DNA of 36,690 nucleotides from a virus. This document shows, one piece after another, positions 1-36,690 of the stretch. Every line of letters starts with the position of its first letter. Positions within the stretch are counted from its first letter, which is position 1. Below the pieces are notes generated by a model. It was given only the letters and a program-made list of their open reading frames with translations, ran no database searches and was not told where the DNA came from. A program made the position numbers and the translations under genes. The stretch is taken from IMG/VR virus record IMGVR_UViG_3300035701_000133, positions 1 to 36,690 of that record. One strand, written 5' to 3'.

Positions 1-230
1 ACCTTGTGCATCACACTAAAAGTAGGGTATTCGATAAGCTGGGCAACAAAGTAAAGGAAGATGACGATGACACGCAAGTTTATGCCGATGCGCTAACTAT
101 TGCATACCAATCGGGATTTTTCGATGGCAAGAAAGCAGCACAGCGCACAGAGCCTGTGGGTTGCGTTGCTGACATTGATAGATTGCAGCGTCAAATGTTT
201 TTGGATTTAGGTTACTCCCTGTCCGACCCA
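1..230. repeat. Left copy of terminal direct repeat
   Basis: Bases 1-230 recur as 36461-36690 with one difference: C at 128 against T at 36588. The change is synonymous (Gly GGC/GGT) in the gene that crosses the junction. The repeat shows that the sequence closes on itself, giving a unit of about 36,460 bp. Because it lies inside a gene, it more likely reflects a circularly permuted headful genome or assembly overlap than a fixed physical end. Confidence 0.95.
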
Positions 231-422
231 CTCTACACCACCCCACCCGCACAGCCAGCACCTGTGCAGCAAGAGCCTGATGAGACAGAAACCTTGCACT
301 ATCATGCTTTTAACTACCGAAATGCACACGTTGCCCAAGCGCATGAGTTGTGGCTTATGTTGGAGAAGTTTGTTGATCGAAAAATCAAAGAAGCCGCCCT
401 TAGCACGAAGGAGAACACATGA
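1..422 (+). CDS. Hypothetical protein, 3' part (continues from 36409)
   Basis: This is the 3' part of a gene whose true start is the ATG at 36409. The first two bases are the end of a Tyr codon, and the frame runs through the terminal repeat. Joined across the repeat, the protein starts MTGYESKKAAALDEDGMYLV and is about 157 residues. The GTG at 6 is only an internal Val codon. The middle carries an acidic run (EDDDD), then a Pro/Ala/Gln-rich linker, and a helical C-terminus ending in KEN. I recognise no domain. The stop overlaps the next ATG (ATGA). It belongs to the rightward operon of small accessory genes that follows the SNF2-like helicase. Confidence 0.8.
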   Translation, partial: LVHHTKSRVFDKLGNKVKEDDDDTQVYADALTIAYQSGFFDGKKAAQRTEPVGCVADIDRLQRQMFLDLGYSLSDPLYTTPPAQPAPVQQEPDETETLHYHAFNYRNAHVAQAHELWLMLEKFVDRKIKEAALSTKENT

Positions 423-423
423 C
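408..423 (+). promoter_or_regulatory. Repeated strong ribosome binding site cassette
   Basis: AAGGAGAACACATGAC at 408-423 is repeated base for base at 650-665. A degenerate copy (AAGAGAGCACATGAAA) occurs at 839-854. Each copy combines a near-perfect Shine-Dalgarno, the start codon of the next gene and the overlapping stop of the previous one. A related AGGAGAACAAATG precedes the small terminase gene. Confidence 0.8.
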
Positions 424-664
424 ACCAAAAAGTTATGACATTGACACCGCTAAAGAAATAGTAGGCGATGCGCGTATGCGCGTTATTGAAGCCAAAGCAA
501 GGCAGGATGCCGACAACGGCGTTATGGATGGTATGGCGCATGTGGAAACCGAGGTTAGCTATTGGGATAGGGTAGTGCAGTCTATGGAGTTGGTTGTATA
601 CGATGCAGCGTATCGCAAAAGGTTAGAAAGAATCCAACGCATCAAAGAGAAGGAGAACACATGA
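419..664 (+). CDS. Hypothetical small helical protein
   Basis: An 81-residue protein of unknown function, highly charged and predicted mainly helical. Met is frequent and the C-terminus is Lys/Arg/Glu rich (ERIQRIKEKENT). The last three residues, ENT, match the end of the preceding protein because both genes end inside the same repeated GGAGAACACATGA sequence. It starts at an ATG that overlaps the upstream stop (ATGA) behind a strong Shine-Dalgarno, and its own stop overlaps the next start. It is co-transcribed in the rightward operon. No motif points to a role; the coding call rests on operon context and translation signals. Confidence 0.75.
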   Translation: MTPKSYDIDTAKEIVGDARMRVIEAKARQDADNGVMDGMAHVETEVSYWDRVVQSMELVVYDAAYRKRLERIQRIKEKENT

Positions 665-852
665 CTATCGCATGGTACGACCCCACCAACCATCACGTTA
701 GCACGGACAAGAACGACCCCCTGTTTACACCGCTTGGTCAGTTGTGGCCTTTGGTTGTGCAGCAAGAGCGTAACTTCTGCCCCCGCTGCGGTAAGCGCAC
801 CAAAGACTTGACCGTTATCCACACTTGCACACCACCACAAGAGAGCACATGA
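661..852 (+). CDS. Small zinc-ribbon-like protein
   Basis: A 63-residue protein with a CPRC motif near residue 40 and a further His/Cys pair (HTC) about 15 residues on, giving a CxxC...HxC arrangement that could bind one zinc ion. The N-terminal half carries several Trp and His residues (MTIAWYDPTNHH). Short zinc ribbons of this kind are common in phage accessory operons and usually act in nucleic-acid or protein binding, but the partner cannot be read from the sequence. It starts at an ATGA overlap behind the repeated AAGGAGAACAC Shine-Dalgarno and its stop overlaps the next ATG at 849. Confidence 0.75.
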   Translation: MTIAWYDPTNHHVSTDKNDPLFTPLGQLWPLVVQQERNFCPRCGKRTKDLTVIHTCTPPQEST

Positions 853-1184
853 AACCAAGTCACCCAAAAATTAGGCAGCTATTGCGCCAGTACCAAGACG
901 GCCTGACAGCAAAAGAAATATCTGAACGGTTAGAAAAAAGACACGACACAATTTATGCTGCGCTGCAAAATATGCCGGATACTTACATAGATAGATGGCT
1001 AGAGGCCCAGCAGCAGTTGCCGCCACAAGCCGTATGGTGCGCTGTAGTGCCGCCCGAAAATTGTCCTAAACCCAAACCAAAAAATGTCAGACCTACCCAA
1101 CTTCGCCGCGTGGAACCACGAAACTTTAGCGAAATTCGCTTTGGAAGCGTACTTACGAATGCAAGCCCAGCAGGAAGCTATTGA
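849..1184 (+). CDS. Putative helix-turn-helix protein
   Basis: A 111-residue protein; the ATG at 849 is chosen because it overlaps the upstream TGA and follows the AAGAGAGCAC Shine-Dalgarno. Residues of roughly 8-45 (IRQLLRQYQDGLTAKEISE then ALQNMPDTYIDRW) have the pattern of a winged or MarR-like helix-turn-helix: a helix, the turn around DGLTAKEIS, and a recognition helix. The C-terminal half is Pro/Lys-rich and looks unstructured. It may be a phage transcription regulator or DNA-binding accessory factor. The last 101 bases overlap another small gene (1084-1248) in a different frame, so the extreme C-terminus may be under dual constraint. Confidence 0.72.
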   Translation: MKPSHPKIRQLLRQYQDGLTAKEISERLEKRHDTIYAALQNMPDTYIDRWLEAQQQLPPQAVWCAVVPPENCPKPKPKNVRPTQLRRVEPRNFSEIRFGSVLTNASPAGSY

Positions 1185-1248
1185 ACAACTGCGGGGCGAT
1201 CTGAAGGACGCTATGGAACAAATTAGGTCAAATTTACGCCAGCATTAA
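1084..1248 (+). CDS. Small coiled-coil protein overlapping HTH gene
   Basis: A 54-residue reading frame, MSDLPNFAAWNHETLAKFAL onward, ending in a Gln/Glu-rich helix (QQEAIEQLRGDLKDAMEQIR) that should form a coiled coil. It lies out of frame in the 3' end of the HTH gene and ends 15 bases inside the 3' end of the convergent endolysin gene. The clean amphipathic pattern and my recollection of similar small proteins in environmental betaproteobacterial phages support it as a real gene. Its function is unknown. It is the last gene of the rightward block that starts at 33596. Confidence 0.7.
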   Translation: MSDLPNFAAWNHETLAKFALEAYLRMQAQQEAIEQLRGDLKDAMEQIRSNLRQH

Positions 1249-1755
1249 AGTTGCTGCCGTCTGCACATGAGCAACCCGATTTAGCCACCCCTTGATAAAC
1301 CTAGCTTGGTCTGGCTTACGCTCAACAATACCCTTGTAAAAGGCTTCTTTAACATTGCTAAATTTCTCAACCAAGTCGGTGCTTGATTTAACTGCTGCAA
1401 TGGTTGCTGGGCCAATAGCGCCATCAGGGTTTGTACCTACTGCGGACTGCAAAGTTTTTACTGCACGACTAACACCAGCGTTAACAGCAAAGTCGTAAAC
1501 CAAGTAATCAACGCCAGCAGGCAATTCATCGCCACGAATCTTGTCCCAAAAGTTAGCCTTGTAAAATGACCTGACTATTTCTTTTGGGGGTGTTTCACCC
1601 TTATCAATCAACTTCCAACCTTCCCAATGAGGGTTTGGGTTACGAGCAATACCCGCATAAGTTTGACCGCCTGAGTCGCCAACAAGTGTGGTCAGTTGGT
1701 AACCACCTTCAGACTCAAGCACCAAGTCACAAGATTTTTCCCAGTTGTCTTTCAT
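1234..1755 (-). CDS. Endolysin, GH108 muramidase type
   Basis: A 173-residue lysozyme that cuts the peptidoglycan glycan chain at the end of infection. The N-terminal domain shows the GH108 hallmark SEGGY at residues 15-19, with Glu16 as the expected catalytic acid, followed by GDSGGQTYAGIAR, the usual conserved substrate-cleft segment. Residues of about 100-165 (NAGVSRAVKTLQSAVG, DGAIGPATIAAV) match the peptidoglycan-binding domain that accompanies this family. There is no signal peptide or SAR segment, so export depends on the holin. It overlaps the holin gene by ATGA. Length and motifs are typical and the enzyme should be active. Confidence 0.93.
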   Translation of the reverse strand: MKDNWEKSCDLVLESEGGYQLTTLVGDSGGQTYAGIARNPNPHWEGWKLIDKGETPPKEIVRSFYKANFWDKIRGDELPAGVDYLVYDFAVNAGVSRAVKTLQSAVGTNPDGAIGPATIAAVKSSTDLVEKFSNVKEAFYKGIVERKPDQARFIKGWLNRVAHVQTAATLMLA

Positions 1756-2159
1756 TTTGCAGCCACGCCTTGCATCTTCTCAGCCGTACGCATACCACCC
1801 AGGCCAAGCATACCCAACAGCAACGGCATCATGGTGCCCGTGTCCATTGTGGGGAACTTGACCGGGTGACCGGCCAAGGCCGAGCCCCACTCAGCCAACG
1901 GGCCGACGACGAACTGCACGGCAAACCCAGCGCCGCACACCCAGCCGATGGCTGGCCGCCAGCCGGAGACAAAGACGCTGCTGCTGGCCGCTTCGATCTT
2001 GTTGATGTCCATCTGGCCCGCAAGCTGGGCCAACTCACCAGACTGTTGGAGTTTGAGCAACTCCAATTTGGCCGCAGCCGCTTGTGCAGGATCAGGAAAA
2101 ACCCTATCAAAAACTTTGCCGCCGATGTCGAGCAATGCGGATACAGGGTCGAGTGTCAT
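1752..2159 (-). CDS. Holin, three-TM type
   Basis: A 135-residue membrane protein matching the Holin_3TMs-like pattern. It has an amphipathic N-terminal helix (PDPAQAAAAKLELLKLQQ), then hydrophobic segments around residues 66-90 (SGWRPAIGWVCGAGFAVQFV) and 108-122 (MMPLLLGMLGLGGM), with a conserved WRPAIGW motif. It should form inner-membrane holes that release the endolysin and so time lysis. It sits between the endolysin and a small coiled-coil membrane protein, with ATGA overlaps on both sides. The family assignment is from the WRP motif and position; the exact number of membrane crossings cannot be settled by eye. Confidence 0.88.
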   Translation of the reverse strand: MTLDPVSALLDIGGKVFDRVFPDPAQAAAAKLELLKLQQSGELAQLAGQMDINKIEAASSSVFVSGWRPAIGWVCGAGFAVQFVVGPLAEWGSALAGHPVKFPTMDTGTMMPLLLGMLGLGGMRTAEKMQGVAAK

Positions 2160-2374
2160 TTGTCTACTTTGTGATCCAGTTTGTCAAAAATCTTGCCCAG
2201 CATCTCTTTGACTTCCCGCATATCGTCCTTGTAGTCCTGACGGGCAACGTAGATTGTGGGCAACTTAGACAAGTCGTTTTTAAGTTCTTGCACTGCTGTC
2301 CACAACTCACGCGCAAACCATCCGGCTACACCCATGCAGCCGCCCAGGATGAGGTTGATTGTTTGCTGATCCAT
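2156..2374 (-). CDS. Small membrane-anchored lysis-cassette protein (XhlA-like)
   Basis: A 72-residue protein with one N-terminal hydrophobic segment (INLILGGCMGVAGWFAREL) and a charged coiled-coil tail (DDMREVKEMLGKIFDKLDHK). This architecture resembles the XhlA/haemolysin-type partners of phage holins, although those usually carry the membrane segment at the C-terminus, so the similarity is loose. Its location directly before holin and endolysin suggests a role in lysis timing or envelope disruption. The start overlaps the upstream stop (TAATG) and its stop overlaps the holin start (ATGA). No classical Rz/Rz1 spanin pair is visible nearby. Confidence 0.8.
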   Translation of the reverse strand: MDQQTINLILGGCMGVAGWFARELWTAVQELKNDLSKLPTIYVARQDYKDDMREVKEMLGKIFDKLDHKVDK

Positions 2375-5115
2375 TATTCGTTACTCAAAGCATTGATAAC
2401 GGCAACTGGCGGCGTGTTTGGGATTGCGCTTGTAATTTTTTTAGTTGTAGTTCCAACACCCAATTGTTTAGCTTGGGCTTTTCCTACGGCAGCCGCCGCG
2501 GTTGTGGAATTAGAAAGTTCAGTGGCAATTTCAACGGCCAATTTTTTGTCAATGCGGCCTTCTAATCTTCCCAATATCATGTTTGCAAAAGACCAAACTT
2601 TGTTCAATGGAAATACGTGAGGCGTTGTTTCCTCGCGAAACAATTTAAGCGCAGAATTTTTACTTAATTTGCCTTGCGCTGCCAAAGTTTCAAATGTTTC
2701 GCCTTGCGCCAATTCAGTTTGAATGTTTTTAACCGCCGCTCGCACTTCGGGTAACCCCACGGTTAATTCATCCAGATATTGTTGCGTAACCATTGCGTTA
2801 ACGGGCGGTTTACTCACACCTAATTTATTGCCTGTTTGCTCAATAATTTTAAGTAACTCTGCGGCGTCTTTGGCAGTGTTAAACGTGGACGCAGCCGTTT
2901 TAGAATTATGCGCGTTAAGCACACGCATAATCCCTTGCTCGTTGTCAACCAAATGTTTAAGTGGATCAGATGCTTTGCCAGCGTCTTGCATGACACCACG
3001 GGCCAACGATGACTTAGCGGGCGCGTCCATCCGCGCCAGTGCTTGGCTGGCCGTTTCGGGGCTGTTAACAATTGCGGAGCGCAATTTGTCAGTTTGCTTG
3101 AACCCTAGATTAGACGAAGCCAATTTAAGCGCCTCGTCTTCAGCTTTAAACGTTTCCGCAACTTTGCCGGGGATTGTTTTGCCTTGCGCGGCCAATGCTT
3201 CTTCCGCTGCCGTAAGACCTTTAATTTGCCCGCCAATTTGATTGAGCCTAGTAGTCATGCCCATCCCAGCGCTGTCAAGCGCGCCAAGTTGCTTGGCGTT
3301 GTCAGCAATAAACTTGGCGTGCGCTTGCGGCGTGGCGGCTTTACCGCCTGCCAAAACTTGTTGCCGGTATAAATCTTCTACGCCGGTCTTTAAGTTTTGC
3401 ATCGCCGCTGGGTCTTGCTTAAACACTTTTAAAAATTGCAGCGTGCTACCTTCATCGGCCATAGCTTTGCTGACAATATCGCCAGGGCGCAACATAGGCT
3501 CATTAAGCGTACTGGTGCGGGTCAAGTTAGATGGCTGACCCGTTCTAAAAACATCCACGATACGTTCTTTGAACAACGTATTAGCGTTTTCAAATAGTGC
3601 TTTAGCTTCTGGCGCAACGTCACGATTAATAGCTGTGTTAAGCGAACTGTACAACTCGTTTAACCGCGCCCGCGTTATGTTTGCGCCCGCTTCGTTTGAC
3701 CCTTTAAGCGCGGCTCGGTCAATGTTGATTGCTTGACGTATGGCGTGCGCCTCTTCCAACGTAATAGGTACGGGTGGAGTGGTCAATTTAACCGGCACAC
3801 CCTGCACCATAGTTTCCACTTGTTTGGGGCCGTAACGCTCAAGTAGCGCAGCCGAATTGGGGGCCAAGCCTTTAAGCTGGGTAAGCAATTCACCGCGTTG
3901 TTCTTTAGCCACTCCAGCTAAACCAGATAAATTAATGGTGGCTTCAGGAGCCGCGTCAAAAGCGGCTTGATATGCTGGGCCAGTAACTGTGCGTTGGGTG
4001 TTTTTAAGCACTTCTTCATTAGCTTTTGCTAATGCTTGCCCAGTTTCTAATTGGCTTACGTTTGCAATGTTGCCTTCAACACCTCGGCGTTGTGCGGCGA
4101 GCGCGGCTTCAGCCGCTTGTTGTTCCGCAGTAAGCTGGCCCGTCATGGCCGTCTTTTGGCCTTGCAATGTAGCTGCTTCGCTCGCAAGGGCTTGCTTTAC
4201 TGCACGGCGCGGCGCGGTGGGGGACGCAATAGCAACAGGCAAATTGCCTTGAGCCAACGCGTTAACAATTCTGTTTGCCGCATCAAGTTTATTTTCCTGC
4301 GATGTTTTTAATGCTGCTGCCAAATCGTTGTACAACATTTGAGTGGCCGCAGTTGCATTTTTGGCCGTTTGCGCAAACGTGGCTAGTCCTGGGCTTCCTA
4401 CAATGGCAGCCGCTTGTTCTATAGTTTTACCTTGCTCAAGTAAAGTTTTAACTCGGCCCATAAGCACGGGGTCATTGTTTAAAACATCAGCCAACGCCGT
4501 AGTTTTTAACCTAGACGGCGCTAATATGTCGGCAGCGCCACTAACAATTTTGCCTACTTTGGGGCCAATATAGTCAATAGCTGGTTTAGCAAGCGTTGCG
4601 CCAGCCGCAAGCACCGGAAATATTTCACCACCAAATTGCGCTGCTTTTAACGGTTCTGTTGTTGGCTCTGCCGAGCCAAGTTTTACATAGAGTTTTCGGA
4701 TGTTTTCAGGGGTTGCGTCTTGGACGCTTTCAGCTTCGGTTCGGTTGGGGTTAAACATCCCCGTGATAGAGCCAGGAATACCCAAAATACTGGAAGTTAA
4801 ACCCCTGAACCCCGCCATTGAACCTTGCGCTTCGGCCACAACGTCTGGCGCTGCTGTAAACATACTTGGCAATTTTGGCGGCGGGCGGCGCGGGCCGTAC
4901 GCTGCCATCGTTCCTTCGGTTCTGCTTGCAGTGCGGCCACCGGGCATACCTTCAACAACCAATCCAAAACGTGTCTTAATTGCCTGTTGTGTTTCAGAAT
5001 TTGCGTTAGAAAAAGACGGGGTGCTGGCTATGTGCTTATCAAAAATAGCCTGTTTTGTTTCCGCGTTTGCGTTGGCGTAATCAGGGCTGCTAAGAATTTC
5101 TGCTGGGGTCGGCAT
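2374..5115 (-). CDS. Large ejection/internal virion protein
   Basis: A 913-residue protein, the largest in the genome, in the position of P22 gp16 or gp20, the proteins ejected with the DNA to form the trans-envelope channel. Residues of about 1-55 carry two copies of a short helical repeat (SPDYANANAETKQAIFDKHI and TPSFSNANSETQQAIKTRFG). A hydrophobic stretch around residues 165-185 (FPVLAAGATLAKPAIDYIG) could insert in a membrane. Most of the rest is Ala/Gln/Lys-rich and helical. The assignment comes from size, composition and the order of the late genes; there is no visible lytic transglycosylase motif. The 3' end overlaps the next gene by TAATG. Confidence 0.82.
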   Translation of the reverse strand: MPTPAEILSSPDYANANAETKQAIFDKHIASTPSFSNANSETQQAIKTRFGLVVEGMPGGRTASRTEGTMAAYGPRRPPPKLPSMFTAAPDVVAEAQGSMAGFRGLTSSILGIPGSITGMFNPNRTEAESVQDATPENIRKLYVKLGSAEPTTEPLKAAQFGGEIFPVLAAGATLAKPAIDYIGPKVGKIVSGAADILAPSRLKTTALADVLNNDPVLMGRVKTLLEQGKTIEQAAAIVGSPGLATFAQTAKNATAATQMLYNDLAAALKTSQENKLDAANRIVNALAQGNLPVAIASPTAPRRAVKQALASEAATLQGQKTAMTGQLTAEQQAAEAALAAQRRGVEGNIANVSQLETGQALAKANEEVLKNTQRTVTGPAYQAAFDAAPEATINLSGLAGVAKEQRGELLTQLKGLAPNSAALLERYGPKQVETMVQGVPVKLTTPPVPITLEEAHAIRQAINIDRAALKGSNEAGANITRARLNELYSSLNTAINRDVAPEAKALFENANTLFKERIVDVFRTGQPSNLTRTSTLNEPMLRPGDIVSKAMADEGSTLQFLKVFKQDPAAMQNLKTGVEDLYRQQVLAGGKAATPQAHAKFIADNAKQLGALDSAGMGMTTRLNQIGGQIKGLTAAEEALAAQGKTIPGKVAETFKAEDEALKLASSNLGFKQTDKLRSAIVNSPETASQALARMDAPAKSSLARGVMQDAGKASDPLKHLVDNEQGIMRVLNAHNSKTAASTFNTAKDAAELLKIIEQTGNKLGVSKPPVNAMVTQQYLDELTVGLPEVRAAVKNIQTELAQGETFETLAAQGKLSKNSALKLFREETTPHVFPLNKVWSFANMILGRLEGRIDKKLAVEIATELSNSTTAAAAVGKAQAKQLGVGTTTKKITSAIPNTPPVAVINALSNE

Positions 5116-5129
5116 GGTTTACACCTTTA

Positions 5130-6608
5130 TTATTTCAGCAGAGGGTTGCTTGCATCTACGCCGGTTGCAGCAGGGGCAGCGCCTGTTGCCATATCAACTG
5201 TTGTAAATTGATCTTTTCTGGCTTTCATTAACCGCAGCACAGTTTTGCCAGCTTCTTTTCTTATTTTTGTTGGCAATGTTGGGTCAGCAAGCTGACCCGC
5301 TGCTTGCTTGTATGACGTTGTATCCGCATTAGATTGTGGCCCTTCGAATCTAGGAACCATTTTTAGTGCGATGTCTGCAATAGGTTGAAGTTTGCCAATA
5401 GCTATCGCGCCTTCGGGTGCTTGACCAAAGAATCCTGCACCAACATCATAAAGGCGACCAGCACCACTGCCGGTAGATTGGTCAATTAATCCACCATCTT
5501 TAGTTACATCTGTAAGTTCTACAATGGCTTGGTTAAGGTCTTTAACTAGCTGTGCCTTTCCTTGTTTTGTTTTCTCAAACGTGGCACTTGGCTTTCCTGC
5601 ACCTTTTTGCGTGACTATAGGAAGGCCAAACTTGTTGAAGAACGTGACATTTCCAGCATTGTCAACTTCGCGGAACGCTGCGGTAGTGTTAGGGTCATCT
5701 TTAGCTACTTGGTCTTTAGGTGCGCGAACTAAATCTTTAAAATCGTTAGATTCGGCGTATTTTGCAAGCGAAGCTGGCGTAAATTTATCTGGGTCAATTT
5801 TGCCAAACGGAGAGTCTATCTTTTCAGCTTTTGTTACCGCTACTAAATCAGATTGATCACCACTAAGGTTAAACGCTTTGAGAGACGCTGGCGTGTATTT
5901 TGACGCATCAATAGGCGCAAAAGCAGTGTTGCGTTGGTTAAGCAATGCTTTGTATCGCTCTCCCAATAACGTCATCTGTTCTTTAACGCCGGGTAAATCA
6001 GAAAATTTTGTTAATTGTGCGTACCGATTTTCTAAGGCTTTTATTGCGTCTGCTTGTGGCGCTGCCGCAAGCTGATTGACAGGTGGTGCGGCAGGCGGCG
6101 TCAGTTGGTTCATTACCGGCGCTGGCGTAGTCAAGTTAAGGGGTGGGACATTACGCTGGTTAAACATGGGTACGTTTTGATCCATACCAAATGTGCCCGA
6201 GCCCATTGCGCCAGGTGTAGGGCCAGCGTTTGGTATAACAGGCGCAGGCGCACCATAAATGCCAGCTTTCGTTGCTTCGGCCAAGCGTTGCAAAGATTGC
6301 AACCCCGTTACGCCCTGTTGCGAAACTCGAGGGTCTCTGTGCGTTGCCATTATTCGAAATGCTTGCATCATGTCTGATGGGCCACCATTTTCTCCTATGG
6401 CTTTTGTCATTTGGCTAACGTAATCTTCATCTTGTCGAAGTTGACGTTGCGCCTGATCCATCTGCATTTGAGCGTTTTGTTGTTGCGTACCAGCAGCGCG
6501 TTGCTGGGCTTGCGAGGCCAAAATGTTTTGTACTTGGCCTTCGCGCGCCAATGGATCAGCAAGCTGAAGCGGCTGAACCCCAAGAGCAATTCGTGTATCT
6601 AATGGCAT
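5130..6608 (-). CDS. Ejection/internal virion protein
   Basis: A 492-residue protein between two other putative ejection proteins. The N-terminus (LADPLAREGQVQNILASQAQ) leads into a Gln-rich coiled coil through about residue 60. A Pro/Ala/Asn/Gln-rich linker (about residues 120-185) follows, then a more ordered C-terminal half. The Gln-rich helical N-terminus and low-complexity linker are typical of podovirus DNA-ejection proteins comparable with P22 gp20. It is probably packed in the capsid and injected into the envelope. There is no enzyme motif. Spacing to its neighbours is short (14 and 9 bases), consistent with one late transcript. Confidence 0.8.
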   Translation of the reverse strand: MPLDTRIALGVQPLQLADPLAREGQVQNILASQAQQRAAGTQQQNAQMQMDQAQRQLRQDEDYVSQMTKAIGENGGPSDMMQAFRIMATHRDPRVSQQGVTGLQSLQRLAEATKAGIYGAPAPVIPNAGPTPGAMGSGTFGMDQNVPMFNQRNVPPLNLTTPAPVMNQLTPPAAPPVNQLAAAPQADAIKALENRYAQLTKFSDLPGVKEQMTLLGERYKALLNQRNTAFAPIDASKYTPASLKAFNLSGDQSDLVAVTKAEKIDSPFGKIDPDKFTPASLAKYAESNDFKDLVRAPKDQVAKDDPNTTAAFREVDNAGNVTFFNKFGLPIVTQKGAGKPSATFEKTKQGKAQLVKDLNQAIVELTDVTKDGGLIDQSTGSGAGRLYDVGAGFFGQAPEGAIAIGKLQPIADIALKMVPRFEGPQSNADTTSYKQAAGQLADPTLPTKIRKEAGKTVLRLMKARKDQFTTVDMATGAAPAATGVDASNPLLK

Positions 6609-6617
6609 GATTGATCC

Positions 6618-7325
6618 TTACGACCGTAGTCCAATTGATGCGTTATAACCGGCGTATGGCTCACTCATTAAAGAACTGCCACCGCCAGGGGGCCGCAATC
6701 TATTTAAATAATCTTGTCCTTGGCTGTAGTTTAAGTATGATCCTAAAGCGCTAGTAAGCGCATTTGCACCACCAACGTAGCCGGACGCGCGGGCGTCAGC
6801 ACCCCCCATATATGCTTCACTAGCGCCTGCGCCGTATGACCGACCAGCCTCGCCTAAAGTATTGGCGGTAGTCATGCCCACACCCGCTAGACTTTGCAGC
6901 GGGTTAAGCAGGGCTGCACGTTCAGTCTGGTAACGGTTAAAAGCGTTTGTGTACTCTTGCGACCCCATGTCTTCGCCGTAGCGAGTTGCGGCCTTCAAAG
7001 CCGCGCCAGAGATCAAGCCACCACGGGCAGCGGCTTGACGATCAATTGCTTTTTGGCCTTCGCTTAAACGGAATGCATAACCTGGGTCTGCTTGAAATTT
7101 ATCCATCCCAAACGGCTTGTAATCAGCCGCAGCGGTCAGCTTGTTAAGCGCCCCTACTCCAGCCTCTAAGAAAGGCTGTTGCCGCTGCACATTTTCTTGG
7201 TACATTTTGTACTGCAACTCAGCAGCGCGGTCAGCAGCGCCTGCTTGAGTGTCAGCGGCTTTGCTGGCGGCACTTGCACCAAGCAACGAACTGCCAAAAA
7301 TTGCGGCTGGGATCATCCAAGGCAT
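6618..7325 (-). CDS. DNA ejection protein, gp7-like
   Basis: A 235-residue protein. It starts with a hydrophobic Ala/Ser/Gly-rich segment (MIPAAIFGSSLLGASAASKA) that could be a membrane anchor or cleaved leader, comparable with the processed N-terminus of P22 gp7. A helical region follows (AADRAAELQYKMYQENVQRQ) and then a Gly/Ala/Tyr-rich C-terminal half with NAFNRYQTERAALLNPLQSL. Proteins with this layout are regularly found beside the large ejection proteins of podoviruses. Role and homology to gp7 are inferred from order and architecture. It begins one base past the cupin gene stop. Confidence 0.78.
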   Translation of the reverse strand: MPWMIPAAIFGSSLLGASAASKAADTQAGAADRAAELQYKMYQENVQRQQPFLEAGVGALNKLTAAADYKPFGMDKFQADPGYAFRLSEGQKAIDRQAAARGGLISGAALKAATRYGEDMGSQEYTNAFNRYQTERAALLNPLQSLAGVGMTTANTLGEAGRSYGAGASEAYMGGADARASGYVGGANALTSALGSYLNYSQGQDYLNRLRPPGGGSSLMSEPYAGYNASIGLRS

Positions 7326-7326
7326 A

Positions 7327-7671
7327 TCAAACTCCTTCGCTCAAACACTGAGCAATATTACGCGCCTGGTCAATATCCCCAGGCACAATTAACAGGTCAT
7401 CAATCGCGTCTTCATCAGTGCAATCAGAAGCGTGTATGCAATACCAAACAACGTCTGTAATTGATTTTACGCCGTGGTGTTGCCCTGCCGTTATAGTCAA
7501 GCAAGCGGGGGCGTTAACAATGGATTTAACGCCGTTTACGATAAGTTCCACAGACCCACTAGCCAAAATAGATAGGTGGTCATGTTTGTGCGCGTGCTGC
7601 ACTAAAATTTGACCCGCAGGAATAAACGCTTCTTTAGCGTACACACCTGAACTAAAGTGGTGGTGAATCAT
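7327..7671 (-). CDS. Cupin-fold protein in the virion operon
   Basis: A 114-residue single-domain cupin. Motif 1 is the His cluster at residues 26-32 (HAHKHDH) followed by SILASGSVELIVNG; motif 2 is the PACLTITAGQHHGV segment with His65 and His66. These His residues could hold a metal ion in the beta-barrel. Cupins range from enzymes to sugar-binding and structural proteins, so the substrate is unknown. I chose the ATG at 7671, whose A overlaps the upstream TGA (TGATG), over the TTG one codon earlier. Its place between baseplate-like proteins and ejection proteins is unusual and suggests a virion part or a host-modifying enzyme. Confidence 0.85.
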   Translation of the reverse strand: MIHHHFSSGVYAKEAFIPAGQILVQHAHKHDHLSILASGSVELIVNGVKSIVNAPACLTITAGQHHGVKSITDVVWYCIHASDCTDEDAIDDLLIVPGDIDQARNIAQCLSEGV

Positions 7672-8006
7672 CAAGTCACCTCACGCCCAGAAACGCGGAT
7701 GTTAATTGCGCTGGCAGTGCCAGCAATGGTACTGATAAAGTCGCCAACACCAAGCACTTGGCCCACCAGTTCAGGGAAGGTGTAGACCTCAGACGCTTGC
7801 AAGGTCTTGGTCTTGGTAATCAAGTTGGTGTTACCCGCAGAGCCAGACACGGTGACCAAGTTCACGCTAATCGTGGCTGCTGTGGCGGTGATGTTAGTCG
7901 CGGTAAACTTGTCAATGATGGCCGTGACGCCAGTTGCGGTGTACTGGGTTGTTTGCGAGTTTTCGGCAAACTTTGCGGCTACAAGCACTTTTACTGATAC
8001 GGTCAT
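7671..8006 (-). CDS. Hypothetical structural beta protein
   Basis: A 111-residue protein rich in Thr, Val, Ile and Ala, with alternating beta-strand patterns (ATNITATAATISVNLVTVSG) and a single folded domain. It has no Cys, no enzyme motif and no membrane segment. Small all-beta proteins of this size next to tail connector genes often decorate the virion or act as fibre adaptors. It is translationally coupled on both sides (ATGA with the gene above, TGATG with the cupin gene below). I cannot assign a function. Confidence 0.75.
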   Translation of the reverse strand: MTVSVKVLVAAKFAENSQTTQYTATGVTAIIDKFTATNITATAATISVNLVTVSGSAGNTNLITKTKTLQASEVYTFPELVGQVLGVGDFISTIAGTASAINIRVSGREVT

Positions 8007-8812
8007 TGGAAACCTCCGATGTTATTTGAGACTGTCAAGATTATGGACGGAATGCCTGGGACAGGGGCAGCGGCAGCAAAAGCAGTAATTTCAACACTAA
8101 GATCAGTAACCGAGAACATCAGTTCAACATAGTCATTTGCTTTAAGATCAAAAAAATAATTTAGTGATGAAAAAATCTCAGCATTGTTGCCTTGAATTCT
8201 TATTCTACTTGCGCTGTCTGCTACATCAACACCATTTAAGCGAAACCACAGATCAAAGATTGCCGTACCGCCAGCGGTTTTATCAAGTTGAATTGATGTT
8301 TGAAAATCATAAATGCCTTCGGTGTCTACTTGCACTTGTGAAGTTGTGGCTAAAACCACACCTTGGCTCAAATCTGTTGTGTTAAATGTGATGGCTTGGG
8401 CTGTGTTGATAACCGTGGCGGTCTGCGTAGTGGTGTCGTAAAACGACCCATACCGGCTGCGTTTGAATTCCCTTGGCGGCGGGGCAAGCTGCAAGCCTTG
8501 AATCTGCTTTTGCATCTCGGCTATTTGGGACTCTAAGGCAGATGAGTCGCCCAATACGTCAGGCACGGGCAAAGTGACTACTGGCGGCAAGGTCTGCAAT
8601 TCTTGATTGACCGAGCGAAGCGCCGCATCGTAGGACGCAAGTAAAGAGTCAGTATCAGTGCCAACATTGACATTATCAACAACAGCAGACGCAATGTTGT
8701 TGAGCGACAAGAAAAACAAGTACCAAGCGCGATCAATCAAGCCCGTGCGAGGGTCAACCAACGGCACTCGCGGTGGCGTGATTGGTGTTGGCGTAGCGTT
8801 AGGGCTAGGCAT
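8003..8812 (-). CDS. Virion-associated protein with C1q/TNF-like C-terminus
   Basis: A 269-residue protein. The N-terminus is Pro-rich, followed by PRTGLIDRAWYLFFLSLNN, a segment found in many phage tail-associated proteins. A coiled coil follows (LESQIAEMQKQIQGLQL, about residues 90-112). Residues of about 125-269 look like a jelly-roll of the C1q/TNF type, with repeated strands such as GIYDFQTSIQL, LWFRLNGVDVAD and DYVELMFSV. That suggests a trimeric stalk plus globular head, possibly a head or tail fibre. The fold call is by pattern and should be tested by structure prediction. The gene overlaps its neighbours by ATGA and 8 bases. Confidence 0.75.
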   Translation of the reverse strand: MPSPNATPTPITPPRVPLVDPRTGLIDRAWYLFFLSLNNIASAVVDNVNVGTDTDSLLASYDAALRSVNQELQTLPPVVTLPVPDVLGDSSALESQIAEMQKQIQGLQLAPPPREFKRSRYGSFYDTTTQTATVINTAQAITFNTTDLSQGVVLATTSQVQVDTEGIYDFQTSIQLDKTAGGTAIFDLWFRLNGVDVADSASRIRIQGNNAEIFSSLNYFFDLKANDYVELMFSVTDLSVEITAFAAAAPVPGIPSIILTVSNNIGGFQ

Positions 8813-10478
8813 TTGTTGGACTCAAAATAAGTTCAGCGCCCATGATTGTAATTTTTACGGGGTCAGTGCCCGACAATTCATAGACCCTATCGCGCAATTT
8901 CAAAGTCATGCCCAGCCGACGCCAAAAAGTTCGGTGACCATACGCACCGATTTTGCCAACTGGTGACCAATGTTCGTTGCTCCAAGTATGACCGCCATCA
9001 TCTGACCAGCGCAGCATGACTTCAGGGTCGTAGCCTGGTGCAGCAAGGTAAGCCGTGGTCACTAAGTTGTACCCACTAATGTCGGTATCCGACAGTTCGT
9101 ATTGGCCTAAAGGCTGAAAACCGTCCCCGGCTTCGGTAGTTAAAGTAACGCCCGATTGCGTTGCTAAAAACGTCTGTACATATTCAGCTACAAGGTCTAA
9201 CCCTGACTCAGTGTCAATATTTTCGCTGTCATAGCCAGGGTACAGATTTAGCCCCACGCCTGTTTCACAGTCCAGTTGCAAGCTGTGATGCGCCGTGCGC
9301 TTCAAATTGTTTTGGCCGGTTGGCAGCGCCCGCCATGAGCGCAACCACTTTTGAATGCTGCCATTGTCCGAATAATCGTCCAAGTCAAACGCATAAATGT
9401 TGCCGTTCTCATAGTCGCCAACAACGATCTTGTTGTTAAACGCCATTTGGCAGTTACTGCGGTGGCGGGTAAATTCACCATTGTCAAAGCCCGCACGCTC
9501 ATGCCAGGCTTGCGTTGCTGCGTCATAAACCCAACTGGTGTTAGCACTAGGAAAAATCAGCACATAAAAGCTGTGGCCGTCTTGTTGGTATGTGTACGCA
9601 ATAGCGTCCGTCAAGTCAGCGTATTGCTGAATCTGCCACTCAACAGCGTGAGTAGAAATGCGAACGCCCGAATAGCCATTGGCGCGGTAGACAATGCCTT
9701 GACCCCGGCGGTCACGGCCAAGCCAAAACAGGCCGTTGTCCATCTTGGCTATAGAGAAGGGAGCCGCGCAACCTAACTCGTTAAAAGCGCCTTGGATGCG
9801 TTGCAGGGGAAAATCTGTTGCGCCAGAGTCGTACCAGACCTCAATCGAGTTTGTGCCAAAGGCCCACACCTCACGAAAATTGGATACCACGGCAAGCAGG
9901 CCATCAGGTGATGCAAGGGTACTGGCAACTTCTAATGGATCGTAAACCAACGGATAAATATATCCTGCGCCTGTAATTGTTGAAATTACAGACATGAACT
10001 GACTGTTTGGTTGGTTGAATACAAAATATCCATCTAAGTAGCAAACAGTCGCCGCGCCAGGAAAATCTACTTCAGTTAGTTGACGGAAATCACCATCTAA
10101 CGGATCGCCCGGCAAATTTAGATATGTGTACGTTGGCCCATTTGCCGCAATTATGAGAACCGCGCCATTGTCGGCCAAACTGACAGGGCCGGTGCCAGCT
10201 ACCGTGCCAATCAGCGTAGCGACATACGAGGTAGTGATCTTGTACAACTCGGTGCCCGACACCACAAAAGCCGTGCTGTCGCTAGATGAAAACGCCCACA
10301 GCCCTCGAACCGGGCCGGTGCCTACCGTTGAAAGTAAGTTTAGCCCAGGCGCTCGGTTTAGAAAGCCTGGTTCCTTGCCTGCCTCGGGCACGATCTCGGG
10401 GAACAGGTTAACCATGCGGGCATCCGCAGCATTGACGCTGCGGGCCACATAGGTTGAACCAAGGATGGGCGTTTTCAT
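8805..10478 (-). CDS. P22 gp10-like packaged-DNA stabilisation/tail hub protein
   Basis: A 557-residue protein resembling P22 gp10, the beta-propeller hub that closes the portal and holds packaged DNA. Characteristic are the N-terminal LGSTYVARSVNAADARMVNL, NRAPGLNLL, and repeated blade-like segments such as VVSNFREVWAFGTNSIEVWY and GLFWLGRDRRGQGIVYR. The ATG at 10478 overlaps the upstream TGA (ATGA), so it is preferred over the GTG seven codons earlier. It follows the gp4-like gene apart from one inserted fibre-like gene, which keeps the P22 connector order. Confidence is high for a gp10-type role. Confidence 0.9.
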   Translation of the reverse strand: MKTPILGSTYVARSVNAADARMVNLFPEIVPEAGKEPGFLNRAPGLNLLSTVGTGPVRGLWAFSSSDSTAFVVSGTELYKITTSYVATLIGTVAGTGPVSLADNGAVLIIAANGPTYTYLNLPGDPLDGDFRQLTEVDFPGAATVCYLDGYFVFNQPNSQFMSVISTITGAGYIYPLVYDPLEVASTLASPDGLLAVVSNFREVWAFGTNSIEVWYDSGATDFPLQRIQGAFNELGCAAPFSIAKMDNGLFWLGRDRRGQGIVYRANGYSGVRISTHAVEWQIQQYADLTDAIAYTYQQDGHSFYVLIFPSANTSWVYDAATQAWHERAGFDNGEFTRHRSNCQMAFNNKIVVGDYENGNIYAFDLDDYSDNGSIQKWLRSWRALPTGQNNLKRTAHHSLQLDCETGVGLNLYPGYDSENIDTESGLDLVAEYVQTFLATQSGVTLTTEAGDGFQPLGQYELSDTDISGYNLVTTAYLAAPGYDPEVMLRWSDDGGHTWSNEHWSPVGKIGAYGHRTFWRRLGMTLKLRDRVYELSGTDPVKITIMGAELILSPTNA

Positions 10479-11131
10479 GCGACGTAACTTGGATACCACT
10501 TAGTTGTCGTAGCGTCGTAAGTCATTGTTAATGCCTTACTAACCACCGCTGTGCCCGCTAAAGCAATATTCCCCGCTGTTGTCCAAGTAAATATGCCAGT
10601 TGGAATTAACGTAATTGCGCCGCCCCCAGTAGAAATTGGCGCGGCAGCGGTGATATTCACAACTGCCGTTGTTCCTGAAACAAACGCAATTGGGGTTGTT
10701 GGGGCAATAGTTGTTGCGCTTGCAATCGTAGGAGCCGCAGCGCTTACGGCGCTAAAGCTACTTAGCGAAATGCTTGTGCCTGTGGCTGCGCCAAGAACAG
10801 GGGTTACCAAAGTTGGCGTAGTCGCAAATACGGCAGACCCTGTACCTGTTTCATCCGTCAAAGCCGTTCGTAAGTTGGCGCTGCTTGGTGTTGCCAAAAA
10901 TGTAGCTACGCCAGTACCTAAGCCGCTTACACCGGTTGCAACAGGTAACCCCGTGCAATTGGTCAAAACGCCGCTTGCAGGCGTGCCAAGCGCGGGCGCA
11001 ACCAATGTTGCATTGGTAAACAGCAGTGCGTTAGTGACCTGTTTAGTTGTGCCCCCTTGCACAATTGGCAAGACATCACCAACGGCAGCAGCAGTTGCGA
11101 CGGGAAGAGATGAGATTGCGATAGTTGCCAT
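10475..11131 (-). CDS. Fibre-like repeat protein inserted in connector genes
   Basis: A 218-residue protein; the ATG at 11131 follows CAGGAAA and is preferred over upstream starts in the gp4-like gene. It opens with ISSLPVATAAAVGDVLPIVQ, a motif seen at the N-terminus of many phage fibre and spike proteins and also in the gene at 17224-17880. The rest is Thr/Ala/Gly/Pro-rich, with ALGTPASGVLTNCTGLP, a common fibre repeat. No catalytic residues are visible. It probably forms a slender trimeric fibre attached near the connector. Its position between gp4-like and gp10-like genes is not found in P22. Confidence 0.8.
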   Translation of the reverse strand: MATIAISSLPVATAAAVGDVLPIVQGGTTKQVTNALLFTNATLVAPALGTPASGVLTNCTGLPVATGVSGLGTGVATFLATPSSANLRTALTDETGTGSAVFATTPTLVTPVLGAATGTSISLSSFSAVSAAAPTIASATTIAPTTPIAFVSGTTAVVNITAAAPISTGGGAITLIPTGIFTWTTAGNIALAGTAVVSKALTMTYDATTTKWYPSYVA

Positions 11132-11132
11132 G

Positions 11133-11849
11133 TTAGTAGTTTCCTGCGTAAATGTTAAAGCGTTGACGAGTCGCCACAATGGCGTAAGGCATAGACATCA
11201 CATCGTCAGGGTTGTTGATGCGCTTCAGATTGCGCTTGCTGGTCATAGCAATGCGCTGCACTTGGGGGCTGGGCTCTACGCCAAACTCAGGGGCTATTTC
11301 GCAAGCCAAGTTGTAAGTAAAAGCCCGCAAGTAACCAGGCGGGAACAAGATGTTGGTCGCCAAGTTGGCAGGCTGGGTTAACTCTTGAACGCTGATAAAG
11401 TGCCATTCCAAGTCCCGTGTGGGTCTAGGATAGATAAACATATCAACGTCAGGATATGTCATGTTGACAAAAATAACCTGTGGGTAAGTTGACGTTACCG
11501 TTTTGACAGCAATACCGTTGTACTGTTGCTGGTTAATGAACTTAATGCCAAAGCTGACATTGGTGCCTGGGTCGCGGTAGTAGGTTGCGTCATCCAGCAG
11601 CACGGGGCGGTTGCCCACAAAGTCTCCTGTTGGGCCAAGGGTGCGGTTGATAAAACCGGCAGGCCAGGTAAACATTTGATCTTGCGTGCTAAACACCGAC
11701 AGTCGTTCGGTATTCCAGCTATCAATCATCTGGTTTAGCGCCATCAAGCTGTCTTGCGACACTGACGCAGAAGTAGTCTCGCCTTCAGCTAGCACGCCAA
11801 GCAATCGAAGGGCTCGGTTAATCTGCTCGCCAGCGGTGTATGTCGCCAT
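11133..11849 (-). CDS. P22 gp4-like head-to-tail adaptor
   Basis: A 238-residue protein matching the gp4-type tail accessory factor that binds the portal after packaging. Typical segments are the helical N-terminus (AGEQINRALRLLGVLAEGE), ALNQMIDSWNTERLSVFS, and FPPGYLRAFTYNLACEIAPE in the C-terminal half. This pattern (turnover of SWN, then GYxxAxxYNLAxxLAPE) is shared by adaptor proteins of many podoviruses. It stands three genes after the coat/decoration group and is followed by the fibre-like and gp10-like genes, as expected for connector assembly. No peptidoglycan hydrolase motif is evident, unlike P22 gp4, which has reported lytic activity. Confidence 0.88.
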   Translation of the reverse strand: MATYTAGEQINRALRLLGVLAEGETTSASVSQDSLMALNQMIDSWNTERLSVFSTQDQMFTWPAGFINRTLGPTGDFVGNRPVLLDDATYYRDPGTNVSFGIKFINQQQYNGIAVKTVTSTYPQVIFVNMTYPDVDMFIYPRPTRDLEWHFISVQELTQPANLATNILFPPGYLRAFTYNLACEIAPEFGVEPSPQVQRIAMTSKRNLKRINNPDDVMSMPYAIVATRQRFNIYAGNY

Positions 11850-11851
11850 GA

Positions 11852-12037
11852 CTAGGCTCCTTCGGGTTCGGTTCTACGACGGCGCTTTACTTCCAGTGCG
11901 TTAACAGGAGCCGCCTCGGTGACTTGGGGCGTATCCAGAGTATATCGTGTCCAGCCGTTTGTTTCATCATAGGCTGCTTCAAGTTCCATAGTCGCCACTT
12001 TGCGGCCATGAACGGGGTGAGCAAGGTATATTTCCAT
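11852..12037 (-). CDS. Small hypothetical protein with basic tail
   Basis: A 61-residue protein beginning MEIYLAHPVHGRKVATMELE and ending in a basic segment (VKRRRRTEPEGA). The first half resembles a small beta fold; the tail could bind DNA or an acidic surface. Short proteins of this type commonly sit between head-fibre and connector genes in P22-like environmental phages. Function unknown. It starts directly after the intrinsic terminator at 12042-12062 and ends two bases before the gp4-like start, so its expression may depend on readthrough. Confidence 0.72.
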   Translation of the reverse strand: MEIYLAHPVHGRKVATMELEAAYDETNGWTRYTLDTPQVTEAAPVNALEVKRRRRTEPEGA

Positions 12038-12041
12038 ACTG

Positions 12042-12062
12042 AAAAGGGGGCTTGTGGCCCCC
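12042..12062 (-). terminator. Intrinsic terminator after head fibre gene
   Basis: On the minus strand the sequence forms GGGGGC-CACAA-GCCCCC (six G-C pairs, five-base loop) followed by TTTT. It lies 11 bases after the head-fibre gene stop and overlaps the leader of the next gene, so it probably attenuates rather than fully stops late transcription. Confidence 0.7.
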
Positions 12063-12073
12063 CTCCCTTTCGT

Positions 12074-12331
12074 TTACGAAGCCATGATCCCCAAAGATTT
12101 CAGACCTGTAATAATGCCATTGACATTAGTTTGCAGGGCAGAAATCTGAGCGGTAGTCAAAGCGCCAACGTTTGCAGTGGTGAGGGTCGAGAAGTTCAGC
12201 GAAGTCAACGCCGCAAGTTGGTTAGTAGGGGTAGCACCGAAAAATCCGGCAGTACCACCTGACTTACCCATCACCGCGCCGTCAAGTTGCTGGTCTTCAA
12301 AAGCGACACCGATTGATTTGGTATTTGGCAT
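12074..12331 (-). CDS. Head fibre-like protein
   Basis: An 85-residue protein with KSGGTAGFFGATPTNQLAAL followed by short repeats (TSLNFSTLTTANVGALTTAQ, then ISALQTNVNGIITGLKSLG). This GFFGATPxxQ motif plus heptad-like C-terminal helix is typical of small phage head-fibre proteins related in layout to phi29 gp8.5, which trimerise and project from the capsid. It is close behind coat and decoration genes, which supports a capsid location. It lies between two hairpin terminators, suggesting it is expressed at a level different from the coat. Assignment is by motif and context. Confidence 0.75.
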   Translation of the reverse strand: MPNTKSIGVAFEDQQLDGAVMGKSGGTAGFFGATPTNQLAALTSLNFSTLTTANVGALTTAQISALQTNVNGIITGLKSLGIMAS

Positions 12332-12344
12332 GATTGTTCCTTTA

Positions 12345-12365
12345 TAAAATAGGGGCCGGAGCCCC
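12345..12365 (-). terminator. Hairpin terminator after coat/decoration genes
   Basis: Read on the minus strand, GGGGC-TCCG-GCCCC is followed by TATTTTAT, giving a five-pair GC stem with a stable UCCG-type loop and a U-rich tail. It is 9 bases after the decoration gene stop. It would raise the ratio of coat and decoration protein over downstream products. Confidence 0.65.
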
Positions 12366-12373
12366 CATTAGGT

Positions 12374-12796
12374 TTAGGCCACGCGGTACAAAGCCCAAGC
12401 GCCGTCGCCAGATTTCACTGCGCGATAGGTTTGAGCAGTGCCCGCTGTGGTGACGGTCATCAAGCCTTGTGAGCCTGACGAACCAATCGTCCAGCCGGTG
12501 TTGGTCGTGATGGTAATCACGCCGCCGCCGGAACCGTTGGTATTAACCACCACAAAATCAAAGCTGCTATTGACTTTGGCGTTGGACACAACTGCGTCCA
12601 CATCAGTAGCCAAAGGCAGTGTGTAAGCCGCTGCGGTTGTAGTAGGAGTGCCCAAAATAATACCGTTCAGCAGTTGGGCAGTTGTCAGCGTTGCCGTGAC
12701 AGTTGCCGTTGCTGGGGTGGTTTGGGTGTTTAGTTGAATTTCTGCCAGGTTGCCGTCACCAACTTGGTAACCGCCTGCGCCATTAGGTAATGCCAT
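12374..12796 (-). CDS. Putative capsid decoration protein
   Basis: A 140-residue protein opening with LPNGAGGYQVGDGNLAEIQL, then a Thr/Ala-rich all-beta body (TPATATVTATLTTAQLLNG; SGGGVITITTNTGWTIGSSG). It is directly downstream of the coat gene and before a terminator, the usual place for an abundant capsid-surface protein. Gly/Thr-rich beta folds of this size occur in many head decoration proteins. There is no enzyme motif. Function is inferred from position and composition; proteomics of virions would show it at near coat abundance if right. Confidence 0.75.
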   Translation of the reverse strand: MALPNGAGGYQVGDGNLAEIQLNTQTTPATATVTATLTTAQLLNGIILGTPTTTAAAYTLPLATDVDAVVSNAKVNSSFDFVVVNTNGSGGGVITITTNTGWTIGSSGSQGLMTVTTAGTAQTYRAVKSGDGAWALYRVA

Positions 12797-12822
12797 GATA
12801 ATTTTCCTTTAGAAAGAATTGA

Positions 12823-14031
12823 TTAACCCCAGATGCGGCAGGCCATCTGTGGACGAATGGTGCTGAAACCATACAAAACGTCGATCCTGCAAGGCATACG
12901 GTCGTTGTTGATGTCGTACTGACGAACAACGCGCAAGCTGATACCGTTATGAACTGCACGCGCAGCCATGTCAACACCTTGAGGCATCAACAAGTCAGCG
13001 GTAGCAAACGTGATAGCGTCTTTGTGGTAGACCAAGTTCTGTGCGTAAGCAGTAGAAGCGGTGCCCACAAAAGTCACAACAGCGCTAATCAGCGGCAGGG
13101 CAGTCATGGTAGCCAGTGCGTGAGCAGCGGAATACATGGGAGCCACAGTCACAGTCCAAGTGCCAGACGAAGCAGTTGCATCAGCCAGAGCCACAAACTG
13201 GAACAACGAACCAGTGGTTTCACGGGTTTGCGGATTCACAGCAAAGACGCTACCGCAAGTAAACACATCGCCAGCCTTGATGGTTGTGCTTACAGAGGCT
13301 TGCGACAGGCTCAGAGTGGAAGACCCTTCCGAAGTCACCGAAGCGGCAACAATCGTAGCGGCAGTAGCGTCACGCGAACCAGTAGTGTGCTGCTTGATCG
13401 ACTGAGACATATTGACTTCATCAAAGCCCAACACGCCAGTACCCATCATGCCGTTCTTAAACTGCTTGCTGATGGTGTCGGTGGGATTGAACAAGCCTTT
13501 CATGCCTTCAACCAAACCAGCGTTTGCAGCGGGGTTAACCGTTGCATAGCGAGGCGACATTACAGCGGCGTTTTCGTTCAGCTTCTGCTGGGCTTGCAAC
13601 AGCACCAAAGAAGTAGAAGGAGTTGTGCCGGGGGTGCCGACAGTGTTACCGATGGTTTTGTACGCATTGGCAACATCAGCATCAATGCTGGAGGCCAACT
13701 GGCTGATACGAGGCTTCAACACACGCTCTGCAAAGTCGTCCAATTGCATGGTCAATTCGGCGGAAGTGAAGTTCACGCCAATGTGTTTTTGCGAGGCGAC
13801 AGACAAAGTGGTGAACTGCTCGTTGTCGTCCTGAACTTGCAGGGCGGCACCGTCAGTGACCAAAGCGCGGTCAGGCAAACGAATACGCAAAGTAGAACCG
13901 ATCTTGGCACCACTGACAGCAAAGCTGTCGTCGTACTGACGGTTTACGTTACGGGTGAGTACCAGGTTGTTCTCGAGAATTTCGAGAGCCTTCCGGGTAA
14001 TCATGTCAATGGTTAGGATACTATTAGCCAT
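12823..14031 (-). CDS. Major coat protein, P22 gp5-like
   Basis: A 402-residue coat protein of the P22 gp5 family with the HK97 fold. The start ANSILTIDMITRKALEILEN, followed by NVNRQYDDSFAVSGAKIGST and DDFAERVLKPRISQLASSID, matches the conserved N-arm and spine of this family. A Val/Thr-rich segment at about residues 235-330 corresponds to the inserted I-domain position. The ATG at 14031 has AAGGA eight bases upstream and replaces a longer start inside the scaffold-coat gap. The C-terminus carries ALPLISAVVTFVGTASTAYA and YGFSTIRPQMACRIWG. It follows the scaffold gene, as in P22. Confidence 0.95.
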   Translation of the reverse strand: MANSILTIDMITRKALEILENNLVLTRNVNRQYDDSFAVSGAKIGSTLRIRLPDRALVTDGAALQVQDDNEQFTTLSVASQKHIGVNFTSAELTMQLDDFAERVLKPRISQLASSIDADVANAYKTIGNTVGTPGTTPSTSLVLLQAQQKLNENAAVMSPRYATVNPAANAGLVEGMKGLFNPTDTISKQFKNGMMGTGVLGFDEVNMSQSIKQHTTGSRDATAATIVAASVTSEGSSTLSLSQASVSTTIKAGDVFTCGSVFAVNPQTRETTGSLFQFVALADATASSGTWTVTVAPMYSAAHALATMTALPLISAVVTFVGTASTAYAQNLVYHKDAITFATADLLMPQGVDMAARAVHNGISLRVVRQYDINNDRMPCRIDVLYGFSTIRPQMACRIWG

Positions 14032-14051
14032 GAAAAAAGTCCTTAAAAAAG

Positions 14052-14813
14052 TTAGCGGGTTTGCGCTTCCCACTTCTTCCGTTGTCGTGCTCTATCGGCT
14101 TCAATCCACTGCGAATCCGTCATGGTCTTGGTAGACCTGGGATCAGTAGTGTCATAAGCCGGTGATCCAGTGGATCGGGCAGTAACAGGCGAAATTGGCG
14201 CTGGCGCTGATGTAGTACGTTTCATGGGAGGATCAGACGCCAATTTGGCTTCAATCTTCCCAATTTCCTTTGCCTGTGCAAGCGGGGCTAGGCGAGATAT
14301 ACGCTCTGCGTCTTTGGGGTTAGTTCCGAGGTAGTAAGCTAACTCAGGCCCAACATCCGAAGACCGAATCGTATCGGCCATCACATCCGTAATTGGCAGC
14401 TTGGGGTTGTATGCGACTTGTTCAAAGTCATCATACTTAGCGCGGGCTTCCTCTTCTAGATCGTGATAACTCTCAAGAACTTGCGAGTGCTGCTTGGCCG
14501 CTTCGCGCTGCGCGATCAATTGTTCGGCCTTTTGATAGGCCAACGCATCGGCGTAAGCCTCTGGCGTTTCAAACTGATCGACAGACTGTGCTGCCGGAGC
14601 CCTCAAGGTCTGCGTTTCCGCAGTCCTCTGTGCTTGTTCCCGTTCCCACTTTCGTTGCTCTCTTGCGAGGCGTTTTCCAATAGCTGCATCAAGTTCCTCT
14701 TGCGAGAATGTCTTGGGTGCTTCTGCTTCCGGCGCTTTAACTTCAGGTTCAGGTGCAGCCGTTGCCACCTGTTCCGGCGCGGGTTCTACTACCGCTAGGT
14801 TTTCTTCTGACAT
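14052..14813 (-). CDS. Scaffolding protein
   Basis: A 253-residue, very hydrophilic protein directly upstream of the coat gene. It is Glu/Ala/Pro-rich at the N-terminus (EEAxPEPEVKAPEAEA-like), then has a long helical centre (FSQEELDAAIGKRLAREQRK; AYADALAYQKAEQLIAQREA), and a basic C-terminus (WIEADRARQRKKWEAQTR). Scaffolds of P22-like phages share the acidic N-terminus, helical core and positively charged C-terminal coat-binding helix. It should direct procapsid assembly and leave before maturation. The ATG at 14813 is the first with a plausible GGAATC Shine-Dalgarno; a longer reading frame exists but starts inside a hairpin. Confidence 0.88.
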   Translation of the reverse strand: MSEENLAVVEPAPEQVATAAPEPEVKAPEAEAPKTFSQEELDAAIGKRLAREQRKWEREQAQRTAETQTLRAPAAQSVDQFETPEAYADALAYQKAEQLIAQREAAKQHSQVLESYHDLEEEARAKYDDFEQVAYNPKLPITDVMADTIRSSDVGPELAYYLGTNPKDAERISRLAPLAQAKEIGKIEAKLASDPPMKRTTSAPAPISPVTARSTGSPAYDTTDPRSTKTMTDSQWIEADRARQRKKWEAQTR

Positions 14814-14864
14814 TTTTCGATTCCAAAGAATCCCTGGTGAACGCACCAGTACGTTTTTTCAGCA

Positions 14865-15107
14865 TTATGCTGGAATTTGTGCAGCTTTATAAGCCGCGAT
14901 TACTTTAGCAGTGTGCATAGCAGCGCAGATAGCTTTTACGCGAGCATCCTCGGCGCTGTAATCATCACCTGGGGCGACAACGTGGCGTTGAAATTTTCCG
15001 CTAATTTCAACGCCATCTTCTTTGATAGCGGTCTTAGTGCGAACTTGGATTGAGCCGTTTTCAACAACTTCAATCAGATCAACAGAGATAACTTTTTCTA
15101 GGGCCAT
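14865..15107 (-). CDS. Hypothetical small protein, tail-module type
   Basis: An 80-residue protein with a beta-rich N-terminus (ALEKVISVDLIEVVENGSIQ) and a helical C-terminus containing PGDDYSAEDARVKAICAAMH and VIAAYKAAQ. I recall near-identical small proteins next to tailspike genes in many environmental phages, where they accept no specific function. It may be a chaperone or baseplate component. It precedes the scaffold gene and is followed by a short perfect hairpin (CTGGTG-loop-CACCAG) at 14834-14849. Confidence 0.7.
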   Translation of the reverse strand: MALEKVISVDLIEVVENGSIQVRTKTAIKEDGVEISGKFQRHVVAPGDDYSAEDARVKAICAAMHTAKVIAAYKAAQIPA

Positions 15108-15178
15108 GATATTTCCTTGTTTCCAGAGTAGCTATACCGCTACACATTAAGGTTTCCAGTTGTCCGAACTGGTACGAT

Positions 15179-15436
15179 TTAACAATCGGTTGCGCCAGCA
15201 AATTCTGGCAGGGTTTTAAGATAAATATACGCCTGTGCAATAGGGTTTGCGCCATTCATATCGTAAGCGCAATCAAACAAATATTCAGCAAAAAATGGAA
15301 TTGTCTGTCCATCAATATGGCTGTAAACATTGAACTGCATAGCTGTCTTGCCTGCGATGCGTATTGCCTCAACGCAATGGTATGCGTTGGTGGCAGTGAA
15401 CCCTTGCGGAGTGGTAACTGTTTTTTTAAGTGCCAT
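15179..15436 (-). CDS. Hypothetical small protein downstream of tailspike
   Basis: An 85-residue protein with a compact alpha/beta pattern (TATNAYHCVEAIRIAGKTAM; FNVYSHIDGQTIPFFAEYLF; AQAYIYLKTLPEFAGATDC). The first residues MALKKTV resemble the starts of the neighbouring genes. It sits 11 bases after the tailspike stop and is probably a virion component or assembly factor for the spike. Function unknown. The 71-base gap after it contains two short dyads (around 15128-15143 and 15156-15172) without a U-tract. Confidence 0.7.
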   Translation of the reverse strand: MALKKTVTTPQGFTATNAYHCVEAIRIAGKTAMQFNVYSHIDGQTIPFFAEYLFDCAYDMNGANPIAQAYIYLKTLPEFAGATDC

Positions 15437-15447
15437 GATTTTTCCTT

Positions 15448-17214
15448 TTAGATTTCACTGATTCCAACTGACCAATTTGCAATGACTGTTGCAGTTGCCG
15501 TCCAATTGGCATTGCTTGTAGAAACAAGCGCGGGGCGAATAGTAGTGTTAGAAACAGAGTAGTTTGCTGCACCTATATTTTCGCCAGCACTATTTGAATA
15601 AGAGCCAGTCGCACCGCCAACAGTGGAATTTGCAACGGGTGTTCTTGGATATGGGTATCTGAATGTAATACCAGCATTAATGGTGGATGTGGTTCCTGAT
15701 GTTGCAGTCATGGAAACTGTGCCTGACTGCTGCATCATTCGTTGTGGAATGTTTTGATAGTAATTTCCCTGCGGAACATGAAGGTAAGTACCAGTAGGAA
15801 AATTGCTGACGTTATCCACCACAATTGCTTGCGAAAAAGCAGAGCCACTGTTTACGTTGGTTCTAAGTACACTGCCCATCGCATTTACATCAGCTTGGAC
15901 ACCATCAATGTAGATGTTTACGTTGACAATTGAGCCATCGTTTACGACTTTCATGAAATCCGAACCAGCAACCGCACCATCTGCATAAACATAAGTGTTT
16001 TCAACAATCAGGCTTACTGTTTCATCGGTGGATGTTGTGAGAGCGCTACTATTTCCACCAACGTCAACAATTCCACGGCCAATAGATGATGGGTCACCGC
16101 TTGTGTAAAGTTTGCAATTGCGAATAAATAATTCACCACCTTTGACTTCACTTGCGTAAACGCACCATCCACCAAAAGCAGCATAAATAATGCAATTGTC
16201 ATATCCGTTGTCTGCGCCAGCCCATCCACCGCCTTGGTAAATGGTGCAACCTTGGTAAACACAATCCTGCATATTGCCATGCATATCAGCAGAATACACA
16301 GCAGAATCTATGTCGTTGCTAATTGTCAGGTTTGAAATTCTTATGTTTCTGTTTGTAACTGCGCCCGTGCCGCTACCGCCGCCAATGGTAATGCCGTGGC
16401 GCCTTGCATAGTAATCACCACCAGTAATTTGCCCCTTTTGGCTGTTGCTAATAAGCAGACCATAATCATCCAAAGTGCCTGTGCCTTTGTTGTACATCAC
16501 GCAATTTGTAATCATTGGGCGATAGCAACGATCAATTTCTACGCCTTGATAATTTTCGTTGTAGACAATCACGTTTTCCAAAATTGGCTTGTCGCAAAAC
16601 GTAATCTTTAACAAACCAAATAAATTTGCGCCACCGTTTAGCTTTAAGTTTTTAAATGAAACTTTGGGTTTGCTGTTTAGTTTGTATACGTTGACGGTTG
16701 CAGCCGTATAAGATGAATATAGTGGATTTGTTGTGTAAGCATCTGAACCACTTACACCACGGCACTCTAGCCACTCACCAGCGTAATAATACGCACGAAT
16801 GCTGTTCCATAACACGGCATCATCAAACAAAAAGAACACATCACCTGTTGTTAAAGATGGGGCGCTTGCAAAGGTAATTGTCAAGTTACCCGCACTAGCT
16901 GACGAAACAGCTTGAATTTCAGTTATTGTTCCAGTTACGGTAATTCCAGACGAACCTGATGTTATTCCACTGAAGTCTAAGACAGACTTGTCACCATCAC
17001 CAACCATGTTCAGATGGCCTGTGCTGGTTAGTGCGCTGCCGATGATGTAAGTGCCAGCAGGAACATAAATGGCTTGCCCTGTTGCTGCTACCGCTGTAAT
17101 AGCGGCTTGCATTGCAACGGCATCATTGGTTACACCGTCACCAACCGCGCCATAGTCTTTGACATTTACTGGCGCACCAGTAATCATTGAGTAAGAAACT
17201 TTAGTCAAAGCCAT
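15448..17214 (-). CDS. Tailspike, pectate-lyase-like beta-helix
   Basis: A 588-residue receptor-binding spike. The N-terminus (MALTKVSYSMITGAPVNVKD then YGAVGDGVTNDAVAMQAAI) is the standard entry to a Pectate_lyase_3 right-handed beta-helix, which should trimerise. Ladder repeats follow to about residue 470 (for example LLISNSQKGQITGGDYYARR; IRISNLTISNDIDSAVYSAD). The C-terminal 90 residues are Thr/Ser/Asn-rich and end WSVGISEI, probably a lectin-like cap or trimerisation domain. It likely binds and cleaves host surface polysaccharide. It lacks a P22-type head-binding domain of its own, so it presumably docks on the adaptor encoded upstream. Confidence 0.9.
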   Translation of the reverse strand: MALTKVSYSMITGAPVNVKDYGAVGDGVTNDAVAMQAAITAVAATGQAIYVPAGTYIIGSALTSTGHLNMVGDGDKSVLDFSGITSGSSGITVTGTITEIQAVSSASAGNLTITFASAPSLTTGDVFFLFDDAVLWNSIRAYYYAGEWLECRGVSGSDAYTTNPLYSSYTAATVNVYKLNSKPKVSFKNLKLNGGANLFGLLKITFCDKPILENVIVYNENYQGVEIDRCYRPMITNCVMYNKGTGTLDDYGLLISNSQKGQITGGDYYARRHGITIGGGSGTGAVTNRNIRISNLTISNDIDSAVYSADMHGNMQDCVYQGCTIYQGGGWAGADNGYDNCIIYAAFGGWCVYASEVKGGELFIRNCKLYTSGDPSSIGRGIVDVGGNSSALTTSTDETVSLIVENTYVYADGAVAGSDFMKVVNDGSIVNVNIYIDGVQADVNAMGSVLRTNVNSGSAFSQAIVVDNVSNFPTGTYLHVPQGNYYQNIPQRMMQQSGTVSMTATSGTTSTINAGITFRYPYPRTPVANSTVGGATGSYSNSAGENIGAANYSVSNTTIRPALVSTSNANWTATATVIANWSVGISEI

Positions 17215-17223
17215 TTTTGTTCC

Positions 17224-17880
17224 TTATGCGGCAACGTATGAGACTGTAAAACCAATTTCGCCAGTTGCAGCTGTTGATGCTATGTCCGTTGTTGTACCGT
17301 TTACTGCTGAACCAAGATTCCTGATAACACAATAAGTTGTTCCACCGACTGCTTGCATGGCGGCAAAAGTTCTGCCCGATGCCAAAGTTATGCCGTTCAT
17401 GTTCATAAGAGCGCCTGCGCTGCTAGTGCTTGGTGTTGCACTGCTAACGGTAAAAGGCAAGCCATCTAACCTTAATTGTCCAGAGCCACCAGTGAAGGCT
17501 GACCACGCAAGGTAACATTCCACAGTAACAACGCGCCCAATTTTGGTGTACTTGCCTCTTTGCACAGAATAGGTTACTGTTGGGTTTGTTGTGCCGCCAA
17601 TGAGTGTAGGTGTCCAAGTACCTTCTTCGTAATCAGCAAACAACTCACTTGTCATCGTGCCAGAGCCTGATGACGTAGCAGAAAAATCTATGCCTTGACC
17701 GCTAACAACAATCAAGTTGCCTGTGGTCAGAGTCAATTCAGTTGCGCTAATAGCGCGGCCTGCTGTCAAGTTATCAACACTAACTTTGACTGTTGCACTT
17801 GATTGAACAATGGGCAATACTTCCGTACCCGCTAACGGGGTTGTAGAAGCGGGGAGTGCTGAGATTTTGCTATCTGCCAT
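17224..17880 (-). CDS. Tail fibre/spike component with ISxLP anchor motif
   Basis: A 218-residue protein starting SKISALPASTTPLAGTEVLP-IVQ, the anchor motif shared with the gene at 10475-11131. A Thr-rich linker follows, then from about residue 75 a globular domain beginning DYEEGTWTPTLIGGTTNPTV and YSVQRGKYTKIGRVVTVECY, a module frequent at the C-terminus of phage and prophage fibres. It is likely a host-range determinant acting with the tailspike encoded just downstream. There is no catalytic motif. The gap to the tailspike is nine bases. Confidence 0.82.
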   Translation of the reverse strand: MADSKISALPASTTPLAGTEVLPIVQSSATVKVSVDNLTAGRAISATELTLTTGNLIVVSGQGIDFSATSSGSGTMTSELFADYEEGTWTPTLIGGTTNPTVTYSVQRGKYTKIGRVVTVECYLAWSAFTGGSGQLRLDGLPFTVSSATPSTSSAGALMNMNGITLASGRTFAAMQAVGGTTYCVIRNLGSAVNGTTTDIASTAATGEIGFTVSYVAA

Positions 17881-17891
17881 GATTAATCCAA

Positions 17892-18389
17892 TCAGTTAAA
17901 CATTACTTCAATGAGTGAAGTAAGAGGTGGTGCTTGTGAAAATGTAAGTGTTACGCCTGACACGGTATATGTGTTTTTGTTTTGATACACACCATTGATG
18001 TAAACAAACGTAAAGTTTTCCCCCAATGAAGCCGCGCTTAACGTAAATATCGTCTGTGACCCTGTACCAGTAAAATTGTCTACTTGGTAGCTTGCAGCCC
18101 CAATGCCACTTATGTTGTCATAGGTGCCAATTAAAACATCATTGCTATCTTTAATCAAAAATTTGTACGGCGATGCGCTTAACCAAATTTCACCCCCGGG
18201 GACACGCCCAGCCGAATCCAAAATAATTGGGTTGGTGTGGTTTGTATTTCCCGACAAACTGGTAAAAGTAGCTGCTGGCGTTGTAGTGCCTGCGGCGTAG
18301 GTGTACAGCTTACCGCCGGACAAAATAACACCGCTGTTGGTAAAGAACTGGGCCGCAGCACCGCCCACAGGGGAGAGAAATACGGCCAT
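17892..18389 (-). CDS. Tailspike head-binding/adaptor-like protein
   Basis: A 165-residue protein. The ATG at 18389 follows GGAG and is chosen over in-frame starts upstream because a separate gene occupies 18391-18558. Residues 1-95 (FLSPVGGAAAQFFTNSGVIL; SGGKLYTYAAGTTTPAATFT; NPIILDSAGRVPGGEIWL; YKFLIKDSNDVLIGTYDNI) match the P22 tailspike head-binding domain pattern. The remainder is a small beta domain (SQTIFTLSAASLGENFTFVY) common in fibre proteins. It probably links the spike to the tail hub. Here the domain is a separate gene rather than the N-terminus of the spike. Confidence 0.85.
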   Translation of the reverse strand: MAVFLSPVGGAAAQFFTNSGVILSGGKLYTYAAGTTTPAATFTSLSGNTNHTNPIILDSAGRVPGGEIWLSASPYKFLIKDSNDVLIGTYDNISGIGAASYQVDNFTGTGSQTIFTLSAASLGENFTFVYINGVYQNKNTYTVSGVTLTFSQAPPLTSLIEVMFN

Positions 18390-18390
18390 A

Positions 18391-18558
18391 TTAGGACTCC
18401 AAAAGAAGCAATCCACCGTCCTCTTGCACGAGGTTGTCGGAGGACTCGGTAAGAAGATTATTCTGCACAGTCGCAGTAGCATATCCCGACAAAAGCGAAA
18501 CAATGCTTCCAAGGCCAATTGAGACCCCGTTGCGAATGGGAATTCCAAAAAAACTCAT
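18391..18558 (-). CDS. Small protein between spike adaptor and structural gene
   Basis: A 55-residue protein starting MSFFGIPIRNGVSIGLGSIV and ending in an acidic, Leu-rich tail (DNLVQEDGGLLLLES). The Gly/Leu/Ser-rich N-terminus is mildly hydrophobic and the tail is charged. It begins with an ATGA overlap of the upstream stop at 18555 and ends one base before the adaptor gene start, so it fills the gap exactly. Similar tiny proteins are frequent at this place in related environmental phages. Function unknown; a spike assembly factor is possible. Confidence 0.72.
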   Translation of the reverse strand: MSFFGIPIRNGVSIGLGSIVSLLSGYATATVQNNLLTESSDNLVQEDGGLLLLES

Positions 18559-18857
18559 TGGATATTAATTGGTTTGCAATAGATCGTGCCGCCCGTGGAC
18601 ACTTGAATTGCGCTTACACGCCACTGGCCGCTAACGCTAGAGGGCACTTTAAATGGGATAGGTGTAAACGGCGGTACTGGCGTGCTGGATGTCGTGGCGG
18701 TAACGCCTTCACCAACCAACACATAGCAAGCCTGGTCAGACCAAACCACCACACCTTGAGCCCCAGCAGGCCATGCACCAGTTACGCCAGCAGAGCCAGT
18801 GTAAGTAATAGACTTGGCCGGAAAATTGGTGTCCGCTAACGGGTTTAAAAGTTCCAT
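18555..18857 (-). CDS. Hypothetical structural protein
   Basis: A 100-residue all-beta protein (FPAKSITYTGSAGVTGAWPA; VVVWSDQACYVLVGEGVTAT; SGQWRVSAIQVSTGGTIYCK). The single-domain beta-sandwich appearance and location between portal and spike adaptor genes fit a small virion or decoration protein. Two Cys residues are present but not arranged as a metal site. It is coupled to the next gene by ATGA. No function is assigned. Confidence 0.72.
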   Translation of the reverse strand: MELLNPLADTNFPAKSITYTGSAGVTGAWPAGAQGVVVWSDQACYVLVGEGVTATTSSTPVPPFTPIPFKVPSSVSGQWRVSAIQVSTGGTIYCKPINIQ

Positions 18858-18866
18858 GATGTTTCC

Positions 18867-19229
18867 TTATGCTAAGAAGCGGAGTTTATACAAAGTACGC
18901 AGATAAACTTCAATGATGTTATCTATGAGTTGTTGAATTGTCGAGTCAGACTTATCACAGACTTCGTAGCGGCCTTTTTCAATCTCATCAAGCTGGGCCT
19001 GCAAGAACTCAATGATGTTTGTGGTCTTCTTGGCCGCTGGGATGGCGATAGGGCCAATTAAACCATGACGGCCTTGGTAGGCTTCGGCAAAGTCGTCCGC
19101 AACGCCAATAATGCGCTCGTAAAAGATATTGAGCGCAACGTGCTTGGAGTAGCTGCGAGTATTTAAGTGGACGCTGTGGGCCACATTGCGGCCTAAGAAC
19201 AGTAAACCCAATAGTTGTGCGGCGGTCAT
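18867..19229 (-). CDS. DUF5856-like helical protein
   Basis: A 120-residue helical protein with LLGLLFLGRNVAHSVHLNTR, SKHVALNIFYERIIGVADDF and AEAYQGRHGLIG, a pattern I recognise as the DUF5856 type found in many lytic phages. The spaced His, Glu and Asp residues on long helices look ferritin/Dps-like, so metal binding or a helical-bundle role is possible, though unproven. It overlaps the portal stop by ATGA. It may be a virion accessory or nucleoid-interacting factor. Confidence 0.75.
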   Translation of the reverse strand: MTAAQLLGLLFLGRNVAHSVHLNTRSYSKHVALNIFYERIIGVADDFAEAYQGRHGLIGPIAIPAAKKTTNIIEFLQAQLDEIEKGRYEVCDKSDSTIQQLIDNIIEVYLRTLYKLRFLA

Positions 19230-21424
19230 TGTGGCTGCTCCATCGGTGGCATAGGCTGTGGCATCTCTGGCATACCTTCCATGCCCACGTCCATCTGCTG
19301 TTCTGGCATCTCAGGAATACCGCCAATTTGACTGTTGGACTCCATTGCAGCCGCTACCACGCCCATAGCAATGTCTTGAATCTGCTGCTCGTTCATGCCC
19401 GCTTGTGTAGCAGTGATGCGTTGTGTCTCAGCTTGGTAAGCCTTAATCTCAGCCTCGTAATCCTTGCGGCGTTGCTCTTGCATCTCAATAGACTTGCCGA
19501 CGTTCTGGAGCATGGCGTGCATCTGCTCCATTTCCTGACCCATAGCTTGCATCTGCTGCTGTGCGGCTTGCAATTCTGGGTTTTCATCGGCATCGCTCAT
19601 TAACTTGGGGTCAATAGTCTTGGCAAAACGCTTTGCCATCTCTTGGGCACCAGGCCAATCCATGTTCTTGACGAACAGGTCACCGGCCACTTGCCATAGC
19701 TGCGGGTTACCTTGCAACAGTTGGCCCATAGCCTCCAGCGCCTCTTGGCGCTTGGTCGCGTAGCCTGGGCCGGTGGTAGCCACCACATCGTACTTGCCCA
19801 CGCCAGGGTTGTAAATCTTTTCAATCACAATGCCGTTTTGATCCACGATCTTTTTAACCGGCTCGGCCTGCATCGGGTCAATCTTGACCATGCTTGTCTC
19901 GCCGTCCTCACCAATGATGCGGGCAATGCGCTGGGTATCGTAGATTTTAGGTATTAGGTCAATCAGTTGGCGAGTCAGATACCGCACACCACGGGCTAGG
20001 TTATCACCAAAGTGGTACGTCCCAACATCCCCCTCGCGCTGACGCGCAAGAATCGCCCTTCCCGAGCGCTCGTTGGATGTCATTCCCAAAGAAGCGTTGT
20101 ACTGGCCGGTGGACGCTTTGATATCCTCAGAAGCGCCTGCTTTAGCTTGCAACAGCCCGCTGGAGGCCATTGGCGGTTGGGCACGCTGGGGTAGTGGCAG
20201 CGTAGCGCCCGCGCCGTCTGTAACGTCTGGATTAACTTCCAAATACGGCCAGTTGGTCGTGTTAGCGGTCTTCCACTGGTTTTCGTAGCCCTCAAACTGC
20301 CCACCGTAGCCGATAAATGGCGCTTTGGGAGCCAAAGCCAGCATCTCTGCTTCTTGGGATACCCAATAGTTGTACATCCTCTGGGCATCCTTGGCGTTTC
20401 GCACCAAGCCAGACACATACAAGCGGCCATCAACCTCAAATTCGTTGCCCACAATGCGGACAATGGGGATGTATTTGCCCGCCCACTCGCGTTCTTCCAA
20501 GATTTCGTAGCCGTTTATCTTGCAATACTTGATCCGTGGCCGGTCAGACTGCCTAGACTTCTTTGGCTTGCCGTACATGGCCCGCAATTGCTTGTCTTCA
20601 GGCGTCCCCTCAAAGGCCGTGGCGTTGCCAGGGTACAAATTGAGCGTTGCCTTGTCGTAATCGACGTAATAGTAGTCTGCGACGCGAATGGTGTCCTCGT
20701 TGAGCCACTGAGACAGGTTTTGATCGCCCACACCTAACGTTTGCAAGGTAGTAATCGGCGCTGAGTCGGGGTACATCCGCTGGTAATCGTCTTTGCGGAT
20801 GTCTTCGGTCACAAAACAATACTTGGCGTCCGCGCCGCACGGGTCTTGGATTGCTGGATCCATGTAGACCGAAAAACTGTTGCGAATCCGGCCAATTTTT
20901 ATGTCTTGGTCAAAGGTATTGTCGTCGCAATACTCGGTCAGGATTCGGAAGTAACCTTCGCCGTAGGAGACTTGGTTTTCGCAGGCGGTGTCGTAAGCGA
21001 CATCTGCATCCGAGATGTATTCAATATGCCTGACCATGCCGTTGAAGACTTGGGCAACGTCAACGTCGGCCTTGTCGTCGGCTGGAATAACTTTGCCTGT
21101 TGGGCGGTTTTGTCGTTGGTCATTGGTGACTTGCCGAACGTGCTGCGGCAGTTTGTTAATCGTAAGGCACGGGCGGGCGTTGATCGTCTGCCCTTGCACC
21201 GCGCCGCGAGTCGCCAGCACATCGGCAGGCCACTGCCAATGGTTGTCTGGGCTTCCGGCGTAGAACTTCAGGTCGTCAATCTCATCCTCGCGGGACTCAG
21301 ACAGCGCCGATATTGCCATATCCAAGCGGCTGCGGGCAGTTGCCAGTACGTTGGAGTCGTCGTCCTTCTTACCGCCACCGTTAGCGACATTTCCTACCGC
21401 TACCATGCCGGTGTAATCGACCAT
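19226..21424 (-). CDS. Portal protein, P22 type
   Basis: A 732-residue portal, about the size of P22 gp1 (725 residues). It forms the dodecameric ring at the capsid vertex through which DNA is packaged and ejected. Segments typical of this family are FYAGSPDNHWQWPADV and RPCLTINKLPQHVRQVTNDQ near residues 50-105, ACENQVSYGEGYFRIL near 145-160, and SNERSGRAILARQREGDVGT near 455-475. The C-terminal 130 residues form a long Gln/Met/Glu-rich helix like the P22 barrel, ending in a Pro/Met-rich tail. The start overlaps the upstream stop by TAATG. Confidence 0.95.
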   Translation of the reverse strand: MVDYTGMVAVGNVANGGGKKDDDSNVLATARSRLDMAISALSESREDEIDDLKFYAGSPDNHWQWPADVLATRGAVQGQTINARPCLTINKLPQHVRQVTNDQRQNRPTGKVIPADDKADVDVAQVFNGMVRHIEYISDADVAYDTACENQVSYGEGYFRILTEYCDDNTFDQDIKIGRIRNSFSVYMDPAIQDPCGADAKYCFVTEDIRKDDYQRMYPDSAPITTLQTLGVGDQNLSQWLNEDTIRVADYYYVDYDKATLNLYPGNATAFEGTPEDKQLRAMYGKPKKSRQSDRPRIKYCKINGYEILEEREWAGKYIPIVRIVGNEFEVDGRLYVSGLVRNAKDAQRMYNYWVSQEAEMLALAPKAPFIGYGGQFEGYENQWKTANTTNWPYLEVNPDVTDGAGATLPLPQRAQPPMASSGLLQAKAGASEDIKASTGQYNASLGMTSNERSGRAILARQREGDVGTYHFGDNLARGVRYLTRQLIDLIPKIYDTQRIARIIGEDGETSMVKIDPMQAEPVKKIVDQNGIVIEKIYNPGVGKYDVVATTGPGYATKRQEALEAMGQLLQGNPQLWQVAGDLFVKNMDWPGAQEMAKRFAKTIDPKLMSDADENPELQAAQQQMQAMGQEMEQMHAMLQNVGKSIEMQEQRRKDYEAEIKAYQAETQRITATQAGMNEQQIQDIAMGVVAAAMESNSQIGGIPEMPEQQMDVGMEGMPEMPQPMPPMEQPQ

Positions 21425-21567
21425 TATTTTTTACCTTTTGGGGCTGGGGCGCTGCGCTTAACGGCGTAAGCAATTGCTACGGCCTGTTTGACCGGCTTAC
21501 CGGCGGCAACTTCGGCCTTCACGTTCTTACGGAAAGCCTCGGGTGTTTTGGATTTAACTAAAGGCAT
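21424..21567 (-). CDS. Tiny basic protein upstream of portal
   Basis: A 47-residue Lys/Ala-rich protein (MPLVKSKTPEAFRKNVKAEV ... YAVKRSAPAPKGKK). Net charge is strongly positive, suggesting nucleic-acid binding or interaction with an acidic virion partner. It is coupled to both neighbours by TAATG overlaps, which together with the clean composition argues that it is genuine. I recall closely similar small proteins before portal genes in other environmental phages. Function unknown. Confidence 0.75.
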   Translation of the reverse strand: MPLVKSKTPEAFRKNVKAEVAAGKPVKQAVAIAYAVKRSAPAPKGKK

Positions 21568-21722
21568 TATTTTTTCTTTGCCGTTTTAGCCGAGTCTTTA
21601 AAATCTTTGGCCGAAGGCGCAGCCTTACTACCAACTTTGTTCATTTTCTCGCCAGAGCCAGCTTTAATGCGCTCTTGCTTTGCGTTAATGTTTGCGTAAA
21701 GCCCAGGTTTACTATGTTTCAT
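21567..21722 (-). CDS. Tiny basic protein, conserved in phage packaging modules
   Basis: A 51-residue basic protein, MKHSKPGLYANINAKQERIK followed by AGSGEKMNKVGSKAAPSAKD and a Lys-rich end. The KPGLYANI...RIxAGSGEKM pattern is one I associate with many lytic phages, where no function is established. It is encoded between a DUF6321-like gene and another tiny basic protein, with a TAATG overlap downstream and a one-base gap upstream. A role in packaging, DNA condensation or host takeover is possible. Confidence 0.78.
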   Translation of the reverse strand: MKHSKPGLYANINAKQERIKAGSGEKMNKVGSKAAPSAKDFKDSAKTAKKK

Positions 21723-21723
21723 A

Positions 21724-21975
21724 TCAACACTTCCAACGTTTAAGAGCAGCTTTAGCGCGTTCGCCGTCTTTGGCGTTGGCCGCTACAGCGCCCATTCTTG
21801 CACAAAATGAATCCTTGCGGCCCTGATCTGCTTTGGTCTTGGGATTTGGGGCTGGCGCTTTAAGATTGGAGCCGGTTGCGGCATTGTACTTCTCGCGGCC
21901 TTTGGCAGTCAGGCCAGCGCCTTTGGATGTGGGCAGCTTCTCGCCGCGCCCAACACTAAGAGATACTTTTTTCAT
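21724..21975 (-). CDS. DUF6321-like protein
   Basis: An 83-residue basic protein. The ATG at 21975 overlaps the terminase TGA (ATGA) and gives MKKVSLSVGRGEKLPTSKGA, the expected start; an in-frame ATG four codons earlier lies within the terminase gene. GLTAKGREKYNAATGSNLKA, a Pro/Lys-rich linker, DSFCARMGAV and a C-terminal KRWKC are the features I associate with the DUF6321 type in phages and bacteria. Function is unknown; its composition suggests nucleic-acid contact. Its linkage to terminase and portal suggests a packaging-stage role. Confidence 0.82.
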   Translation of the reverse strand: MKKVSLSVGRGEKLPTSKGAGLTAKGREKYNAATGSNLKAPAPNPKTKADQGRKDSFCARMGAVAANAKDGERAKAALKRWKC

Positions 21976-23495
21976 GAGCCCATCCATGATGTGTGCATTG
22001 CGCCGTCTTGAGCGTTATAGCGGCGAGTCGGCTCAGTATACTCGCGGTGAGCCACAGGAAAAGCAAACGTCACGCATATAGCGTCCGCTGCGTCTGGTGA
22101 TGCCAAGCCCCGTGCTTTCATTTCTTTCTTGCTCTCCAAGAAGATTGTTCCACGTGAATCAGGCTTCATCTTAGGCGAAATCAAATCCGTCTTCAAGAAC
22201 CTGTCGGTCGGGATACTAGCAGATTTCAACCACTCCCGCATCTCACCCCACATCTGCGCGCGCATATTTCCGTACATTATCGGGTTTTTGGACTTATTTC
22301 CAAAGTTCACACCCTTAATCTTGTACCGCTGCTCTTTGAGCCTGTCCACAATCCCAGCGCCCAGCCCACCCTCGTCGATTACTACCAGCGTCGGTTTGTA
22401 CTCTTCAATCGCGTCAATCACATACCCCACGACCGTCATTGTGTCGTCGCCCCGGTGCCGAGTGATGTTGATTATGTCCCGTCCTTGGCGCACGGCGATA
22501 ACCGTCGCGTCCGCGCCGTAGCGCGCCGGATCGACGCCGATGATGATGGGTGCTGACAAGTCTTTGTACTTCTCCCGCTTCATGGCCTCGTCCACTATGT
22601 CTGAGCCGATGAACTGGTCATCCCCCGCGCTTGGGAACATCCCGTAGACCTCGACGTGCGACTGCGATGAGTCCGGCCCGTACTCTTGGATGATCCGCTC
22701 GTAGACCTGTTTGTCCGTACCCTCTACCGTGCGCGCGTCCACCACCTTGGTTTTCCAAAACGCCCGCTTGGAGTTAAACGCCTCGTAGAAGTATCCCGTG
22801 TTGCGGCGGGGGTTGGAGAACGCCAGCCAGAAACGGTTGGGTGTGTTCTCAGTAAAAAAACCCGCAGTCACCGCCCAGATCGTGTCGTCGATACCTGACG
22901 CCTCGTCGAACACCACCAGCACGCCGTCGTAGTTATGCACACCCGCGTAGGCGTCGGGGTTCTCCGCTGACCACAGCCGCCCCTCGACGCCCCAGTACCT
23001 GGTGCCCTTCTTCAAGTCCCGCTCAACCAGTTCAGTCAGCCACTTAGCGGGCATCACCCGCGTGGCGCTGACTTCAAACCAGTGGCTGTTGATTGCCATC
23101 GCCAGCCACTTGGTAATCTCGGCCCAGGTGATACTTCTGAGTTGAGACTCGGAGTTGGCCGAGATGATGGTCGTCGAGCCGATGCGAGTCGCCAGCATCC
23201 AGATCGTGATCCAACTGACCAAGGCCGATTTGCCAATACCGCGCCCAGACGAGATGGCGCTTTGCAGCACATTGAAGTCCAGTAGCCCTTTGTTTGCCTC
23301 GATATGCTCGGCGATGTCTTGCAGCACCTCGCGCTGCCACTTGCGCGGCCCTTTAAAGTTTTCTAGCGGAGTACCCTTGACACCCCACGGGAATACCAGA
23401 GCTACAAAATTGAGCGGGTTGTCCTTGATGCGCGGCGCCCACAGACGCGCCATCAGGGCTTGTTCGTCTTCAGCGCTGTATCTGGTGGACTGCAT
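21972..23495 (-). CDS. terL: Terminase large subunit
   Basis: A 507-residue packaging motor with ATPase and nuclease. The Walker A is SSGRGIGKSALVSW near residue 83, Walker B with catalytic Glu is VLVVFDEASGID near residue 197, and the coupling segment is FSNPRRNTGYFYEAF. The RNase H-like nuclease has Asp in IIGVDPARYGADATVIAV near residue 322, a second acidic site in LVVIDEGGLGAGIV, and a third in SPDAADAICVTFAFP. It drives headful-type packaging if the P22-like layout extends to packaging, which I infer. It overlaps the small subunit gene by 26 bases and the following gene by ATGA. Confidence 0.96.
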   Translation of the reverse strand: MQSTRYSAEDEQALMARLWAPRIKDNPLNFVALVFPWGVKGTPLENFKGPRKWQREVLQDIAEHIEANKGLLDFNVLQSAISSGRGIGKSALVSWITIWMLATRIGSTTIISANSESQLRSITWAEITKWLAMAINSHWFEVSATRVMPAKWLTELVERDLKKGTRYWGVEGRLWSAENPDAYAGVHNYDGVLVVFDEASGIDDTIWAVTAGFFTENTPNRFWLAFSNPRRNTGYFYEAFNSKRAFWKTKVVDARTVEGTDKQVYERIIQEYGPDSSQSHVEVYGMFPSAGDDQFIGSDIVDEAMKREKYKDLSAPIIIGVDPARYGADATVIAVRQGRDIINITRHRGDDTMTVVGYVIDAIEEYKPTLVVIDEGGLGAGIVDRLKEQRYKIKGVNFGNKSKNPIMYGNMRAQMWGEMREWLKSASIPTDRFLKTDLISPKMKPDSRGTIFLESKKEMKARGLASPDAADAICVTFAFPVAHREYTEPTRRYNAQDGAMHTSWMGS

Positions 23496-23880
23496 CGACT
23501 ACCTCAATGACGCGCATCTCTGCTTCTTGCAGCGCCTGCGTGATGGATATGCGCTGGTCAATGTCCACCGTGATGGACTGCTTGGCGACCCAGCCGTGCT
23601 GGTGCTTGAGAATCTCAAGCGCCGCCTTGGCGTCGCCCTCGCGGGCGGCTTTGTGCAGGATGTCGGCCATCTCGCGCTCGCCGTCGGCTTTGCCTTTGAT
23701 CGCGGCCATCTCGGCCAGCGCGTCAAATTGGCACAGGTGCCGGTACTCTTCAGGCCGCATCCCAGAAGCCAGCGCCAGCGTGTCGCCCTTGAGCCCCAGC
23801 TTGGCAGCGTCGTATATCGCCTGCAAGCGCGATTCGGTTGCTTGGACGTTTCGGACAGTGAGCGGCAGTGATTTGAACAT
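23470..23880 (-). CDS. terS: Terminase small subunit
   Basis: A 136-residue protein immediately upstream of terL. The N-terminal half has helix-turn-helix character (ESRLQAIYDAAKLGLKGDTL; ALASGMRPEEYRHLCQFD) for DNA recognition. The central helices (ADGEREMADILHKAAREGDA; KAALEILKHQHGWVAKQSIT) form the typical oligomerisation region. It should bind the packaging site, probably close by in 23881-24270, and hand DNA to TerL. AGGAGAACAA precedes the ATG. A TATAAA on the minus strand (23921-23916) could be the -10 of its own promoter, without a good -35. First gene of the 22.6-kb late block. Confidence 0.88.
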   Translation of the reverse strand: MFKSLPLTVRNVQATESRLQAIYDAAKLGLKGDTLALASGMRPEEYRHLCQFDALAEMAAIKGKADGEREMADILHKAAREGDAKAALEILKHQHGWVAKQSITVDIDQRISITQALQEAEMRVIEVVDAVHQIQR

Positions 23881-24004
23881 TTGTTCTCCTGCGCCTGGGA
23901 GGCGTGTGCGTGGATTTTATATTAAAAAAATTTTGTTTGTGGCCCCTCCGTTTACGTTGGCCCAATCGCTCGGCCCTACCCCCTCCCCCTGGCTGAAATT
24001 CTAC

Positions 24005-24066
24005 GCAAAATGGCAAGCAATCCCTAGGCAAAATGGCAAGCAAATACTAGTCAGAATGGCAAGCGG
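24005..24066 (+). repeat. Three iteron-like direct repeats, 23-bp period
   Basis: AATGGCAAGC occurs at 24009, 24032 and 24055, exactly 23 bp apart. The first two copies share the longer word GCAAAATGGCAAGCAA; the third is CAGAATGGCAAGC. Regular two-turn spacing is typical of iterons for a replication initiator or of a terminase recognition array. Confidence 0.85.
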
Positions 24067-24080
24067 TTGGCCATGGGGAT

Positions 24081-24104
24081 GTGGGTCATGTAGGCATGAC
24101 CCAC
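24081..24104. repeat. Long inverted repeat, copy 1
   Basis: GTGGGTCATG and CATGACCCAC form a perfect 10-bp stem around the loop TAGG. An identical 24-base element lies 70 bp downstream, and the word TGGGTCATGT occurs a third time at 24242. Protein-binding site or DNA hairpin in the origin/packaging region. Confidence 0.85.
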
Positions 24105-24125
24105 CTAGTCGCATGCTGTCCGATA

Positions 24126-24146
24126 CCGGCCACCGGCCACCGGCCA
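24126..24146 (+). repeat. Tandem CCGGCCA x3
   Basis: Three contiguous CCGGCCA units lie between the two long inverted repeats. A second short tandem, CATGTGGC x2, is at 24198-24213. Confidence 0.85.
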
Positions 24147-24150
24147 CCAT

Positions 24151-24174
24151 GTGGGTCATGTAGGCATGACCCAC
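24151..24174. repeat. Long inverted repeat, copy 2
   Basis: Identical to 24081-24104 over all 24 bases, 70 bp away (close to 6.7 helical turns). A partial, imperfect third copy (TGGGTCATGTGGGCACCCA) is at 24242-24260. Confidence 0.85.
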
Positions 24175-24304
24175 GGGGTTAGAGTGCTCCCGTAAACCAT
24201 GTGGCCATGTGGCGCCAGCAAAATACAGCGATTGTGTGCGATGGGTCATGTGGGCACCCAAAACAGCGTTTTCAAATCGCTCTACCCCATATTGAATATT
24301 TATT

Positions 24305-24324
24305 ACTGTAAAGGAATTCCTTAC
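24305..24324 (-). promoter_or_regulatory. Operator-like dyad with possible leftward -10
   Basis: GTAAAGGAATTCCTTAC at 24308-24324 is a near-palindrome. On the minus strand it runs directly into TACAGT (24310-24305), a possible -10 of a leftward promoter for the terS operon; the -35 is weak. It matches 13 of 17 positions of the dyad at 24485-24501. Confidence 0.5.
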
Positions 24325-24422
24325 AAAATAACACTTGATAACTTGATATAAAACAATGACAATTTAGCCCACAATTACACTATCCCCAATGAGATGCATG
24401 AAAACTGCCGCCACCCACAAAA

Positions 24423-24436
24423 CACCATGCATGGTG
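24423..24436. promoter_or_regulatory. 14-bp perfect palindrome
   Basis: CACCATGCATGGTG is its own reverse complement. It lies about 40 bases upstream of the candidate rightward promoter, so a dimeric regulator could bind here. Confidence 0.5.
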
Positions 24437-24475
24437 CCCACAAAATGCCCAATAGTTGACTAATGTTAAGGGCTA

Positions 24476-24504
24476 TTGCATTGTGTAAGAAAATCCCTTA
24501 CACT
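24476..24504 (+). promoter_or_regulatory. Candidate rightward promoter with overlapping operator dyad
   Basis: TTGCAT (24476-24481) and TACACT (24499-24504) are 17 bases apart and form a weak sigma70-like promoter. The spacer and the -10 are covered by GTAAGAAAATCCCTTAC (24485-24501), the second of two related dyads. This is the classic position for a repressor site controlling the small-gene block starting at 24550. Confidence 0.5.
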
Positions 24505-24531
24505 ATCGACCGTAGCAGCTTCGCTACTTAA

Positions 24532-24549
24532 TACAGCAAAAGGCAAATT
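24532..24549 (+). promoter_or_regulatory. Repeated leader motif TACAGYAAAAGGCAAA before start codons
   Basis: TACAGCAAAAGGCAAATT immediately precedes the ATG at 24550. The same leader occurs before the ATG at 24818 (TACAGTAAAAGGCAAAATAC), as AAGGGCAAATT before 25644, and as TACAGTAAATTGGAGTAAAT before 26217. The AAGG core can act as a weak Shine-Dalgarno. Confidence 0.65.
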
Positions 24550-24759
24550 ATGAACAAAGCAAACAAACGCGAATTAGACAAAGCGCTTACCTGGCTCGAT
24601 CTAAACGACGACGACGCGACCGAAATCGCGTGCCGTACATTAGCCACAATTCAGCGTTGCGGCACTGCCGCAGACACAAAGACGATCTTAGAAATTATCA
24701 AGGATCGCGGACTGTCCCATTGTTTCTACACTGAAAACCATTGTTTAGTGGCTTATTAA
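24550..24759 (+). CDS. Hypothetical small acidic protein
   Basis: A 69-residue protein, first of the rightward accessory block. It is helical and acidic in the middle (LDLNDDDATEIACRTLATIQ), with ADTKTILEIIKDRGLSHCFY toward the end. I recognise no family. It stands alone, with a leader containing a dyad (GTAGC...GCTAC at 24512-24527) and the shared TACAGYAAAAGGCAAA motif upstream. Eleven bases after its stop a perfect stem-loop closes the cassette. Being nearest the candidate early promoter, it is likely expressed early, which fits a host-takeover or regulatory protein; that is inference only. Confidence 0.75.
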   Translation: MNKANKRELDKALTWLDLNDDDATEIACRTLATIQRCGTAADTKTILEIIKDRGLSHCFYTENHCLVAY

Positions 24760-24769
24760 TTCAACTCTC

Positions 24770-24787
24770 CAAGGGCTCCGGCCCTTG
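24770..24787 (+). promoter_or_regulatory. Intergenic stem-loop closing first cassette
   Basis: CAAGGGC-TCCG-GCCCTTG is a perfect seven-pair stem with a UCCG tetraloop, 11 bases after the stop at 24759. No U-tract follows, so it is better read as a 3' RNA-stabilising or attenuating hairpin than as a full terminator. Confidence 0.7.
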
Positions 24788-24817
24788 TTCATAAACTACA
24801 GTAAAAGGCAAAATACC

Positions 24818-25570
24818 ATGGCTAAAATTCTCGGATATATCGCATACGAAGGCCCGTCAGAGATCGACGGCGCGCCCATTGTCGTGATCATCAATAAGAT
24901 CGACGGTAGCGCTAACGCGAAAACCGGCGATATCGTGCAAAGCTTCATTATCCGCAGTGACGTTAACCCGGTCGATGCACTGAAAACCGGCGCCGATTCG
25001 AGCATATGCGGTGACTGTGTGCACCGCCCGATTACAGCAAAAGAAACCGGAGAGCCACCATGTTACGTTAACGTGGGCCGGTCCGTTTTAGCGGTTTACA
25101 ACGCCTATAAACGCGGGCGGTATGTTAAGGCAGACGTCGAAACGATAGCGCTAGCGTTAGCCGGTAAAGCTTTGCGGATAGGTACGTATGGGGACCCGGC
25201 GGCGGCGCCGGTCCTAATGTGGCAAAGGGTTAGCCGGTACGTTATAGCGCGCGCCGGTTATTCGCACCAATGGCAAAGCCCCGGTTTCGATCATAGCGCG
25301 TGGAATAGCCTTGTAATGGCGTCCGTCGATTCGATCGATCAGGCGGCGCTAGCTAACTTATATGGCATGCGGACGTTTCGCGTATCAATTGGCATCGATA
25401 AGCAACCCGGCGAGACGGTGTGCCCAGCTAGCGCAGAGGGCGGACGCAAAGCAACATGCGCGGACTGTATGCTCTGCGGTGGCACTAGCAAAAAAGCAAA
25501 AGACGTGGTAATCGCGGATCACGCTATCGGCCATGATCGGCGCCGGACCATTATGCTAGCTATTGCATAG
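24818..25570 (+). CDS. Seven-cysteine phage protein, gp88/DUF7227-like layout
   Basis: A 250-residue protein of a type I recall from many Burkholderiales phages (possibly DUF7227); its biochemical function is not established. The ATG at 24818 follows the shared leader motif; an earlier in-frame ATG lies in the hairpin. Seven Cys occur in two sets: Cys64 and Cys67 (CGDC) with Cys82 (PCYVNVG), and Cys202, 214, 217 and 220 (CPA...CADCMLC). Between them are RIGTYGDPAAAP (120-131) and GYSHQW (147-152). This order resembles gp88-type phage proteins (CxxC..CY, GD, CP..CxxCxxC) and suggests an Fe-S or zinc-dependent enzyme. It forms its own cassette, closed by a 28-bp palindrome. Confidence 0.85.
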   Translation: MAKILGYIAYEGPSEIDGAPIVVIINKIDGSANAKTGDIVQSFIIRSDVNPVDALKTGADSSICGDCVHRPITAKETGEPPCYVNVGRSVLAVYNAYKRGRYVKADVETIALALAGKALRIGTYGDPAAAPVLMWQRVSRYVIARAGYSHQWQSPGFDHSAWNSLVMASVDSIDQAALANLYGMRTFRVSIGIDKQPGETVCPASAEGGRKATCADCMLCGGTSKKAKDVVIADHAIGHDRRRTIMLAIA

Positions 25571-25579
25571 TGATCGCGA

Positions 25580-25607
25580 CCGTATGCGCCCGATCGGGCG
25601 CATACGG
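25580..25607. promoter_or_regulatory. 28-bp perfect palindrome between cassettes
   Basis: Every one of the 28 bases pairs with its mirror: left arm CCGTATGCGCCCGA, right arm its reverse complement, with GATC at the centre. It starts nine bases after the stop of the Cys-rich gene. There is no U-tract. It can form a very stable RNA stem or cruciform, or bind a dimeric protein. Confidence 0.85.
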
Positions 25608-25643
25608 GCGCGCACTGTGCACGCTATAACCTAAGGGCAAATT

Positions 25644-25913
25644 ATGTACTTTGATCGATTCGACATTTGCGAAGCGTACTATTTGGCATTTTCGCACTGC
25701 CATGGCGGCCAGCGTTCGCGCGAGTATGCGCGCATGTGCGCCATGGCGCGCTATTTTCGGCCCTCTCCCATGCTGTCGGTGGGTTCGCTGTCCGACAATG
25801 GCCGCGCGATTTACGAGCGCGTGTGCGCGGACATTTTGGATTTGCGCGAATATAGGCAAGCTGAAGATCGCGCGAATCGCGCGTTATACGCCGACAATTA
25901 CGCGGGTTTTTAA
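25644..25913 (+). CDS. Conserved phage hypothetical protein
   Basis: An 89-residue protein with aromatic-rich N-terminus (MYFDRFDICEAYYLAFSHCH) followed by GGQRSREYARMCAMARYFRP and SPMLSVGSLSDNGRAIYERV. I recall this as a widespread but uncharacterised family in lytic phages, usually near the Cys-rich protein found upstream here. It is probably cytosolic, with an alpha fold and no metal site. It is preceded by a shortened leader (AAGGGCAAATT) and followed after two bases by another gene, so the two form a bicistronic cassette. The gene is CGCG-rich, as is the rest of this block. Confidence 0.82.
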   Translation: MYFDRFDICEAYYLAFSHCHGGQRSREYARMCAMARYFRPSPMLSVGSLSDNGRAIYERVCADILDLREYRQAEDRANRALYADNYAGF

Positions 25914-25915
25914 TT

Positions 25916-26140
25916 ATGCTTAAGACTATGCGCGCACGCTACCCTGGCCGGTGCGCGGCCACCGGCGCGCCGATCAAACCCGGTGCCTTGATTTATTACG
26001 ACGGCCGCACCAAGCGCGCCACACTCGCGCCGGTCCTAAACACCATAACGCTAATCGGGGACCGGGGTCCAACGACGTTCACCCGTAACGCACGCGGCCG
26101 GTGTGAGGATGCGCCCTGCTGCGGTTGCTGCACTATTTGA
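25916..26140 (+). CDS. Small Cys-rich, possibly zinc-binding protein
   Basis: A 74-residue basic protein. It begins MLKTMRARYPGRCAATGAPI then KPGALIYYDGRTKRATL; this RYxGxCxxTGxPIxPGxxIxY pattern recurs in small phage and bacterial proteins that resemble zinc-knuckle or treble-clef folds. The C-terminus has a Cys cluster (CEDAPCCGCC). A total of five or more Cys would allow one zinc site. Function unknown. It begins two bases after the upstream stop and is the last gene of its cassette, closed 12 bases on by a GC-rich hairpin. Confidence 0.75.
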   Translation: MLKTMRARYPGRCAATGAPIKPGALIYYDGRTKRATLAPVLNTITLIGDRGPTTFTRNARGRCEDAPCCGCCTI

Positions 26141-26152
26141 CCCGGGCTATCT

Positions 26153-26178
26153 GCAAACGGCCGTCGCTGGCCGTTTGC
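26153..26178 (+). promoter_or_regulatory. Intergenic stem-loop closing third cassette
   Basis: GCAAACGGCC and GGCCGTTTGC form a perfect ten-pair stem with the loop GTCGCT, 12 bases after the stop at 26140. As with the two previous hairpins, there is no U-tract downstream; the shared TACAG leader follows 17 bases later. Confidence 0.8.
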
Positions 26179-26216
26179 GGGCTATTCCTGGCCGATACAG
26201 TAAATTGGAGTAAATT

Positions 26217-26471
26217 ATGTTCGATCGAATTAAAAACGATATAAACGGTAATCCGCGGTTTGTGTGCCATTTTTTGGACCTAGAACCCGCGACGCCGGAC
26301 AGGCAAAGTACCCTGCCCGAACGATATGACAGGGTCCTAAAATGCGCGCGCCAATTGGGCGGCCGCCGATACCACAATAAATCGTATGGTGGCGGCATTG
26401 TGTTCCAAGCATACGAGCACCAATTAGAAGATATCGCAACCCGCGTGCGCGCATTAGGGGCCGCACAATGA
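26217..26471 (+). CDS. Conserved phage hypothetical protein
   Basis: An 84-residue protein (MFDRIKNDINGNPRFVCHFL; RYDRVLKCARQLGGRRYHNK; SYGGGIVFQAYEHQLEDIAT). The RKYHNKSYGGGIVFQxY-like core is one I associate with uncharacterised phage proteins of the same neighbourhood. It may be a small alpha/beta nucleic-acid-interacting protein, given the many Arg and His residues. It opens the fourth cassette behind the leader TACAGTAAATTGGAG, which includes a better Shine-Dalgarno (TTGGAG), and is linked to the next gene by ATGA. Confidence 0.8.
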   Translation: MFDRIKNDINGNPRFVCHFLDLEPATPDRQSTLPERYDRVLKCARQLGGRRYHNKSYGGGIVFQAYEHQLEDIATRVRALGAAQ

Positions 26472-26617
26472 AAATTGGTCAACACATTTACATTAGCCTT
26501 TATGGGTGCCTGGAGCGCGTGCGGATCCTGGCGATCCATCGCGCGGGCACCATTGACGTACAGCGCAGCGACGGCGCGTGCTACCGGGTTAGCGGCCTAT
26601 CTATGGCCGGACTATGA
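26468..26617 (+). CDS. Small hypothetical protein in ATGA chain
   Basis: A 49-residue protein: MKIGQHIYISLYGCLERVRI then LAIHRAGTIDVQRSDGACYR and VSGLSMAGL. The pattern is of a small beta-barrel (SH3 or KOW-like), with alternating hydrophobic residues and a VQRSDGACYRVSGL strand pair. It is linked by ATGA overlaps at both ends, which supports this frame over a longer unrelated frame at 26475-26711. Function unknown. Confidence 0.7.
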   Translation: MKIGQHIYISLYGCLERVRILAIHRAGTIDVQRSDGACYRVSGLSMAGL

Positions 26618-26790
26618 TCCACCCATTATTCGAGGCCATATTGCGGCCATACGCGCCCCCGGCACCACTGCCCACGCCAGAGGCTATCGATCGGGCTATG
26701 CTGGCCGATAAGCTGGCGGACGGGTACAACCGACGCAAAATCGACAACGCTATAAACCTGGAGCTACGCTATGCAAACCCTGAAAATTAA
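26614..26790 (+). CDS. Small hypothetical protein in ATGA chain
   Basis: A 58-residue protein, MIHPLFEAILRPYAPPAPLP followed by TPEAIDRAMLADKLADGYNR and a helical C-terminus. It has a Pro-rich linker between two helices. It begins with an ATGA overlap and its 3' end overlaps the next gene by 20 bases. No family recognised. The consistent chain of overlapping stops and starts is the main support. Confidence 0.65.
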   Translation: MIHPLFEAILRPYAPPAPLPTPEAIDRAMLADKLADGYNRRKIDNAINLELRYANPEN

Positions 26791-27097
26791 CACCACCACC
26801 TATAAATTGCACTCGCTGGAGCGCGTGCTGGCCGTGCAAGCCCTGGCCGGTAAGATTACTGGCAAGCACAAGCCGGTAAAGAGCCGGGGCGCGGAAAAGC
26901 GCTTGTATCCGGCCTATGGGGAGACAATGAGCCCTGCGGAGTACGTGAGTCAGTACTACACGCTGAATTCAAACCGGCGCAGTTTTAAATCGGGCGCTGC
27001 GCCATATGGCGATGCTAATCTGGCCGGATTCTATGAGGGACTCAGCGACCGCGTGAGCGCGCCCCAAGGCGTCGATTCTATGGAGGTCGAAGCATGA
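26771..27097 (+). CDS. Hypothetical basic protein
   Basis: A 108-residue basic protein: MQTLKINTTTYKLHSLERVL, AVQALAGKITGKHKPVKSRG, AEKRLYPAYGETMSPAEYVS then QYYTLNSNRRSFKSGAAPYG. High Lys/Arg/Tyr content suggests nucleic-acid binding, but no known domain is visible. Its start lies within the preceding gene and its stop overlaps the next ATG (ATGA). It is the largest gene in the fourth cassette. Function unknown. Confidence 0.75.
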   Translation: MQTLKINTTTYKLHSLERVLAVQALAGKITGKHKPVKSRGAEKRLYPAYGETMSPAEYVSQYYTLNSNRRSFKSGAAPYGDANLAGFYEGLSDRVSAPQGVDSMEVEA

Positions 27098-27201
27098 GAC
27101 AGCACTACAAACCCGAACCAGTGGCGCGCCCTTGGGCCGGTGCCCTGCTGGCCGTGACCATTGGCCTGGCCTTGGCCGTTATCTTATTGGAGTACCTATG
27201 A
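27094..27201 (+). CDS. Single-pass membrane micropeptide
   Basis: A 35-residue protein: a short cytoplasmic N-terminus (MRQHYKPEPVARP) followed by one strongly hydrophobic helix (WAGALLAVTIGLALAVILL) ending EYL. It should insert in the inner membrane with the positive end inside. ATGA overlaps link it to both neighbours. It could be an anti-host or superinfection-exclusion peptide, or an accessory holin; none of these can be decided from sequence. Confidence 0.68.
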   Translation: MRQHYKPEPVARPWAGALLAVTIGLALAVILLEYL

Positions 27202-27347
27202 CCACCGCCAAAGATATAGACTTTGCCGTAATCATTAGCGCTTATGAGGCGCGCATAAACCACTTGGAGGACGTGCTGCGCGCGCTGCTGGACGACGACA
27301 ACGAAGCGACGCGCGAAGATGCCCAGCGGGCGCTCGAATGCTCATAA
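27198..27347 (+). CDS. Small acidic helical protein
   Basis: A 49-residue acidic protein, MTTAKDIDFAVIISAYEARI then NHLEDVLRALLDDDNEATRE and DAQRALECS, entirely helical with heptad spacing, so a small coiled coil. The ATG at 27198 overlaps the stop of the membrane micropeptide (ATGA). It may pair with that peptide as a soluble partner. Function unknown. Confidence 0.7.
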   Translation: MTTAKDIDFAVIISAYEARINHLEDVLRALLDDDNEATREDAQRALECS

Positions 27348-27400
27348 TCGCAGCGGCCCTTGTGGCCGCGATCCTGGCGATCTTGTTCGATCTAGATTAA
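27338..27400 (+). CDS. Possible 20-residue hydrophobic peptide
   Basis: MLIIAAALVAAILAILFDLD starts inside the last codons of the previous gene and ends at the TAA just before the terminator stem. It is one hydrophobic helix with an acidic end. It could be a genuine micropeptide or chance; there is no clear separate Shine-Dalgarno. Its stop codon overlaps the convergent primase-helicase stop. Confidence 0.4.
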   Translation: MLIIAAALVAAILAILFDLD

Positions 27401-29679
27401 GCCCCTTCGGGGGCTTTTTCTATGGCGCGGCGCAAGTCTGATTTATTGCTTTTGGCTAACTCAGGCGCGCAGAAAATGTGTTTCTTGGTCTGATACTCGC
27501 GCGACGCCAGGCGGCCCATGTCCACCCATCCGGCCTCTTTCAGCGCGTGCATAAGCGCCGGGGGGACGATCTTTATCCCTGCTGGGGCGTATAGCTGCAA
27601 TTCATCGCAGATCGCGTAAAAAGGCGCGCCTACCACGCCGGACGCAAACGCACGCTGCCGGGCCTTGATTAGGTTGACCAGGAAGGACTCAGCGCCGCTC
27701 ATGCCATGCTCGACCATGATCGCCTTGGCCTCTGTCATTGGGGGCGCTGCATTGGGGTTCCACGCGGACACGTCACGCGAGTGTAGGTAAGCCGCCACGG
27801 CGGCGAAGCCGCCCCGGTGCTCGTACCAATTCCAAAGGGCGACCGCCTCTGCTTCGGGCAACTTACCGGCCTCCGACCATAGGACAAACCACCGCCGGTC
27901 TTCGCTGGGCAACGATATCGCTACGCGCTCATTGCTAAACGCCACCACGAAAACGCGGTTCAAAGCGTAATAAGGATGTAAGCCCTTGCGGTTGACCATA
28001 AGCAACTCGGGCGGCGCTGCGATGATGGGCTTGAGGGTATTCTCCAGCGCGCGCCGGTCTTTGGCCTCTGCCTGTCGCAACTCGGCGATCTCCATCACTT
28101 CACACTCGAGGGCGTAGCCCCATTGCGAATTGAGATCTTCATTCTTAACCAGGGAGCAATTGGCCTTGGCCTTGCCGCCTATGGCCCAAAAGAACGGGGC
28201 GAACAGGGTGTCTTTGCCCGACCCATGATTGCCGCCCAAGAGGATGGCGTGGTTGATCTTGTGGCTGGGGAACTGCACTTTATGGGCTAGGGCGTTTAAA
28301 AGATGCTCGCGCTCGAATTCAATTGGCACCATGCGCTCGACATGGCGCAGCCACGCGGACACATCAGCGGCCACCGGCTCGGGCCGGGCGTCACGCCAGC
28401 GGTTGCCGTACACCAAGCCCTCACGGGCGACCAACACCGACTCGCCTGCGGCGTAAGTGATACCGACCAGGGCGCGGGCTCCCTTGTCTTGGCGGTACTC
28501 GTCAAAGGAATTGGACGCCTCGATCTTGGGGTGCTTGCCATGCCGTGACTTGCAATTGATATGCCGAAACAAGGCGTTGAAGGTCTTACGCATCACCTCG
28601 CGCCGGTCTTCCATGTCAAAGTACGCATCATCGTTCTGTATGTACGCAAACCGCTCGAACCAGCCGGACATCTCCACGCGGCCCAACTCGCGATGCTCGA
28701 CCTCGGCGATGACTGTCGCGGCCTCGTCTGGGTATGACGGCGTCGGGGTTAGCTTGGACAGGGTGTTCTCCATCACTGCCGCCAGCAACTCATCGCGCAG
28801 GCCATGCGACCGCTTGGGGCCACCCTGCTCTTCCACCCACGCAAGATAGGCCACGCTGTCCAGATGGGCGCAATGCTCATGCAGGCAGCAATAGGCGCGG
28901 TTTACGGGGTGATAACGCCCCATCGGGTTGCCGTCGCTATGCTCGGCGCTGTTCGGGCAAACGATGCCCCACCAGCCGCTGCTGTTGCCCTTCTCCAGCA
29001 AGTCGCCGCGCGCTGCTGCCCACGCCAGCACGTCATCGCCGCCGTCGTCTGTGAGCCGGATCGGGCGCACTGTGGCGGTGTCGGCTGGGTTGGGGGTGAC
29101 GCCCAAGGCGGTGCATATAACTTCTAAAGAAAATTCCCTCTCGGGGTGGAACTCAACCAAGGCAGACGCGAAGCGGTCACGCCCAGGCTTGAGGTTAATC
29201 GAGCCCGGCAGTCTGAAATTACGGACGGGGTTAATCGCGCCGCCGTCGGTAAAGCCTGCCTCTGCGATGGCGACAATGGCCGCGCTGAACTCGCCCTTCA
29301 TGGGCTGATCGTCCAGCGCGAAGGTGTAGCCGTACTGGTAATTGTTGGGGCTGGTCTCCATGATCCACGTCGGGGCGATGGGCGGCATTTTGGCCTTGGT
29401 GCCCACGTCATCCAGCACTAGGAACGCTACACGCTCACAGGCGTCGGCCTTGGCGGCGGGCTTGCCCTCGTCGAATCGGTCGATGATGAAACAGCCGGTG
29501 TTGCAGTACCACGCTTGGTCGGGCTTCCACTTCTTGGGCAGGAACGCAGGCCACGCGCACTTGACTGCGCCGTCGGCGTGGTGCTGCACTTCGCCATCTT
29601 TCAAAATCGGCTTCTGCCGTACGAACAAAATAACCTCGCCCTCGGGCGCAATGTTTTCGAGATAAGTTAAAAAATTCAT
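27397..29679 (-). CDS. Primase-helicase (RepB-like primase, DUF5906-like helicase)
   Basis: A 760-residue replication protein. The N-terminal third resembles an archaeo-eukaryotic RepB-type primase: VAFLVLDDVGTKAK near residue 85 with acidic residues, SPNNYQYGYTFAL, and NPVRNFRLPGSINLKPGRDR. A Cys/His set at residues of about 240-272 (CPNSAEH...CCLHEHC) may bind zinc. The C-terminal half has a superfamily 3-type helicase: Walker A GGNHGSGKDTLF near residue 482-493, Walker B-like ECEVMEIAELRQ and the downstream NRVFVVAFSNERVAISLPSE. It should unwind DNA and lay primers for the phage polymerase. The start overlaps the polymerase gene by ATGA. Confidence 0.88.
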   Translation of the reverse strand: MNFLTYLENIAPEGEVILFVRQKPILKDGEVQHHADGAVKCAWPAFLPKKWKPDQAWYCNTGCFIIDRFDEGKPAAKADACERVAFLVLDDVGTKAKMPPIAPTWIMETSPNNYQYGYTFALDDQPMKGEFSAAIVAIAEAGFTDGGAINPVRNFRLPGSINLKPGRDRFASALVEFHPEREFSLEVICTALGVTPNPADTATVRPIRLTDDGGDDVLAWAAARGDLLEKGNSSGWWGIVCPNSAEHSDGNPMGRYHPVNRAYCCLHEHCAHLDSVAYLAWVEEQGGPKRSHGLRDELLAAVMENTLSKLTPTPSYPDEAATVIAEVEHRELGRVEMSGWFERFAYIQNDDAYFDMEDRREVMRKTFNALFRHINCKSRHGKHPKIEASNSFDEYRQDKGARALVGITYAAGESVLVAREGLVYGNRWRDARPEPVAADVSAWLRHVERMVPIEFEREHLLNALAHKVQFPSHKINHAILLGGNHGSGKDTLFAPFFWAIGGKAKANCSLVKNEDLNSQWGYALECEVMEIAELRQAEAKDRRALENTLKPIIAAPPELLMVNRKGLHPYYALNRVFVVAFSNERVAISLPSEDRRWFVLWSEAGKLPEAEAVALWNWYEHRGGFAAVAAYLHSRDVSAWNPNAAPPMTEAKAIMVEHGMSGAESFLVNLIKARQRAFASGVVGAPFYAICDELQLYAPAGIKIVPPALMHALKEAGWVDMGRLASREYQTKKHIFCAPELAKSNKSDLRRAIEKAPEGA
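27401..27419 (+). terminator. Rightward terminator inside 3' codons of primase-helicase gene
   Basis: GCCCC-TTCG-GGGGC followed by TTTTT on the plus strand is a textbook intrinsic terminator with a UUCG loop. The same bases encode the last residues (KAPEGA) of the gene on the minus strand. It ends the rightward small-gene block at the convergent junction. Confidence 0.9.
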
Positions 29680-31559
29680 TTTCCGTATCGCTCCATAATT
29701 GAGACTTCAGCGTCTAGGGGTAAACCCTTGGCCCAGTCGGGCGGGGTACACATGACCAAGCGCAGCGCCTCGGGGTCGGGCGTTGCGGTCTCGATCACAA
29801 TTTCATCGTGGACGTGCAGCACCACGTCGTCTAGCTGGCGCAGCGAATGGCGCAGCAAGTCGTTAGCCACGGCCTGGGTGATGTTCTCGCAGGCCAGCCC
29901 CTTCCACAAACGGGCGCGGGGCCACTCTTTGGCATCAGCGGCGGGTTTCCATGCAGCTTTGGCGTAAGTCACACCGTCGGGTTCCAATCGGGCATAGGGG
30001 TAGCACAGGATGCGTCCAGAGGGCAGCACATACCATAGGTGCAGGCCGTCGAACATATAGATCACCCGTCCGGCGCTAAACTCTTTGCCTTTGTTTCGCA
30101 TGGCGCGGGTGTATGCTGATTCTAGGTCTTGCCAATACAGAACAGACCAAGGGTTTGCCCTACGCCATGCATCCACCATGCGCCGGGCGTCGGACTCCGG
30201 CAGCAGGATGCCGTAGGCGCGGCCCATCGCCGCAAAGGCACCAACGCCACCGGCAAAGCCGCAGGCTAACTCCTGCACCTTACCAATTTGGCGCTGGTCT
30301 TTGTTGACCTGGCTAACACTGACGCCAAAGGTTGCAGAGGCGTTGACCTTGTACACATCCTTGCCGGACGCGAAGATCGCCAGCTTGTCGTCGCCCCTGC
30401 CGGACAACCAAGGGTTTACCCTAGCTTCGATGGCCGACCAATCGGCAACGACTAAGTGTTTACCCTTACTAGGTACAAGGGCGGGCCGGAGCATTCCTCT
30501 GAGGACGTCGGTGACTCGCTTGCCGAACTTGGGGACGATGGCATGGCCCCTGACCATTGCCGTACGTACGGCTTCGGGTTCTTGGGCGCACTTGCGGGTG
30601 AAGTTGTGGACTTGGGCTCCATACGACGAAGCGCGTCCAGTAGCGCTGCCGCCTGCAAACACAAACGCGCCTCGGACTCGGCCGTCTTCTTCATCTGATA
30701 GCTGTGCAAGGCGGCTGAACTTCGCAACCGAGGACGCCCAAAGGTCGTCGGCGCATTGGATGACTTCTTGAACATCATGGGGGACATCTTCACAGTTTAA
30801 TAAATTGGCCCTGACGGTCTTGTCGATGGAATACTTGCCGTCCTTCTCCATCAGCTTCTTGGCCTGCGGGCCAACACGGGCCAGCACCCACTCGCGCATC
30901 TTGGGCGACCGCACGCTGGTAATCTCGCCGCCGGTCACCTCGGCGACAATATCTTGAATCTCGATCAGTTCGGCGCTGGCGTACTTGACCGCAGCATGGC
31001 ACAGAGGCACGTCCACCAACACGCCTCGGTCGTTGATACGCTCGTTGACATGATAGTCTTGCAACTCTTGGTCTGACAGGGGCCGCATGGCCTTGCTGAT
31101 AGCGCGCATGGCCCGTACGTCCTGCTCACAGTAGGCCACCATCTCGGCGGTCAACTCGGGCGACTCCTCGTAAGGCGGCACGCTCATCTTGCGAATTAAC
31201 TGGGCACCACGGTGGTCTTTCTTCATGGACGCGCCAGCAAAGCGCCCCACGTCCTCCAGCGAACCAGGCGCACAGTTGGCGCGGGCCTGCGCTGCGGTGC
31301 AGACAAATTGCTCCAGCTTGAAGTCAAGCTGCAAAACGTACCAAAAAATTAGGCGCTCGAAAGCGGCGTTGTGCGCCATGATGCGGTGGCCGGTCAGGTC
31401 GGGCAGTGGCTGCCCCGGCAACCATGTCTGTACATCTTCATCATCGAAGGCGTAGGACATACACAGCACTTCGGTGCTGCCGTGCTGCGCGTAGTTGTAA
31501 ACGCCCGCGACTTTTAGGTCGCAGGCGCTACGGGTCTCAAAGTCAACCCAGAGAGTCAT
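29676..31559 (-). CDS. Family A DNA polymerase with 3'-5' exonuclease
   Basis: A 627-residue replicative polymerase. The DnaQ-like exonuclease opens with WVDFET (Asp6 and Glu8), then AHNAAFE near residue 64 and YCEQDVRAM near residue 143. Polymerase motif A is VVADWSAIEARV near residue 372, motif B is QRQIGKVQELACGFAGG near 427, and motif C is VLHVHDEIVIE near 581. Together these form a complete, apparently active enzyme. It lacks a 5' nuclease domain. It is coupled by ATGA to the primase-helicase and by TGATG to the gene before it, so replication proteins are made together. Confidence 0.96.
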   Translation of the reverse strand: MTLWVDFETRSACDLKVAGVYNYAQHGSTEVLCMSYAFDDEDVQTWLPGQPLPDLTGHRIMAHNAAFERLIFWYVLQLDFKLEQFVCTAAQARANCAPGSLEDVGRFAGASMKKDHRGAQLIRKMSVPPYEESPELTAEMVAYCEQDVRAMRAISKAMRPLSDQELQDYHVNERINDRGVLVDVPLCHAAVKYASAELIEIQDIVAEVTGGEITSVRSPKMREWVLARVGPQAKKLMEKDGKYSIDKTVRANLLNCEDVPHDVQEVIQCADDLWASSVAKFSRLAQLSDEEDGRVRGAFVFAGGSATGRASSYGAQVHNFTRKCAQEPEAVRTAMVRGHAIVPKFGKRVTDVLRGMLRPALVPSKGKHLVVADWSAIEARVNPWLSGRGDDKLAIFASGKDVYKVNASATFGVSVSQVNKDQRQIGKVQELACGFAGGVGAFAAMGRAYGILLPESDARRMVDAWRRANPWSVLYWQDLESAYTRAMRNKGKEFSAGRVIYMFDGLHLWYVLPSGRILCYPYARLEPDGVTYAKAAWKPAADAKEWPRARLWKGLACENITQAVANDLLRHSLRQLDDVVLHVHDEIVIETATPDPEALRLVMCTPPDWAKGLPLDAEVSIMERYGK

Positions 31560-32188
31560 CAGGCCGCTACGCGACGACGACGACTTGGGGCTGCAACCTC
31601 CGCAGGTTTGTCAGCTTCACCTTCCAAAGTCAACCATTCCACCACCTCGAAGACCGGGGTAAAAATCCGGCCATACGACTTGTGCTGGTAATGCTCCTTC
31701 TTGAGGCGCACGACCGGCACTGGTTTGGTCTGGTCTTTATCGACCTGATCTGCCAAGGCCACGGCCAAGGTCTGGACGCTGCGCTTGCCGCCCACCGAAG
31801 TGGTCGTAAAGCGGGCTTCCATGCCCTTGTCTTCGCCAGACAGACACTTCAGACTCATACCCACCTGAGTCTCCCAGCCCTTCTTGGCTGCTGGGGGCGC
31901 GCCGTCCAAGTCCGGCAGGGGCTGGGACACGGGCACCATCTTCTCGCCCAACACCTCGCCGTCGCCCCAAGCAATAAAGCCGTGGACAAAAGAGAAAGGG
32001 TTGACCGCCCAAGTGCTGTCATCTTCGATTTCAGTTTGGTCTGCACCAAACACCCAATGGCCGGTCTTGTCCATTTTCAGGATGACCGTACCGGCTGGGC
32101 CGACATCGGATTGGATAGCCCGCAGGGAAGATGCGAGGGAGGAAACTGCGGGCAAGCCCGCTTGGGAGAACGCTACTAGATTGGACAT
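31559..32188 (-). CDS. Conserved replication-operon protein, possible ssDNA-binding
   Basis: A 209-residue protein with GTVILKMDKTGHWVFGADQT, STWAVNPFSFVHGFIAWGDG, EVLGEKMVPVSQPLP and HKSYGRIFTPVFEVVEW. I recall this as a highly conserved but uncharacterised phage family that always accompanies polymerase genes. The beta-rich core with exposed aromatic residues and operon position would suit a single-stranded DNA-binding protein, but the basic tail (SRRRRVAA) differs from the acidic tail of classical SSBs. The role is inferred. It starts in the leader of the polymerase gene and is coupled by TGATG. Confidence 0.78.
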   Translation of the reverse strand: MSNLVAFSQAGLPAVSSLASSLRAIQSDVGPAGTVILKMDKTGHWVFGADQTEIEDDSTWAVNPFSFVHGFIAWGDGEVLGEKMVPVSQPLPDLDGAPPAAKKGWETQVGMSLKCLSGEDKGMEARFTTTSVGGKRSVQTLAVALADQVDKDQTKPVPVVRLKKEHYQHKSYGRIFTPVFEVVEWLTLEGEADKPAEVAAPSRRRRVAA

Positions 32189-32198
32189 TTCTGTACCT

Positions 32199-33326
32199 TT
32201 ATTGAAGTTTAGAGAGGGCAGCGGTTAATTGCTTGCCCAGAAGCATCACCTCGGGGCGTGGATCATCCGCGCTTGCCAAGGTGTTACCTGAAGAGATGGC
32301 GACCACCAGATCACCCGGCAAAGCCTGCTTGCGCTTTTTGAGCGCCTTTTCAGCTTTGGCCGGAGAGATCACGGAAGTCTCCAACACCTCAGATTCAGTC
32401 AGACCGAACGCAAACAGGGCGACCTTGGCCTTGTCCTCGTCAGTCCATGAACGGATCGCCCGCTTGGCGACCAGTTTGTAATCAGGCAGCTTGGCCCCAG
32501 ACTCTAGCATCTGAAGCGCCAAGCCGCGCAAGTCGGTGATCCACTGCTCCAGCATATCAGCGTTCTTGAGATAGGTGGCAATGGTGGGCGGGTCAAGGTT
32601 GTCGATGGTCGTCTGCAAGGCGCGCTCGACTGCGCCGGTCATCTGTGGGCACACCGGCTTGGCGGCACACCAGCGGCAGTGATCGCCAGAGCGCAGCGGG
32701 GCGGTCTTCTTCTCGCTCATCTTGACGGCCTGCACCAACTGCAATTCAAACTCAGCAATGCGCGCTGGTGTGGTCACCCAACGCTTTACTGCTGGCGGCT
32801 GCACAATGACCATCTCAATCTCAGTCACGCCTTCAAAGGCCCACTTGGCTGCATCGGTACGCATGGCCGCAGCGGCGTAGAACATCAGTTGCATATTCTC
32901 TTCTACCTCCACAGCAACGCCATCGCCAAACTTCCAATCCAATACCACAGCGCGATTACCGATACGACCGATAAGATCAGTACTACCAAACACACCAGGA
33001 AGTAAATCACCAAAATTAACGCTAGTTTCAGATTCAATTTCCATCTCCTGCTTGGGGTCAATTTCGTCCAGCGCGCGCAAGGCGGGGTTTAGCTTGTTGT
33101 CGATCAGTTCTTGGGTCAGCACTTGGTCTTCGTACTTGGTGCCAAGGTAATGCTCAGAACTTTGGCCCGACATCACAATCTCTGCAATGACGTTGTGTAA
33201 GAGCGTGCCCTCGTCAGCGTACTTACTTGAGGGTTTGGGCGGCATCTTGGCGACTAGGGCCACCGAGCCAGGGCAGTTGATTACCCTCTTGGCGGTGCTA
33301 CCGCCGACGATGTTACTGTGCTGCAT
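32199..33326 (-). CDS. Cas4/AddB-like Fe-S nuclease, DUF2800-like
   Basis: A 375-residue PD-(D/E)XK nuclease. The ATG at 33326 has GGGAG upstream and gives MQHSNIVGGSTAKRVINCPG; in-frame starts further upstream would overlap the previous gene. Motifs are GSTDLIGRIGN (about residue 113), VVLDWKFGDG (about 130) and the QLMFYAAAA box. Cys18 plus the C-terminal CRWC...C cluster (about residues 214-225) fit the split Fe-S cluster of the Cas4/AddB group. Likely jobs are processing of DNA ends or host DNA degradation. It overlaps the upstream gene by 14 bases and lies in the leftward replication operon. Confidence 0.88.
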   Translation of the reverse strand: MQHSNIVGGSTAKRVINCPGSVALVAKMPPKPSSKYADEGTLLHNVIAEIVMSGQSSEHYLGTKYEDQVLTQELIDNKLNPALRALDEIDPKQEMEIESETSVNFGDLLPGVFGSTDLIGRIGNRAVVLDWKFGDGVAVEVEENMQLMFYAAAAMRTDAAKWAFEGVTEIEMVIVQPPAVKRWVTTPARIAEFELQLVQAVKMSEKKTAPLRSGDHCRWCAAKPVCPQMTGAVERALQTTIDNLDPPTIATYLKNADMLEQWITDLRGLALQMLESGAKLPDYKLVAKRAIRSWTDEDKAKVALFAFGLTESEVLETSVISPAKAEKALKKRKQALPGDLVVAISSGNTLASADDPRPEVMLLGKQLTAALSKLQ

Positions 33327-33531
33327 CTTTTTTCTCCCAATGAATACAACCAAATTTAGGGCCAACAGAGACTCCAGCGCCGCTATACCCTTCGTAGTCC
33401 CAAGGAATTGCTGTGTTGATTGAGATTGGGGCGTCGTAATCCATAAGAGCGCAGCGTCCGTCATATTGATAGTTTGGTAGATTAGTTTCCTCCGACGTTG
33501 TGTAATGTTTGCACTCATCACAAGTTTTCAT
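33313..33531 (-). CDS. Small Cys-rich protein heading replication operon
   Basis: A 72-residue protein with MKTCDECKHYTTSEETNLPN, YQYDGRCALMDYDAPISI and FGCIHWEKKDAAQ. The CxxC...C...C spacing could hold zinc or another metal. It starts at the first ATG after CAGGAG and is the promoter-proximal gene of the leftward replication operon. Similar small CDECKHY proteins are seen in many phages and in bacteria without known function. Regulation or nucleic-acid binding is possible. Confidence 0.75.
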   Translation of the reverse strand: MKTCDECKHYTTSEETNLPNYQYDGRCALMDYDAPISINTAIPWDYEGYSGAGVSVGPKFGCIHWEKKDAAQ

Positions 33532-33595
33532 TTGAGACTCCTGTAGTTGATTGAGCCACAACTGTACCACAACTTTTTGTGCTAAACTTCTTGAC
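33532..33595. promoter_or_regulatory. Divergent control region between replication operons
   Basis: These 64 bases separate the two divergent operons. They contain the direct repeat CCACAAC at 33556-33562 and 33567-33573 (11-bp period) and an overlapping inverted pair AGTTG...CAACT. TAAACT (33583-33588) is a possible rightward -10 without a convincing -35. The shared region suggests co-regulation of both operons. Confidence 0.55.
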
Positions 33596-33871
33596 ATGAA
33601 AGAAAAAGATGTAGAGAATCATTTTGTCTGGGCGGTGGAACGTATGGGCGGGGTGTCATACAAGTTCACCTCACCGGGGCGCAAGGGTGTAGCGGACAGG
33701 ATAGCTTGCCTGCCTGACGGCAGCACTTGGTTCGTGGAATTGAAGACCAAGGGCGGTAGGTTATCAGAATTGCAAAAGCTGTTCGCCGCTGACATGGCGC
33801 GGCTCAATCAGAGGTATATGTGTATATGGACAAAGGAGCAGATTGATGAAATCTTCACAAGAAATATTTGA
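33596..33871 (+). CDS. VRR-NUC domain nuclease
   Basis: A 91-residue single-domain VRR-NUC (PD-(D/E)XK superfamily) protein. Catalytic-type residues are visible as Glu7 (VENHF), Asp34 (GVADRI) and the Glu48-x-Lys50 pair (VELKTKGG), with the usual FTSPGRKG before Asp34. Standalone phage VRR-NUC proteins are thought to act as structure-specific endonucleases in recombination or repair. The ATG at 33596 follows the divergent promoter region; an earlier in-frame ATG lies within it. The 3' end overlaps the next gene by 26 bases. Confidence 0.93.
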   Translation: MKEKDVENHFVWAVERMGGVSYKFTSPGRKGVADRIACLPDGSTWFVELKTKGGRLSELQKLFAADMARLNQRYMCIWTKEQIDEIFTRNI

Positions 33872-34043
33872 CGCGGGGTACGCCATTCCGCAGTACGACA
33901 TATCAAGAGTAAAACGAACATGGCGTCACAAAGACAAGATTTTTACAACGCCGTATGACGTGCCTGTTGAAACAGTAATGGTCAACGGACACCTAATGCA
34001 ATGTTTACCAATGGAGAAAGTTGATGACAGCGCAGCCAGCTAG
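33846..34043 (+). CDS. Hypothetical small protein
   Basis: A 65-residue protein, MKSSQEIFDAGYAIPQYDIS then RVKRTWRHKDKIFTTPYDVP. The basic centre with aromatic residues could contact nucleic acid. No family recognised. I chose the ATG at 33846 over the TTG one codon earlier. It overlaps both neighbours (26 and 20 bases), which is usual in this operon. Functional link with the nuclease and helicase around it is likely but unproven. Confidence 0.75.
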   Translation: MKSSQEIFDAGYAIPQYDISRVKRTWRHKDKIFTTPYDVPVETVMVNGHLMQCLPMEKVDDSAAS

Positions 34044-34386
34044 GCACTTTGCCTTTGGCCCTTACCAAGCCGAAGCCATTGGCCCGTGCGGATGGTGGGG
34101 CGTCAAAAACAAGAACGGGCTAAACGTCCTTACGTTCACTGACCGCCCAGGCCATGTGTTTGCCCTTGAGGCCGAGGCCAAAAGCCTAGCCGACGAGTGG
34201 AACAACGGCAAGGTGTTTGAGTACCCGCCAGAGCCTGAGATTGTGCCCCGTCTTCCAGACCCAGTACATGACGCTCGGTTTGGTAAGTACATCCGCACCC
34301 AGCGGTTTGTAAACGGGCGTTGGGTGTCGCCCATTCCTGTAGACAAAAACTGGGCGCAAGCTGTTGATGAATATCTTGAAACTTAG
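34024..34386 (+). CDS. Hypothetical protein upstream of helicase
   Basis: A 120-residue protein with FAFGPYQAEAIGPCGWWGVK, NKNGLNVLTFTDRPGHVFAL then EAEAKSLADEWNNGKVFEYP and a C-terminal FVNGRWVSPIPVDKNWAQAV. The first half resembles a small alpha/beta fold of the kind found in phage proteins that track a substrate or tag, but I cannot name it. ATG at 34024 is preferred over the adjacent TTG. It overlaps the helicase start by 20 bases. Confidence 0.75.
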   Translation: MTAQPARHFAFGPYQAEAIGPCGWWGVKNKNGLNVLTFTDRPGHVFALEAEAKSLADEWNNGKVFEYPPEPEIVPRLPDPVHDARFGKYIRTQRFVNGRWVSPIPVDKNWAQAVDEYLET

Positions 34387-35683
34387 ACCCTATCAAGACG
34401 AGGCGGCTGACTTCCTGTACGAGCGCGACAGGGCGATGATCCTTGCCCCTGTGGGCGCGGGCAAGACGGCCATCACGCTGACTGCTATGCAGGCCATGCT
34501 CAAGGACGGGCACGCCCGCCGCTTCCTGGTGCTGGCCCCCAAGCGGGTCGCCACCAGCGTCTGGCCCGTCGAGCAGCCCAAGTGGGCACCCGATGTGACG
34601 CTGGCCGTCGCCGTGGGCACGCCCAAGCAGCGGGCCGCTGCGCTGGCGTCCAACGCCCAGGTGGTGGTAACCAATTATGAGAACTTGCCCACAGGCACCT
34701 TTGACGCCGTGGTGTTCGACGAACTGACGCGGCTCAAGAATCCCAGCGGCAAACGCTTCAAAGACTTGCTGAAATTCCTTGCGCCCATTGAGATTCGCTG
34801 GGGGCTGACCGGCTCGTTCACCAGCAATGGCTTGGAGGACGTGTTCGGCCAGTGCAAGATCGTTGACCAGAGTTTGTTGGGCCGGAGCAAGGGCGCATTC
34901 CAGCAGCAGTATTTCGTGCTAATCAACCCAGACTTTGGTGAGTGGATGCCACGTAAGGGCAGTTTAGAGAAGGTCATGGCCGTGATAAAGCCTGCCACTT
35001 TCGTGTTGGACGCGGGTGAGTATAGCGACAAGCTGCCCCCGCTCCATACGGTAGAAGTGCGCTGCGATCTGTACGACCGCAAGCCTTACGACACCATGAA
35101 AAAGGATTTCAAGCTGCAAGACATTACGGCCATCAACGCTGCTGTGGTGACCGGCAAGTTGCAGCAGCTTGCCAGCGGATTTGTGTATCACACGGTGCAG
35201 AGCCCATCGGAGATACCCGGCAAGTGGGTGGCGGTGCAAACGCCAGTGTGGTTTGATACGGCCAAGTTTGACCGGCTGCATGAGTTACTGGAGGAGAACC
35301 AACGTGCTAACACGCTTATTGTTTACAACTATCAAGAGGAACTGGCCGAACTCAAGCGGCGTTACCCCCATGCTCAGACACTTGACGACGACCGGGCAAT
35401 TGAGCGGTGGAACGCGGGCGCCATCGAGTTACTGCTTGTCCACCCCAAGTCAGCAGGCCACGGGCTCAACCTCCAGTACGGCGGGTGCCGGATCGTCTTC
35501 TTGTCCCTGCCTTGGTCGCTCGAACTGTACGAGCAGACCATCGGGCGCTTGCATCGTAGCGGCCAGCGGCATGACGTGTGGTGCTACGTGATGCTGACCA
35601 ACAAGACGGTGGATGAACGCATCTGGGCCGCGCTGCATGACAAGCGCGCTATATCTGATATTGCAATGGAAGAACTATGTTAA
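34367..35683 (+). CDS. SNF2-like superfamily 2 helicase
   Basis: A 438-residue helicase or translocase. Motif I is APVGAGKTA at residues 27-35, motif II is DELT at 118-121 in place of the usual DEAH, motif III is LTGSFTSN at 147-154, and motif VI is QTIGRLHRSGQ near 390. The VVFDELTRLKNPSGKR segment and RLHRSGQ ending are typical of the phage SNF2-like group. It has no extra nuclease domain. Together with the VRR-NUC protein upstream it may process replication forks or recombination intermediates. The ATG at 34367 follows an in-frame TTG. Confidence 0.93.
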   Translation: MNILKLRPYQDEAADFLYERDRAMILAPVGAGKTAITLTAMQAMLKDGHARRFLVLAPKRVATSVWPVEQPKWAPDVTLAVAVGTPKQRAAALASNAQVVVTNYENLPTGTFDAVVFDELTRLKNPSGKRFKDLLKFLAPIEIRWGLTGSFTSNGLEDVFGQCKIVDQSLLGRSKGAFQQQYFVLINPDFGEWMPRKGSLEKVMAVIKPATFVLDAGEYSDKLPPLHTVEVRCDLYDRKPYDTMKKDFKLQDITAINAAVVTGKLQQLASGFVYHTVQSPSEIPGKWVAVQTPVWFDTAKFDRLHELLEENQRANTLIVYNYQEELAELKRRYPHAQTLDDDRAIERWNAGAIELLLVHPKSAGHGLNLQYGGCRIVFLSLPWSLELYEQTIGRLHRSGQRHDVWCYVMLTNKTVDERIWAALHDKRAISDIAMEELC

Positions 35684-35835
35684 ATCAATTGAAAGCACAA
35701 CTCAAAGCGGCCAAGGCCGAACTCAAAATACGCGAGCGCCAGTTGAACGCTCTTTGGCGGTCGCATGACCGCTGCGTTCACTTGATCATCAAACTGGAGA
35801 CACGAATTGAAAAACACTTGGCGAAGTCTAAATGA
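35677..35835 (+). CDS. Small basic coiled-coil protein
   Basis: A 52-residue protein, MLNQLKAQLKAAKAELKIRE followed by RQLNALWRSHDRCVHLIIKL. The Leu/Lys/Ala heptads form a coiled coil of about five turns with a net positive charge. It overlaps the helicase gene by seven bases at the start and the following gene by 29 bases. Function unknown; interaction with the helicase or DNA is a reasonable guess. Confidence 0.7.
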   Translation: MLNQLKAQLKAAKAELKIRERQLNALWRSHDRCVHLIIKLETRIEKHLAKSK

Positions 35836-35998
35836 CCGTCTGCCCACACTGTCTGAAGAGGAAGTGATGGGTATGCTGAACAACGAGCGTGACACGCTCA
35901 AAAGAGTATCCGTACTGGAGCGTTTGCACCAGCGGTACAACACCCTGCGCGTCGCGCGGGAGAGACTTGAACTACTAAAGGAAGCTAAATTACCATGA
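35807..35998 (+). CDS. Small helical protein, TTG start
   Basis: A 63-residue helical protein (MKNTWRSLNDRLPTLSEEEV then NNERDTLKRVSVLERLHQRY). The TTG at 35807 is preferred because GGAG sits eight bases upstream, and the next Met would remove the first helix. It overlaps the previous gene by 29 bases and the next by ATGA. It has the same coiled-coil style as both neighbours. Function unknown. Confidence 0.65.
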   Translation: MKNTWRSLNDRLPTLSEEEVMGMLNNERDTLKRVSVLERLHQRYNTLRVARERLELLKEAKLP

Positions 35999-36186
35999 AA
36001 TTTTTAAGATTTTTTAAGGCTTATTACCGTTACTTGCCGCCAGTTGAAATCATTGCTTACGAACTCAAGCAGGCCCACCTAGACCGCCTTGAAGCTGAAA
36101 CAGAAGTTGAGCACGCAAAAGCGTGTCTTGATCTAAGCCTAGTTCGCATTGAGCGTTTAAATACGCGATTGAAGGAATACAAATGA
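35995..36186 (+). CDS. Small helical protein with hydrophobic N-terminus
   Basis: A 63-residue protein, MKFLRFFKAYYRYLPPVEII then AYELKQAHLDRLEAETEVEH and a helical remainder. The aromatic, basic N-terminus could lie on the membrane surface, while the rest is a coiled coil. It overlaps the neighbours by ATGA. The AYELKQAHLDRLEAETxVEH pattern is one I associate with small proteins in many phages; no function is known. Confidence 0.72.
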   Translation: MKFLRFFKAYYRYLPPVEIIAYELKQAHLDRLEAETEVEHAKACLDLSLVRIERLNTRLKEYK

Positions 36187-36407
36187 ACTGCTGTAACGAA
36201 TACGAAGGAACTTGCACTCAGGGCCGCGATTGTCCAATACGCAAGCAACGCATCAAGGAAGTCAACGACGCCTACACCAATGGCCTCAAGGACGCGCAGT
36301 TAAACGACCCGATAGACGACTTGGCTGACACTTTCAAGGGCTTGCTCACCGCGATGACTGTGGTGCTGGCTGCATGGATTGCATTTTTACTTATTTGGGG
36401 GAAGTGA
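36183..36407 (+). CDS. Cys-rich small membrane protein
   Basis: A 74-residue protein. Residues 1-20 hold a Cys cluster (MNCCNEYEGTCTQGRDCPIR) and the C-terminus has one membrane helix (LLTAMTVVLAAWIAFLLIWG). The charged centre should be cytosolic. The CNxxxGxCTQGRDCPIR motif is common in phage and enterobacterial small proteins, with unknown role; metal binding at the membrane is a possibility. ATGA overlap at the start; the following gene begins one base after its stop. Confidence 0.75.
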   Translation: MNCCNEYEGTCTQGRDCPIRKQRIKEVNDAYTNGLKDAQLNDPIDDLADTFKGLLTAMTVVLAAWIAFLLIWGK

Positions 36408-36408
36408 C

Positions 36409-36690
36409 ATGACAGGCTACGAATCAAAGAAGGCTGCGGCGCTGGACGAGGACGGGATGTACCTTGTGCATCACACTAAAAGTAGGGTATTCGATAAGCT
36501 GGGCAACAAAGTAAAGGAAGATGACGATGACACGCAAGTTTATGCCGATGCGCTAACTATTGCATACCAATCGGGATTTTTCGATGGTAAGAAAGCAGCA
36601 CAGCGCACAGAGCCTGTGGGTTGCGTTGCTGACATTGATAGATTGCAGCGTCAAATGTTTTTGGATTTAGGTTACTCCCTGTCCGACCCA
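36409..36690 (+). CDS. Hypothetical protein, 5' part (continues at 1-422)
   Basis: This is the true start of the gene continued in 1-422. The ATG at 36409 is one base past the previous stop, and the frame runs through the repeat at 36461-36690 into the left end without interruption. The N-terminus (MTGYESKKAAALDEDGMYLV) adds 19 residues before the Val encoded by the GTG at 6. No domain is recognised; residue features are given under the left part. Confidence 0.85.
   Translation, partial: MTGYESKKAAALDEDGMYLVHHTKSRVFDKLGNKVKEDDDDTQVYADALTIAYQSGFFDGKKAAQRTEPVGCVADIDRLQRQMFLDLGYSLSDP
36461..36690. repeat. Right copy of terminal direct repeat
   Basis: Copy of 1-230 with T instead of C at 36588. 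See the left copy for interpretation. Confidence 0.95.

Follow-up and report, generated by a model that had tools for sequence, protein, structure and literature searches.

What are the three evenly spaced repeats beside the terminase genes of this freshwater phage, and which protein reads them? The window analysed here is the whole stretch of 36,690 nucleotides (IMG/VR record IMGVR_UViG_3300035701_000133), in which positions 1-230 recur at 36461-36690 with one mismatch; this 230-base overlap bears out the 36.46-kb circle of the initial annotation. The repeat AATGGCAAGC was found in three exact copies on the plus strand, at 24009-24018, 24032-24041 and 24055-24064, with the starts and the 23-bp spacing first described, and no fourth copy is present in the 36,690 bases. 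When equally spaced triples were sought for every 10-mer, the window contained one and 30 first-order Markov simulations contained none. A repeat finder lengthened the unit to 23 nt (24001-24023, 24024-24046 and 24047-24069), and the site as read on the terS strand is longer, CTTGCCATTYTGNYTAG, with a period of 23 and sometimes 24. The array sites, 17-bp direct repeats, all stand in one orientation:

24001..24017, minus strand, array site 1, the terS-proximal copy, CTTGCCATTTTGCGTAG, with its core start 36 bp from GGGTAGGGCC
24024..24040, minus strand, array site 2, CTTGCCATTTTGCCTAG (exact-copy search, repeat finder, unit comparison)
24047..24063, minus strand, array site 3, CTTGCCATTCTGACTAG (exact-copy search, repeat finder, unit comparison)

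Two points of geometry had to be revised. The sites had been placed on one face of the helix; 23 bp corresponds to 2.2 turns at 10.5 bp per turn, a rotation of about 70 degrees per site. An AT-rich segment had been placed next to the array; the flanking 200 bp have 49-63% GC, and the AT-rich part starts near 24,250.

The array was compared among 21 non-redundant close relatives with terS at least 91% identical, all array-bearing relatives being metagenomic contigs and some of their arrays being detected with tolerant patterns. It lies at the same place in all 21, in 1-8 copies (some relatives have a single one) with steps mostly of 23 and sometimes of 24 bp, so that the array first noticed beside terS is real and its place and spacing are conserved. 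Positions T1, T2, C5, T8, G11 and A15 were invariant across 53 distinct array units, which were chosen by core similarity, A15 lying outside the selecting core. Within a genome, the copies agree at 73-100% at most core positions, compared with 21-58% in the upstream flank. A DNA-pattern scan of IMG/VR, blind to gene content, placed 19 of 19 array matches directly upstream of a terS, and elsewhere in these genomes no further array sites were found beyond chance-level near matches. Because the flanks drift around a conserved core, the array is, on this pattern of conservation, a sequence-specific binding-site array and not the product of recent slippage. Neutral or selfish tandem repeats, arising by slippage in a hypervariable spacer, would account for the 1-8 copies and for the unrelated simple repeats found at the same place in other clades; this explanation is nevertheless very improbable, given the invariant core with its drifting flanks, a fixed docking distance and the recurrence of two unrelated motif classes (both described below).

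Between the array and terS, at the head of the packaging operon, lies a G-rich/T-rich block with the layout AGGGGGAGGGGGTAGGGCC...GGGCCAACG...ACGGAGGGGCCACAAACAAAATTTTTTT; measured from the terS ATG, array and block together lie about 45-185 bp upstream:

23924..23990, minus strand, G-rich/T-rich block AGGGGGAGGGGGTAGGGCCGAGCGATTGGGCCAACGTAAACGGAGGGGCCACAAACAAAATTTTTTT, candidate pac core (aligned in more than 100 relatives; IMG/VR pattern; gene order)
23916..23921, minus strand, TATAAA, candidate -10 of the late (terS) promoter (from sequence)
23470..23880, minus strand, terS, small terminase, 136 aa (adjoins terL; shares its C-terminus with Sf6-type TerS)
21972..23495, minus strand, terL, large terminase (PHROG 2/5902; relatives)

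The block can be aligned across more than 100 relatives whose terS drops to about 60% identity. Its pattern was found in 77 stretches of IMG/VR, with terS next in 73 and terL next in 4. The distance from GGGTAGGGCC to the proximal array copy was 35-39 bp in 21 cleanly measured genomes; in L096, L022 and L023 the script chose an overlapping match, and the true copy lies at a similar distance by eye. The block-to-TATA-like-box distance ranges from 4 to 65 bp among relatives, which rules out the block as a -35 element, and RNAalifold gave no RNA structure in the block. The repeats were also considered as tandem sigma-70 promoters and rejected, since TTGCCA has no -10 at 17 bp. L090, L151 and L023 each have an insert after the TATA-like box, ahead of the ribosome site of terS, and that of L090 includes the T-arm-like GGTTCGAATCC.

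The gene orders around the block were block-TerS-TerL at 131 loci, altTerS-block-TerL at 5 and altTerS-block-TerS at 2, altTerS being a Pfam Sf6_terminase protein (E=1.4e-21) encoded upstream of the block. The TerL of the altTerS genomes is 80-89% identical to that of the window, and in L241 the block overlaps the 3' end of altTerS, whose last residues are encoded by the G-run. Because an exchange of TerS leaves the block in its place directly before terL, this position indicates that the block belongs with terL and not with terS. The operon heads of the altTerS genomes carry no such arrays, and the arrays therefore appear to follow the block rather than the operon head. The Sf6-type and window-type TerS have only the C-terminal ~25 residues in common and swap around one TerL (L241, L242, L263, L157, L279, L251, L120); both types are encoded in L120, L214 and L251. 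In the AF2 model of the window TerS (a moderate model, pLDDT 75), helices 32-38 and 43-52 resemble a helix-turn-helix (HTH), and a Foldseek search of the model against the PDB gave no significant fold match.

A pac site within or beside terS is usual. We tentatively read the array and block as the packaging-initiation (pac) region of a headful-type podovirus, with the array as a clade-specific accessory arm, and hold this reading with somewhat less than even confidence. The block would be the pac core in which TerL makes the first cut; a phage protein on the array would load or position TerS/TerL on the block about 36 bp away, and packaging would start on this phage's own concatemers. Three parts of this scheme are inferences: the pac nature of the block, a packaging role for the array, and which protein binds it. 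The pac reading is favoured because the pac of SPP1/SF6 extends over the promoters and the first part of terS, and phages whose TerS proteins are interchangeable have different direct repeats there (PMC4737164). Likewise, the array and block here lie upstream of the terS ATG, and phages that share a TerS type can carry different direct repeats; the conserved block would be the candidate counterpart of the cleavage core. Compared with SPP1/SF6, this array is longer, its core is strictly held, and it is docked to a different, G/T-rich block.

In lambda-type cosB, the R sites beside cosN are spaced out upstream of terS and adjoin a conserved element, and the array here is similarly a set of spaced sites upstream of terS beside a conserved block. 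Unlike at a lambda-type cos, circular contigs read through the site and the ends of contigs fall at scattered points, 16-216 bp ahead of the block, which fits no fixed cohesive terminus (a weak test, made on contigs and not on virion reads); a fixed terminus at the array was rejected on the same scatter. The related phages DSL-LC05 (proposed Luchaoviridae) and podovirus ctNMl277 (MW202483) have the same genome plan and a related terL (67-75%). DSL-LC05, unlike the window, has an Sf6-type TerS. No 23-bp array was seen upstream of terS in MW202483, nor in the altTerS leader of DSL-LC05. Further along the window, the small ORF 26217-26471 matches Pfam Phage_TreK (E=5e-18), a family that takes its name from a terminal-repeat protein of a Staphylococcus phage.

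What stands at this spot in more distant relatives? Among 138 block loci, about 75% carry a repeat array in the 260 bp upstream of the block, compared with 1.4% of control windows. In 34 loci of other clades, the array consists of 2-8 copies of the palindrome GTTAGTGNNCACTAAC, a perfect dyad, and 194 of 196 matches to this motif fall in arrays. Thus, the array motif is swapped clade by clade at the block. The window also has a separate set of palindromes beside the array:

24079..24104, no strand assigned, 26-bp palindrome ATGTGGGTCATGTAGGCATGACCCAC with half-sites at a 9-bp period (repeat finding)
24149..24174, no strand assigned, second exact copy of the 26-bp palindrome ATGTGGGTCATGTAGGCATGACCCAC (repeat finding)

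Here and at 24242-24256, half-sites recur every 9 bp together with an inverted copy (GTGGGT-CAT-GCCTAC-ATG-ACCCAC). The 9-bp pattern is present in most relatives with a changing sequence (ATAGCCAAC, ACTGCCAAC, TTGTCCACA, GGCACACAT). Something similar to the 9-bp boxes was seen, by eye only, in Rhodoferax phage P26218; as a counterpart of the array these repeats were set aside, being by eye just other 9-bp-type boxes. The related palindromes GTAAAGGAATTCCTTAC and GTAAGAAAATCCCTTAC (24308-24324 and 24485-24501) precede the early genes and are likely operators.

Several observations weigh against the pac reading: the array is dispensable in copy number (1-8), it is missing in sister clades, and the palindrome that forms the other class resembles an operator for a transcription factor. 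A serious competing reading, somewhat less probable than pac, is that the array would be an operator array through which a phage regulator switches the late operon (terS to lysis), the block forming part of the late promoter region. The array indeed lies in the divergent region between the late and early operons, with TATAAA a few bases past the T-run of the block, and the varying copy number and the dyad of the alternative class suit such a role. The strictly held core is at odds with the SF6 DNA-binding domain, which binds weakly and nonspecifically, with little specificity for its repeats (PMC4737164), and this keeps an operator in contention. A source of regulators could be the slot after the SNF2-like helicase, where small proteins that putatively bind DNA vary from clade to clade (849-1184 in the window; L292:9127-9279): an HTH protein in 7 of 7 genomes of the window clade and a pair of ribbon-helix-helix (RHH)-like and zinc-finger-like proteins in 5 of 5 dyad-class genomes. 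However, genomes that share an array motif have HTH proteins with different recognition helices, and L248, which has dyads, lacks the RHH protein; both proteins were rejected as the reader. The 4-65 bp between block and TATA-like box also speak against late control, as do the operon heads that lack arrays where the block is elsewhere, and the block can sit within the operon, between altTerS and TerL, where a whole-operon promoter would not be expected. Nor was a host regulon found: in six bins, hosts being guesses from binning, either motif was absent outside phage contigs, bar single stray matches.

The array had initially been taken as one that a replication initiator might bind. The corresponding rival is an iteron-type origin whose reader would be the DUF5906 primase-helicase or a different initiator. 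The one-orientation repeats of the array fall inside the 17-22 bp range of plasmid iterons (PMC4980987), the phage encodes a primase-helicase and PolA, and the neighbouring 9-bp boxes partly track the C-terminal alleles of the primase-helicase. The origins of R6K, pSC101 and RK2 share with the array short direct repeats in one orientation and in few copies, but this phage lacks a Rep gene, its AT-rich part starts about 200 bp away instead of adjoining the repeats, no DnaA box lies within 1 kb, and one copy is enough in relatives. The GC skew of the circle has its minimum at 33,048 and its maximum at 15,805, away from the array. As first noted, no Rep-type initiator was seen: none was found by Pfam/PHROG on the ORFs scanned, a DnaA-C search was negative in the window, and a DnaA domain IV was seen only in the distant MW202483. 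Together with the sharing of the array by two different C-terminal alleles, these results make an origin at the array unlikely.

Which protein, then, would read the array? TerS had been named as a possible binder. In L109-L112, the DNA-binding domain (HTH) of TerS is identical to that of the window and the array has zero copies, and several different TerS HTHs are found alongside the dyad motif; because of both, TerS alone is probably not the reader and its role as binder is doubtful, although tests of array presence and absence are confounded by clade structure. For the primase-helicase, the other binder first proposed, arrays occur with both C-terminal alleles and array type does not track the allele, which argues neither way. 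The ATAGCCAAC type of 9-bp box occurs with one C-terminal allele of the primase-helicase (27397-29679) in 5 of 5 genomes (L083, L005, L090, L017, L096), and these boxes may be putative sites of that allele, with linkage as a confounder. The DnaA-domain-IV protein was rejected as a general reader, being seen in MW202483 only, and so were the window-specific early genes, which are missing from other array genomes.

Returning to the pac reading, a broader and quite improbable extension is that the locus would be a modular packaging address in a large uncultured freshwater podovirus family: a TerL-linked conserved core plus an exchangeable array, read by a separate putative phage protein, would let each of several co-infecting relatives recognise its own concatemers without relying on TerS. 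There is continuing dispute over how small terminases find their start site, and mapped pac regions are few. In this podovirus family, core, array and TerS type come in independently shuffled combinations among many natural variants, which makes their contributions to packaging start separable.

Follow-up and report, generated by a model that had tools for sequence, protein, structure and literature searches.

A putative iteron-type replication origin and a candidate recognition code in the SF3 helicase-primase of a mostly environmental phage group

Repeated 9-bp boxes upstream of the terminase genes of an uncultivated phage very probably form a replication origin of the iteron type, with the SF3 helicase-primase of the same phage as its likely initiator. 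The stretch of DNA analysed (the window) is a phage record of 36,690 bases with a 230-bp terminal repeat (one mismatch). In the window and in its relatives the boxes are confined to one site, and their sequence covaries with the wing of a predicted winged helix in the helicase-primase, which looks like a protein-DNA recognition code.

The window encodes P22-type portal and coat proteins, a DNA polymerase, an exonuclease and the SF3 helicase-primase. The repeats sit in a gap of 669 bp (23881-24549) between divergent genes, on which an earlier note on this DNA was silent, with the leftward terS/terL block on one side and rightward early genes on the other. The left bound of the site is a gene for a 136-aa protein (23470-23880, minus strand) that precedes and overlaps terL and is taken as terS; it had no family match above cut-off. 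GC skew gave no clear origin signal. Within the gap, a palindrome of the type TGTAAGG...CCTTACA was seen by eye at two places (24307-24325 and 24483-24503), with similar words in relatives; the second of these lies between the elements of a -35/-10-like pair (24476-24504), in its 17-bp spacer, and is placed like a repressor operator. Further to the right, a near-perfect 19-nt inverted repeat with zero spacer (25575-25612), possibly a terminator or an operator, lies between two rightward ORFs. An ORF at 26217-26471 of this P22-like environmental phage scores 65 bits (cut-off 22) against Pfam Phage_TreK, a family of terminal-repeat proteins of Staphylococcus phage. Contigs of two primase relatives (L191 and L197, 93% and 63% identity) were binned with Rhodoferax MAGs, a weak hint of a betaproteobacterial host.

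The earlier note had described two identical 24-bp hairpins 70 bp apart, a degenerate third copy and tandem repeats, and had proposed a specialised cis site such as a pac site or a double-strand origin. The repeats are real. The sequence GTGGGTCATG-TAGG-CATGACCCAC is present at 24081-24104 and, with an identical loop, at 24151-24174, 70 bp from start to start; the word TGGGTCATGT occurs again at 24242, and tandems of CCGGCCA (three copies, 24126-24146) and CATGTGGC (two copies, 24198-24213) were confirmed. All five occurrences of TGGGTCATG in the window fall at the site (0.33 expected), a number reached in 0 of 100 shuffles. The hairpin, in turn, is a by-product: each 24-mer consists of two 9-bp boxes in direct orientation, TGTGGGTCA and TGTAGGCAT, with one inverted half-box after them, and it is this half-box that gives the window its hairpins. 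Relatives have lost the hairpin and kept the tandem 9-bp boxes. A unit of about 70 bp seems to have been duplicated, with the two hairpin copies as its remnants.

Read as boxes, the left part of the site starts with box A1 (TGTGGGTCA, 24080-24088, plus strand), the left arm of hairpin 1, and the directly tandem box A2 (TGTAGGCAT, 24089-24097, plus strand), followed by the inverted half-box TGACCCACC (24097-24105, minus strand) as right arm. Boxes B1 (TGTGGGTCA, 24150-24158) and B2 (TGTAGGCAT, 24159-24167), both on the plus strand, precede the inverted half-box TGACCCACG (24167-24175, minus strand), the right arm of hairpin 2. The degenerate third copy of the earlier note is the inner left pair C1-C2 (GATGGGTCA-TGTGGGCAC, 24240-24257, plus strand), and many relatives carry a full box pair at this place. 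An AT-rich stretch (24287-24366, 78% A+T, centre at offset 446 from 23880) is the candidate DNA-unwinding element. On the minus strand at its right lie the inner right boxes D (TGTGGGCTA, then the degenerate AATTGTCAT, 24356-24373), box E0 (TGTGGGTGG, 24411-24419) and box E1 (TGTGGGCAC, 24434-24442); these other-strand copies (24365-24373, 24411-24419 and 24434-24442) were absent from the earlier note. Forward boxes in the window start at 24080, 24089, 24150, 24159 and 24249, with a two-mismatch box at 24240, and reverse boxes at 24365, 24411 and 24434.

For the comparison with relatives we used 80 loci with a gene related to that of the adjacent 136-aa protein (the presumed TerS), from which those with no primase in the fetched DNA or a short upstream region were dropped, and 70 new loci found through the primase. 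As in iteron origins, a single locus as a rule carries one short box in several direct copies: tandem repeats at lag 9 formed 217 runs versus 3.2 expected and were present in 59 of 63 non-redundant regions. The window has irregular boxes and is one of the four regions without a lag-9 run of at least 7, since its second boxes differ from the first (TGTGGGTCA-TGTAGGCAT). Box sequence varies by lineage (TGTTGGCTA, TGTTGGCAG, TGTGGGTCA, TGTCGGCAT, TGTGTGTCA/TGTGTGCCA, TGTAGTCAT, TGTGGACAA, TGTAGGCAA, TTTGGGTCA and others). With one mismatch allowed, 14 genomes had 4-14 matches to their own box per 760 bp at the site and at most 1-3 elsewhere. The view of a specialised cis site is borne out.

The geometry is conserved as well. 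Boxes are typically arranged in head-to-tail pairs with a 9-bp pitch, and the distance between inner box pairs is often about 110-140 bp. In 71 regions (L177 and L178 excluded), 286 boxes left of the AT-rich stretch were forward and 68 reverse, while 44 on its right were forward and 179 reverse; matches within one region are non-independent in these counts, and in a few regions, such as L171 and L190, the automatic procedure placed the AT window wrongly. As most boxes on the left (286/354) are forward and most on the right (179/223) are reverse, the boxes face inwards. Across regions an 80-bp window of 60-81% A+T lies between the inward-facing boxes, as expected for an unwinding element.

The proposed initiator is a protein of 760 aa (27397-29679, minus strand). 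It matches DUF5906 with 41.9 bits (cut-off 27.6), and the closest solved protein by sequence is the NrS-1 primase over the SF3 region (E 1.2e-10), which identifies an SF3 helicase domain. The match to RepB_primase (15 bits) is below the cut-off of 24.3, that to phrog_1156 'DNA primase' spans residues 407-676 only, and there was no NCBIfam model match. Best BFVD matches were phage primase-polymerases and NrS-1-like helicases. Two AlphaFold2 models predict a C-terminal winged-helix domain (residues ~660-755; 27415-27702, minus strand; pLDDT ~90 over the domain), which we propose to be origin-binding. It matched no Pfam family, a sequence profile search gave nothing credible, and PDB fold searches returned weak, tied matches to other winged helices, with the P4 origin-binding domain absent among the matches listed. 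The wing (residues 719-737; 27469-27525, minus strand) is modelled as strand-loop-strand, with strands at residues 719-724 and 733-737 and a loop at 725-732; the putative code residues 723, 725, 726 and 727, assigned from the covariation described below, thus lie in the wing.

Reading of the alignments showed that the C-terminal primase motif G-R-L-A-S-R varies in step with the box, while TerS is near-invariant. After collapsing near-identical loci (at least 97%, same box) from 120 to 73, all 63 loci with G at box position 2 had Arg727, and none of the ten loci lacking that G did. The locus L033 (frame broken) was excluded from the primase set, as were L133, L149, L161, L164, L167, L173, L179, L181, L182 and L186, for which the origin region was missing, not found or not called. 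Among about 750 primase columns the next best for box position 2 scores 0.65, compared to 1.00 for residue 727. In query-anchored alignments of other proteins, the best columns reached 0.59 (TerS), 0.67 (TerL), 0.60 (polymerase) and 0.68 (a nucleotidyltransferase-like protein), and one exonuclease column, seen in 30 loci, reached 0.96. In a tree built from primase residues 1-600 of 68 loci, the traits Arg/not-Arg and G/not-G change seven times each. Such changes separate relatives, as in L171 (Lys, TTTGGGCAA) versus L183 (Arg, TGTGGGCAA) and in L156 (Ser, TATGGACAA) versus L151 (Arg, TGTAGGCAA).

For box positions 4, 4-6 and 6, shuffle-corrected mutual information was highest with residue 725. 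Lys725 goes with G at box position 4 (18/18), Thr or Met725 with TGTAGT (7/7), Ser725 with TGTCGG (2/2 non-redundant) and His725 together with Leu723 with TGTGTG (5/5 curated, including L073 with mixed boxes), while Ala725 is permissive at position 4. The rule for position 5 is not strict, as L185 combines Leu723 with TGTGGG and L073 has mixed boxes. Arginine reading guanine is ordinary chemistry. Since residue and base covary in repeated independent events, we propose that direct contact explains the data best. It is a reasonable, though less secure, reading of this covariation that the wing loop 723-727 would read the 9-bp iteron residue by residue, and that at least 8 distinct origin specificities, some perhaps mutually orthogonal, evolved within the phage family by 1-3 amino-acid changes together with changes in about ten box copies.

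For the 63/63 and residue-725 tables the box phase was set by hand. Fully automatic phase calls (118 loci) gave 91 loci with G and 16 without G for Arg, and 1 with G and 10 without G in the absence of Arg (p = 5e-7). Most of the 16 deviating calls were shifted words or other repeats; the box competes with other local repeats and with shifted words such as TTTGTTGGC, which made automatic phasing fail in part. A second, less clean automatic method yielded 97 G and 9 not G with Arg, 4 G and 6 not G without Arg, and 2 no-calls. We also applied a phase-free count, in which box positions 4-8 were fixed and position 2 was measured instead of chosen: of 472 core occurrences with Arg727, 388 had G there, as against 3 of 82 without Arg727.

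Predictions were written before looking at ten loci, and all nine that were testable held; at the tenth (L181) the DNA ends before the site. Main boxes without G at position 2 had been predicted for L172, L175, L178 and L188 (which also has other repeats), and boxes with G for L166, L176, L177, L187 and L190. With regard to residue 725, TGTAGT is seen at both loci with Met725 and TGTG at the one with Lys725. From a second collection (genome_contigs) seven loci were examined: the three testable ones (L191, L193, L197) agree, and for the other four the downstream DNA was too short or no box turned up.

In the outgroup MW202483 (L083, 49% identity) the wing is altered and lacks Arg (GMCFAPEL), and its TGTAAAC-containing repeats are of ambiguous phase; the code may therefore not extend beyond the clade. 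In the same record (16181-16477 and 12980-13350) a DnaA domain-IV protein is encoded, and TGTTTAC/GTAAACA repeats are present in the equivalent gap; this is possibly a different initiator system. The box of the window and its relatives resembles the DnaA box, which is TGTGGATAA. A DnaA-box array was rejected, since a DnaA domain-IV protein (PF08299) was found in 1 of 50 records, namely MW202483, and the other 49 were without it.

Other functions of the site have to be weighed against that of an origin. Binding of the small terminase to the repeats to start headful packaging would make the site a pac site, and the position of the repeats directly upstream of terS/terL, the P22-type portal and coat, and contigs that open at differing map positions with terminal repeats of 123-127 bp or 230 bp, as fits a permuted genome, can all be cited for it. 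We nevertheless regard it as quite improbable: TerS is 97-99% identical where the boxes are TGTTGGCTA, TGTTGGCAG or TGTGGGTCA, and no column of TerS (best 0.59) or TerL (0.67) tracks box position 2. TerS invariance and the column test led us to reject TerS as the box binder, and the pac proposal is thus not supported for the hairpin repeats. Better candidates for a pac element are three 23-bp repeats with a AATGGCAAG core (24001-24069, plus strand), a separate element beside terS that was absent from the earlier note and is possibly the pac site. Relatives have 0-7 copies of them as counted, nearly all in the clade with TerS identity of at least 90% (one single copy in L081). Upstream of terS, loci of other clades (L073 and L156) have different repeat arrays at the same place (a 7-bp CAGCCAG type and a type of about 23 bp, GTTAGTGAGCACTTACATA), which suggests a second fast-evolving site.

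An array of operators, through which the helicase-primase (by autoregulation) or another factor would control the two divergent operons, is unlikely, as the covarying protein is the replicative helicase-primase and the inward boxes around an AT-rich stretch keep their geometry; the divergent intergenic location and the -35/-10-like pair near 24476-24504 (by eye) would nevertheless suit it. Initiators often autoregulate, and a regulatory side role of the boxes is possible. Hardly credible is the idea that the stem itself is the signal, be it in a cruciform or single-strand hairpin origin or in an RNA structure. As single-stranded DNA the hairpin folds with a perfect 10-bp stem (-11.3 kcal/mol, z -4.4), but beyond the window the exact 24-mer turned up in just two IMG/VR contigs, and of the 67 upstream regions of full length L004 alone shares the hairpin with the window. 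The arms change across relatives without compensation, an outcome that the earlier note itself had named as speaking against its proposal, and neither a tRNA nor, by Rfam, an RNA family was found at the site. With the stem not conserved and the arms uncompensated, the hairpin was rejected as the signal in the form stated by the note. The suggested double-strand origin does not stand in the hairpin sense and survives, with good support, as an origin of the iteron type.

The functional class to which this iteron origin would belong is known already from P4 alpha, SaPI Rep and Cch2. P4 alpha is a multifunctional priming and unwinding protein with a winged-helix domain that binds origin repeats (PMC4234260), and the helicase-primase described here appears analogous to it as a priming/unwinding initiator with a winged helix. 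The P4 alpha primase is described in the available text as bacterial-type (Toprim), unlike the protein here, and in our phages pairs with 9-bp pitch lie on both sides of the AT-rich stretch and turn over rapidly. Pfam and the listed PDB fold matches revealed no relationship between the winged helix and the origin-binding domain of P4. In SaPI Rep and SCCmec Cch2 the helicase C-terminal domain recognises short iterons, and according to the available text the isolated Cch2 domain binds direct repeats while deletion of inverted repeats was without effect (PMC7581432). The combination of helicase C-terminal domain and short iterons seems analogous here; SaPI/SCCmec origins, as far as this source describes them, lie just downstream of the helicase gene, whereas the site here is about 3 kb away, upstream of terS, and the available text reports no residue-to-base code.

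For NrS-1, two copies of an 8-nt recognition sequence were proposed as a possible origin (PMC7102993); that text, as far as available, names no iteron array, in contrast to the array present here. The NrS-1 polymerase is the closest solved relative over the SF3 region, and a similar fold is present in its C-terminal region at the corresponding position (Z 4.3-4.5, a score tied with many others). In Vibrio cholerae, origin iterons and origin-binding domains of PLE RepA and ICP1 Odn diversify under conflict, as the available text describes (PMC8263062). Iterons and binding domains likewise diversify in our phages; RepA/Odn is a different protein system. Competitors that target origins, or incompatibility with co-infecting relatives, could be behind the turnover of specificity in the phages here. 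A search of the open-licence literature, by title and start of the abstract, returned no report of this origin family or of the wing-box code.

From what the boxes and the protein look like, we infer the following course of initiation. The head-to-tail pairs of 9-bp boxes lie on either side of the AT-rich stretch and point to it. The SF3 helicase-primase would bind them via the wing of its C-terminal winged-helix domain, with Arg727 reading G at box position 2 and residue 725 (with 723) helping to set positions 4-6. Two opposed helicase assemblies may then melt the AT-rich stretch, from which bidirectional synthesis would start. An SF3 helicase-primase binding inward-pointing paired boxes around an AT-rich stretch would be best explained as an origin initiator.

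For a group of uncultivated, mostly environmental phages, in which the start of replication was previously unmarked, sequence alone has yielded a predicted origin, initiator and recognition rule. Provided that the code holds, a handful of residues would suffice to predict origin specificity. It also raises the tractable question of how an initiator and many copies of its target can switch specificity together without a dead intermediate. The clade of the window itself may show the route, because Ala725 proteins occur in it with T, G or A at box position 4.
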